The translations under genes and the position numbers were made by a program. This document shows, piece by piece, positions 1-64,000 of a stretch of 64,000 bases of DNA. Under the pieces are notes generated by a model that saw only the letters and a program-made list of their open reading frames with translations, did no database searches and was not told the origin of the DNA. The DNA is from Malachius bipustulatus (lineage: Eukaryota > Arthropoda > Insecta > Coleoptera > Melyridae): assembly GCA_910589415.1 (NCBI GenBank), contig OU342630.1, positions 19,563,867 through 19,627,866 on the forward strand. The letters are read 5' to 3'. Positions within the stretch are counted from its first letter, which is position 1. The number at the start of each line of letters is the position of its first letter.

Positions 1-734
1 GCCGGTCCCGGGAGATTTGCATGCATTCCTGCTATACGAATGGGTTTATCGATTCCTATGCTTCCGCTCTTCTCTCCCGCCCAGAACAACGGGATAATTC
101 ACTTTCTGCCTGCTTTGCCTTGTCTGAATCGTTTACTTCTTGTTTAATTTTCACTAGCGGTTTAAAGCCTTTTGCAAACCAAATTCAATACTTGCTCGAA
201 ACTGTACGAGATTTGAATGACCTCTAATTGCAAACTAAATGCTCGTTCCATAGTATGTGGGAGCTTAAAATGGAAACTGTATTATAATTTGCATTATTGG
301 TATGCGCATTTCATACCGATATGTGTATACACTGTGTTGCATAGAAAAGGAAACATAGGGAAATTAGTATGGAGCAATATTTATTATATCCATGAGACCT
401 GTGACTAGTTTTGGATAACCGTTGCTATGGAAATGAGTTCACATCGTTTTCTTGGTCAAGTCATAACAATGAGTTTTTTGGTTTATATAATTCCATCTGT
501 CATTGAGACATGGAGGTAGCAATTAATGTTTTGGACATCGCGATTGATAATAATCCCAACATCCAAGTGATAATTTACATGTTACACACTAAAATGTTCA
601 AACTGAACTCGATGGAACTGAATAGAATAAGTAATGAGTTAATAAAAAAATATCATTGGATAAATGTATAAAAATTTAATATAACATAAACAAAATATTT
701 CAAGGAACAATAATCATCTTATTACCTAAATCTA
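1..734. other. No gene recognised
   Basis: Short open frames occur at 21-227 and 217-408, but neither has a recognisable motif or a neighbouring splice context. I see no terminal inverted repeats. Unassigned AT-rich sequence. Confidence 0.5.
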
Positions 735-1560
735 AAGTAGATGTTCAAACAAATTTCCATTTTCTATCAAACAATCTGTTATGACAATGTCTCCTAACAT
801 TATCCAACATACGAGGTGTTATATTCTTTAAATAGCCCCATAAAAAAATCATTCGGAACTAAGTCAGGAGACCGTGGCGGCTATTCGATAGATCCTTTCC
901 TTCCTATCCATGAACCTCCAAATGTCGCATCTAGGAAATTCCTAACATTCACATCATAATGTTCTGGAGCTCCATCATGTTGATATGATACGGTTTCAAT
1001 ACCCTCGGACAAATCAGCTAAAGCAGGGCAGATCTTAGTGACTAGTAAGTTCATGTAAGCATCTCCCGTCAATCGTCCATCGATGAAAAAAGGTCCAACA
1101 ATTAACTGTATTGCGGAAAATACCAGCCCAAACGTAGGCACTCTGACGGTACTGAGTATGAGTTTAAACGAATACATGAGGATTCTCAGTGCTGCAGTGA
1201 CGATAATTCTGTACGCTCGGTGGGTGCACCATGAAGTGTGAATGTTGCTTCATCGCTGAAGCGAATTGAGCTTAAGAAGTTGTCATCGTGGTTACATCTC
1301 TCCAATATTATTTCACAAAATTATATCCTATTTTCAGCATCTTGGGGCTGCAGCTGTTGATGTCTGGAGTATTTATAAGATAAGTACTTGTGTGTTTTCA
1401 GAATCCTGTATGCATAGATAGCTTCCAGTCCTGAAACCCTTGCAATTTCTCGTATACTGATGTTTGGTACTGATAATGTAATCATAAGTCGTATTTCTAT
1501 TACTCATGGAAAGAATTGCGGGGGTCCTCCAATTTTAGCCCTATTCGTGGAACCGCTAGC
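735..1560 (-). pseudogene. Tc1/mariner-type DDE transposase relic
   Basis: Read on the minus strand, fragments in changing frames follow the order of a Tc1/mariner-type transposase. They are a helix-turn-helix part (SIREIARVSGLEA, about 1480-1440), the first catalytic block FSDEATFTLHG (about 1262-1226), the core stretch GPFFIDGRLTGDAYMNLL (about 1100-1045), the second catalytic block YQHDGAPEHYD (about 985-945), and IGRKGSIE followed by PPRSPDLVPNDFF (about 905-845). The Trp that normally precedes PPRSPDL is a TAG stop, and several frameshifts separate the blocks, so it cannot be functional. An intact copy would catalyse cut-and-paste transposition at TA sites. Terminal repeats were not found. 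It differs in sequence from the two other mariner-like relics in the window. Confidence 0.85.
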
Positions 1561-1699
1561 CGCACATGAATTTGTCATTTTTAAACAGATAACGTCTTAA
1601 ACTACCTACACTCAAAGAATTAACTATAAGTAATAACGTCATGCAAAATGCATTAAACGTCATTCTACAATCGACGGGACTCTACATTTTTCGCTCATA

Positions 1700-2676
1700 C
1701 AAAATGGCTGCCGCTCGACCTTCAAGTATCAGTTGTTATTATCGGTTCGTCATCTAGTCATGGTAGAACAAACATCTCTGTCCCTGCATGTCTATTTTGT
1801 GATTATCATGAGTGGTTTTTTGATAACCCGGAATAGAAACTCGATTTAATTAAATTTGTCTTTATCTACGAAACACAGAAATAACTCTCCTCCAATATAA
1901 ATGATACAAATCTGCTGTGAGGGGAATTTCCTGACAATAGAATAAATAAATACCTATTGCAGGAAAACTTTATATGAACTTTTGTTATCATGTCGAAGCA
2001 AATGTGCCGGTATTTTGATTATTCTAATTCAATTCAAAATTTGCCCATCCACATAAAAACTCCAATCAATTGTGAGTTTATTCACGGCAGGTTTTCATGT
2101 GTACTCGATATTAATAAACTGTTACCAAAACATTTACGCTAGGTATCGACAAAAAAAAATTTTAAACAGAAAACCTCAATATACATGCAAATTATAAAAT
2201 AACACAATTAGAATTTATTTCCGAAGATAAATAGAAATTCGATATCGAAATGATTGTAAAGCAGGAAATTGAACTGCCAATGGTAATAAACTTTTCTTAT
2301 TTTATTAAGAAATACATCTGAATTACTAATTTATAGGTCCTCGTTTAAATTAATTTTCTTTTTAATCGAAATGTAGAATAAGACCTCGAGATATAAATTT
2401 ATCGTTTCCTACTATCTATTATAGCACACTGATATTACTGTAAAGTTTTATCTGCATTTCTTAAAGTTTTTTAAATTAAATTTTTAAGTCAACCACTGAG
2501 TTATCGAATCCTAAAGTAGGTATGTACATTTCTAGTAGGTAACAAATTATTATATCAATGCCCTTTGTTGGAGCGAGACATGTCAAAGAAAGTGTCTCAT
2601 TTTTATTGCATTGTTACTAGATGGTGTTTGAAAAGGAATCCATTTAGAGTAGACCCTGGCACCAAACAGGTTTGTC
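1700..2676. other. No gene recognised
   Basis: AT-rich sequence without a long open frame, splice-flanked exon or clear terminal repeats. Nothing assignable. Confidence 0.5.
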
Positions 2677-2680
2677 TTAA

Positions 2681-3633
2681 CCCGGGAGTGGTCGCTAGGT
2701 GAGCATTTAGCTCACCATTGTCTTTGAACTGTAATTATTCTGTTACTTGAACTCGTACAATCTTGTCGATTTTTCTAGCTTAGTTTATAGCCTTAAGAAG
2801 AAACGTAGAAAGGATTTTGTAATGAAAATCGGATAAATTTATTTTTTATTGATGCTTCATTCACCGCAGTTGTCGCTGCGCGAGCGAAACGCTCATTAGC
2901 GACCACCCGCGTCACTCAACTGCTCTTATGTTTAGGTCTGCTAGCCATATGCAAGGGTTGCTGTAATTTCTTTATCTGAAGTTCTTTATTGTTTTTATGG
3001 TATTATGGCATTAGTTTAGTTAAGAATCGAATCAGTTTGTGTTATTTAATGTAAAAAAATCCTATAGTTATATACCAAAAAAATTTATATTGGCAAGTTA
3101 ACATTATTCCCCCTTATTTTAAAATACCTACTACAAATATTGCTAATACAGGGTGTCCGGTTATTGGAAAGCCAAAATAAAATTTCATATTATACAAAAC
3201 CACATCATCAACATAAAAAAGAATAACTTTGTCCTGATCGGACTTCATTCAGGAAATATTTCCAAAAATGTAAAACTAAATTATCTATAAATATTTTATT
3301 TTTTTCAGTACTTAAACAGCCAAATTAAAATTTCATCAAAAATTTTATTTAATTTAAATTTTGATTTGTTTTATTAAAAAATAATAACATTTTCCAGGTA
3401 GGCTTTGTTTAGGAAATACTCAGCAAAAAAAAAAGACAACGCCTGATCTGGAAATTCTTTTTTATGCTTCTAATGCGGTTTTGTAAATTTAATTTTAGAT
3501 GTCCGATCACCAAACACCCTGTATTGTGATTCAAAGTGCTTTTTATTGCACATTTGCTTGTTGATTTTACATGGGAGCGAAACGCTCGCTAGCGACCACT
3601 GGTGTTACAATTCACCTAGCGACCAATGCCGGG
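2681..3633. mobile_element. piggyBac-like MITE (non-autonomous)
   Basis: A 953-bp unit flanked on both sides by TTAA (2677-2680 and 3634-3637), the target duplication used by piggyBac transposases. The ends begin with CCCGG and form 22-bp terminal inverted repeats that match at 20 positions; the shared core is GGTCGCTAGGTGA. Further in, the motif GAGCGAAACGCTC plus TAGCGACCAC occurs near both ends (about 2880-2912 and 3572-3600), giving subterminal repeats. There is no transposase frame, so movement would need an enzyme supplied in trans. The interior carries a nested 373-bp MITE. The TTAA duplication and C-rich tip make the superfamily assignment fairly firm; the family is not known to me. 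Confidence 0.8.
3149..3521. mobile_element. CAGGGTGT-type MITE nested in the piggyBac-like element
   Basis: The unit starts CAGGGTGTCCGGTTATTGG and ends with the imperfect inverse (inverted end reads CAGGGTGTTTGGTGATCGG), with TA on each side. It has no coding frame. It lies wholly inside the 953-bp piggyBac-like element, so it inserted later. The TA flank suggests mobilisation by a Tc1/mariner-type transposase, which is an inference. Confidence 0.75.
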
Positions 3634-4258
3634 TTAAACTTACCCACTTTCAAAATAACTAACAACTATAATTATTATTTGATTACGTTAGCTTTTGTGA
3701 CCTTAAGACAGAACATGTGACCTTCATTCCATTAATGCTCATTTCCAGAACAATCCTAAAAAAAAATTAGCACATTCACAAGTCCAGAAATTAACAAAAA
3801 TTCCCAATACAGGTTATTACATGTTTGTATGTTCATAACTACGGAAAACGGGAGAATACGTGAAAATAATTGTTTTCTTTTCATGAAGTTTGGCTCTAAA
3901 ACGTTATTTGTATGTTCGAGATAGCGGGTGTTAAACTTTGAAAAATAAAAATATTTAATATCTTCTAAACTATTGAGGATATTTTTCTTAGCTTTGTTTT
4001 CAGACTCTATTCAGACGAATCCAGTGACGTAGTTATGAAAATTCATTTTCATTTTAAGTCCCCAAATTTCTACGCCACTGGAGAATATTATTTTTTTTTT
4101 AACTGGAGGCATAGTTTTTGATATACAGGGTGATCAGTAACTCGCGCACTCCGAATACAGGGCGATATAAAGCCCATTAAAATTAAGGATATTCTGCAAA
4201 AAAAATTGAATACAACGTTTAATTTTCAAGTTACAGAGCTTGCCTCATCCGAGTTTAA

Positions 4259-4836
4259 CCCCTAACGCTTTGCAGCTGCACCCTCAATGCCCCTTCACGC
4301 CTTTCCACCCCTAAGTAATCATCCCCTACTTTTTTTTTCAAATGACACCCCCATATTTTTTTGCTCGGCAGGATTGTTGACTTCTTTCTGAATACATTGT
4401 CATACGATTTTTTCAAATCGAGACATATCTAGCACGCCGAAAACAATATAATATCAAAACAAACGAGGGTTGTCAAGCAGTTGCAATTGGTTGTTTTTTG
4501 TGTTAATATTTCCTCCATCCACCTTAACTAGTAATACCGGTGTTACTGGATATAGGCGTTAATAATAATAATTGCTTCTGTGATTTTAATGTCATATTAA
4601 AAGTAATTGTTATTCCCAGACAACACTCGTTTGTAATGATATATTATTTTCGGCGTGCTAGATATGTCTCGATTTGAAAAAATCGTATGACATTGTATTC
4701 AGAAAGAAGTCAACAATCCTGCCGAGCAAAAAAAATATGAGGGTGTCATTTGAAAAAAAAAGTAGGGGATGATTACTTAGGGGTGGAAAGGCGTGAAGGG
4801 GCATTGAGGGTGCAGCTGCAAAGCCTTAGGGGTATG
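4259..4836. repeat. Long palindrome, about 218-bp arms
   Basis: Arms 4259-4476 and 4619-4836 are inverted copies at high identity, separated by about 142 bp. Landmarks are CTTTGCAGCTGCACCCTCAA in the left arm against its complement in the right, and TCGGCGTGCTAGATATGTCT near the loop side. RNA or single-stranded DNA would fold into a long hairpin. It probably forms the body of a foldback MITE running from CAGGGTG at 4136 to CACCCTG at 4917. Confidence 0.8.
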
Positions 4837-4921
4837 GTTGAAATTTCCTGAATTTCATTTGTTTATGTTTTTAAATAACGCGGATATCCCTTGATAAAGA
4901 AATCTTGGGACACCCTGTATA

Positions 4922-5821
4922 CAGGGTGTCCCATAATATGTGGGCAATCTCCCGGATTTGGGTAAATTTCGTAAAAATAAATTAAAAAATAGCTGTAAAA
5001 TTATTTTCTCAGAGACACCCCTACAAAGATATTAGCTGTTGAAGTTGAGGGTTGAAAATAAATTTTTTGCAATAACTTTTTTATTTCTTGACCGATTTTG
5101 ATAATTTTTGGTTTTATTTTGTACTATTTTGGACTGTTTAGAATAGTGTTTCATAATCTTTGGTAGCACATACATAGACCTCGGGATGGCATAACCCCCT
5201 CATTCACTTGAAAGAAAACAATAAAAATAATAATTTTACAGTTTTTTAAGGTTAATTTTCTTTTTATTTGATATTTTTTGCATAAAAAATGTATCCTTAT
5301 TTATTTCGATAGAGCGAACCGTTATCGAGATAAACGTCCTTCTAATAGGTGATGCGTCGCAGGAACTTTCTAAATTTCAAGTAAATTTTAACAAGATGGC
5401 TGACCTTTGACAGTAAATTGAGCAGGAAACAAAACAATAACTTAATTAAATACACGTCGAATAGTGTCAAAGATTTCATTTCATGCAGATTCAATTCTAA
5501 CTGATTTTAAAATGAGTTACGCACAAACGCTGAATACGCAGAAAATCAGTTAGAATTAAATCTGCATGAAATGAAATATTTGACACTGACGTGTATTTTA
5601 TCAAGTTATTGTTTTGTTTCCTGCTCAATTTACTGTAATTATCAAAATCGGGCAAGAAATAAAAAAGTTATTGCAAAAAATTTATTTTCAACCCTCAACT
5701 TCAACAGCTAATATCTTTGTAGGGGTGTCTCTGACGAAATAATTTTACAGCTATTTTTTAATTTATTTTTACGAAATTTACCCAAATTCGGGAGATAGCC
5801 CACATATTATGGGACACCCTG
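4922..5821. mobile_element. Foldback MITE with TA flanks
   Basis: A 900-bp unit from CAGGGTGTCCCATAATATG to its inverse, with TA outside both ends. The outer arms (4922-5110 and about 5635-5821) and the inner arms (5411-5513 and 5537-5640) are inverted copies. In the right half the two arm blocks are contiguous; in the left half about 300 bp (5111-5410) lie between them. So the unit is a long palindrome with either an insertion in the left arm or a deletion in the right. It sits head-to-tail against the preceding element (CCTGTATACAGGG). No coding frame. Confidence 0.8.
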
Positions 5822-5823
5822 TA

Positions 5824-7050
5824 TAGATGGCCTTTTAAAAATTAAGAATAATAGCACTTTGATTTCATATGCTGATGACACAGTGCTATTCGTAGAAGCT
5901 GGAACTATGAATGAATTAGAGGTAAACATGATAGCTGATATGCGGAGAATTATGGAGTGGTTTGACATAAACCTATTATCTGTGAATCTTAAAAAAACAA
6001 AATATCTCCTATTTGCAAATAATATCTTGAGAATGCCCAAAAATCAAAATACAAAAATTAATCTACCTCATAGACAGATACAATGGCCCATAGATAGGGC
6101 TAATAATACAAAATATTTGGGAGTCATATTTGACAGATACCTAAAATGAGATCTACATATAAAAAGGAGTTAGTAAGAAAAATCAGGTCGCTGTCATATC
6201 TTTTTCGACAGACAAAAAATATTCTTAGTTTGGATGAAAATAAGGTCCTTTATTATTCTTTGGTGTAGTCATTGTTGTTGTATGGGATAGTAGCATGGGG
6301 AGGTGCATATTATGCCATCACGATGAGGCCGCTGGAAGTAGTACAGAAGAGAATATTAAAGATTATTTATGGGTTAAGTACACTGTGTCCAACGGATGAG
6401 CTGTTTCAAAGTTGCAGAGTTTTATCCATACGAGAAATTTTTTATAAAGTTTCAGTCATTTACCTTGCCAGAAATGATTTGCTCCAGGCTGCAACACCAC
6501 ATAGATATGGGACTATAGAGAACAATGGGGAGAATATAAAACAGCCCACTGTTAGAAAGACTATAGGACAGAGATCATACTACTTCGTAGGACATAAAAC
6601 TTATAACACTCTATCAGTTGCACTGAAAAATGGCTTAAAGCATAAAAATGCAGGGGAAAAAATGACTATGTGGATGATAGAAAATAGACCCAAATTAATA
6701 AGATAATAAGATAGAGTTACTTTTTTGATTCTGTTCATGTCTCTGGATTTCGTATATTGTATTTGTTGTTTTTCTCTTTCCTTTATCTTCCAATATATGA
6801 AATATATATACCTGTTAATCTGTTGATCGGGAGTAGTAAAATATTATAATAGGTAACATTATAACTGCACGGAAACTTCAGACAAGTTTTTAAACTTACG
6901 CAATTTCCGAAGCAGAAGTTTTTCACATTTAGTATATTTATTATGTCTGCATTACATATTGAAAGTTTATTTTTGTGTGTGATTATTGTGTTGTGTTATT
7001 TAAAGTATTTGAATATTTAAATAAATTTATTATTATTATTATTATTAATA
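5824..7050 (+). pseudogene. Jockey-type LINE, 3' end with (TTA)n tail
   Basis: Starts inside the palm of a reverse transcriptase: LISYADDTVLFVEAG (about 5855-5900) carries the catalytic YADD. The frame continues through NTKYLGVIFDRYLK, meets a TGA (6147-6149), then reads RKIRSLSYLFRQTKNILSLD in another frame, a TAG at about 6267, and a 144-residue stretch (6272-6706) that begins LLYGIVAWGGAYYA. That last block is typical of the region after the RT in jockey/CR1-type LINEs. About 310 bp of 3' UTR follow, then AATAAA and a (TTA)n tail near 7027-7049. The 5' part is missing; the fragment begins exactly at the TA flank of the foldback MITE. Non-functional. Confidence 0.85.
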
Positions 7051-7986
7051 AATCTGCATTATAGCATTTTGAACGCCCAGGCTTATTTTCAGTAGTCATA
7101 CCACTCGTGATTGATATTTCGGGATAATATTATTTCTAACGAAATTGAGTTGCTTAAAAAGAACACCACGAGTGTTAAAGACAACGCCAGAGTACCCAAA
7201 AAAAAAACACCAGAATCCAACGTCAAAAAAATTAAATTCTTCAGAAGCGACTCATTTTGATGTGAAGCTATAATTATTTATTGTCGAGCTGTCAAAATTA
7301 ACATTGTTAAGCGTTCCGTTTATTATTTTTAAATAATAACGCAAATTAATTAATTTTGAAATAAAAATTTATTAAGTAATATGTTTTTGTCCATCAATCA
7401 CTTGTTACGCCTATGTATCCGTTATTAGATGTTCGCTCCAGCACAGAAATCAACCATGAGAAATACCTTCAATAGTTTAGAAGATAGCAAAAATGAATTA
7501 ATCGCCGCGACAAAGGTAAACATAAAGTTTAAACTTAAAAAAAAAAAAGAAAATAACTTTGTGCGTTTTGAAGAATAATTTATACTCTTGACATAGACGG
7601 TTCAAATTGATTATTTTAGTATTGTATAGTATTGTATTGTGGTGTCTGCGATGTTGTGTCTCCTTTCTGGTGACTACTAGAGTATAGCACCCCATCCAGT
7701 TTCAGTTCTCGGAGGGAATTTAGGACTTCAAACTTGAATGAAAGAAACTCTGGATTGCCTTTGAATGAATTCTATGTTAATAATGTTTATTTACTTTTCA
7801 AGTAAATTGCACATACTTTTTGGAAAATAAAAATAAAAATTGTTAACAATTAAATTAATATAAGAAAGATAAATTATAACATGGAAATTATATCCGAAAA
7901 ATCATTTGTTCAGTTGTTCTTAATAAAATATTCATTTATATTTATAATAATATTTTTTTAATAATAAACTTTAATTTTAATATTAC
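7051..7986. other. Unassigned interior of the nested element
   Basis: AT-rich sequence between the LINE tail and the right inverted repeat. An open frame on the minus strand (7498-7695) shows no motif and is not supported as a gene. Confidence 0.4.
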
Positions 7987-8268
7987 GCTCTGTATACGGA
8001 GTGCGCGAGTTACTGATCAGCCTATACGTATATAGATTGATATTCTGTGTATTTATATCAACCTGAAAAAATCAATAATTTCACCCAATAAAGGTTTTCT
8101 CTTTCTATAAAATTAATTTTTTCTTCTTTAGTTAATCTGTTAATACCCTGTATCTCGAAAATAAAACGTTTTAGAGCAAAAATTTATGAAAATACCAACT
8201 ATTACATTAAATGTCCTTCCATTATTTGCCGGAGTTATGAACATACAAGCTGAAACATCCTGTAGACT

Positions 8269-10320
8269 GTAGGCAAATATATCACCGGAGATTCCAAAAA
8301 TACTTTCCCTAAAAATACGAATAATTTATGAGTAACTAGTGATATAAAAATGTTCAAGAAAAATTTATCTTACTAGATAATAATTGCATATACGTTTGAT
8401 GAGACAACTATTTTGGTTGTCAGTTTATATCGTGAGTAAATGCTGAGTTTAGTATATGAGTTGTAAATGTTTATTCCTTAAGTTGAACAAAAAATTAAGA
8501 TAAAATTTATTTATTGTCAGATGTCAACGGAATATCAATATCGCAGAAAATGTTCGGCAATCAACATTAAACTTATGTATGAACCAAACATTTCACAATA
8601 TTGAAAGGTTTTCTCTGTCCACGATGATGAAGATTCGGGATTGATTAAAATAGCGTAATGAAGATTTGAATAAAGAAAAACAAGAATGATACTATTTGAA
8701 ACATTCTAGTAAAAAATCTATTAGTCATTTTAGAGGACAATGAATGTAGGTAGGCAGGTATATTTAATTTATTTTCTTTTTTTAAAGGAACATTCGGTAT
8801 AAATTATAGCAACTTTTGAAATTTAGAAGAATAAAACGTATTTCATTTTCAAACTCAGAGCGTTTTAGTAAGAGAGGTGTTCATTGTAATGAAATAGCTT
8901 TTTCAACAAAAGCTTTGAAGCTTCCACTTGCGAATGTAACCACATTAAAGTACTTTCTGATGTTGCACTATGCTGGAATTGTTATAAATTGACAAAAGAC
9001 ATGTCAAGCAATAAAAGTCTAACGATAACATTAATAAATCCTAAAGATAAATAGTATCCAAGGATCATTTATTACAAAAGTGAAAAATAAGAGGAAAAGT
9101 CTCTAGACACTAATTGTCGTCCATGAAGATGAATGGCTTCCAGTCTTGATTCATGTTATCAGTCCAGAAATGCTCGTATGATACTTTTTTTGCGATAACC
9201 TTTAAACAATTAATATTTACACAATCATATTCATTAGGATCAATATGGTTAATGATCTATTAATCTTACCTCAATCTACAGATACATTTACGGCTACCAT
9301 TTTATTCTAATTGTGATTAATCCAGATAATGCTTATAAAGGTATAAGGTAGAGACTTCAATAATTCTTATCAGAATAATTGCGTAAACTTTTTATTGCTT
9401 TCAAAAATTATTTGGTTCCTAATTTTACAAATACGTATACGTATAAGTTTTATATTAACCAAAAAGAACACATTATCTCCAACCTATAATTATGTCGTCT
9501 ACTGTGGGGTGTATACCATGATTATTTTTTAGGTTTGAATTAATGGTAGGTATTTATCACAAGATGGTCAAGCGACTCTCAATGTATAGAACCCTGATAC
9601 TGTATTATACAGGATGATTCACAACTTGTGACTTTTCTTTCGAGGATAAACTCAGGATTCGCCTCTTCCTTAGAGGAAGAATTACGAAAAATTCCGGAAA
9701 TATAACATAATGTTGACCTCGAAAACAAATTAAATTTTGGGGATTCCTGATGCAATAATACCTCATGTGAATAATTATTTTGATTTGATTACTGTGGAAA
9801 CATATTCGACGACAAATTATCGCCAAATTATTGTTCTCAAGAATTCACAGTCAGATACATAAGAAACGAAACTATTTGATAGGTCTTTCAATTTAAAGTT
9901 TTGAAGTAAATTCAAAAACTGATAAATTTTTAAATATGATTTTCTATTTTTGGTAATAAAATATTGGGTGATCGGGTGATTTTTGGTTCACAAATCACGA
10001 TATAGTCTATTCTTTTAAATAAAATATCGGTGGCGTCGGTGGCGCTCAGCAAAATACTCCTACTGTGCCATGAGCATCAACCTGGGTCCAAGCAACATGT
10101 ATCGTTATAGCTATTATAAAGTAGTAGCTCTAGAATGAGTTAATCAATTGATGTTGGCCTGTTGGTAATAAGTTATAATGTTCATCACGCAAAAATAAAC
10201 CAAATCAAGTTTCTACGACGTGCCGTATATTCCTTTGAACGTTTTATTCTTCATTAAGCTTGTATTCGACTGTTAGTGCTTGTTTGTGGCATATTAGGTA
10301 AGTATTTGAAAACATGAACC
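8269..10320. other. No gene recognised; one MITE-like end
   Basis: About 2 kb without recognisable coding sequence. TACAGGATG at about 9608 resembles the outer tip of the CAGGGTG MITE group, but I could not find a partner end. Confidence 0.4.
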
Positions 10321-10321
10321 T

Positions 10322-10716
10322 AGACTAGATTAGATTAGATTCCTCGTGAGTGGGCCATTGTGACACCTCCACTACGACCAAAGGTCTATTGTGGATCACA
10401 TCACAGTCGTGCTACATTAACCCCAACAGGTCAGCCTCTTTGAGGAAGGTCAACTTGACTATTGTTAATGTATCCACAGATCCTCCGGTGTGAGAGAGTC
10501 TCTTCCAAAGGTTTGTAGTCTTCTTCTTCCCAAAGCGGGACACTCGCACCTATCCTGTGTTTTGCTGTTTAGTTACCCTCCAAGCGCCGGCGGCATTGAG
10601 CGCTGTTCGCTAAACTACTTCTGTGCAGTTGATGATTCAGGTTATAGGCCTATTAAGGTTTTCAGTTCTTTCCTGTTAAGCTTCAATAGTTTTCTGGTTC
10701 TTTTTTTCGAAGTGCC
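10322..10716 (-). repeat. Probable LINE 3' UTR with (AATCT)n tail
   Basis: Read on the minus strand this stretch ends in CGAGGAATCTAATCTAATCT (plus-strand 10355-10326), a short pentamer tail of the sort left by target-primed insertion of non-LTR elements. It directly abuts the hexamer tail of the next LINE fragment at about 10717. No open frame with a motif is visible, so the assignment rests on the tail and position only. Confidence 0.4.
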
Positions 10717-11498
10717 CTGCATTTGTATTTGTATTTGTATTTTTGAGGGTGATTAAGTTACAGCGACCAAAAAGATCTATTGTATCCCCTCTACTGTGCT
10801 TCGCCTGGTGTGGAATCCCTTTAGTGAAGCAGCCTCTCTAAGTCCGTTTCCTTGAGAAACTTCAGGATTTTGAGAGGATCAAGGTCGGGTAAGTTCCCTG
10901 CCTCTAGCTGGTGGTGGCCCAGAACATTACTTCTTTTGAGTTCTATCGCATCGCAGTTGAGCAGCAGGTGACGTGGTGTCTCGTCTTCTTTCCCGCAGAA
11001 TCTGCAGACGCCATTTTTATGTATGCCTAACTTTCTCAGGTGTTCCTTGAGCTTGCAATGTCTCGTTAGGAATCTCGCCAGTGTTCTGAGACGTTCCATG
11101 CTGAGAATGCTGAGGTTGAAGAGTATCTTCGACCTCTCTCGGTTAAAATTCCCGAGAAGTTCTTTGGCTTGTCTCCACCCCGAGAGGTTCCTCCAATGGG
11201 GTTTCTCTCAGTTTTCTTCTTCCTTTTGGAGTTCTGCTTGAAGAAAGTATCTTCGAAGCCACAGAATGTTTATGGTCCTATGAAGGGTGTCGATGCTCCT
11301 TTTTTTGCCAATGAGTGGGTATTCTTCTTGCGTTCGAGGTGGTCTCGAGCACAAGGATTGTTTAGATTGCCGACTGTCTTGACGGGTGACAAGCCCCGCT
11401 CGGTCGGCAGTCTGTTTTGCGGTGATGTCCCGCGATTTCTTGGTTTTTTGTTTCTTACCATGGTTGATCCCATGAGTAGCTAGGGAAGGGTGTTCCAC
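10717..11498 (-). pseudogene. LINE fragment: end of RNase H and C-terminal zinc knuckle
   Basis: On the minus strand the frames 11473-11270 (SLAKKGASTPFIGP), 11270-11208 (FLQAELQKEEEN) and 11099-10821 follow the same order as the C-terminal third of the longer LINE at 14.4-16.7 kb. The last block has the Cys-Cys-His-Cys knuckle in GVCRFCGKEDETPRHLLLNC and ends with a segment near-identical in design (LKILKFLKETDLERLLH). Frame changes show it is dead. The 3' end carries a tail of AAATAC-type repeats (plus strand 10718-10742, TTTGTA units). The RT and endonuclease parts are absent. Confidence 0.85.
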
Positions 11499-11667
11499 CT
11501 ATGCAGAGCCTCGCATGCAAAAGTGAGGGGATTGATACAGTGGGGTGCCCCCTGGTGCCCCAAGGTTGAATCCAGTAGCGCTGGTCTTCTATCCAGTCAC
11601 GCATCCCATCAGCCTGGACCCCCGCCTTATGATTTAGGTTTTTTAGTGAGGTTGTCTTCTCTTGGTT
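11499..11667. repeat. GC-richer segment, unclassified
   Basis: Clearly higher G+C than the surrounding DNA and without a meaningful frame. It is probably part of the same accumulation of LINE-derived pieces, but nothing identifies it. Confidence 0.3.
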
Positions 11668-12061
11668 CCGGCGATTAAGCCCAGACCCCCGTATCTCTCT
11701 GTGCGCGGAACGTGACCTCTGTGACGGACCAAATAGGTCCCTCTGGAAATTACTAGACTGTAATCTGAAAAACGTGGTTACAGAATATATCGAGCTACGT
11801 GAGAAATTCTGTGTTTTATTGAAGTTAGTTTAAACAGTCTTCCCAACCAAATTCCATCGATCTCGAACCAGAACCAGACCAGAACCAGGTAAATCAACCA
11901 GAACCAGGTGAATGATATGACCACGTAAGTACAGCGAGACGCGAAATGTGTCTCGCTCCAGCGGCTCAGGAAGAATTTCGTCTCACCACGACAACAGATG
12001 ATACGATATATCAGAGATTCCACAGTTGGACGTTTCTGGCGCCGTTGCCCCTAGTGCAGAC
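11668..12061 (-). repeat. Dispersed GC-rich repeat, copy 1 (interrupted)
   Basis: Two stretches match the opposite strand of 25,627-25,765: about 11668-11720 (landmark GACCCCCGTATCTCTCTGTG) and about 11975-12061 (landmark GGCGCCGTTGCCCCTAGTGC). In the other copy the two stretches lie next to each other, so about 255 bp appear to have been inserted here. The family is not identified; a LINE 5' leader is one possibility. Confidence 0.6.
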
Positions 12062-12149
12062 CTTTAGTGCAGACAACTAGGTTAGGGGAGGTGGTCCGCA
12101 GCAGGGCTTTCTGAGCTACCAGTCTAGAATTGTACCTCCGAGGAGCTCT

Positions 12150-12240
12150 ATTACCACTGCTAACCTTACTCACTTCCGCTCATTGTAAGGCCTTCCCCCT
12201 ATCTGCCACCTGGGGACGCGCCCGATGGGTACTCCACCGC
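12150..12240. repeat. Dispersed repeat shared with 21.7 kb
   Basis: Contains CCACCTGGGGA followed by CGATGGG, preceded by CCCCTATC. The same order of blocks recurs at about 21,740-21,782 in the same orientation. Unclassified. Confidence 0.5.
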
Positions 12241-12430
12241 ACGGGGAAGTGCCCTGTATAAATGCCTTCGAATGGTCCAATCAATGTAAGTTTTGCTTGT
12301 GCTGGAGGACTTCCCTCTCCACCCAGTTATGTATTGTTGTTTTGACAATACCCGTTAATATACCAAATAATGGTCCGATAAATTCGGATTCGACACCTTT
12401 TCTGGCCAAAGAGTCGGAAAGTTCGTTGTC
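12225..12430 (-). pseudogene. LINE RNase H fragment
   Basis: On the minus strand, DNELSDSLARKGVESEFIGP is the last motif of a LINE RNase H domain (compare NERAHSLARKGASTPFIEP in the copy at 14.4 kb). It continues into GIVKTTIHNWVEREVLQHKQ, which resembles the linker after that domain. Here the Asp of the final catalytic position (ELSDSL) is present. The fragment is cut off on both sides, on the right by a MITE half-copy. Confidence 0.7.
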
Positions 12431-12454
12431 TCTATATTCAGCATATCTCCAATA

Positions 12455-12600
12455 ATAAAAAAGATATGTCAAAAATAAGAAATCTCTATTTTTCAGTTTT
12501 TTCAGGAACGGTCCCAGATATCTTGTCTGTCTCGACGGATTCAATAAGATGGTCACAAAATAGAGCAGCTTTTCTCTAATTTAACGGACCATGTATCTCT
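12455..12600 (+). repeat. Half copy of the 34-kb foldback MITE
   Basis: Matches the right arm of the 927-bp foldback element at 33,937-34,863: AAAATAAGAAATCTCTATTT, the AGGAACGGTCCCAGAT block, the TCTCGACGGATTC block and TTTTCTCTAATTTAA appear in the same order. Only one arm is present. Confidence 0.65.
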
Positions 12601-14290
12601 TACAGCCAATTTTATAAAGGCTCATTAGGCTAACGGGCAGATTTCTGTGCTCGTTTTTGAAGCTAATATTGTCAAGTGGGCACTAGCGGATAAATAGGGC
12701 TCAGGTATTATATTATTTTACACACGAACTACTTACCGCAAAGTTTATTTGTTATTTTCAATCAACGTGCAAGCTTGCAATTACTCAAGACACGAGTCAT
12801 GTTTTGGAAATATGTTGTTGCTGCAAGCAAGTAATTGAAGGCAGTGTAACAGGGCCGTGCCAGAATTAAGAAATGCAGACTTGCACTTTTCGAGCTCAAA
12901 CGTGGACTTTGATCTAGCAAAGTGATCGACTCCACATCACAAACGAGGGCGACGGACGTAACGACGGGGGGGGGGGGGGGGGGAAGCTGGCGAGGCTTCT
13001 TTAACCACTAGCATTGAAAGTAATACAGATCTTCTAAAATATCGAATTTATCAATGAAACCTAGTGAAATAAGTTGTAATATCTCTTAAAGCAAGCCCTA
13101 AATGAAAGCCTTACAAGAGCGAAAAAATAATAGAAATGAAGGCGTGATCGATCTGTAAAAAATACTTTCGAACCAGAGGCGTACGCAGGAAAAAGTAGGA
13201 GAGTTAAACCGTTCGCGCTTCGATTCTCTCTGAACAAAATTCATCAAAAAATGTGCAGATTTAAAGTGTTTCCATTCGTGAAAAACCTCACGTGACTAAT
13301 AGCAATCTCTTGATTGGTTGCATTCTCCAAAAGAAAATTTACTTTTAAATTCACAGTAGTTTTCAAACAAATAAAAAATGATTTGTTCAGAAGTCATGTA
13401 CTTATTCAGTTTTTTTTTTTTTACCATGCCATGCCAACCAAATATTTGTTTCACCTAAATATTCCTCATTTACACTAATGAAATAATAAATGGTTTGTAA
13501 TATTTTGGATGTTCACAACAAAACTTTACAATCAGAGACTAAAAAAATGGGTTTCTTAGACGCAAATAAATATTACAGTTGGCTGTCACTATGACTTAAT
13601 TTAAACAACACGTGTATTGAAGTAAGCAACTATAGGTACGGATTGTTTTATAATGTTAAATTACTATTTTGTTGAAAAAATACATTATAAATTTGTTACT
13701 TATAAAAAACATGGTTGCATAAATTTCTTAGAAACAACTTTTTTATATCAAAAGAACGCACATTTTTTAACAAAAATATATTTTTTGGTTAACAAAATTT
13801 TTTTGCTTTTCAAACAAGTTAAAGTCAATAAATTGAAATTCTTAAATCAAATAATCTGTTTTTTTTTTCTGCGTATTTCTCATTTTCGCAGGTGGTCATC
13901 ATGTTATTATGTTGAGCAACCGCTACAAAGGTTATTCTGGCATGTCTTCGGTCATCTCTTTTACTCGATAAAGAAAAAGAAAAACATATACGAGTTGAGG
14001 TGTGTCAGCTACAAGAAATGATGTGTCTATGGTAAATATTGTTGCTAATGAAAAGGACTTTTTTGAAAAGCATATTTTGAAAATTTATCAAGGCGTTTCA
14101 TAGCCACACTAGTTCGTTAATAGATTTTTTCACGCACTAGTGCGATAATATGGAATTGATTGTACATTTTGTACATTGTAATATACATTTTTGTATGCTA
14201 CTAGACCTATAGATTTAATTAAACCAAATTAGTTGTAGAAGTTGTTGCTTACCTGCTTAGTGAAAGGTGAACGTGTATTTATCCCTTGTA
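12601..14290. other. No gene recognised
   Basis: AT-rich sequence with many homopolymer runs. A 122-codon open frame at 13,653-14,021 is low in complexity (rich in Phe, Lys and Leu) and has no motif. Includes the poly-G tract listed separately. Confidence 0.45.
12966..12983 (+). repeat. Poly-G tract (18 G)
   Basis: Eighteen uninterrupted G residues between ACGAC and AAGC in otherwise AT-rich DNA. It could fold into G-quadruplex-like structures, or its length could be affected by sequencing error. Confidence 0.9.
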
Positions 14291-14296
14291 TGAGTG

Positions 14297-14320
14297 ATAT
14301 TGATATTGATATTGATATTG
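14297..14320 (-). repeat. LINE 3' tail, (AATATC)n
   Basis: Four GATATT hexamers on the plus strand, directly after the 3' UTR of the minus-strand LINE. The sequence just inside it (CACCCTC read on the minus strand) is the same as just inside the AAATAC-type tail of the related copy at 10.7 kb, so this marks the true 3' end. Confidence 0.75.
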
Positions 14321-14396
14321 AGGGTGTCAGATGCGCTGCGACCTATTACAGATCTGTTGTGCCCCCTCTTCTCTGCTCCTTTGGAGTATATTCCCT

Positions 14397-17225
14397 TCAT
14401 TGAAGCAGCCTCTCCAACTCCGCTTCCCTTAGGAATTTCAGGATTTGAAGGGGATCAAGGGCGGGCAAAGCCCCCCCGTTGAGCTGGTGTTGGCCCAGAA
14501 CATCGTTTCTTTCACGTTCTAGGGCTTCGCAGTTCATCAATAGGTGACGAGGCGTCTCGTTTTCTTCCCTGCAGAGTCTGCAAACGCCATCTTTTTCTAT
14601 ACCAAGTTTCCTCAGGTGTTCATTGAGCTTACAATGACCTGTTAGGAATCCTGTTAGCATTCTGAGACTTCCTTTGTTGAGGGTCAGGAGTTTCCTTGAC
14701 CTTTCTCGGTTAAAGTTCCCGAGGAGCTCCTTGGATTGTCTCAATCCTGAGAGGTTATTCCAATGGATTTCTCTCAGTTTTTCTTCTTCCTTCCGAAGTT
14801 CTGCCTTGAAAAACGCGTCTTCAAGGCTACAGAATGGTTCTGGTTCTATAAAAGGCGTCGATGCTCCTTTTCTTGCCAATGAGTGGGCACGTTCGTTTAC
14901 CTCAATCTCAGTGTGTCCTGTTATCCATTTGAGGTGAATTTTGTTCTCTCTGCCTAGTTTATTGAGTTTTTGTAGGCAGTTCCATGCCATTTTTGAGCTG
15001 ATGATAGGGGAGCACAGCGTCTTTATGGCTGCTTGACTGTCTGTCAGTATTGCTATTTCCCTATTTTTATAGTTTCTGTCAAGGTTTATTTGGGCGCATA
15101 CTTCTATTGCGTACAGTTCCGCTTGAAGTATGCTTGGGGATGTTCCCATCGGCTCGGAGTAGTTGGTGCCTGGCCCATATACTCCTGCCCCAGTTCTCTC
15201 GGTGGCCTTTGAGCCGTCTGTGTACCATTTTATTGTACCTTCTTTGAGAGTGTGAATGGATGTGTTGCTCCATTCTTCTTTCGTAGACAGTTCCATGATG
15301 AAGTTTTTCTTGAAGCTGAATTTCTTGACAGTCTTGTCTTTTGACATTATCAGGAGGTTTTTACAGATGTTCAGGGGTTGATTCCCCTCGATCCGTAGTC
15401 CCCCCCTGATCCCCATTCTTGACATTCTGAGTTGAGCCTCTGCGACACTTCTTTCAATCACTAAGTGCAGTTGTGTGAGATCTAGAATTACTTCCAACGC
15501 TGCTGTTGGGCATGTTCTCATTGCTCCTGTGATACAGAGGCATGCAAGTCTCTGGATCTTCTCGAGTGTTTTCCTCGCTGTTATTAGCTTGGTCCTCTTG
15601 TACCAGACGAGCGCTCCGTATGTGATGATGGGTCTCACTAGCATGGTGTACATCCAGCGTAAAATGGATGGGTTACAACCCCATGCATTCCCCGCCATTC
15701 TCCTGCACACCATGAGTACGGATGTGGCTTTACTTACTGTTGCACTTAAGTGCTTGTTCCACATTAGCTTCTTATCCAGTGTTATTTCCAGATATTTTAC
15801 TTCTTCCTTCCATTCTAACTCGACTCCATTCAAGTCAATGGTTTTTAGGTTTGGAAGATTGTTTTTTCTTGTGAATGGTATCAGTGTAGTTTTTGTAGGA
15901 TTGATGTTGAGTCCTATTTCTTGGCACCATTTCAAGGTTATCTTTAACCCCCTCTGTACTATGTCGCAGAGTGTTCCTTCAAATTTTCCTCTGGCCATGA
16001 TGACGATGTCATCGGCATACCCGATGCAGGTAATGCCGTTCTCGGTGAGTAACCCGAGGAGCTCGTCTACTACCAGGCTCCATAGGAGGGGGGATAACAC
16101 CCCTCCTTGTGGGCATCCTTTTGTTGTTTTCACCTGGATGGTGTCATCGCCCACTTTGATTCCAATTATTCTTGTGGACAGCATTTGTTGAATCCAATGG
16201 GATGTTGTGCTGTTAATGCCTTTTTTAGTTAGGGCTTTCTTGATAGCATCGTAAGAGGTGTTGTCGAATGCTCCTTTTATGTCCAGAAAGGCGCAAATGG
16301 CCGTTTCCTTGTACTCCAGAGTGTCCTGAATCTTTTCTGTCAGCTCATACAGGGCGGTCTCTGTCGATCTGCCCGCTCTGTATGCATGCTGGCTTGGGTG
16401 TAGTGGTCCCCTGTTCAGTGTTTCCGTTCTGATGTGATTATCAATGATTTTCTCCATCGTCTTTAGTAAGAAGGAGGTAAGACAGATAGGTCTAAATGAC
16501 TTCGGGAGAGAGGTGTCCTTTCTTCCTGCCTCAGGAATAAAGATGACTTGCGCCTTCCTCCAGGCTTGTGGTATATATCCCATAGTCAGGCTGCTTCTGA
16601 ATATTCTTACCAGGTGTGGCATGAGATCCTCCAGTCCTCTTTGCAGAAGAGCCGGAAATATGCCATCCACCCCGGGTGATTTGAATGGTTGAAAGGTGCC
16701 ATTTGCCCATTTCAGTCTTTCGGAGGTGCAGATGGTTTTCGCGACCTCCCAACCTTTTTTCGTGGGTTTACCAGATTCGAACGAATTCTCGTTCCCTACT
16801 TTCAGTGCACTGCCTGGAAAGTGGGTCTCTAGCAGAAGTAGAGCTCTTTGCTCTTCATTTTCTGTCTAGTTCCCATCAGGTTTTCTGAGCGACATTGTTC
16901 CCTGAGCAATGCCTTTCGCTAAAGCTTTGTGAAGTCTGGATGCTTCAGGTGTTGAGGTGATATCCCTGCAGAAGTCCCTGAAGCTCTTCCGTTTAGCTTT
17001 CCTGATTTCCTTATTGTAGGTTGTCAGTTCCGCCGTGTAGCCCTGCCAGTCTCCATCGCACTTGGCTTTATTGAAAAGCCTTCGAACTTCTGCCCGGAGC
17101 TTGGATAGGTGTTCGTCCGCCACGGAGTTTTCCTACAATTTCTTTTCTCTCTAATGAGGCAGCTGGATTCGTATGAATATTTCAGCGCTCCGTTGAGAGA
17201 TTCTAATGTTGCTTCTAATTCTAGA
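14397..17225 (-). pseudogene. LINE ORF2: reverse transcriptase - RNase H - zinc knuckle (nearly open)
   Basis: A 757-codon frame (16,670-14,397) holds most of a non-LTR polyprotein. Counted from its first Met, RT block FLDIKGAF lies at 128-135, GCPQGGVLSPLLW at 185-197 and catalytic YADD at 218-221. RNase H follows with D485 (YTDGSK), E518 (LQAELYA) and D544 (LTDSQAA). The final acidic residue expected in ERADSLA is His (ERAHSLA, 595). A knuckle CRLC..H..C lies at 697-714. Upstream the same frame runs on to 17,123, broken only by one TAG (16,866-16,868). A one-base shift near 17,115 joins it to a further coding stretch up to about 17,225, where the copy is 5'-truncated, so the endonuclease is missing. 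The domain order fits the R1/I-like, RNase H-bearing LINEs; the exact clade is uncertain. One stop and one shift suggest a fairly young insertion. Confidence 0.9.
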
Positions 17226-17299
17226 TGGTTTGTATGAGTGGTAACGTATATGTACGTAAAAGAGATAAATGCAAAATATAGGAAACAAAACAAATCAAA

Positions 17300-18080
17300 C
17301 TTTGATATAAATAAATGTGTAAGTGTTACACTCCCATATCATCCTATGTTAATAAGCTTTTAGCCACAGGTTTGAAAGTTAAACACATTTCATAAACCAG
17401 CGCTGTTTACGACCCATTGACTTTCTGCCTGTTTGCGATGTGAGCGGCATGATATATCGATTTTACTTTAGAAGCTCCCGACGTGAAAAGATTAGCAATT
17501 TATCACTTCTAACGTCAAACACTTCGTGCAACTTTATATTTTCTTGCCAATTATATGAGAAGAATACACAGACTACACTAGTATAATCCTGACAACAAAT
17601 TTTAGTATTATATTAGGGATTCAGTAATTGTTAGGAAAAAGGACATTAAGATTGTGACTTTCAATTATTGCACACCTCTTGGGATTATATTGTTTAAAAT
17701 TTTTGTCCAAGACACGAATTTCTCAATGCTGATTCAGCTTTATCATGTAGGTACCTATAGATATTTTTATTCTGTGATGGTCAGTTTTTTCAAAACTGCT
17801 GTGCATGTTGTTAGAGGTAATTATGACGGGGTAAGTGGTTCGATTATGACCGATAATTTTGGAATATTAATGAATTGCTTTCCCAAGTTGAAAACGTAAG
17901 GAGTCCGCAGGACGAGTTGTATTTTCTTGCATTGGGATTGCAATGAATTGATATTCCAAAAAAGTATATTTTATTAATCGTAATCATCCCACGCATCATA
18001 TTTGGGACAAGAATTATCAATTGTTATTCCTTTATTTCGGTCTGATGATTTTAATGCTTGGACAATCGACAGTTTGCGGA
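17300..18080. other. No gene recognised
   Basis: AT-rich sequence. Open frames at 17,654-17,899 and 18,002-18,208 lack motifs and are not convincing. Confidence 0.4.
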
Positions 18081-18683
18081 CAGGGATGGGCGTGCAAACA
18101 ATTCAATTCTTTACATGTAAACAATTGATCCATTTTTATGTGATGAACGTAGAGAATGTTTATTTATTTCATTTATTCAATTTAATGAAAAGGGGTCAAA
18201 TAATTTAAGCAATGTAAACAATTTTACTCTGAAATAGGGTTATGAAATTTAAGTTTTAAAAATGTAGCACCTACTTACTGATCGTCCACGTCTACTAATT
18301 TTTAGAATAAAGTAATTCATAAATTAAATAATAAAACGATTTACTGATTTACATGTTCATAATAATAGTTGGGTTCAGTTGGCTTGGATACAACTGTTTC
18401 TACTTCTTCTTCCTTCTGCTTTGCCTATCTGTAGGTACCAGAGACGTGAAAGTGTAGTAAGTCTCTGATACCTACTAATAAAACTTAACTAAACTATTTT
18501 CTCAATATTATGCTTAAATCTCAATAAACCTAACTTAGGTACATTTGGCATGTGAAACTTTTTACAGCAATGACGTCACTGATAGCAGTGATAGCAACAG
18601 CTGACACTACTGTTTAAATTCTTTACATTGTTTACGTATTCTTTACATTGTTTATATATTCTTTACATAAACGCCTATCCCTC
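18081..18683. mobile_element. hAT-like MITE (tentative)
   Basis: The left end reads CAGGGATGGGCGTG and the inverted right end AGGGATAGGCGT, 11 of 12 positions alike. Inside both ends the word TTCTTTACATTGTTTA or its complement recurs: once or twice near 18,105-18,220 and three times in tandem near 18,618-18,670. Short CAGGG-type tips plus clustered subterminal repeats are typical of hAT elements, but I found no 8-bp target duplication. Confidence 0.5.
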
Positions 18684-19763
18684 TAATTTATGTGCTTTAA
18701 TTTTCCAATAACACATAGACGTACAACAAATCATATATTCTGTTTATAGTAAATAATAATATCTTAATTTTGATATAATGGATAAGAATATTGTGAATTC
18801 TTACGAGTATATTATTATGTCATGGAGTCCCGACTGTATCGCCAGCACCCTTTGTCGCGAAAGAAATCATCCATCGGCCTGGAAGATAAGAGCAGTGTCT
18901 CTTAGTATTATATTTCAGCGCCAGTCCAATACTTCGACAGTAATAAGTTCCAAGCAGTTGGGTCGACTATACCTCGGGGCCGAAATAATATGCAGTAGGT
19001 ACCTGACATTCCTAAGAAAAGCAATTTCGGAGAAACGCCAAGCAGAAACTCACGTTTGGAGGAACATTTCTGTTCTTCCCTAACTGAGAAATTTACTTCA
19101 ATAGGAAGAGCTAAACCTTAACATGGGCATATTGAATTATTCATTTCAAAACAAATTATATTCCGACAAATTCCATCTCCAAATCTGATCATGGGGTTGC
19201 ATGACTTTTGGGGCAGACCGTTATTGTCAGTTTTTATATTTCATCAATTTCTTCAACTTCAAATAGTCTTGTTTTCTAAAGTATCAACTTCAACATGAGC
19301 CTGAGATTATCAAAATCTGTCAACAATGAAAAAAGCTATGAGCAAAAATCCAAAAAAACTTTTTTTTTTTTTTTCAATCAGCCTGTAGTAAAAAAAAATA
19401 ATAAGAAGAAAATTGACAAATTTTTCCGAGATTTGGGTATACAAATCTCCATTTTAAGTTGAAAAAAATCAGAGAAATGTTTCCCCCGGAAAATCTTCCG
19501 GAGTTGCTCGACTCCCAATTCCGGAAACTTTTTAAGAGAACCTTTTTAGTTTTGCAAGGTCTTATACAAATTTTGAGTCACTTCAATTATTGTTGAATAG
19601 TTTAAAGGTTAAAATAAAATGTAAGTAAGTTTTAGCAAGCTATTCCCTATGTGCACACTTAAAATAATACAAGAAAGCATGATTGCATTCCGTTAGCCAT
19701 GCATCATATCAAAGTGAAAACAATCTTTCTTTCAAAGTGAAAACAATTCAACAATGGTATATA
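18684..19763. other. No gene recognised
   Basis: A 101-codon open frame at 18,778-19,083 has no recognisable domain, signal or splice context. The rest is AT-rich and unassigned. Confidence 0.4.
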
Positions 19764-20505
19764 CCGTGTGTCCCCGGATAGGTGAAACGACTCTTATAAA
19801 ACACAAAAATTTTTTTGATTTTAATTTAAATTTTTTGGGGTTCAGCCCTGCTTGACTACTGAGTAATATTCAACAAAATCGTAGTTTTGAAAAATCAATC
19901 ATGCCTTGGAAATTTCCAAGAAACCGGTTTTTCTGTTGAGTAAAGTGCCTTTTATGTGGCAAATACGACAAAATGTTATTTGAAAAAGTTGTTCAAAATC
20001 AACATGCAGGTCTCTATACCAAATTTCAAAATCATAGGTCAAATTTTATTTTTTCATTTATTTTTATGTTTTATTTCACAAATCAAAGAATTTCATTTTG
20101 TAACAAAGACTGCCATGGAAAAACCAAATTGTATCCATAGCAATAGCAATCTGTCAATATCAGTCTTTGTTACTAATGAAATTCTTTGATTTGTGCAATA
20201 AACATAATAGTAAATGTAAAAGATCAAAGTTGGCATATGATTTTGAAATTTGGTCTACGGACCTAAATGTTGATTCTTAACAACTTTTTCAAATAACATT
20301 TTTTCTTATTTGCCACATAAAAGGCACTTTACTCCAAAGAAAAATTGTTTTTTTTTTATTTTCCAAGGCATGCTTGATTTTTAAAAACTAAAATTTTGTT
20401 AGAAATTACTCTTTAACCAAGCAGAGCTGAATCCCAAAAATTACAATAAAATAAAAAAATTTTTGTCTTTTATAAGAGTTGTTTCACCTATCCGGAGACA
20501 CACGG
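19764..20505. mobile_element. Foldback MITE, CCGTGTGTCC ends
   Basis: A 742-bp unit flanked by TA (19,762-3 and 20,506-7). The two halves are inverted copies over nearly their whole length: tips CCGTGTGTCCCCGGATAGG against its inverse, then TTTATGTGGCAAATA and TTTGAAAAAGTTGTT blocks, and near the centre CAAATCAAAGAATTTCAT against its inverse. The loop is about 45 bp around 20,115-20,160. Non-coding; a single strand would fold into a hairpin of some 350 bp. Confidence 0.85.
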
Positions 20506-21719
20506 TAGTCTTCAAAATCTCGTGTAGAATAATGTGTATTACGACCAGCGAAAAAAAAAAAACATAATTTACTCCAGGAACACCATTAACACGAGGTAAA
20601 GCTTTTACATGTAAATCCCTATGGTGCATTGAAAAAGAAACTCACTGTATATGCATATCTATAAGGTGTGTATCTTCATTCCATTTACTTATGAACATGA
20701 GTATTTGTGTATGATTATTAGACCAATAAGAAAAAAATCATAACATGTAGGTATTCAGGTATAACAACTTATTTACGAGTACCTACTTGAGAAGTTTCGA
20801 GGTGGTTCGAAGTTATCTTTATGCGACAAGTTGTAGAGCCACAATATAAAGCTCTAACAGCCAGTAATTTTACCGCCGTCCGGAAACTTTGGTCTTCGTG
20901 GTACCTCCTCAGCGGTTATCGTGTAGTTACCCAGGCAGGCGTTGATTATATGAACGCTTCACTTATCGCCAGTAAGTGGGATGGGGAGCGAGATTGGAAA
21001 TTAGTTAAGCTAAAGATTTCCAATAATATAAAATGGTGTGTTTTGCTTTATTTACATAAGCTTGAGACTTGTCATTTCTTTGTTACTAATTTGTCCTCAC
21101 CAGTCCGCAAGGGAATAATAAAGATATAAAGCGACTCGTCTATATTGTTTTAATCACCTCCAGATTTATGAGAATGAAATTTACCCCTTTTTCTACACTT
21201 CGATGGCCATTTTAATCGTATCTAGGTTGTGCAAAATGAGCAAGTAGCCAAATCAGAAATAATAACTCGTTTCTATAATTTTATTGCTCTCTAAAATATT
21301 AATGACCATTAAAATCCTAGAGTGATACAAAGAGCTACTAATGTAGCGGGGAGGTAATGACGCCTTAGCACAAACGATCATCATAATATGCAGGCATCTG
21401 CTCGTATCCATTCGCATTTTACATTTTGTAACTTTTCATATAGAGAAAAGTCCTAAAAAAATGTTTCACTACTAATTTATTGCTTATATGCCGGCGACCC
21501 TCTTATTTAAATTATAGCTTTATAGCTAGATGTCTTTATCAAGCATATTATGACTCATTTATATCTATGTTCGTTAATGATATTAATCATGCCACTCGGC
21601 TGATATTACAGGTGATTACCTTTTTTTTCGTTTTGCTTGACCCGGTGCTGTACTTTTTGGTACTCCCAGAGCCGGTTCTGGGTTTTTGATGTGTTTTTTT
21701 TTGTTCGCGCCGAGTTTCG
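20506..21719. other. No gene recognised
   Basis: A 102-codon frame at 20,821-21,129 is the longest. It reads like sporadic protein but shows no known motif. Nothing else assignable. Confidence 0.4.
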
Positions 21720-21800
21720 GTACCTTCCGCTGTTGGGAAGAGGCATTCCCCTATCCACCACCTGGGGAACACGCTCGATGGGGGAAACACACAAAACCCC
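21720..21800. repeat. Dispersed repeat shared with 12.2 kb
   Basis: CCCCTATC, CCACCTGGGGAA and CGATGGG occur in the same order and spacing as at about 12,190-12,230. Higher G+C than its surroundings. Unclassified. Confidence 0.5.
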
Positions 21801-22844
21801 ACAGAAGAGGTGATTATTAGAAGATAAGAAGAGCAGTCCATAGTAAGGTTACTATGGACTGCTCGGATACCGGACGATGCCGATGGTTTCAGAGCAGTTG
21901 TCATTTGTGTGACTGGAGATTCTCTATTTGATCATTAGGTTCTACTATCAGGGACTCATCAGTTGAAATATGCAATATTCCTGAAAATGAGAATCTAATT
22001 ATTTATGTCAATGATTACATCACGGTGTGTCAATAGCATAATGTAGGTGAGTGAACGTAGACGCATTTCAACAGTAAAGCGCGAGACGAAAACCTGAACC
22101 TCAGTATATGAGAGAGTCTTTCCAGCTGGGCTCTGACCTCTTGCTCTTACAGATGCAAATTGCCAGATTGCCATCCAGGGAAGAAGGGCACAAGCACCAT
22201 ACGTCATTTTTACATAAAATGAAAAAAACAATCTCATAGCCGTAATAGTTTTATTTTTATGTGAGGCACCCTTCCCCGGAGAATGTTGAATATGGCCAAT
22301 TATACGAAAAACCTGAATAATTTGGCAGGTGAATCTTTTTGGATGATGCTCCATGTAAAAGATTCATTGGCACTTGTGCCCTTCTTCCCTGGATGCGTCG
22401 GACTGTATCTGAATGTGGGTAATATTTATATTTCTTTGTGGTCATCGATTTTCCTGAAATTCATAAAAAAAATTCTGCGCCAATAAACAATTTCTTTTCA
22501 TCGTCGTGTAACTTTGTTAGGATGGTTTTTAAAGTGGGGATTTCATTTCTAAAAAATGTAGTTTGAAATTTGCGACTAATAGCATACCTAACTTCACGTC
22601 ATTATCGAATATGATTCTCTTCCGACCAGAAGTTACACCTTTCATTGGTTTCTAAATACCGGGATTATTGATAACTCTGAAAACTGCATGTACAAACAGC
22701 AACATTAGTTAAAGTAATCAACGTGCTGGTGCTGGTGACGCACTAAAATTTCTTGAGAATTCTTTTAATCACAAGCGAGAAAAAATTTTTGAGTTTATAT
22801 TTTAAGGAATAATCAATTGGTTGAAGCTATTGTCCTATACTTAG
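21801..22844. other. No gene recognised
   Basis: A minus-strand frame (22,354-21,995) includes a hydrophobic stretch MTYGACALLPWMAIW, but without homology or splice support I do not call it a gene. Confidence 0.4.
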
Positions 22845-22992
22845 GCCCGTATTCACAAAGCGTTTCTGTTCTGCTATATCTCGAAAATAAATAAATAAGT
22901 GGGTTGGAGATATGCAGTTTTTATGCGTTAGAGTGAGATGGGTATAATCGATTACGTAATTATTTAGGAAATTATCGTTTGTGAATACGGGC
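22845..22992. mobile_element. Short MITE, GCCCGTATTCACAAA ends
   Basis: A 148-bp unit with perfect 15-bp terminal inverted repeats GCCCGTATTCACAAA and TTTGTGAATACGGGC. No frame. No clear target duplication, so the superfamily stays open. Confidence 0.75.
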
Positions 22993-23469
22993 GTCAGAGA
23001 AGTATATCCAACTAATTCACTAAATTATGTAATACTACCGCATCATTTAAAACTTGGAACATAAAAAGAAGCAACAAGGCAATTTATGAGTAATGAAATT
23101 TTCAAAGCTATAAAACACAAGCCTGTCTCCGCCTATGACAGTGTAATCACACTTCTCATATTTCGCTCACCGGCTGCAATAGTGGCACAACTCAAAAATA
23201 GTAATATTGTAGATATTATTTATATTTTATACTTAAATGAATGTTTTATTGAACGCTCAATTTCGAGCAAAAAATTGATAGAGAGAAGCGCGATGCAGAT
23301 AAGAAGACGCATTTTCCGGGTGATTTGGATAAAACTATTAAATTTAATGAGTTTAGAACACATTTAAATGCCACTTCTTTGAATCACAAGTATAAAAATG
23401 AAATTTTAATTCAAATCTAATAAGGTCTCTTCCCATATGGAACTGAAGTATAGCCGCTTAAAACTATCA

Positions 23470-24366
23470 CAACAGTTTTACAGAAAGACTACAGCCAAAT
23501 TCTAAAATATTTAAAAGATTAGGTTTAAATATGCAGGAGCATGGATGTTTAATAAAACCTATTCTTGGGAAAACTGTACCTGATGAAGGAAATGAGTAAC
23601 TAACTCTGGGTTGCATAGCAAGGTATCCACTAGGCAGTTAGAAGTGCTAGGCTAGCTGATGTGAAGAGATTTACAGCGTCTAGAGTTTTAAGGAAACATA
23701 GGTTTATTATTTTCTTAATAAACTGCGTGTTGCTCATAATCTACAGCCAAATGACTATCAGCATAAAATAAAATTTTGCAAATTGATGTTTTTTTAGATT
23801 GACGAATCTTCTTTTAGCAACTGTGATGTATTCGATCGTCACAAAGAACATCATTATAGCCAAGAAAATCCCCACATAATTATATCAAGCCGAAACTAGA
23901 TCCGATTAGGATATAATGTTTTCGGCTTCATATTGGAGAATCGTTTGATAGGTCCTATAACAGTTTGAATAAATTTGACGGAACTCAACTAGATCTATAG
24001 ACATCTCCAACTGGCGTTATCTTGAAATACTTGAAACAACATTGGAAGGGTTTTTGGAAGAAATTCCCTTAACACAAAACTTTGCTAGATAATAGCAACA
24101 TGCTGGTGCCTTCTCTCAATGCCAGCAACTTTATTAATTATTGTTTAAATAATCGTTTTAATAATCAAGTAATAGCTAATAATACACCTATCAAGTTGGC
24201 ACCCACATCAGCTAGTAGACCTAACACCATTGGACTTCTTCCCATGCACGGTACCATCAAAACCAAACTGTACTATTGTAATTTCAATTATTATAATAAT
24301 ATTGTAGAATTACGAGAATCTGTTCAAGAAGCGTTAAATAGTATTAACCGTCGTACATTGACTTAA
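23470..24366 (+). pseudogene. Tc1/mariner-type DDE transposase relic (second lineage)
   Basis: Pieces in shifting frames follow a mariner-like order. They are a helix-turn-helix-like segment around 23,600-23,700; ESSFSNCDVFDRHKEHHYSQ and ENPHIII (about 23,805-23,885), with Glu-Ser near where the first catalytic Asp-Glu should be; GYNVFGFILENRLIGPI (about 23,911-23,961); then a strongly decayed middle, TPLDFF-like codons near 24,225-24,245, and an open C-terminal part (to 24,366) ending VELRESVQEALNSI. Many stops. The 24,082-24,366 open frame is only partly in the original frame. Unlike the relic at 0.7-1.6 kb in detail, so a separate lineage. Confidence 0.7.
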
Positions 24367-24954
24367 GTAAGTATCTTGAAACGGTGTCAATTTTGATTAG
24401 CAAACAATGGCCAGAATTTTTAACATTTGATTTATTTCACTTTGATAATAACCTTTCAATTTTGATTTTGTTAATTTCTTTGCTAAAATAATTTGTTTTC
24501 ATATCCTACTAGTGTAGTATAGTATTTTTATTGCTCTGTATATTAGTGCAATGGTGACGGATTTATTTTGTGTAATGTGGTGTTCTGATTGTAAATTTAG
24601 ATATCTACCTAATGATGTTTTTTTGATTTACCATTTGGTTAGTATTTTTTTTTGTTTTCATAATAATGTCATGATTAAAAAACTGATTTGATTGTCTTTT
24701 TCTATTTCTATTGTGAATTGGAGTTTAGGACGGGAAGAGATGAAGGTGTCTAGTATTAATTCTTTGTTTTTTGGTAAACTTGTTGGTATACAGTCGTCTA
24801 CGTATCTTTGATAGGAACCTATTTTTTTTGTTTTGCCATTATTTTATTCACCACACAAATATCAAGAATAATTTCTAACACCACCACATTCAATATTTCA
24901 TTCAAATCTTTTATGGGCAATGGTTCTGTATTGCTGAACGCAAAGCAAAAGTTA
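24367..24954. other. No gene recognised
   Basis: AT-rich sequence following the transposase relic. No motif or terminal repeat seen. Confidence 0.4.
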
Positions 24955-25425
24955 TGTAAATTTTTAAAATGACAGATGGGTGGGTAGCTCTTGACGACTC
25001 ATGTAAGCCTACAAAAAATTATTTAATAACTTTCAATAATAAGAAAGATATGACGAAAATAATAACAATTAGATATCATATTAGATTATATTAGATTTTT
25101 AAGTGTTTTCAATATTTCAGTACTGGTCACAGAAGATATCCTGTGTCTTGACGGATTCGAGATGGCCACAAAATATTGATGACCACAGAGATGGTCACAA
25201 AATCTTTTCACTAATTTAACCGAAGCTGTAACCCTTAGCGTTTACGATAATATAGTCGACCAAGAGATATAACGAAATGATCTAATTGTTAAACTGTCAT
25301 ATTTTATGACTTCAACAATATTTCAATAATCCAAAAATTGATAAAATGACAGAAGTCGTTTTGTTATATCTCTGGTCCAACTATACTTCTTATAGCGAGC
25401 TCTAAACTAAGGAACAAGTTGTAAT
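24955..25425 (+). repeat. Diverged copy of the 34-kb foldback MITE, interrupted
   Basis: Shows the same block order as the right arm of the element at 33.9-34.9 kb: AATAAGAAAGATATGACGAA, GACGGATTCGAGATGGCCAC and the CTTAGCG block, then GAGCTCTAAACTAAGG after an interruption at 25,251-25,385. Only one arm is clear. Confidence 0.55.
25251..25385. mobile_element. 135-bp MITE nested in the MITE copy
   Basis: Ends are imperfect inverted repeats: TATAGTCGACCAAGAGATAT at the left, and TATAGTTGGACCAGAGATAT reading inward from the right. It splits the surrounding MITE copy, so it is the younger insertion. Confidence 0.6.
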
Positions 25426-25626
25426 CAAAAACGGTAACTAAGAAATCTTTAATTGCTAACCGATTTTATTGGATTTAGTTATCTTACTTTTAAGTAGCTT
25501 ATAAAATTTCCACTGTGAGATCGTCTGCAAATTATACTTACTATAAAAAGGTTTTGATATTTTTTTAACAAGAATTATTGACGGTATATTTATATTTTCC
25601 CCCTACGCTCTCTACCCTTGAAGGTC

Positions 25627-25765
25627 TGCACTAGGGGCAACGGCGCCGGAGAACGGCCGAATGTGGGCTCTCCGTCAAACCGTATATCACTCTGTGTCGT
25701 GGGCATGTTTCGCATACAGAGAGATATGTGGGGGTCTCGACTTTAAGTGTTCGGACTGCGTGGAT
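25627..25765 (+). repeat. Dispersed GC-rich repeat, copy 2 (uninterrupted)
   Basis: CTGCACTAGGGGCAACGGCG at the left and ATATGTGGGGGTCTCGACTT at the right match, on the opposite strand, the two halves found at 11.67-12.06 kb. GC-rich sequence continues to about 26,090 without a recognisable frame; the minus-strand 85-codon frame there has no motif. Confidence 0.6.
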
Positions 25766-26122
25766 GAGGCACCACTATGAAAACCTCCCCAATCTCAAGG
25801 TTTTACGCGCCGAAGAGATGCATGTTGTGGGTAGCTCAGTCCTAGCGGCAAACATAACCTCGTAGCACCGGTCGCACCCCGCTGTTTTGAGCCTTACTCC
25901 TAGCATGCGGGCTCTACGGTGATTGGACCAACCTTTACCAGTGACTCTTCGATCTCCAGGCAACTGAAGAAGATCGGTTCTAATTCGACTCTTAGTAACA
26001 GGTCGATTCCGCGGGACCAGGAGGAGAAACAAAACTCCCCTGAGAAAAAGGAAGACGAATAACCAGATTACAAACCTTCGCGACAGACTTTCTCACACCG
26101 AAGGACCTGGATACATTAGCAA

Positions 26123-27332
26123 CAGAGCTGGGAGTATCTTCAAAAAAAAGATACTTTTCAGTATCTAAAATACAAAATTGTATCTGGTATCTTGTATCTG
26201 TAGATACTTTTTAAAATTATCTGTATCTTGTATCTACTTTTAAGTATCTAAGATACTTTGGGAAATAGATACTTTTTAAAGTATCTTGTATCTGTTTTTT
26301 TTTATATCTAAGATACTTTGTGAAATGGATGATACTTTTTCTACGTTGCAAGTTACGTCTTGCGCAACATTGCCCGTTTGATTATGTCTTGCATAAGGTC
26401 TAGGTGATCTGACATCAGGAAATTTTATAGTATTCCTTCTACAGTGTGACCAATTTGTTCATGAAACATCCTGTATAATCTTATTTAATTTAATAAGTAT
26501 AATCTTAATTTAATAAATTTATGAAAATTTTATATACCGAATTTCACATACCGAATTTTCATAAATTTATTCTAAAAGGTCAAAAGCTATCCATGAAAAA
26601 AACTTTAGGTATCTAACTGTCAAAAGTGACAAATAAATTTGTAAGATAATTCCAACAATACAGTACAACGTGTCTAGTGTTAATAAGCATTGAAATTGAA
26701 TTTGAAATTGTACGTCTAGTTTGATGATACTTTAATTTTTTTATTTTTATTTTTTTTTTTTAATTTCTAAAATAACTGCAAGATCCTTATTACTCTGACA
26801 TTTCCAATAAAATTTAGCACAGTACCGTTTTGAGGGCTGGTGAATCCTGTGGCGTGCCCAGTTATTTTTTCTAAAAAATCGCTAATATGAATTTTTGAGA
26901 TTTAACAAGTAAACACTGATCTAGAAGGCCTTGGATTTTGTAGGAATGAGACGCTTTTTGCTCCCAAAAGTTAGTTTACCAAGCTTTATGATTTAAAAGA
27001 AATCTTTTTAAAATCGCACCATAAGTTAAGATTATACAGGGTGTTTCAAGAACAAATGGGTCACACTGTATTTGTATTTTTCAAGTGGGTATCTTTAAGA
27101 AGTTTTTAGTAACCACAATACTTTTAGTATCTAAGACACTTTTAGTATCTAAGATACATTTAGTATCTAAGATACTTTTTAGAGTAGGTATCTTAGATAG
27201 TTTTAGAAGTATCTTGTATCTAAGATACTTTTGATTCTTAGTATCATTATGTAAATGTATCTTAAGATACTTTTTAGAAAGTATCTAGTATCTTGTATCT
27301 AGATACTTTTTAAAGTATCTTTCCCAGCACTG
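26123..27332. mobile_element. Element with CAGNGCTGGGA ends and GTATCT arrays
   Basis: The tips are CAGAGCTGGGAGTATC and, inverted from the right, CAGTGCTGGGAAAGATAC. Next to each tip lies a 200-bp zone packed with GTATCTT/AAGATAC words, many forming palindromes such as TATCTAAGATAC (26,130-26,340 and 27,110-27,320). Such tips with dense subterminal repeats resemble hAT-type elements. A GCAA word flanks both sides, but a full 8-bp duplication is not evident. No transposase; the middle is occupied by a nested MITE. Confidence 0.65.
26442..27068. mobile_element. MITE nested in the GTATCT element
   Basis: A 627-bp unit flanked by TA with about 38-bp inverted ends: CAGTGTGACCAATTTGTTC at the left, and CAGTGTGACCCATTTGTTC reading inward from the right. 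The inner side of each repeat reads CCTGTATA, so the repeat itself has a CAG...CTG shape. Non-coding. Confidence 0.8.
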
Positions 27333-27339
27333 GCAACAG

Positions 27340-27914
27340 CAGCAATAGCAGCAGGTTTTCAATCGTAAGAAATGATTCACCTAACATTTTCTCTGAAAAG
27401 CAAGCAGCGGAGACAGTAATTCAATCCTAAGCTTTTATCACCACATAGTTATCTCTGCACATTGACTTGCTCTCGTTTATCGATTTCAATAAATGAATCT
27501 ACACGAAAGAAATTTATGAGCCACAATACATGAGTCTTGCTTTCCTGGGAACAATCCTAATAGCGAGCACGCGACACAGCTCCCGTCCCGTCACACTTTA
27601 TACGGACCGAGATGGCTAACAAAGTAGCCACAGTAACAACATACATTTTCGCGATCTCCTGCAAATATCCAGAATTACGAAGACGTGAAAATCTAAAAAT
27701 GCAATAAGATATAAGAACATTGCATTTCCCACTCTCATATGGGACAGTGTTAAGATCAAAATAATTTTAAGTTATAGGTATTGTGAGCCTGTATTTGAAT
27801 TTGTAAACAAAATTTTGAAAAAATAAATCATTTGGCCATAGAAACCGACTCGAATGAGCTGGATTTTCTTGTTATTTTCGTTTCGGTTCACGTGACAAAC
27901 CTACTTCCAGTAAG
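27340..27914. other. No gene recognised
   Basis: Starts with short AGC/CAG repeats and continues as unassigned sequence. Confidence 0.4.
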
Positions 27915-28125
27915 GTGTATCGCTTGTTGAAAGTTAGTAAAAGGATATATTCTTCTGAGTATCGCAGTGTGTACCGCAGATATAGACAAAACGTTCGGAG
28001 CAAATCTCCATGGACCACGGCACAACAGCCCGGAGTCAAATACGATTTCAAAAGAAGCCGACCTGTGGCCTGTGTGTGTGAAAGCCTACACACATCAACA
28101 GGGTATATTCTTATTAATAAATGTA
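27915..28125 (+). repeat. Dispersed repeat, copy 1 (pair with 37.4 kb)
   Basis: Shared blocks with 37,370-37,575 in the same order: TATCGCTTG, AAATCTCCATGGACCACGGC, AACAGCCCGGA, and CTACACACATC before AATAAATG. The stretch can be read in three frames without a motif, so it is taken as a repeat and not a gene. Confidence 0.6.
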
Positions 28126-28129
28126 ACTT

Positions 28130-29600
28130 TTCCAGAGCATGAAATGTTATTGCATTGCACTAACAAAACAGTACGCCTTTTTATTGATCATACGGTAACT
28201 AATGGTATTTATAAAAGATTGTAAGAAGGCAGTTACCCTACGCCCTCTCGTTATTATTATTTATAGTCATTCACGTTAATAGTCAAGTGTCGCCTTACAA
28301 TCCATTATAATGATCCTTTACTTATTCACAACATTAAACAAGAAAAATTCATTCAAGAGTATCAAACAGGAGGGTATCCAAAGGGTAGAGAATGTTTCAC
28401 GACAGTGAGATATCTTTGAAGGAAATAAATTGCAATCTTCCCTTGTTCCTTTCAGTTCACGTTCTCTAATTCAACTTGTCATTCTCGAATATCACAGGCT
28501 CCTTGGTTCTCTTTCGTTAGTAATCGCTATATAGCGCTTTGTTGGTTGCGTCTGGGGAAAAACGTTCGAATTCATATTTCGGTTTCAGAAGACAGGACAG
28601 AGCTGGGTTCGGATTTCTTGTGTATTATTCAAATTTCCGAATTTCTAACAAGGAAAGCGTGAGCGATCGCTTCAGTCAATTTCATGTAACAGGACTGGAA
28701 AAGTGAAGTTTTTTATTATCATATCTTCCAGGCAATAAAAAATATGACGTGAATCTGTATAGCTTGATGCGTGAACGGTTATGCGATTCCATTAAGGATA
28801 AAATTATTTAGTACTTATAATGATTAGTAAATCAAAACAAGTTCGGGTATTATACAAGATGATCCTGAGATGACAGACGACATGGTACAGGCTGTTGTTG
28901 AGGATGCTCAGAAAGAATGTAAATTTGAAACGAAAATTGTCAAGTGTCTCAGCTTCGTTATCGAGATATGGAGTTTCCTTGTTCTAGAATTTCGATCAAC
29001 ATGGCAGTCAAATATAAACAATTTCACTGGCGAAAACATCATTTCACACAGCTATTACGATTGTGTTTGCTTTTTATTTTATTTTTTTATTATCGGTAAT
29101 GGGATTATAGGGATTCAGATTCTACCTATTAGTTGAGTTAAATAAAATTTGTCAATGTGAAATAAAAATATTTCAGCCCCTAAGAGAACATGGATTTTCT
29201 GGGACGCGAAAAATTCCTTATCAACTAATTCGATACCCTCTGGTATGATAATATTGCGAGGGTTTATACTCATGTTGGGTATGTGTTCAGTTATCTCATT
29301 AAGAATTAAAAATTATAAATCCACCTTAGATGAATAATTGTAACATGACTAAATTGACGTATTAACCCTTTCCGATAAAATTGTGGACATTCCGTTTATA
29401 CCTGAAATTGGATATTTTTCTTTGTTATTTTTTTTTATATTATTTAAGATAAATTCCGAGTCATAAAGCTATCTTGATTGCCTGAGTCTAGTAACCCACG
29501 AGCCAAAATTTCATTCCTTTTCGCATCAATTAGAATTATTGTTTTTGGAGTGGATAGAGACGCGTTAAAGGTACCTACATTTTAAAATTATTTACATACA
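28130..29600. other. No gene recognised
   Basis: Open frames such as 28,870-29,136 lack motifs. Unassigned AT-rich DNA. Confidence 0.4.
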
Positions 29601-29607
29601 TAATGTA

Positions 29608-29922
29608 CAGTGTTCCAAAAATATAAAACATATTTTTAAAATAGCATGCTGCTACGTTATTCCATAATCCATATGATGTAAACATTCCATCTACACCGTA
29701 GAAGTGTTAAGAAAAAGTTAAAAATAGGGACAAGTAAGCCGTTTTTGGCCGTTTACGTTGAACAGAGCCTTGAACTTCTAAAATTGCGTTCTCAATCTAA
29801 GCTCCAACTGTAAAAATCATTCTTTTTTTTCTCAGGCAATCTAAGAATGCAATTAACATAGGAGCATGCTATTAAAAAAAAAAACACAACATTGATATGT
29901 ATCATATTTTTGGGACATTCTG
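29608..29922. mobile_element. MITE, CAGTGTTCC ends
   Basis: A 315-bp unit flanked by TA. Left end CAGTGTTCCAAAAATAT; inverted right end CAGAATGTCCCAAAAATAT; a second shared word AATAGCATGCT lies about 45 bp further in on both sides. Non-coding. Confidence 0.7.
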
Positions 29923-30164
29923 TACATTATGAATATAATTTTAAAATGAACCTTTACCGGGTCTCTATCCAATATAGAAAAAAAAATTTCTCAAAATAGA
30001 GGGAGATAGCCATAATCCTTTGTTGCGTATACTACCGTGAATAAACCCTGTAGACATACCAAGAACTAATTATTATTATTATTAACCTGATAAATTATAA
30101 TTTTAATATCGAACCTAAAACCCAAAACAAAGAAGAACATTGAACAACTTATAATAAATGTTAT

Positions 30165-31046
30165 AGTTTGTCCAGTAAGTGTTGTCCGGTTTGATGCCAC
30201 ACTGATCCTGACTAAACAATTTCATTTAATTCAATATGATTCGTACACTTATTTCTAAATCGAACCAGATGTGGTATCGCAGTTCGCGTCAGTGGCGTGT
30301 GTTGAGGAATAATGAATATCCTACAAATATATTATTTCGACGAGTTATTGACGAAGTAGAGCATTGAAACTTATTGATAACAAAAATATATAATGCAGAT
30401 AAGTAAGAATGATAATAATTGTTATAGTCATGATTAGAAATATCTTGCATTAGCCTACCTGCTGGACGGCGTTCAAAGAAAACTTAGGACATCCCTCCGT
30501 TTTCTTCTTCTGCAATAAAATATTACAGCAAATTAACCACAAGACCACGTCCTAGGGAGTTCAATCGTTTTCCAGGCATTTTGTGTAAATTTTTGTAGTT
30601 ATTTGCAAAAATATACCCTGTCAGTATTTCAAACGTTAGAGAAACAAGGCAAGGGATTTTTAGGCATTCATAACTTACTCGTAGTTTATTTCACAAAAAT
30701 ATCACAGGTAATTCTGCTGGTTTCGTATTAAAATAAAAAAGTTTCAAATCACAAACCTTAATCAGCATATTTAGCACGTCACTGTCAACTGTCACTATCC
30801 GTTCATCTGGACGACAATCTTATCGTGTCACATAATTTCTGAACTAACTAAGCTTCTCAAGACGCGAGACGTACTTCCGTCTCACTCTCGCTCATCTTTT
30901 TAGAGCTGACGATATAAACGTTTTTTTGACAATAAGTCCCAATTTAACTCGATTGGATATGCAATGCTATAGAAGGAGTAGGATATATGTATAAAGAAAT
31001 GATGTATCGTTAGTTACAAAAACGGACAACACTCGCTGGACAAACT
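30165..31046. mobile_element. Element with AGTTTGTCCAG ends
   Basis: Left end AGTTTGTCCAGTAAGTGTTG and inverted right end AGTTTGTCCAGCGAGTGTTG agree at 18 of 20 positions and lie 882 bp apart. TTAT occurs immediately outside both ends, a possible 4-bp target duplication. No coding frame. Superfamily unknown. Confidence 0.65.
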
Positions 31047-32960
31047 TTATGTATGTGTATCTATGGTATTGCATGGCTTGGAAAACTCTAATTCGATTAT
31101 CTGATTTACTATTACCTTATCATGATATAAAAAAAATATAATCGATTAGTATTTACTAGAGCACATAGCAGATTTGGTTGAACTGCCGTCTGCAGTCTTC
31201 CCCCAATCCGCTAGCAATATTTGTCCAATCCACGTCAACTATCTGCTTTATATAGGGTGAGGCCCGAGAACCTTAGGGATAAATGGAAAAGTGTTAAATG
31301 GAAAATTGTACATGTATAATTTCAGTTTCGAAGAACTGAAATAAAATATTTGCAACCCCATACCACTTTCGATTATACAGGAAGTTGCCATTAACTTTCT
31401 TATTTTAAATGGGACATCCTGTATATTATCAAATTTTTAGATTGTACGAAAATATATAATCGAAATGGTGTTTATTTGACTTTGTAACGAGTGATTTAGG
31501 AATAACAAACAAATGAAAATCGCAATTTTCAAATATTAAAAACAGCTTAAGAGAGAGAGACGCGTGTAAACCGTTTTTCGATATCTTGACCCCTTTTCAG
31601 TGTAAGCTGCTCACCTATTTACAGCTTCTATTAGTTTAGATAAATACACCTCAGGGTGTTTCTTTTTTTGGTGAATTTTGGTGGAACAGTTACCCACGTA
31701 ATCATCATCAAAAAGATTAAAAGAATCTCTATTAGTTATAAAATATGAAAAATTCTGTTTCAGTTTTTTCACACATTTTCGTTACAGAGTTTATTCGTTA
31801 TTATGTTTCCACCATGTATAGTTCTGAGGAGGTCACTAAAATTAGGTCGAATACCACTAATTCTAGTACGTATACGTAAAACTCCCACACTTGTCCGTTC
31901 GTTTTTAGTCTCTACAAGACAAGCGTTTAATCCATTCCTGAACTGCGTTTCAGAAAACCAATGACCATAGACGGTGGCGAAACGTATTTTACAGAAAAAA
32001 TGTAATTTGACAGGAGACAAGAACAGGCTATAAAATTCTCCTTTTTCAGTTTAAAGTAACGTCCTTGTGAACGTGCGTTTATGTTTCGTTGGAAATGGGG
32101 AATAAATCACAACCAAAGAGACCGTTGAGCTCACGATATGCCGTTATGATCTCTCCACGCATTTTCCGATCGGAAAAACTTATGACATCTGACATGCTCA
32201 GGCGGTCTTCCTGTGAAGGTCTCTGTTGACCGGAAACGAGTTCTTAGTCAGACATTACATGCCTTCTAACTGATGGCTTTGAGCGTTAACTTAATTTTAT
32301 AACGTTGTATATGTATATCCTTTATTCGTTGTATCCACTAACATAATAATTTATTGCTGCGAAGTTTCTTATTCGTTTTTCTTGGGTTAAATATTTTATT
32401 CATGTTTAAAAAGCAAAAACTGGCCAATCGATCCGCTCAAACGATCTTCAATTTACGATATCATATACAATCGTCTTCATCTAAGTCAAAACTTCAATGA
32501 CAAAATTAAGAATTACAATAATTCAGAGTTGTCTCCATGTAAACCTCCTGACTGTCAGCTCAGGTTTATTAGCTTATTATTTAGTATTTATTGGTTTCAT
32601 GTGTGAAAGTCATGGCTAGTAAAAAAGAATAGAAGTTGGAAGAACGTCTTCTTGCCTCCTGTATAAGCAAGCCTACACTACAACATGGTTGTGTTTCGCA
32701 TTAAAAAAAATCAGGTTTCCCCACAAGTCCATTGGGTTCACTCTGGCACCAATCGCGTCCTGACGCCCTCCTAGTTAGGGAACCTGTATTACCAACACTG
32801 GTGCATACTAGGGTAGCGCATTCTCATTCTCACAAAAAGTTGGGAAAAAAGTTGGGAATGATAAATTCAACTTCAAAAACGTCGGATTTTTTATCTGATT
32901 TTAACGTAAAACTGTCTAAAAATTGACACAATTATTGTTATTAAGTTCGCGTATTTTCTA
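31047..32960. other. No gene recognised; one tiny MITE remnant
   Basis: At 31,378-31,421 a 44-bp remnant reads CAGGAAGT...GGGACATCCTG between TA dinucleotides, which looks like two ends of a CAGGGTG-type MITE with the middle lost. The rest is unassigned. Confidence 0.4.
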
Positions 32961-32963
32961 TAA

Positions 32964-33060
32964 ATGGTAAACTTTCGCTGCGTTAGAGGATATTTTAATA
33001 ATAAAAAGAGGGCTTTCTACTTCACGTTGCCTAAAGATAATAACTTTCTTATTTTTTAAA
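32964..33060 (+). pseudogene. Possible THAP-domain start (weak)
   Basis: An ATG followed by VNFRCVRGYFNNKKRAFYFT and LPKDNNF, then a stop. The order Cys, small gap, run of basic residues, aromatic pair, LPKD resembles the first third of THAP DNA-binding domains, which occur in P-element-like transposases and host proteins. The second Cys expected after RCV-G is Tyr. The downstream Trp, Cys and His needed for zinc binding could not be placed. Low certainty. Confidence 0.25.
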
Positions 33061-33936
33061 CTCATTATAGTCCTCTATCAAAAATACTTACATGTTACTG
33101 GGATTTGCTGGACAAAAAATGCACCCAGCAGGCAGTTACGATTGCAGAGAATATACCGTGGTTCAATTTTTCATATATTTGTTTCATGTTTCAAAATTTG
33201 TTTTTTTTTTCCACTTGATACCTACGCTTGTAACCAAAAATGCCAAAAATATGACTGCAATTTTCGATATTTTTGAAAACTCACAATGCTCAGTTCAGCA
33301 AACTTTTGATAAAATACATTTATTTTGCTAGACGGTTCAAAATTGGTAGGTACATGAGTGAAAAATTATATATCATTATATTATAATATTATATACATAA
33401 AATTATATTATATAAACTTTTTCCTGTGACATTATCCAAAATTTTAAAAACTTATGCCATCTTTTGTGATTTTTTGTTAAAAAATTTTAAATTTGACAGT
33501 TGAAAAAGACACATGACTGGTGGTGTGGGTATCATTTGTGATCATTTTCAAAGCACAAACCATAGCGAAGTCACAATTTTTCTAAATAAAAAGGAAAAAT
33601 TTTTCCCGTATGATGCGTACTTTATGTGTGACACTGTATATGTACAGACGATTGGAATACCATATTATGTATTACATTGGAGACCATAGGTACCAGGATA
33701 AAAGAAATAAAGGACGAATTATTACATAAAATTGACCGCAAGGACTCAACTGGAAAAGAAAAACGCAAAATAGAGGAAAATGGAAACATATTATGACGGA
33801 TGCCTATGTTCAGAAATGGACTGTAGAAAAAGGCGATTGAGATTGAAACAATTATAAGATGAGCAGTTTAGTATGACTGATTATCCCCACGTTAACAACC
33901 TTTCTATAATAATTAATATTTCTAATATTACCTATA
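33061..33936. other. No gene recognised
   Basis: AT-rich sequence with TATA-like palindromes near 33,370-33,415. Nothing assignable. Confidence 0.4.
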
Positions 33937-34863
33937 CAGTGTGTCCCTTTATTTCAAAGCTCATAATGGGTATCTCTATATAGGATCCGCTAAATTAGAG
34001 AAATGCTGCTCTATCTTGTGGCTATCTCGAATCCGTCGAGACATACAAGATATCTGGGACCGTTCCTGAAATATCCTGAAAAAACTGAAAAATCGATATT
34101 TCTTGTTTTTGCGATACCTATCTCTCTTATTTTTGAAAATTAATAGAAAATTTTTGGAAGGCTTACATAGGACGTCAAGAGTCCTATGTAATCCATCCAA
34201 CACTTCAAAAATCCTCAAAGCCAATAACTAGATCCTAGAGTTTTAAAGTAAACTTTTGTTTTTCATATGGTCGCCATTTTGTATTTCCATGTCATTCTGT
34301 ATTAAAAAAAAATAAGGAAACCAAAAATTTCTCGAAAACTTTCCTTTTTTTCGAAAAAAAAACATTCTTCAAACGGCAAAATGCCACGTCATTTTGCAAC
34401 GTCACACGACGTCGTTCGGTGATAAAACTTTCGCTTTTTTTCCGAAAAAAGAAGGCAATTTTGAAGAAATTATTTTTTTGAATGTGATAGATTTTTGGTT
34501 TCCTTAATTTTTTTAATGCAGAATTACATGAAAATACAAAATGGCGGCTACAAGAAAAACAAAAGTTCACTATGAGAACACTGGGATTTAGTTGGCTTTG
34601 AAAATTTTTGGAAAGTCAGATGGAATAGCTATTAATGTCCTATGTAGCCTACAAAAATTATTTATTAATTCCCAAAAATAAGAGAGATAAGTATGGCAAA
34701 AATAAGAAATATCGATTTTTGAGTCTTTTCAGATTATTTCGGGAACGGTGCCAGATTCGAGATGGCCACAAAATATGGAAGCTTTTCTCTAACTTAAAAA
34801 AAAAACCTGTATCTCTTAGCGGTTAGGAGATACTCATGGTGAGCTCTGAAATAAGGGCATACT
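33937..34863. mobile_element. 927-bp foldback MITE
   Basis: Ends CAGTGTGTCCCTTTATTTC and, inverted, CAGTATGCCCTTATTTC, each next to TA. The halves are inverted copies over most of their length: AAATATCGATTTTT, GAACGGTGCCAGAT, ACAAAATGGCGGC and GGTTTCCTTA blocks each recur inverted about the centre near 34,405 (CAACGTCACACGACGTCGTT). Diverged half copies occur at 12.5 and 25.0 kb. Non-coding. Confidence 0.85.
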
Positions 34864-37369
34864 GTATAATTATTATTGTTGTACCATCGGAATATTTCAT
34901 TTCATTTTAAAAGACAATGGTAGTCAAAAGTAACCCAAAAATAAATTTTACTCTAATTTAAACCAAAGTGAACTTAAGTTGTAGTCATGTACCTAATTAT
35001 TTAGTCTTGTTCTGAAAGATAATGGTTTTATTTCAATTACGAACTCTGAGATTTGAAAAGGATTTTAATGGCATTCAGCAGTTAAAAAGCTTTTAAGTCA
35101 TATTGTGCTGATATTTCAGCTTCCATTCAATACCGATACACCGAATGATTCACCCAAGCGTTCACCACTTTGAAGTTCCTTAAGTTTTCATTATGAATTT
35201 ACATCATTCCATTAAATCACCGATCGTTCCATTTTGACATACAATGGAACAATAATTACAGGATTTGCGATTCAATCGGAAATAGGACTAGTTCAGAAAG
35301 CTTTACAAACAGAAATTGATTTTTGTGAAAGATCGCCTTCTCTGAGAGACTCCTTCAGTAGCTTCATCGAGCCCTTAAATAGGTGGAAAAGCATGATTTG
35401 GCAGGAGGCTTTATATATTTTTTTATTGAAGTTATACAATGTATTCGAAATAATCTGAACTCAGAGAGTAGATGCTCACTGTACAGGCTAATGACATTCC
35501 TGAATATTAACAATTCTCTTCAATTTATCAACATTAAGCCCACATGATATATTTAACAACAATATTACGATTGCTATATAATAGAGTTCAAGTGGGAGTT
35601 CCTTGGTGACCGTTCAGCAGGATGGACGAAATCAATGCTATCACAACAATATGAAAGCATATAAATTAGAGGGTTTTCCATTAAAAAGAAAAACGTTTTT
35701 GAGAATACATTCAGAAAGCGATGCTCAAAAATCTCATGCACCGTTGAACAAGCAAGGTATGATCATCCAGCAATAATCAGTAATTTTTCCTAGACTTCGA
35801 AACTCCATTATTGCAAAAAATAGAAGGCATGACTCGAAAACAAATTTTAAAAGGGGTAACAACAGATAAAAAGCCTACCGGTACCTACTGACTACCGAGA
35901 ATACCAAGGAAGGGATGGACAGGAGCATCACGGGAAGAAAATATGAATGATTCAAAGGGTCTCCTTTTAAATGACTTTTTTATTATTATTTTGAAGTTAT
36001 TCTTCTTTGAAAAAAGTGAAACTTTAGCACATAACTTTTTCGTTAATTTTTATTTTATATTTTATAATAAATCAGATTCAAAAATAAAACTAGGCGTTTT
36101 CTAAATAAAATTCAACTCCCGCTTTGTGTACGAAATATATAATAAACACAAAACTTCTATAACATGTTTGTACCCTTTAGTAAAATATAAGGATTTCGAG
36201 CTAGATTGGAGATAAATTCTCCAAAACATATAGTAATGAATGGAATGTATTTGTAATTAATTTTAAAATATTTGTCCAATTTTGTGCATGTATAAATTAC
36301 TCACATGTGTTTTTCTAGTACTCGTTAGAAACGAAACTTGATAACATATTCTTTTTGTACCTCGTAAATTGAAATCAAATTGAACCAAGATCTCATTTTA
36401 TAAATATTTGAAGCGCCAGGGGAATTTCTCTCAAGTTTTCAATTTAATACGTAATCCCGGAGAGAAGATATATAGTTCTAAAGGGACTTAGTAGCCACAG
36501 TAGTAGCAGTCAAGTCTTTTCAAGTCTGCCAAGAAACTCAATGCCTTTAAGAAGGGGGGTCGACAGTCCTAAAGGACCAGCAATGTCATTTTAATAAGAG
36601 CGTATATCGTCGTTCCAACTAAGTTCTTGTGCTTAATAAGTTCTATTAAGTTTTCAACGGCTTGACGCTGAATGAACTCCCAGAGACAGTATTTCCAAAT
36701 CAGGGCACACCACAAGCTAAGTTATTTTTATGTTTGCTCCCGTATTCATATATCATTCGCTGCCGGGACTATATTCCACCCCAACGCTGTGCTACTTCTG
36801 CTATGATTAAATGTGAAAATAAGACGTACTCTATTGGCGCGAATCCCTTTTCCGAGAGAGATACATAAAGGTACCGGGTATATGGTGCGTTCAGCCTTTC
36901 ATATGTGAAAAAGCTCGTGTCTTACAAGGTATATCTCTAGCGCCTCTATATATCTTCTTCGAGCTTCGATCATCCAATAAACATGAGAGTGAATGGAAAC
37001 TATTTTAAATGGCTTATGTATGGAAATTTGGTTTTGATGTAGGATTTTCGTTATTATCATAAAATAACGCGATAGCTGTAAGACTTTGTAAGGTAAATAA
37101 ATACATACATACGTCATGTTTTCGACGATCATCAGTTGTTAAAATCAGCTGCTATTGATCTAAGCTACATATAAATAAATTTATTTTTCTGTATGTTTGA
37201 CAATCTGCTTTACTTTAATTCCGTGGTAGTTAAATACTTTCATTTGAGTCAAATATAATTTAAAAATGAAAAGGACGTTGCTACCATGGAGATAGCAGGT
37301 GGAGTGGGTATGAGGTCACGGAACCAATAAATGTCAGCCTATAAATGAAAGCGCGTTCCCAACGCTAAG
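34864..37369. other. No gene recognised
   Basis: Open frames (35,234-35,458; 36,662-36,868; minus-strand 37,132-36,899) lack recognisable motifs. No terminal repeats seen. Confidence 0.4.
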
Positions 37370-37575
37370 CATCGCTTGGAAGTAAATAACTGCAAATGAT
37401 GTCTGCTGCAAATATTTATGAAATTTTCTGAGTAAATCTCAATGGATGACGGCAAAACAGCCCGGAATTAATTATGATTTTAGTTAGAGCCAGCTGTGTG
37501 AAAACCTCCACACATCTATTAGGTGGATGCTTGAGTTCAAATGGTCTTTAGTTTGAATAAATGTTTAAATATCAA
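37370..37575 (+). repeat. Dispersed repeat, copy 2 (pair with 27.9 kb)
   Basis: Carries AAATCTCAATGGATGACGGC, AACAGCCCGGA and CTCCACACATC in the same order as the copy at 27.9-28.1 kb, ending near GAATAAATG. Diverged but collinear. Confidence 0.6.
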
Positions 37576-37809
37576 TTTTCTAAGCTATTCACGACAATAC
37601 ATGCTTATGGGTACTTTTTAACATAAAAAAGGTATTTTATCAACTGGTAAGGTCCTGCTACAAAATCCTGATTCACTTACATGTATGGTCGATTGGGGTT
37701 GTCAAAATTATTCTAATAAGTCTTTCAGTAAAAGTCCAGTAGACATTCGAAGGAACAAAGACATGACAAATTTCATAGAGTAGAAGGAAGAAAAATAGAA
37801 AAAGAAGCA

Positions 37810-40010
37810 CCACGTTTTAGTTATGCAAGTGAAATACGATGCTATAATTGTGGAGAGAAAAACCACAGAGCAAAATGCACATAATGTAAATCATAGAATT
37901 TGGGAACGAAATGTTTCAAATGCAACGAATTTGGGCACAAAGCACCAGGTTACCCAAAGAAGACTTTATCCTCCTTCTCAACAAGTGATGTCAAGTCAAG
38001 AACAATCAGAAGAATCAAACATGACGAACTAGATGACGAATAACACAAAATTATTTTCATTGATGGCAAGCAAGTAGTAGCGTTAGTTGACTTAGGCAGA
38101 AATGTTGTTACTTTGAAACAAAATACTTCAGATAAGTATGGAATTAAATATTTACCAACGACTATATTGCTGAAGAGGTTCGGCGAAGGAAAATGTCAAG
38201 TTATTGGGAAAAGAACCTTGGTTATAGAAGTAGATGGAATTCATATCGAAGTAGAAGTGCTTATCGTACCAAATAAAACCCAAGACAAAGAAATGATTAT
38301 CGGACGTTCTTCATTAGACAGACCAGAGTTGAGAGTGGTCAAAGAATAGAAGAAGTTGAAAATAGAGAAAGTAATGAAGATAAATAACGAAATAGATTGC
38401 AGTAAAATCACAACGTCACCGGAACTGAAAAATGAAATCAGAGAAGAGTTAATTGAAGTAATAAATCAACAGAGGACTGTATTCTCGAAGACTCTGGAAG
38501 AGATTGAAACTACTGATCTAGTGGAAATGAAAATAGAGCTAACGTCAAAAGAAGTTGTCCAATACAAACCCTATCGACTACCATATGCACATCGAGACGA
38601 AGTCAAGAGTGCGGTTGTGCTAGTGCCGAGAAACGTCGGTGGTAATCGGTTGTGTATTGACTACCGACGAGTTAACGTTTTTACGAGAAAGGAAAAGATG
38701 CCTATGTCCATTATAGAAGAACAGTCAGATCAATTGGCAAGTAATCGTGTTCTTACAAATTACAAATCTAGACTTGTTATGAGTCGGTATTACCAAATAC
38801 CTATCGACGAAGGTTCGAAACGGTATACATCATTTGTCGTGACTGATGAACAATATGAGTCTATTAAAGTGCCGTATGAAATAGTTAACGCGCCGACAGT
38901 GTTTAGCAAACTAATGAAGAAAGTTATACATAAAGAAAAGCTGAACCGCGTGTTAAGTGTCTTGAGAGAAATGGGACTGACATTAAAATTCGAAATGTAA
39001 ATTTTTGTGTCGTTAGATCGAGTATCTTAAATTTTAATGACACTGAAGGAGTGAGACCTGGTACGGAAAAAGTTAACGCTATCACAGAGTTTCCAAGACC
39101 TATGAATATCACTGAATTAAGTCGGTATGTGTTGATTATTTAGAAGATACGTCTCCAGTTTTTCACTGATAGCTGCACCTCTATCAGATTTGACTAAGAA
39201 GTCTCAACAATTTGAATGAATTCGAGCAAGTGAAGACGCTTATCAGAACCTCAAGAATGTTTAAGCAGTCAACCCGTTCTTACTTTAATAATCTGAAAGC
39301 TGAACATCAGGTTCATATAGACGCTAGCAGTATTGGTCTTGCTGGAATTCTACTACTTACAAGAAGAATTGGGAAAGTGGAAAACTTGTATGTTATTTCA
39401 GTAGAAAGACAACAGAACTAGAAGAGAAATATGACAGTTTCGAACTGGAAACATTAGCTGAAGTTGATAGTCTGGAAAATTTAAGATATAAATGTGTTGG
39501 GAAAATGTTTTACAGTAATAACTGACTGTAATTCACTGAAGACGATAATGAAAAACGAGACGTACGGCCCAGAATTGCAAGAGTGTTGTTGAATCTGGAA
39601 GAGTTAGATTTTTCGATAAACCCTAAAAAGTGACAGAATGGTTCACGTGGATGCACTTATTAGAAGACCAGTTGAATCGCCGAGAGATGTACCAGAAGCG
39701 GACCCAAAAGTGTATCCTTTACACATCGAAGAAGATGATTGGCTACTTACCATGCAACTTCAAATTCCATACCGTTAATTTGGACCATCTAGGATCATTT
39801 GTAAAAAGCAGTAGTCAACATGCTTATGTCTTGTTTTACCAAGAAAATTTTACGAAGTATTAAATAATTAAGGCTGTAAAGTCGACAAAGACGAAACCAG
39901 TGATAACAGTGTTAATGGAAATTTTTTGTTATTTTGGCACTCCGATCAGATTGATAACCGACAGAGGTACCGATATTACTTCAAAAGAATTTGAAAACTT
40001 GTGTGATGGC
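37810..40010 (+). pseudogene. Ty3/gypsy-type retroelement relic (gag knuckles to integrase)
   Basis: Fragments in several frames keep gag-pol order. Two CCHC-type zinc knuckles lie at about 37,830-37,950 (first reads CYNCGEKNHRAKC). A protease-like stretch runs 38,070-38,346, where the usual DTG-type active site is degraded to DLG. An RT stretch (38,356-39,000) contains LCIDYRRVN, but the segment that should hold the catalytic YxDD is missing between KVIHK and the next conserved helix. The RT-RNase H connection (IAAPLSDLTKKS) is near 39,165-39,205, RNase H-like codons (VHIDASSIGLAGI) near 39,310, and integrase core pieces with LDHLGSFV (about 39,779) and ITDRGT (about 39,950). No env-like frame or terminal repeats were found. 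Multiple shifts and stops; non-functional. Confidence 0.85.
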
Positions 40011-40024
40011 GTGGTCATTCTGAA

Positions 40025-40160
40025 ATACAGCATGCTGCACGACAGTTGACTCCTCTGTCTGGCCCAAGCGATAGTTTTTCTTGTGTACCGTCACGCGGGT
40101 GCTGACGGTGCACTTGGTAGTTCCGATGTATACAACCACAGGAGCAAGGTATAAAATCCA
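40025..40160 (-). pseudogene. Penelope-like GIY-YIG endonuclease fragment
   Basis: On the minus strand two adjoining frames read IPCSCGC (40,152-40,132) and then VYIGTTKCTVSTRVTVHKK and NYRLGQTEESTVVQHA (40,134 to about 40,028). This is the order of the GIY-YIG nuclease of Penelope-like elements: I-P-C-x-C-G, then YIG-T, an Arg some ten residues on, EH/VH-K, and a final H-A. One frameshift lies between the two halves. The RT part of the element was not found. It abuts the end of the gypsy-type relic. Confidence 0.7.
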
Positions 40161-40356
40161 GCGGAAGAGAGTGGATCAATGGGGTCTTGAGCTGATCGGG
40201 GAATATTGCGAACTTGTTGTGTAGAGGAGTTTACCGATTCGATCGTTGTCGTTGTTGAGAACGAGGAGAAATGCAACTCCAAAAATTCTATATTAGCTGT
40301 TATAATTTACAAAAGTTCGATTTTAGGTCTCCTCAAAAAAAAAAGTCCCAAGACGC

Positions 40357-40396
40357 AAGGTCCTAAGACCTTGAAAGGCATTTTAAGATGCCTTTC
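40357..40396 (+). repeat. Two adjacent perfect hairpins
   Basis: AAGGTC-CTAA-GACCTT (6-bp stem) is followed without a gap by GAAAGGCAT-TTTAAG-ATGCCTTTC (9-bp stem). A polyA-like run precedes them. Function unknown. Confidence 0.6.
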
Positions 40397-40399
40397 TTA

Positions 40400-42940
40400 A
40401 GTGCCTCAGTCTTTTTGAAATCTTCTTAAACGTCATTAAGTATCTGCTTACAGTTAGCGGATAACTGGATGATTTATCACCTTACCATCTTCCTGAAACA
40501 AAATATTAGAAAATAATAAATTGTCAAGAGCTTCACTGGATTATAAAAGGATATTATAATTATCTGAGGTCGCTTTATTTAGAGCATTAGAGTTAGAGCG
40601 TTGTTCATGAGCATTGTGACAAAACGTAGCTCCAGTAAAAACAATATTTTAATGAAAATCACTCTTGATTTTTGAAACTTTTTTTTGCAAATACTTATAC
40701 GTCGTAAAGATTCATTCTTTTAGCCCTGAAAAAATAATTTATAAAAGTGAATACCTATGCCTCAATTTTATCTTGTTAGTCGAAAAACTTTCTGTGTAGG
40801 TACATCTGTCGCCATCTGGTAACAGTGACAACTAATCCATAATTTAAATTTAAACTTTATAATAAATATTATTGTTAATTTTAAATTGTAAATAAGCGAA
40901 ACTTGATGTGACAGTATAAAACATTTTCTTTTAATTTAATTAACTACTTACTATTAAACCTTGATTCAATATAAACTATCAATATCAAAAGTGCTGAGTT
41001 CTCTAATTATTTGACCCTTCATATTTCAGCGACTTTACAAAACAGAAATTTTTATTTTTGCATTGCCAAAGAAAATAGTTAATTTGTATCGATTGTAATA
41101 ATACTAATTATCGCATTTATGAAATATAAGTGATTCAGGTCAAAAATGACAGTCGCATATTCATCTATTGTTTCATTATCGATCACACAAGATCAAGGGT
41201 ATGGTTATGTCTTCATGCAGTTTCAAAACAAAAAATCTATTAAGAGTAGCTAGGTCATATCATGCCATCTAGCCAGACTGTTCCTCAATTCTACTTATTG
41301 AGTAGGATCGAATTCTATATTGAAACGAAATGGACCACACTTGATTTAACCGCAATATTTTCTCAAACATCATTCACCACACATTATGCCACGTTCTGTG
41401 TACTTTAGGGACAGTGACCCGGAATTTCGACAAGCAGGCTTTATCGATCAGCTGGCAAAAGCCCCTCCATTTCGAAAACAAATCGGTTCAGCGTTTAATG
41501 TGTCTACAAATAAATACCTTTCCAGCTCAATTGTTTCCGCCTAATAACATGTTTGCAGCAGCATTTTGAGAGCTGATATTCATTCATACGCCTGACGAAG
41601 TTCCAATTATTGTATACGCTAAGTGTGTTGCATTAGGGGAATATTAATTTGCTTGAAAGTTAAATCGAAATAGAATTTTAACAAATAGAGTTCACAAGTT
41701 CTCGGTTTCGGAGTTCGTTTCTTCGAATTCTAGCCTAACCGAGAATTAACTTTTTGTTTCACGCATGAGCGAGCTAAATCCACTGCCGAGAGAGCAAAAT
41801 GAATCTAAACTGGGATCGAAACTTTCTCTAAAGAGATTTACGGACGTCTGTTTCATGTATACAGTTTAGGGCTTGATATTCTGACAAGCCTTCTTGATTT
41901 CTCTAGGCGAAAATAATTCTATAGATAATAAAATTTAAGACAGTCCTGTTTTCTGCTGAATTTCCTTCATTTCAAAGGATAGATGTAATAATGTAGTAAA
42001 TTCAATAATGTATTCATTCAAGGATATTCTTATTTAAACGTGAAAACAGAGACGTTTCATATTCTCGAAGGACGTCCCAAAGTTCTGATTAGGCCTCAAC
42101 TCCTATGAATTTCGCTAAGAAAATTGCTTGGAATTTAAAGTGCAAATTTATGTATATCATTAAGTTAACAATACTTGCTCTGTTTATTTTGTATATTTTA
42201 GAACAAACAAAAACGTTTGAATGTATAAATTGTATAAATATATTTTTAGCAGGAGCTTTTGAACTCACTTTGCAAACAATTCAAAAAAATATGTTACCAT
42301 AATTTTCAATGAATAAAATGTCCATTCTAATATTATTTGTTAATTAATAAAATTTAGCTAGGAAAATCACAATCCTAGCTAACGAAACAACTCAGGAACA
42401 AGAAAAGAGTTGGTGTTAATATCATTTGAAACATATGCTTCTAAAAATGATAGTAACAACTATCGATACTAATAATTATAATAGTAACAAAACTTTTATA
42501 AAAGAAGGAAACTTAAAAAGAATACAATATTTGTAACGATTCTGCGTTAATAGGTTCGTATATAGGTATAGAGTAACCTCTAGACTCAAATAAATACTTA
42601 TAATTATTTTTACACACTACACACTAATTAATTGCCTAATTATTTATTTACATTTAGCGTAACGCTAACATAATATTAGATGTTGTACCGCTACGAAGTC
42701 CATGCTGTACCGTGTCCAGCATGGTATATACAGAGTCCATGCCGTCAAACCGTCAGAGAGATGGCCTGTGAATGAAAAAATCAGTGTGAAGTCATTAAAG
42801 TATATTAGTGTATTTTTTAACAAAAAAATACACTATTGAGGACGACATCACTTTTCGAAAATCACCCAAACTCATCAAATGTCCACCGATCATGACCCCC
42901 AGATCACGAAAAAGTGGTTTTCCAAAATTCACCTGCCCAC
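40400..42940. other. No gene recognised
   Basis: AT-rich sequence with no motif-bearing frame and no terminal repeats that I can pair. A 65-codon hydrophobic frame at 42,105-42,302 is not convincing. Confidence 0.4.
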
Positions 42941-43083
42941 GATATATATATATATATTTATATATAATAATGATGATGTTAATGAGCGCAAAGAATTAAA
43001 AATTCAAAATAAAAATTAACGGGCATATCGCTCTAACCTAGGGCTTCCTGAGGCAGACCTGACACACAGAGCCATCCAGTCAT

Positions 43084-43143
43084 CTCGAAGCTGCAGACAA
43101 CGTTGCTTCGGTCTCTTAGACCTCATCAGTACAGCACATCGAG
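43084..43143 (-). ncRNA. Hammerhead ribozyme, copy 1 (mutated core)
   Basis: Same stems and CTGATGA core as the other three copies, but the second core strand reads GAAG in place of GAAA (plus-strand CTTC at 43,106-43,109). The changed base is the last A of GAAA, which pairs across the core next to the cleavage site. Self-cleavage would be expected to drop; this is inferred from known hammerhead mutants. Confidence 0.8.
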
Positions 43144-43181
43144 AAATAACTAGAGGATGCATGCCAGGCCAGCACAGGAAG

Positions 43182-43233
43182 CCAACTATATGAATAAAGA
43201 GGTGACACGGAACTCCGTGACCTCAATAGTTGG
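43182..43233. repeat. Second conserved hairpin of the 428-bp unit
   Basis: CCAACTAT pairs with ATAGTTGG 36 bases on. Within it GAGGT pairs with ACCTC and CACGG with CCGTG around an AACT loop, leaving a two-base GA bulge. The same sequence recurs in all four units. About 40-150 bases from the ribozyme; possible role as a recognition structure is inference. Confidence 0.65.
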
Positions 43234-43511
43234 TTGCCATCTACCGACGGAGACAAGAACTAAACGGCAGCACGCTACCAGCTTTGTGTCCATCAGGAAT
43301 AGGCAGCCCACAGTTCGGGGCATTACCATCCGTCGGGCGGTGCTGGTTAGCTACCGATAGATGTCTCTCGCCAAAGCCCATGGTTATTACAATAATAATG
43401 ATGATGTTAATGAGCGCAAAGAATTAAAAATTCAAAATAAAATTTAACGGGCATATCGCTCTAACCTAGGGCTTCCTGAGGCAGACCTGACACACAGAGC
43501 CATCCAGTCAT

Positions 43512-43571
43512 CTCGAAGCTGCAGACAACGTTGTTTCGGTCTCTTAGACCTCATCAGTACAGCACATCGAG
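43512..43571 (-). ncRNA. Hammerhead ribozyme, copy 2
   Basis: Type I hammerhead on the minus strand with intact core CTGATGA ... GAAA. Predicted cleavage lies just 3' of the base at 43,524 (minus strand), 428 bp from the same site in copy 1. Stems are as described for copy 3. Confidence 0.88.
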
Positions 43572-44011
43572 AAATAACTAGAGGATGCATGCCAGGCCAG
43601 CACAGGAAGCCAACTATATGAATAAAGAGGTGACACGGAACTCCGTGACCTCAATAGTTGGTTGCCATCTACCGACGGAGACAAGAACTAAACGGCAGCA
43701 CGCTACCAGCTTTGTGTCCATCAGGAATAGGATCTTTGCGCTCATTAACATCATCATTATTATTGTAATAACCATGGGCTTTGGCGAGAGACATCTATCG
43801 GTAGCTAACCAGCACCGCCCGACGGATGGTAATGCCCCGAACTGTGGGCTGCCTATTCCTGATGGACACAAAGCTGGTAGTGTGCTGCCGTTTAGTTCTT
43901 GTCTCCGTCGGTAGATGGCAACCAACTATTGAGGTCACGGAGTTCCGTGTCACCTCTTTATTCATATAGTTGGCTTCCTGTGCTGGCCTGGCATGCATCC
44001 TCTAGTTATTT

Positions 44012-44071
44012 CTCGATGTGCTGTACTGATGAGGTCTAAGAGACCGAAACAACGTTGTCTGCAGCTTCGAG
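44012..44071 (+). ncRNA. Hammerhead ribozyme, copy 3
   Basis: A complete type I hammerhead. Stem I: CTCGA (44,012-16) with TCGAG (44,067-71) and GCTGTA (44,020-25) with TGCAGC (44,060-65), separated by an internal loop TGT/T of the kind used for loop-loop contacts. Core CTGATGA (44,026-32). Stem II: GGTCT-AAG-AGACC (44,033-45). Core GAAA (44,046-49). Stem III is very short: CA-ACGT-TG (44,050-57). The cleavage site TC lies at 44,058-59, with the cut expected after 44,059. The tiny stem III is what is known for hammerheads of Penelope-like elements and animal retrozymes, which are thought to work best as dimers. Confidence 0.92.
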
Positions 44072-44439
44072 ATGACTGGATGGCTCTGTGTGTCAGGTCT
44101 GCCTCAGGAAGCCCTAGGTTAGAGCGATATGCCCGTTAAATTTTATTTTGAATTTTTAATTCTTTGCGCTCATTAACATCATCATTATTATTGTAATAAC
44201 CATGGGCTTTGGCGAGAGACATCTATCGGTAGCTAACCAGCACCGCCCGACGGATGGTAATGCCCCGAACTGTGGGCTGCCTATTCCTGATGGACACAAA
44301 GCTGGTAGCGTACTGCCGTTTAGTTCTTGTCTCCGTCGGTAGATGGCAACCAACTATTGAGGTCACGGAGTTCCGTGTCACCTCTTTATTCATATAGTTG
44401 GCTTCCTGTGCTGGCCTGGCATGCATCCTCTAGTTATTT

Positions 44440-44499
44440 CTCGATGTGCTGTACTGATGAGGTCTAAGAGACCGAAACAACGTTGTCTGCAGCTTCGAG
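44440..44499 (+). ncRNA. Hammerhead ribozyme, copy 4
   Basis: Identical in core and stems to copy 3: CTGATGA at 44,454-60, GGTCT-AAG-AGACC at 44,461-73, GAAA at 44,474-77, predicted cut after 44,487. The distance to the cut of copy 3 is exactly 428, so a transcript through both would release a 428-nt RNA. Confidence 0.92.
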
Positions 44500-44577
44500 A
44501 TGACTGGATGGCTCTGTGTGTCAGGTCTGCCTCAGGAAGCCCTAGGTTAGAGCGATATGCCCGTTAAATTTTATTTT

Positions 44578-45129
44578 GTATTTATATATATATATATATA
44601 TATATTTATTTATTTCTCCAAAATCACGATTTTTCGATTTTAAAAACGCTCCTGTAGCTTTATCTTTCAAGATTAGTGAACGAAATTTTGGATTCTTGTA
44701 AAGCTTGGGAATGACTTTAGATTTTCGTTGAAAAAAAATCCAAAAGTCACGTTACTTCTACAGGGTGTCCTTTCAAAGTTCCCCAAATGCGGTCCTTGAG
44801 GCACGGTTTCTGGCCGCAGTTTTCAATCTAGGGGGCTGAAACTTTTGTGAGAGTAAGATGTCCACAAGGAGTGGTCTGGTATTGCACTTGAGCCAAATCG
44901 GCCGAGCCGTTTCAAAATGGCGGCCATTTGAATTTTTTGAACATTAACGGAAAATTGACAATTTTTTGAACCATTGTATGAGCAAGATGGCAAAAAAACT
45001 TTGAAATCAAATTAACAGGATTTGAAGAAAATTATTGGAAATTTGAGTTAATGCAATAAAATTAGCATATTTTCCATTAATAAGCCAGTGTCGTGGGTAG
45101 GAAAAAGGGTGAAAATGTGTCAATTCTAT
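44578..45129. other. (AT)n tract, then a MITE-like end; no gene
   Basis: An (AT)n tract at about 44,580-44,606 borders the hammerhead repeat. At 44,761 CAGGGTGTCCTTTCAAAGTT looks like the left end of a CAGGGTG-type element; its partner was not found. Confidence 0.5.
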
Positions 45130-45775
45130 AACCGTTTATGAGTCCATTTTTGAAGAAGTTGAACCGAAATTTTCCATTTTTTTTGCTTTAACATATAATT
45201 TGATGTCTTAGCTTCAATTCGCCTCGATTAATGTAGCACTTTAAACGAAAGATAAAAAAGTTTTTCGCTTGTGCAAAATTAGCTTACACTTATATAAAAT
45301 TATTAAATCGATGAAATGGTTCGCAATTTATTTTTTATTTTTTTTCACATTCAATTATGAATGGTTCTGAAAATTAGAAGAGCAATCGCAACGACAATTA
45401 AATCACCTACATGCAGGTGAAAAAAGTATTCAAATTGGTTTTTTAATAACTAAGATATGACCAGTTTAAAAAATAAAATGAGTAGATGTAGGTACCTGAC
45501 GTACTACATATATCAACCCCATCATCACTACAAATTCGAAACGCACCGTTTGGCTCAGTTTGTTACATCCTTGACTAGCTAACTGTTGGAGCGGGTTCGC
45601 ATCCACGAGAGGATCATTCTTTTTTTTTTTGTAGGTAGGTGGAGTTTTCCCAAAAAAAATCGGATTATTTTTCATTAAATTCATTATAAAAAAAAATAGG
45701 AAGAAAATATTTATTATTGAATCGCATAAAAATACACTATTTCTGCGATTGATGCGCAAGAAGGTTTTTTTTGAT
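45130..45775 (+). repeat. Dispersed 640-bp repeat, copy 1, with tRNA-like core
   Basis: Collinear with 58,210-58,820 over about 640 bp. Shared landmarks, in order: ACATATAATTTGA, AATTAGCTTACACTTAT, AAAATTAGAAGA, TCACCTACATGCA, the tRNA-like boxes, GTAGGTGGAGTTTTC and TTATTGAATCGCATAAAAAT, then GCGATTGATGCGCAAGAAGG. No frame. Either a SINE with long unrelated sequence or a larger element carrying one. Confidence 0.75.
45551..45604 (+). promoter_or_regulatory. tRNA-like pol III A and B boxes, copy 1
   Basis: TGGCTCAGTTTG (45,551-62) fits the A box and GGTTCGCATCC (45,594-604) fits the B box, at a tRNA-like distance. The cloverleaf is not complete, so this is a tRNA-derived promoter and not a tRNA gene. 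Confidence 0.6.
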
Positions 45776-47839
45776 TTTACAATACAAATGCGTCTGTCTA
45801 ATTATTGCATTTCATGTTTTATCATTTTACCTATCATTAGGTAATGTATCATGCAAAAAAATCATTGTGTGTGCGCTTTACGTGTCATAAAAACCTCCAC
45901 GCGTTCATAGCTTAGTAGAGCTTTTTTTTCTGAATTCATGAAATTGAAAAAGTTTTATTAGACACAAAAAGAAATTATAAAAAGCCCCATCTTCCATGAC
46001 AAGAAGTGACTCGTGTTACAAAAAATGTAATACTGAAAACACTACGAGGAATCCTGTTATTCCAGTAATCAATTTAAGTCGATCAGCCAAGCAAAGCAGC
46101 AGCGTCCTATTTATTTACACTAATCCTTTAATTTAAAGCCTGGCAGCGACTAAATCGAACCGATTACGCTAAGGTATGGCAGCAAAGTTGAAGTTGTTGC
46201 AATTAGATTGGTGTGAGTTTTAAGTGACGTCACGGGAGATTAGCGAAGCCGCCCTGGCCCTGATTAGAGGGTTGTATTATCTATTTGATAGAGTTTCCGA
46301 CAGTCACTGGGCAGAGCCGCGAACCCATGTAATTGAATTTCGCACAGTCGAATTAAATCGTGATAACCAGCGATTTAATCAGAGACCCCTTGGGTCTCTT
46401 CCAAATGCATTGCTCGTTGAGCGCATCAAAGCACATGAATTCTTCATGTTATAATGCAATTTAATTACTATTGTTATAGAGAATGGACTAAAATTCAATA
46501 CATGCATAACTATAGTGATAGAAGGTATATTATTTATTAATCTCAACAAAACCACGTTCAACGTTAATGCACGATAATTAATAATTCTCAACCGTTAGAA
46601 GCATACTATTAATTATAACCTACGCGTATAAATCTAATTACAATCAATATAATGAATCTAGGAACTTTTTAACAAAATTTTGTTCATGATTCATTAGCCT
46701 ATTTCCATATTAATAATTTCTTCCTTGTCACAATATGGATTGATTGGATTTAGTTGAGAAGTCATAAGCAATCCCTGTCATAAGCAATCATAAACTATGT
46801 ACCTATGAGGTTTACTCAAAAACTATGGGGAATTTCTAATATTTATAAGTGTACATTTTTTTCAAGAAAACTCCTGGGATTGCTCATAGCTGATAAGTTT
46901 GGTCTAGAAAGCTCATGCGCTTATAACTTTCAAGTTGTTGAGCGAAAAGAGGTCATGTACCCTGTATCTATGTCACTGATTTTTTTTCCATATGTTTAAC
47001 TTCGCTTTATCTATAATAAGGTACCTGTATCAAACAAGGCCACCATTAGTAGTAAGATGGTTTTATTTCAAAACCATTTAATCAACCATTCCCAAATAAA
47101 TGTGACCATCGCCTTGTGATATTAGGTAACTAAATTCACTCTTATTTATCATTTTAAGTTACACATAAGTATATTTGTTATAAAAACGACTTTTTTATTG
47201 TTTCTGGCCTTATTATGAACATAGCGTTCATAATAAAGACAATATTCTGAGAGTGATAAATCACGTGCAAAAATCAAAAAATAACTTTCACTATGAACGT
47301 CTAGGATAGAAAAATAGGCCCTGGTCTTCTTTGATAAGACCAACAGTTTCGTCATGTCTATATGCAATGGATAAGAAGAAATATAAAAATTTTGATATAA
47401 ACTGAAATCAGGAAAACTGAGAAAAATTCACATAAACCTATGCAAGAATAGTTCGATCTGTATGCCACAATGGGCTTGTGCCACGTCGTGATAAGACCAC
47501 GTCGTGATTTGTCATGTGACTTTATTAAGAACGTGAACATTTTCTAAAATAAAATCAGTCATAAGGAACAAATTGACACAATAATAAATTATATCAATAA
47601 TTACAAATCCGTTTATTGAAAAACAATAACCTTTTCTGAACGACAGAAACCTAACGGTATGGTAAAGACAGAGATATCGATGCTTCATTGGTGATTTCCA
47701 GCTCATCAGTCTGACATATCACCATCAGAGGAGTGTGTCAAGCAGAAAAAAATCTAATCTACATAAGTAGATTGATTTTCCGGAAACATAGTACTTGCAA
47801 GACAAATTCCATCTAACGACTGAAAGAATACAACTTTCA
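45776..47839. other. No gene recognised
   Basis: Open frames at 46,224-46,454 and 46,805-46,999 lack motifs and splice support. Unassigned. Confidence 0.4.
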
Positions 47840-48100
47840 GGGCCGGTTGCACAAGCGTAATTCAAAATATTTCAGATAAATACTAACTGATTTTAAATTA
47901 CAAAGTTTGATAATATGGTGAATATTTTCAATTAATTTATTAATTTATTAATTAATTTTCAATTTAATCGGTAGTTAACTGTTCTAAAAGGGAGTAGAGT
48001 TTATTTCCAGCAATATCAGACCAATATTTGATAGCACGGATCATCTTAAAATCAATAATTCTCTGACAGATTTTTTGAATTACATTTGGGCAACCGGACC
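47840..48100. mobile_element. MITE, GGGCCGGTTGCAC ends, copy 1
   Basis: A 261-bp unit. Left end GGGCCGGTTGCACAAGCG; inverted right end GGTCCGGTTGCCCAAATG; about 20 of 24 positions agree. A second copy lies at 59.7 kb with the same internal order (AAAATATTTCAGATAA, ATATGGTGAATATTTTCA, GGAGTAGAGTTT, ATCAGACCAATATTT). Non-coding. Confidence 0.8.
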
Positions 48101-50961
48101 TTAATATATGTTATCAGAGATTCTCCCAGAGAAATCTGCAATTTTTTCACTACCATCTCTGACAGTTCACTGAAAAAGCAATTACCTTGCGAATCTCAGT
48201 AAACAAATCTGAGATGGAGCTAGTCACAAAGCTGTATTTTTAGAAAGGAAGTAGTTTCTAAGAAGCAAATTGATACGATAATAAAACATCTATCCGCAAA
48301 TTTTCACGTTCGTACCTTTACAATTTTTCAAGATATTTTGAAAAGCAAATTTTTAACTCTCAACTTTGCCACCCTGTATCTTTTTTATTATCAAGATTTT
48401 ATTGGAGCAAGTTGTGTCAGATCGTAATATTTTTAAATCAAGAATCTCCCATTTCACCACGGACCATTACTTATGGAACACCGTGTATATAAATAATAAT
48501 TTTTATAATATATGTTATTGTTCTTGCATTATCAGTCAGAGTTATGGAAGTTGTCTTCGATGGTTATTTGTAATTATTAGAGAGAAGGTACAGGTTGAAC
48601 TGCCAGCTTTTAAAATGAAAAACAGTTCTGTGCAAGTCCATTCCAGCACCAAGTTGGAACAAACCTTTTATTTATTGGGGTTTAGGTTATTGGCTGAAAA
48701 ATTAGTTGTTAAAAGACTTTTTCAATTGAAATGTTTAAGGGCCGATTGGTCCCTTGTTTACTCATTGAGATAAAACAATGTAAAAATTTAAAAATAATTT
48801 TAAAAACTATAATATAATAAAATCGAGCTTCATAAATGGTGTTTATAACTATTTTCTACTCCTAACCTTTAATATGCACATTAAATATGAATCACCAGTG
48901 CTTTAATGGGTCTCATAAAGGATACAAATTTTCATTAACGCACTGGTCAAGCTATCCAATGGCAGAGGAGCATTTGCAATCGAATCGATTCCTTTTCGCT
49001 CACAATCGGGTCGGTCCAAACCAGCCGAAGTCACAGAGTTGTCATACTCACGACAAAAATTGCCTTGTGATATAAGTTCTGTATTTCTGAGAAAAAAAAT
49101 TCTGAACGTTTATTTAATTTAGAACATAAGCTTAACTCGCAGATAATGGGTATTGATACGCTCTTATGATGGTTAAGACACTCGCCTACGGCTCGTATCT
49201 TAACCATCATACTCATACCTCATACTTTAATAGGTACCATTAATAGGTATTAATGGCCTTCATAGCTCGTTGCATAATGTACTATTCAAAAACCTCCATA
49301 TATTTTCATTTTCATTTTCAGAGCTGTCGAAGCGCACGACAGATCTTATCAAATATTAATATTCGGAATAAAACGAAAAATTTTTTTTTGTAGTTTTCAG
49401 TAGGTATGTAGGTACCTAATAGTTTTGTGAAGTTTTGTGGAAAAAGCTTCATTTTTATACGCAAAATAAATTCATGTTGCTATAGCTTTCACTTCAATAA
49501 TTATTGTTTTGCTTATAAATTTATAAGAATTTTCTGCTTTGGTATAAGAACACTTCATCTATAGTAGAGGTATTAAAATCAGTTGATACTAAGCTGCAAT
49601 ACAAACATGCAATTTTGAATTTCACGAACTAGATTTAAAAGTTGTACATTTACAAATATTCGGAAAGGACAGGCTGGCTGTTGCATCCAAAGCTATTCCG
49701 GAATGTTGGAATTAATTTAGAATCCCGGAAGCCTTTGTAAATATAGGACTAATCAAGTTGACAAACGGGGTAAACAACTTATAGAATATCACACATCCAA
49801 CCATTTATCGATCATGAAAGCAGAAGATCTAATCTAATAGGCGATCCAGCGTCGTTGCACGTCATAATTTTATTACTGCAGGGAAAAATATGAAGGACGA
49901 GTCCGAAGAAATTCTGACTGGCTGGCTTCTCTGAGGCAAGGCATAAACTCGTGCCTGGTGCGCACCCTACTAAGTCATTTGTTATAATTACTAAACCAAA
50001 AACAAGGAATGGTCGCCCTCTGCAGGTTTTATCTGAAGATTTATCGTTCTACGCTACTTCTATTTCCCACATTCTACAAATCCCGCTCACCACAATTTAG
50101 TTCTTTTTATCCAGGATAATGTAATATTATGTCGTACACTAAATCTTTGTCTGAGGCGAAAACGTGTATTTTTCTGGTCGTATAACAGATCGTGCAATTT
50201 AGCAATTCTGAATGTAAATTTAGTGGGAGTAACTGACTTTTTCACCTACACAAGGAAAATAAAATTAAGAGGACTTGATAAATAACACGGAAAATGTACT
50301 TTTTACGATTCATAAGATGACGGAACGAAATTATTATCCTAATTTTCAATTTTGAAAAATAAACGCAATCGTTTTTCAGGAATTCAGGAACTATGTTTGA
50401 ATAACAGATGGTAAAAAAGTTTTTTCACAATAATACTATAAACTATAAACCATAAACAAAATCTTGTTAGCACCAATCAAATTATACTCATGTAAATAAC
50501 TAACTATGAATGGGAAATAAAATAAATAATAATCAGAACTCATTCATCTTCATCTTGGCATGTCCTGGATTTTCTCATAATCAACTTAGGTAATTATTTA
50601 GGTACCTTTCACAAAATAATGATCCCTTAATCTTAACGACTACAAGTACGACTAATTTTTTTATCCTAGAAAGTTTTTAAGTTCATTAGTCTTCTTAAAA
50701 TATTTTTAACCAACCTCCTGAGTAGATTGATTATTTTACGCTAAGTTATATGAAACTTGTTTTCTGTTTTTTTCTTTCTTATTTAAAAGCTGCTAAATTA
50801 GAATAACAATGACGTTGAGATTTAGTAATAACTTGTATTATTTTTATCATACGAAATTGCTAAAAAGCATTAAAGAAATGGAGCTGTGAGTACACTCATT
50901 CAGAGTTATCTTCTCAATATAAGTAGTATCTATGTATATGTATAATGACGTAACAAGAGTT
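48101..50961. other. No gene recognised
   Basis: A 135-codon open frame at 48,366-48,773 starts inside repeat-like sequence (CACCCTGTA at 48,370) and has no motif. The stretch to 50,961 is AT-rich; only the hairpin at 49,166-49,210 stands out. Confidence 0.4.
49166..49210. repeat. Perfect 13-bp hairpin with CG-rich loop
   Basis: ATGATGGTTAAGA pairs with TCTTAACCATCAT around a 19-base loop containing CTCGCCTACGGCTCG. Related loop words occur in the palindromes at 51.5 and 54.4 kb. Confidence 0.8.
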
Positions 50962-51893
50962 GTAAAATAGTTATTTTCATTCCCCCCTTTACGAAATTGT
51001 AACTTTATGTCTTGATAAGACAACCGAAAGCGAAAATAAAACATCCTAGGTGATAGGTTGCTAGGTGGTTGCTAGCTATGAAAAACTTTCGTGTCCTGGA
51101 CAAAATAGTAGAAATGTCAGTTTGATTAACGTTTATTTAGATGGAAAATTAAATGTAAAACTACAATAAAAAATTCCAGTAAGTCTTTCTGGAACATACA
51201 AATAATTATTATTGTATGTTCCAGAAAGATTTACTAAAATTTGCAGCTTCTTGAATGAAATTCATTTTGAACTAAACTACGATCAAAGATTCTAAAATTA
51301 TAGCGGTACAGAGTTTTAAACTTGACAGTGTCATAAATTAATAATTTAAAACTGTCGTTACTATGGTAATGTTAAAAACATGACACCTTATAATAATTCC
51401 ATTGTTATCACTGAATCGTATTATTTTTAGTAATTTCTTCTTAATCCGTGGTTCAATATGGCAAGGGGAGAATGAAAAGTTTAATACATTACACGCTACG
51501 AAAGCTCTTTCAGGTACTCGGAGTTTTTAAATATCCTCGGCTACGCTACGCTTCGCGTCGGGTATTCAAATACTCCTCACTCCTCACACCTAAAAGTGAA
51601 CTTTCGTAGCTTGTAATGTAAATAACTATTACAGTATGTATGTATGTTCCAGAAAGATCTACTGGAATTTTTTATTGTAGTTTTACATTCAATTTTCCAT
51701 CTAAATAAACGTTAATCAAACTGACATTTCTACTTTTTTGTCCAGGGCACGAAAGTTTTTCATAGCTAGCAACCACCTAGCAACCTATCACCTAGGATGT
51801 TTTACTTTCGCTTTCGGTTGCCTTATCAAGACAGAAAGTTACACTTTCGTAAAGGGGAGAATGAAAATGATATTTTACTATTTTACGCATTAG
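50962..51893. mobile_element. Foldback element, about 240-bp arms
   Basis: 50,962-51,201 and 51,643-51,893 are inverted copies. Landmarks: CCTAGGTGATAGGTTGCTAG, TGGTTGCTAGCTATGAAAAA, TTAACGTTTATTTAGATGGA and CTGGAACATAC. A local hairpin sits at the inner end of the left arm (51,183-51,233). The centre (51,487-51,619) holds a further palindrome whose loop reads CGGCTACGCTACGCTTCGCG. No frame. No clear target duplication. Confidence 0.75.
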
Positions 51894-53506
51894 CGGGAAA
51901 AACACTCACGAGCTGCTTGCAACGAGTGTGTGTGTAGTTCTGGAAGAGCGGAATTATCATACAACTCGAGTTATTGTATTTTGCTTTATCTTCTTCTACC
52001 AGCATAGGAATAAATTATTGATTTTATGATTCATCAACTTATACTAGGTACCTAAAAGTAAGTATTACCTATTTTTAAAATCGAATGAGAGATGTTTTGT
52101 CATTTTAGCTTTCTTTATTTTTTCTGGAAGTGTGTTTTCCATTTGAGTGTCACTCTTACAAATTTTATATTTTATAATATAAATATTATAAATATTAAGT
52201 GAATAAGTTAATACTCGTAACGGTAAATATTTACATCCGCGTGTCCTAAGTTCCATCAATTTTTGCGGGACCGAGGAGCGAAATAGTGGTGCTGGGTGGG
52301 TAAGAAGCTAAAAACAGCTATTGCAAACTAATATTAAGGTCATAACTAAGGTCTCTTTAATACTACGGTCTCATTTCTGTTTTTTTCTTCACTTTCAGGG
52401 CAAGGAATATTTTTTCAATTATATAGTCGGTTAGTGTTTTACAGGATTTGATTTGATAAAAATAGATGGTCATTATTTACATCCGCGGCTCCTTCAGTTT
52501 CACTATGGCACCTATATAGATAGGGGTGGAGAACATACCTATAGTAACACCAGGAAGGTATTCATTTGCTTTGCAAATGAAAGGAAAAGCCACAAAACGG
52601 CCTAAAAAATCGGTTTTGAGAGTGCAATGAAAGTACGGACCTGGCAGAAGCGATTATTATATCGCATCTATGGATCGAGTCTATGGGATGTAACCACTTG
52701 AGGACAAAGCCAAGCGCTTCGAAACGTAAAAAGTCACGTACTCTGTGTATATGTGTAAAAAAAAACTGTGTATCTCAATAAAAAAAAAAGAATAAAGCTA
52801 TAAAAGCGCCTTGTATCTCAAATTCTGCCATCAGTGCGGTTTCAAATCAAGACTTTTCCGAAGCAAAGCTGTTTTCGCAAAATAATATTTGTTTATTGTT
52901 TGTCATCAGTCTTGTACATCTAAAAGAAAATTTGTATTTTTCAAGTTTTTAGTAAAATATAACATTGTATAAACTTAATTGATTTATATTTGTTTATTTT
53001 TACTATAATTATTATATAATTATATTAACCTACTCAAGCAAGTTTCATGATTTGAGCTTTAAAATGGTTTTCGGTATCGATCTTCCTGCAAGATTAAGGG
53101 TGAGTTTCAACCACTGAAATTCCACAACAAATACTGGCACAGTAAACCTCTAGCCTGCCGCCATATCAATAAGTAACGTACATTTAATTTAATTTGCTAA
53201 AAGTTAGGATGCTTTGAACTCCGAAGCATAGATTGCTATTACTGGAAGATAAATTCTAAATTTACTTACCATTCGTGAACGTAACTGAGATATTTTTGTT
53301 ACGTCATTCCTTTATGGCATCCACTCTAAGGTAGATAATTTGAAAAATCACCTCCAACCTCTGAGGAAGATTTCTTGCTTTTTAGCTTTCCCGGTACGTC
53401 CTGTTCCAAATACCGGGGAGAGAAGCAGGATAGGACCATAAAGCGTGCATCAGTGTGAACGATGCGTACTTAATACACTCGGGTGATACGATGCTTTTAC
53501 TTTCAG
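51894..53506. other. No gene recognised; possible Penelope-like 3' end near 52.7 kb
   Basis: At about 52,699-52,732 ACTTGAGGACAAAGCCAAGC is followed by GCTTCGAAACG and later GTC, then A-rich sequence (52,755-52,795). This resembles the CTGA-GAxG...CGAAACG segment seen near ends of Penelope-like elements, but the match is partial. The remainder is unassigned. Confidence 0.3.
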
Positions 53507-53631
53507 GTCATGTACAGTTCTAACAGGATCGGCAGTAATTCTACTATTACTGGCATCCTTCTTCGCACTCCTAGGGCACTGTAACAGCGACAATAAAACA
53601 CTCATTGCCTGCGGACTCTTCATTCTCGGGG
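53507..53631 (+). CDS. Candidate internal exon of a multi-span membrane protein
   Basis: A 125-bp open stretch preceded by a pyrimidine-rich acceptor (TTTTACTTTCAG) and followed by a strong donor (GTAAGT). In the frame that skips the first base it encodes SCTVLTGSAVILLLLASFF, then ALLGHCNSDNKTLIACGLFI and LGG. That is one hydrophobic helix, a short polar loop with an N-glycosylation-like NKT (though probably cytosolic), and the start of a second helix. The layout resembles the middle of four-span claudin/PMP22-type proteins, but the family is inferred from pattern only. Codon use is GC-richer than the surroundings, as expected for a conserved exon. Neighbouring exons could not be found in the window. 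A short ATG stretch ending in GTGAGT at about 53,064-53,100 does not join in frame. Confidence 0.55.
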
Positions 53632-53864
53632 GTAAGTTTTATAACCACTCCAATTTATTATATAAGTAGGTAGATATATTCACTCTCGTTGTAATAAAAT
53701 TCTGAAGTTGCGTGATTTCTTAATATTGATTTTCTATGGAGATTGATCAGAATTTTCCTTTATGAATTCCTTGGCTTTACTTTAAATTGTACAAATACAA
53801 AACAAATACAAATAAGTACCAGAACGTACATAATAATTTTTTTGTGCAACTGCCATTAAAACTC

Positions 53865-54470
53865 ACACTTTTAACGACTGCTGACAGTGTTAAAAGTGAT
53901 TGTTTACATGGAAACGTGTTAAAAGTACTTTTAACACTAGTGTTAAAAGTACTTTACAACACTCGTGTTAAAAGTAATTCTATCTACTTTTTCTGTACCT
54001 ACTTACATTCCCTCATTGAACTACATTTTCTCATGATGAAATCAGACAAATAGGTAGTAAGATTTTTTCATATTCTTTTTATTACTGGCAAACATATTAA
54101 TAAAAAATAAGTACCTAGTCAAGTATTCAAGACAATAATAATTGTTCAGAAATTTCAATCAATAATAATTATTTTGACGTCTCTTTTATTTGTATGCACG
54201 CATTTGTTAGTAACCATAGCGTCGGCAACGGTTGCTATGCATAGTACATTTGTACTTATCTGTAATATTTTAAAATGCAATTTGAAATTGAGTGTCATTC
54301 TAAGTTCATCAATTTTATTATCAAAATAGAACAGTTTTACAAAAACCATTGTATGATATTCGTCTTAAAAGTGATTTTATTTTTTCGTGAAATTTGTTCA
54401 ATTCGCTCCGCTACGCTTCGCTCATTTCACAAACCTTTTCACTCATAAATAAAACTTCACTTTTAACACT
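53865..54470. repeat. Element with clustered GTGTTAAAAGT motifs
   Basis: The word GTGTTAAAAGT or its complement occurs about six times at 53,865-53,979, some as direct inverted pairs (TTTTAACACTAGTGTTAAAA), and again at 54,365-54,375 and 54,458-54,470. The right part is a hairpin with arms TTAAAAGTGA...TTTTAT. Both outer tips read CACTTTTAAC, so the ends are not simple inverted repeats. Looks like subterminal binding-site arrays of a DNA transposon. No frame of note. Confidence 0.5.
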
Positions 54471-55433
54471 AATATCATAAATAGCTATTTTCAGTCATTT
54501 TTTACAGACTGGAAGTTTTTAACTTGCCTAATGTCAACTCAAAACTTGTAGAAATAATAAATAATTTATTTTTGATTTATTATTATCTTTCATTAATAAC
54601 ATCATACATACTGCAAAAATTACGCATCAACTCGATGATACGTTATTAAGCAACACCCTGTAATCACAAAATTAAAAAAATTCCTAGCACTAAATTTTTC
54701 AAGTAATTTGATGTTCTTAAGACTGTTCTTATTTCAGCATCAGTCTGAAAACACTGATGCTAAAACATTCATTTAATGATTAAATTTTCCGCAAGTGTTC
54801 CGCAATTTTGATAGGTACTCTTATAGAAAGATCCTATTATAATATAATAGTAATACATATTATGTACTTTTTATCATTATTATCCTAGTACAATAATAAC
54901 TTTTGATATTGTCAAAATTCATTGAATTGCCTACGGAACTGAAAAGGACCTGTGGATTATCTAAGGAAACAAAAACGTGCACGGGGCAGGAACTATACTA
55001 CAGTATCTATATGTTACAGTGTGTCTTTTGAATGATCACATTAATACAAAATGATTACATTACCATACTGGCAATTAAATGAAGTATCAAAAACTGCAAT
55101 AAAAAATAAGGGTTGCTATTTAAAAATAATGCCGATGACGTCACCACTTTTTCGCGCATCACCCTGTATACCCCAATATTATGTCAAAAGTTGAACAACT
55201 CAAAAACAAAATCGACCTGTTTTTTTATTTTTTCAAAAAACAGCGCTTTTCGTTTTATCGAATTTATTCCTTACTTCTCTCGCGCACTGTATCTGGATAG
55301 GCTTAGAAAAAAAGAAACATTCTGTTGAGAATAAAAAAATATTTTCGCGTCATAACTTGGGCGTTTATCAATATTTTAATTTTATACAAGATGTTATTCA
55401 TTGTAATTTATAGCACACCAATCGAAGGAAAAT
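54471..55433. other. No gene recognised; isolated MITE ends
   Basis: CACCCTGTA occurs at about 54,653 and 55,160, and TACAGTGTGTC at about 55,016. They look like ends of CAGGGTG-type MITEs, but I could not pair them with confidence. Confidence 0.35.
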
Positions 55434-55877
55434 ACGGGTGAAAATATTCATCTGTGGCGTAGATATAGGGTGTATGACCCCTTTTTCGATCAACAGTTTC
55501 TACGCCTTACAAGACTTTAGTTATCAGCGTTCAATCTCTTGACACTCTTTTGAATATTGGAAACTCCCCATAGCTTTTAGGTAAATTGAGCTTTGCTCAT
55601 TCATTTATTTAGCTTTACAAAATCATAATATTTGAAAATCACGTCATTATTTTGTATCCAAAGAGAGCAACTAATTGAAAAAATTAGCTTACAATTTGCG
55701 GTATGAGTAAAATGAGTAAACAAATCTTCATAAGAATCCCTTTTTTTGTAAGACTCCAGGGAATCCAACGCTGATAAGCAAAGGTCTTGTAAGTCCATGG
55801 GCGTAGAAGTTGTTGAGCAGAAAAAGGGGGCCATAATATGCCCTATATTTTCACTACGGTTGAATTTTTTCACCCGT
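55434..55877. mobile_element. Foldback element, about 120-bp diverged arms
   Basis: Left arm 55,434-55,550 and right arm about 55,765-55,877 are inverted copies: ACGGGTGAAAA tip, ATATAGGG, CCCCTTTTT, TTCTACGCC, CTTACAAGAC and TTATCAGCGTT in matching order. About 215 bp lie between them. No frame. Confidence 0.7.
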
Positions 55878-56756
55878 GTTGTTTTGTGTACTCTAAACTA
55901 CAACAATATTACGAGGGAACACTCGCGAGTGTTCTCGATCTGAATTCGTAATTCGTACTTCTTGTATTACCTTTGTCTAATTGTCGTTATGTCTCGACAA
56001 TTCGATTTCGAGACGGTTCAAGTGACATGGCAGGAACGACACATTGCCAGGCCACGTGTATGAGTGTAACTCACAGTTCTACTAAATACTAGAATGGTTC
56101 CGCATTATGCGCATGTTCGAAAATGCGTGGTGACTAGAAACACGTCAGTGAAACTCCTAGATAACTTCGATGACACCTTAGGGAACTATTATTTGAACCG
56201 CCGTGGCTGGAGAGTGCAGTCAGTTGTAGTCAGTGGTGACTGGAAGTGGAAGACAGAAAGAAGCCTGAAATAGAAAACCGAGTGAAATATTAGAGACAAT
56301 TGAAGTGAAAGAGTATAGTTGATTAATAGCTGTGTGAAAATAATAGAACAGCTAATTATTTAGATTTAGCGAGTATTGTTATAGGCTACACTCGTGTTAA
56401 AGAATAAAGAATTTTTGTAAGACTTATAATTTAGAATTAATAAAGTGTGAGATCCGTATAACAATAAATTACCTCTTAGTATAAAATCAAAATATTGAGA
56501 AGTGCCCAATTTGTGCGGCGAAAACTGAAAAAAAACTAGAAAAAAGTTTTTTTCAAACCCTGTATCTTTTTTTCTAATATTTTCCGGACATACGTTTATG
56601 AGTACTTTTATTCCTAAAAAAGGTCTTCCATAAACTGGTAAAGTTCTGCTGTTACAAAAAACTGGCATTCTATTACTGTAAAGAATGTGAAATTACTTTT
56701 GTTGATTTGTCGACTCGTTTAAATTAAATCATACTACAAAAATAATGATTGTGTTG
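55878..56756. other. Unassigned; possibly part of a solo LTR
   Basis: Contains the perfect palindrome AACACTCGCGAGTGTT (55,919-55,934) and, at about 56,200-56,460, a run of short GAG/AAG/GTG words ending near AATAAAG and AATAAAGTGTG, which is reminiscent of an LTR. I could not locate paired TG...CA ends or a target duplication, so no call is made. Confidence 0.25.
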
Positions 56757-57607
56757 TCGCAGCATAGCGGCAATTTCGAATTAAGTTCAATATTGCTCGT
56801 CACGGGAGAATTCCATCTGCGCATGCCATAAAGGAGTGGGTTCGGAAATTTGAAGAAACGGGATCAGTTATTAATGTCAAACATAAGGGACCAAACAGAA
56901 GTGTCAGAAATCTGGAGAACATTAATCAAGTTAGAGCAAGTGTAGAGCGCAGTCCAAAACGTTCAAGTCGAAAGCAAAGCCAGGCCCTGGGCTTATCTAG
57001 GACTACGTTTCTTCGAATTTTGCACAAGGATCTCAATTTCCATCCTTACAAAATCCAGATTGTCCAAGCATTGAAACCAACAGATCTTCCTGCTCGTCTA
57101 CATTTTGCTGAAACGATCCTACAGCATTAAATTGACGTTCACAATTTATGGATGTCTGATGAAGCACATTTCCATTTATCTGGCTATACCAACAAACAAA
57201 ACAGCCATTATTGGGCCTTGGAAAATCCACAAGAACTTCATCAACACCCGTTACACAGCCAGAAGGTAATAGTTTGGTGCGCAGTATCTTCAATGGGAAT
57301 CATAGGTCCTTATTTTTTTGAGGATCATAATGAAAATGCTTTAACAGTCAATGCTGCACGCTATACTGATATGATTAACCAGTTCCTTACACAGCAACTG
57401 AACATGTTTCCACAAAACAATAGTTGGTTCCAGCAAGATGGCGCTACTTCACATAGCGCAAGACTATCAATGGATTCCGTGCGAAGATTGTTTCCAGGTC
57501 GCGTGATCTCGAAACACGGAGACATTGAGTGGCCACCAAGATCGCATTTAAAAGAGAATAAAATTTTGAATCGTATTCTGTCGTTACGTACAGGGCGTGC
57601 TATTTAA
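56757..57607 (+). pseudogene. Tc1/mariner-type DDE transposase, C-terminally broken
   Basis: One frame is open from about 56,768 to 57,607 except for a TAA at 57,128-57,130. It begins with a helix-turn-helix part (RIPSAHAIKEWVRKFEETGS), a second one (RKQSQALGLSRTTFLRIL), then the first catalytic block WMSDEAHFHLSGYTN, VIVWCAVSSMGIIGPYFF, the second block WFQQDGATSHSA, and DIEWPPRS. Directly after WPPRS the expected DLTP...DFFLWG, which holds the third catalytic residue, is replaced by unrelated residues and a stop. So the triad is incomplete even without the internal TAA. Best preserved of the three mariner-like copies. Confidence 0.88.
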
Positions 57608-58209
57608 AATAGCCAAGTAATCTGACCGTGAATATTGACATGATGTTTTGCTAATTAATTATCACCCTGTATAATTTTTTTGTAATATAAAAGTATTTAA
57701 TCTGAAATTGGACTTTTACTCTTAGGATTAAGCTTAATGTCTAGCTGGAAGTCTGTTTCTTTAGGACAGAATATATTTTTTTAAATTATGCTGTAAATTT
57801 AGAAATATTGAAATATTTGAAAAAGTATCCATATGAAGTATAGGTAACATAACAGTAACTTACCTTTATTTTACCCATAGAGTCTAAAAATGATCTAAAA
57901 CACAAGGCGTTCCATAAGAAAAATCATAACTTTGATATGTGTCTTTTTGTGGGGACACCCTGTATAATTTAAAATATTTTTAAATTGTTCCTCTGATCAA
58001 CCTGTATATACCTGTAAAAAATCTTGGAAAAATATCCAACCGTTTTCCTATAAGGAACCGTTTCGTATACCGTGGCCCACCCTGTATAGTTTTTTACCTG
58101 AAACCTTGCAAAAACTGTCAAAATCGGGAAAAATCGGGCAGGTCGTTCCGACTGTTTCCCGCGTCGGCCATTTTATCTTCCTTTATTTTCTCTATCGTGA
58201 TTTTTTTTC
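57608..58209. other. MITE ends, no gene
   Basis: CACCCTGTATAA occurs at about 57,653, 57,955 and 58,078, each followed by AT-rich sequence. They look like right ends of CAGGGTG-type elements, perhaps including the end of the mariner copy. Pairing is unclear. Confidence 0.4.
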
Positions 58210-58820
58210 AAGTTTTTTTTCTTCAACATATAATTTGAAGTTTTATCTTCATTTTGTCTCGCATATATGGGTACTTTTAACGAAAAATAAAAAATTTCCT
58301 CGCTGGTCGTAAATTAGCTTACACTTATTTGAAATTATTATTAAATCGATGCAATTTTTTTTCACATTCAATTATAAATGATTCTGAAAATTAGAAGATC
58401 AATCGCAACGGCAATTAAGTCACCTACATGCAAGTGAAAAAAGTTTTCAAATTGGTCTTTTAATAACGAAGATATGGCAAGTTTTAAAAATAATTTTTCT
58501 TAAAAATTGTGATAGTGTGTAGGTACTACCGAGCAAGCACATGTAATAGATTATACCCGCTCAGCGTTATGTGATCAAAAGGCAGCTTGGCGGAGTTTGT
58601 AATAGGTTCTTGCCTGGTATCCTGATGGTACGTGTTCAAATCCATGAAAAGATTATTACTTTTTCTAAGTAGGTGGAGTTTTCACAAAACAAAATGCGGA
58701 TAATTTTTTCATTATGTTCATTAGGTATAAGAAGACATAGGAAGAAAATATTCATTATTGAATCGCATAAAAATACACTATTTATGCGATTGATGCGCAA
58801 GAAGGTTTTTTATCTTGACG
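58210..58820 (+). repeat. Dispersed 640-bp repeat, copy 2, with tRNA-like core
   Basis: Collinear with 45,130-45,775, including AATTAGCTTACACTTAT, TCACCTACATGCAAGTG, GTAGGTGGAGTTTTC and GCGATTGATGCGCAAGAAGG. Both copies carry the tRNA-like boxes at the same place, so these belong to the repeat. Confidence 0.75.
58588..58643 (+). promoter_or_regulatory. tRNA-like pol III A and B boxes, copy 2
   Basis: TGGCGGAGTTTG (58,588-99) as A box and GTTCAAATCC (58,634-43) as B box, spaced as in a tRNA gene. No full cloverleaf. Confidence 0.55.
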
Positions 58821-58896
58821 AGACCACGCATGCTGCCATGATAACACTGGATCATCACTCGGAAAATGAAAAAAACATCACATTATCGGTGTTATA

Positions 58897-59545
58897 CAGG
58901 GTGTATTGTAACGTCCGCATAATATTAGCACCACATGATTCTACATCAAAAACAGAACATAAAGTTTTAATACCATTTAGCTCTTAGACCTCAAGTAACG
59001 AAGTTATCGACCATTGTAGTTTAAATTTGAAGTTTTTTAATACTCAAAAATATTGCTTAATATTATTAAAAAATTCTTAAGTAAGAAGTAAAATAGCCAA
59101 ATTATCCAAAATTTTAGATTTTTTTTTGTAAAAATGGTTTTTAACATTTCAAAACTAGGAATTATTTGATTTCCTGAGTTCCAATACTTCCAATCAATAT
59201 TGCAACTGCGCGTTTTAATTGTTGAATAAAAAATTGAAAAAATAAAAAATCTTGAAAAAAAAATTGCAACATTGACACGTCGCAGCATGACATTTGTCTT
59301 GTTGCACCTTTTTTCGATTACATAGCAACGGCACACTATACCAGTGAGGTGACTTCACGTCTAATAAGTTATCTTAAATTTTATACCAGCGCCAGTGTTG
59401 CAAAAATTAAGAACGTATCTTAAATCTTAAATCCATATCTTAAAATCTGTGTACATCAAGAAAAAACTGTTGAGGACTTTTTTGTTCTGTTTTTGATGTA
59501 GAATCGCGTGGTGCTAATATTATGCGGACGTTACAATACACCCTG
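58897..59545. mobile_element. MITE, about 65-bp inverted ends
   Basis: A 649-bp unit flanked by TA. Both ends share CAGGGTGTATTGTAACGTCC and then CGCATAATATTAGCACCA and CATCAAAAACAGAACA nearly unchanged. The interior is AT-rich; a 99-codon minus-strand frame there has no motif. Confidence 0.85.
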
Positions 59546-59716
59546 TATTACCCTCTGTTATCATATTTGTTTTTTTTTGTAAGTTTGTCTTTTAGATTAT
59601 TTCTAGATACGCTAAAACATAAGATTTCATTTTAGTCATTGATTGGTTTGAAAGTCGTTAATTCTGTAAAATTTTCAGTTGAAACATGTCAAAAATATCT
59701 CGACGTAAAACAATAA

Positions 59717-59945
59717 GGGCCGGTTGCACGAAAGTAATTAAAAATATTTCAGATAATTACCGATTTTAAATTTCAAAGTTTGAAAATATGGTGAATATTT
59801 TCAAGGATATTTTAATTTTTGTTGGTTAATAACTCTTCTACAAAGGAGTAGAGTTTGTTTCCATCACTATCAGACCAATATTTTAATAATACAGGGCGTT
59901 TTAAAATCGATGATTATCTCACAGATTTTTAATTAATAACCGGGC
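59717..59945. mobile_element. MITE, GGGCCGGTTGCAC ends, copy 2
   Basis: Left end GGGCCGGTTGCACGAAAG and internal blocks match the copy at 47,840-48,100. The right end is damaged (AATAACCGGGC). A short ACAGGGCG word interrupts the middle. Confidence 0.7.
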
Positions 59946-62490
59946 ATAAGAGTCTCATAAAATTAAAGTGTGAGTTAAGATGTAATATAATAATAATTAT
60001 TAATTGCTACATATTTCTAATCAACAGTATTATTAAAACACCCTATATATAATATTGGCCTGCTATTTTACTTTCCATCTTGAGCAGAAATTTTCCATTA
60101 GAAATTAATTTTAGTCAGTACCCACATCCTGATACGCCCTGTGGGCAATTCAAAACTTCGTGAGATTCCGATCGATTTCCATAATGTATATTCCTAGCTG
60201 CAGATGAAAAAGTGATATTGCTTGAAAATATTTCATACGCCACAAGCTAGGATACTTACTTTTAGAGGAAATTGAGTCAAGGAGAATATACGGTATCAGA
60301 GAAAAATTAAATTTAGGAATTCCAGTGGCCTTGGTAAACCGTCCCTGTTCTACATACAAATGATACTAGAGGACGCGTATTCATCACCATCTAAATCAGG
60401 ATCGTTCCTTCTCTCTCGCTCCCTCTTTCATGTTTGTATCTGTTCGCTTCCTTGATTCAACTACGATCTGGGCTCCCTTTCAAGTTAATTTCTTCTTTGA
60501 TCCGGGAACGCTTTTTACAGCCCTTGCAAATTTTGTTTGTGGTTTGGTGACAGGACAGTCGCCATCTACACACATGTAACATGTAACAGACATTACCGAA
60601 TTAGGGGCAGATGCAGGAGCAGTCGAACAACCTCGTCATCTAATGTTACGTGAAATTTTGTATCAAATTTATTAGAGAGTTTATGCACTAATTTAATGGA
60701 GCGGATATTTTTAGGTTGTTAGAGTAATTTTACGCAGCAAATTGAGTTATGTAAATTGAGAGAGAGGGATATGAAATTTATCACATTATGGTATGTGCGA
60801 TTAAACTTTAAACGTTAACTCATGACTATATTTGTCTGAAGCCACTTTGGATGCATAAACCGGGATCATAAATAAATTGTTCAGTATAAAATAACTTATA
60901 ACTACATAACTGCTGCCTGAATTTCAATTTTTGTTATCTCTTTAACTATTAACATATAATATTTTCAACTTTTGAGTTTTACTTCGTTACGCAGGGTTAT
61001 TTATGGCTTACTGTGAGACCTGGGAGCCAGCTTTCATCAATTGCACAATCTGGCTTCAATTAATGTACTGTTTTCTGAAGTTTTGTGGATATATTATTCT
61101 TAAGTACTTTTTAAATTCGGTATTCCTTAGACTCATTTGTAAAGCTTAACGATTTTATTATTTCTTAGTATTATGTTATCGACTAGAGATTCGATTATAG
61201 AAATAATGGTACGATGTTGCTTGTTCAAGGGCAAAGTTTTATACATAAAATGCTTTCCTCTTCCTCATTGATCTGTGCTCCTCTGGCTAGTATAATGTCG
61301 CTGCTATTCCCAATCGGAACTCTAGCACAACTTTCAGGTGAATGAAACGTATCTTCCTCGCCATGTATAATATGTAGTCGAACGCTTATTCCATCTCCCA
61401 TCGTGTGGCGTCTGCAGCTAGAGCTGCCACTTTCCCCGATCTTCCTCGCAGTCCTCCATCACGTTCTTCCATTCGCACTGAAAACTTCATGTATCATCAT
61501 TACATTTACCAGTTACTGACCGCTGTTAAGATATGTTAGCGTCTTGAGCTCCTTCACCCGCTCTGAGACTTGGTCGATCTGCACCTAGGTTTCATTACAC
61601 AAACTTCATAAATCAACGCGACCTACCATATTTGAATCATCTTCCTGTTTCTTTTTTATGAATTTGCGAATATATCTCGCAAAATAGTCCCTTGACTTAA
61701 TGGGTCTGCTTCGATTTTGCTCCGGCATCTTCATGTGCAATGTGGTGCGCTGTATTTTTAGGCGTTCAATTTTTCATTGTAGTCAAGTCAAAGTAGGGTT
61801 TAATTATTGATAATCCATCCGTTGTTCTTCTCTGGCGTTTAGGGAAGTGGGTATCGTCAGTTTAGCTTTAGGTTTATACAAATTGCTAGCCGGAGGATAT
61901 TGTCCAAGAATTACAAACTCGTAGCAACCGATATGTTTTTTTGCAGAAGTGGCATTGTCTTGTGACAATATTCTCTCAATCTCCACGTATGCAGCATTTC
62001 CTAGGAAAAGATGCGATTTTAGGTTTTCCTTCACTGTTCGTTCAACCAAGGTAAATTTTATGATAAATAAGCTTATTTCGAGTTTTCTGAGGTTTATTGC
62101 ATTCTTCCATTGGCTTAGCATATGGATTTAAAACACCAAGGTTTCAACGATGCTTTCTACAAGAAGGTATACTTACCAAGAATTTTCTTTTATAAAATGA
62201 CCCCATATCTAAACTAAGTCAAAGAACACAATCAGAACAAAGCATGCTAAATAAAAAGATAAAAGAAAAAATATTGAAATATAATAAGATTTTTGCAGCA
62301 GAATCCTTTAGGATAAATTCTTATAACTAAGTTTCTTAAAAGGCCAACAAGATATGAACTTGTTAACGGATGTCTAAAAAATAATACAACACATCTCAAT
62401 GAAACGTAGAAATACCTATAGTTATTACCTCCGATATATGTATAGACGTGTTTACGGTTTTTGGGTTTTAGGTTCTACTTAAAAAACATC
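59946..62490. other. No gene recognised
   Basis: Mixed sequence. The part at about 61,240-61,560 is less AT-rich but has no convincing frame or splice pair. A 105-codon minus-strand frame (62,121-61,804) resembles coding sequence slightly, without a motif. Confidence 0.4.
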
Positions 62491-62514
62491 AATAATAATA
62501 ATAATAATAATAAT
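62491..62514 (+). repeat. (AAT)8 microsatellite at LINE boundary
   Basis: Eight AAT units directly before the R4/Dong-type fragment. Dong-type LINEs are known to insert into TAA repeats, so this may be target sequence. Confidence 0.85.
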
Positions 62515-62520
62515 ATACAT

Positions 62521-64000
62521 ATGAAACCACCATCCAAAGAACAAATAACAGAATTTTGGAGAAACATGATATGGTCGAACCCAACCCATCATAATGACAA
62601 AGCAGAATGGATAAAACAGGAAATACGCAAACAGCAGAAAACACCTCAACAAACAGACTACGAAATCACTCAAGAAAAACTAAGCCACACAATCAGAAAA
62701 ACACAAAACTGTAAGTGCCCAGGCCCAGACAAACTACACAACTACTGGTATAAACAGTTCACTTCAGTGCATACAAACCTTGTCAACCAAATAAACAATA
62801 TAATCCAAAACCCACATCTCACACCACACTTCCTCACAGAGGGCGCAACATACATAAAACCTAAAAACCAACAAACAGAAAACCCAGACAACTACAGACC
62901 CATCACGTGTTTATCCACTTTATATAAAATAATTATAGCCATCATGTGTAACAAAATAGAGAATCACCTTACTACAGACAACATTCTCACCGAAGAACAG
63001 AAGGGATGCCGCAGGGGCGACAAAGGCTGTAAGAAACAACTTATAATAGACACCGCCATAATGAAACAAGCAGAAAAAAATAAGAGAAATATCCACATTG
63101 CCCACATAGACTATAAAAAAGCTTTCGACATGATACCACACAGCTGGCTTTCGAAAATCCTGCAGATCTACAAAATACACCCCATAATCGAACAATTCTT
63201 AACAACAATCATGAATAACTGGAGAACAAAAATCATCCTAATACAAATTCAGAAATCATACAAACGGACCAGATAAATATCCGACGTGGTATTTTCCAGG
63301 GAGACGCATTGAGCGCCTTATGGTTCTGCCTCTCTCTGAATCCACTATCAAACACTCTCAATAACACCAAACTTGGCTACCAAATCAAACATAACAAACA
63401 GGTTATCTACATCATAAACCATCTAATGTATATAGACGACATTAAAATCTACACATCAACGCGACCACAATTATAATAGTTACTCGGAACAATAGAAACA
63501 ATATCAACAGGCATAAAAATGGAGTTCGGAGTGGATAAATGCAAAACACTTCACCTGGAAAATGGGAAACTAACTCAGGAACCAAATCATCAAGTACTGA
63601 ATAATCAAACATTGCAACAACTACACCCTAATGACTTTTATAAATACCTGGGATTTCAACAAAGCTTCAAACTTAATCACACCAAAATAAAATCACAGCT
63701 CCAAGCAGAATATGAAAAAAGACTAAATCAACTTCTTAAAACACACTTGAACTCCGGAAACCTATTTAAAGCAATTAACACTTACGCGATCTCCATTCTT
63801 AGCTACTCCTTCGGAATCATCAAATGGTCGACCATAGACCTGGAAAACATTAACATACGAACAAGAACTGCCCTAACGAAAAATAGAATACTCATGTATT
63901 GCACCCCAACTCATGTAAGGAAAGATTCACCATAAGCAGAAAAGAAGGAGGGAGAGGAATAATAGACCTACATTAACTACATGCCAAACAATTGAATTCA
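62521..64000 (+). pseudogene. R4/Dong-type LINE fragment (runs off the window)
   Basis: A 5'-truncated RT. The first frame (to about 63,238) has CKCPGPDKLHNYWYKQF, NPDNYRPITCLSTLYKII and IAHIDYKKAFDMIPHSWL, the last with a catalytic Asp. A frameshift near 63,238 leads to RRGIFQGDALSALWFCLSL and LMYIDDIKIYTS with the catalytic YIDD (about 63,429-63,440). TAA-TAG stops at about 63,475, then MEFGVDKCKTLHLENGK, YKYLGFQQSF, INTYAISILSYSFGIIKWS and finally EGGRGIIDLH near 63,945-63,975. The order and wording are those of the R4/Dong clade. The zinc-finger start is absent and the restriction-like endonuclease end lies beyond the window. Non-functional. Confidence 0.85.

Follow-up and report, generated by a model that had tools for sequence, protein, structure and literature searches.

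The window (the whole 64-kb stretch of DNA that was analysed) contains a 428-bp unit in two opposed arms, a minus-strand arm that is joined head-to-head to a plus-strand arm (Table 1). By homology, the element occupies positions 42964-44578 in an AT tract, and both of its outer edges are located within AT tracts. An earlier sequence-only reading had placed it at 42966..44577 and described it as a tandem repeat of four 428-bp units. The locus was borne out, but its exact bounds were not. The period was also correct, as tandem-repeat analysis gives 428. Four copies of the motif are indeed present, but the arms are inverted head-to-head and carry two motifs per strand. Similarly, the proposed 'dimer' is right insofar as tandem units are present, but neither arm amounts to two complete units.

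Table 1. Coordinates of the features of the locus, given as positions in the window. Unit position 1 corresponds to 43733.
Feature	Position	Strand	Remarks
Left arm, inverted copies	42964..43731	-	768 nt = 1.79 units; unit position 120 through position 31 of a third, incomplete unit
Right arm, direct copies	43733..44578	+	846 nt = 1.98 units; unit position 1 through position 418 of the second unit
Head-to-head junction base	43732..43732	.	Single base, fits neither arm
Tail-like 3' extension, left arm only	42964..43004	-	38-41 nt past the right-arm end point
Hammerhead motif 1	44012..44071	+	Intact core; predicted cut after 44059
Hammerhead motif 2	44440..44499	+	Intact core; predicted cut after 44487
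Hammerhead motif 3	43512..43571	-	Intact core; predicted cut after 43524
Hammerhead motif 4	43084..43143	-	A15.1G change in the core; predicted cut after 43096
Predicted 428-nt RNA between right-arm cuts	44060..44487	+	
Predicted 428-nt RNA between left-arm cuts	43096..43523	-	Putative; second site has a changed core
Possible target-site duplication, left copy TATTTATAT	42955..42963	.	12 bp counting 3 ambiguous bases
Possible target-site duplication, right copy TATTTATAT	44579..44587	.	

The two arms are 99% alike but differ in where within the unit they begin and end, and each unique flank occurs only once. The head of the right arm comprises 119 nt that are absent from the left arm. The left arm has a tail-like extension at its 3' end, the length of which becomes 30-33 nt if the right end is set at 44586, where BLAST ends. 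Inspection by eye found no palindrome at the head-to-head junction, and the 3' ends of both arms lack a poly(A) stretch. Both edges of the element are abutted by TATTTATAT, which could be a target-site duplication of 9-12 bp. Since 53 of the 288 boundary pairs in AT tracts share a 9-mer, we treat this duplication as weak evidence.

The locus contains two ORFs of at least 100 aa, both of which span the head-to-head junction and neither of which has a Pfam domain. Judged on ORFs of this size, the locus is devoid of recognisable coding. The 64-kb window holds no further copy of the unit, the best other match being 28 nt long (E 0.045). Viral and prokaryote contig collections, which comprise no insect genomes, gave 0 matches to the hammerhead patterns or to another segment of the unit.

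Each arm carries two type I hammerhead motifs 428 bp apart. All four share the CTGATGA sequence, stem II GGTCT-AAG-AGACC, GAA, stem III CA-ACGT-TG and a C as the cleavage base, and their stem I consists of 6 + 5 bp around an internal loop. The sequence-only reading had described these three stems and a 428-bp spacing of the cut sites within each arm, and we confirm the stems, as well as this spacing of the predicted cuts, in the four motifs. It had also claimed a full hammerhead in each unit. The motif is present in all four cases, but the core is intact in only 3/4, with motif 4 having GAAG in place of GAAA (A15.1G at 43129, minus strand). Wild-type ribozymes are at least 10-fold more active than the 15.1 and 16.1 mutants that had been examined previously (PMC3088659).

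A strict motif descriptor, which was drawn up after the motifs had been seen, gives 3 matches in the window versus 0 in 500 dinucleotide shuffles (both strands). By this descriptor, the hammerheads are beyond chance. A looser descriptor finds 4 matches in the window versus 9 in 150 shuffles, or about 0.06 per shuffle. The outcome of a covariance-model search, which had been suggested as a check, depends on the threshold. Only in a permissive Rfam search of 1751 bases are all four motifs listed as Hammerhead_HH9, three with a score of 25.1 bits and one with 21.8 bits (E values between 0.0019 and 0.022), whereas at the gathering score, which is 52 bits for Hammerhead_HH9, nothing is found in the 64-kb window.

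Folding programs disregard the tertiary contacts of hammerheads, and all energies given here are those of a nearest-neighbour model without loop-loop contacts. For a 70-nt piece, the single active fold has an energy of -17.4 versus -20.4 for the optimum, i.e. it is 3 kcal/mol worse. In a two-unit transcript, the pairing probability is 0.13 for the closing pair of stem I and about 0.01 for stem III. The ten bases ACAACGTTGT form a perfect palindrome, and hence two motifs can pair as a dimeric ribozyme with a 10-bp stem III, the modelled energy of which is -49.5 versus -40.8 for two unconstrained single motifs. The right-arm monomer, modelled as a 428-nt circle, has an MFE of -147.5 kcal/mol versus -118.5 ± 5.9 in 100 shuffles (z -4.9). 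In this circle 65% of the bases are paired, which is below the 'above 70%' given for other animal units (PMC4918200), and the ribozyme core is partly paired to the strand beside the cut site.

The rest of the window contains several other repeats and remnants of mobile elements. A Pfam scan of its 34 ORFs of at least 100 aa found a reverse transcriptase in three (one below the cut-off), RNase H in one, a zinc-binding reverse transcriptase domain in two (one below the cut-off), an aspartyl protease in one and a helix-turn-helix in one. An 822-aa stop-to-stop ORF at 14397-16865 on the minus strand has reverse transcriptase and RNase H domains and 58% identity to the best relative listed. One of the listed relatives is named Lian-aa1 retrotransposon protein, and the ORF is probably a LINE of the LOA/Lian type. 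Among the best 120 of its 875 homologues, six rows name an organism, and the five species are Bactrocera tryoni, Plutella xylostella, Cyamophila willieti (two rows), Episyrphus balteatus and Nesidiocoris tenuis, all of them insects. The sequence-only reading had placed the element in an insect, and these rows support such a host, albeit indirectly because the ORF belongs to a mobile element. A 128-aa ORF at 10821-11207 on the minus strand matches the zinc-binding domain of reverse transcriptases; its end resembles, by eye, that of the 822-aa ORF, and it may represent another copy, now broken, of a related LINE.

On the plus strand, a reverse transcriptase match too weak to reach the Pfam cut-off is followed by an ORF without a match at 5799-6706, probably a decayed LINE, and an aspartyl protease match at 38044-39000 is followed by a Pfam-negative ORF that looks, by eye, like part of the polymerase of an LTR element. 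Two adjoining ORFs at 56768-57607 (plus strand), the first with a helix-turn-helix domain (DUF4817), are probably a decayed transposase. Another reverse transcriptase fragment is found at 62446-63935 on the plus strand, in an ORF that has (AAT)8 at 62491-62515 ahead of the domain. R4/Dong elements insert in TAA repeats, and this fragment with its (AAT)8 is reminiscent of such an element. Finally, several short tandem repeats with a common GTATCTAAG-like word are located at 26223-27232.

Animal non-LTR retrozymes are described as tandem units of 150-450 bp with a type I hammerhead, a GC content below 50% and no LTR. Their unit RNAs are self-paired and found as circles, and insects are among the hosts listed (PMC7229834). 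Members of this class also lack a primer binding site and a polypurine tract and occur in many genomic copies. Of the features compared, the locus matches most. Its unit length of 428 bp falls within the range, with slightly fewer than two units per arm; every unit carries a type I hammerhead, although one of the cores is changed; no ORF of at least 100 aa has recognisable coding capacity; the GC content is 47.2%; and the predicted RNA is more strongly self-paired than its shuffles, but less so than the published units. The duplications of retrozymes, where present, are longer than 4 bp, and the 9-12 bp repeat seen here would agree with this, but it lies in an AT tract. Hence, the sequence fits an animal-type (non-LTR) retrozyme. 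The earlier description of the locus as retrozyme-like is thus supported by the unit size, the type I hammerhead, the tandem copies, the absence of Pfam domains from the ORFs, the GC content and the self-pairing.

Among the closest known systems are the retrozymes of Cervera and de la Pena 2020, which have a non-coding unit of a few hundred bp with one type I hammerhead each. The locus is likened to this class by its features and not by family sequences, and its 428-bp unit is near the upper end of the published range (PMC7229834). Furthermore, the sections consulted describe retrozymes as tandem arrays and do not mention tandem arms placed head-to-head or a one-sided 3' extension, as seen here (PMC7229834). 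The repeat-type hammerhead of Aedes aegypti also has a palindromic stem III plus loop and could form a 10-bp dimer stem (PMC3088659). However, the Aedes RNA showed no cleavage in its authors' test (PMC3088659), and the likeness drawn here is one of motif design. The pDo500 repeat of cave crickets is another insect tandem repeat with a hammerhead, which was proposed to act singly or paired (PMC2837043), but it is a satellite DNA family, whereas the four motifs described here lie in two opposed arms at a single site. A plant LTR retrozyme was considered and rejected, as it has a type III hammerhead, a length of about 700 bp and a 4-bp duplication (PMC7229834, PMC7761336, PMC4918200).

The copies vary at four sites (43881, 44312, 43106 and 43015), each of which is private to one copy, and 0/4 of these sites separate the two arms, with some unit positions being held by fewer than four copies. 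As independent insertions of a varied family should differ by arm and all the sites are private, a single template and one young insertion would be the simplest history, and a very uniform family would also be compatible with this pattern. The arms would fit either a circular template or an uncut multimer. A fold-back origin, in which one arm serves to copy the other, was considered and rejected because each arm has an end sequence that is missing from the other. In particular, simple fold-back from the right arm would not account for the left arm, which extends 38-41 nt further in the 3' direction. Simple fold-back would not explain both arms, whereas priming of one template on both cut strands would.

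Penelope-like elements have been named a strong candidate for the mobilization of animal retrozymes on the basis of shared features (PMC7229834). The sequence-only reading had offered 'Penelope-derived' as an alternative to retrozyme-like. This was not borne out, as GIY-YIG has no Pfam match in any of the 34 window ORFs of at least 100 aa, and the locus itself has no ORF with a reverse transcriptase and GIY-YIG. Penelope elements also have a minimal hammerhead (PMC7761336), whereas the motifs described here have a stem III.

The layout of the insertion, of which the sequence-only reading made no use, does resemble that of Penelope elements. In rotifers, a Pen2a_Av insertion contains two direct and one inverted pLTR, head-to-head being the commonest form; an optional 31-bp tail occurs at the 3' end of the inverted pLTR, and the example described has a 9-bp duplication (PMC3846280). 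In AT-rich DNA, both strands are cut and then extended by a purified protein of the Penelope type, which begins copying at two sites inside the RNA, the optional 30-40 bp tail being the stretch between them (PMC11167929). The locus has direct and inverted copies in its arms, an extension of 38-41 nt and an AT tract as its target. It thus shares with both the rotifer and the anole insertions the direct and head-to-head inverted copies and the type I hammerhead (PMC3846280, PMC11167929), with the rotifer insertion a tail-like extension on the inverted copy and possibly the 9-bp duplication (PMC3846280), and with the anole element the AT-rich target (PMC11167929). In our partial coverage of the literature, we did not come across retrozyme insertions that are head-to-head and bear a Penelope tail.

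A rotifer Penelope element also mobilized, in trans, an unrelated gene that came to lie between its pLTRs, and the same authors saw no cross-mobilization between Penelope types (PMC3846280). In vitro, the anole element still inserted when its hammerhead was mutated (PMC11167929). The rotifer authors ascribe head-to-head copies to self-priming on an antisense template, involving palindromes at the junction, and not to priming on two strands (PMC3846280).

Not all of these similarities carry weight. The length of the tail alone is weak evidence because the AT-rich part of the unit falls exactly there. The right arm ends 91 nt past the predicted cut, and the main start site of the anole PAc element is at 85-92 nt, as derived from the numbers in PMC11167929. 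We give this agreement no weight because the ends of pLTRs relative to the ORF start vary among Penelope families; the rotifer pLTR, for example, includes the first 12 codons (PMC3846280). Taken in combination, the layout of the insertion points to Penelope mobilization, a reading to which we give about an even chance.

The whole account, which we consider probable, is that of a non-coding and non-autonomous retrozyme that is processed by its hammerheads and mobilized by Penelope machinery with priming on both strands. Judging by published relatives, transcripts of the tandem copies would be cut once per unit by the type I hammerhead, and the palindromic stem III would let two motifs pair into a dimeric ribozyme. 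By the same analogy, a host RNA ligase would probably circularize the 428-nt product. Both strands of the AT tract would probably be cut by a Penelope-type reverse transcriptase/GIY-YIG endonuclease that is provided in trans. Each cut end would prime one multi-unit copy of the same template, resulting in two tandem arms head-to-head, as the anatomy of the locus suggests. In its most specific form, namely that Penelope machinery, starting on both cut strands of one target at once, copied a small ribozyme RNA that was foreign to it and probably circular, and left a start-site tail on one cDNA, the proposal is a tentative one with somewhat less than an even chance.

Two other routes to such an insertion involve retroelements. 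The retrozyme could have been moved by a LINE (e.g. of the LOA type), in which case twin priming on an RNA circle or multimer would produce the head-to-head inversion. Twin priming produces a 5'-to-5' inversion, and the LOA/Lian-like 822-aa reverse transcriptase ORF is located in the same window. Published work also leaves LINEs open as helpers (PMC7229834). However, neither 3' end has a poly(A) stretch, twin priming of a linear single-unit template is not expected to give a full overlap of the arms, and an extended inverted arm has been described for Penelope elements (PMC3846280), all of which make this route unlikely in our opinion. Alternatively, the locus could be a pLTR-like remnant or a non-autonomous derivative of a Penelope element itself and not belong to a free retrozyme family, since pLTRs bear type I hammerheads and occur as direct and inverted copies (PMC7761336, PMC3846280). 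For this to be true, one would have to accept two tandem units per arm with nothing between them, a hammerhead that, unlike the minimal Penelope forms (PMC7761336), has a stem III as well as a long stem I interrupted by an internal loop, and two ORFs of at least 100 aa without a Pfam domain, and we find it quite improbable.

The similarity of the arms, which are 99% alike, could in principle also be due to a chromosomal inverted duplication or an assembly error involving an ordinary tandem hammerhead repeat, and hammerhead satellites such as pDo500 do occur in insects (PMC2837043). But the two arms do not share their end points within the unit, and the unique flanks are single. For the same reasons, unequal arm ends and flanks that are not duplicated, we rejected a palindrome formed via chromosomal duplication. 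A satellite would be a long array, and with fewer than two units per arm, opposed arms and no further copy in the window, a satellite array was rejected as well. An origin by duplication or misassembly is therefore very unlikely.

The head-to-head layout would also have consequences for the RNA. The arms comprise 735 bp of paired sequence with 120 nt between the arms. A read-through transcript would fold as a 735-bp hairpin, thus hiding the ribozymes, and this hairpin RNA may be a source of silencing small RNAs against the family. Furthermore, a young insertion that combines a retrozyme unit with a Penelope layout makes the question of the helper testable via the ends and orientations of the copies in one genome. 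If the locus is indeed a footprint of Penelope machinery, it would tell which enzyme moves animal retrozymes and would show priming on both strands, one step of Penelope insertion, in vivo.
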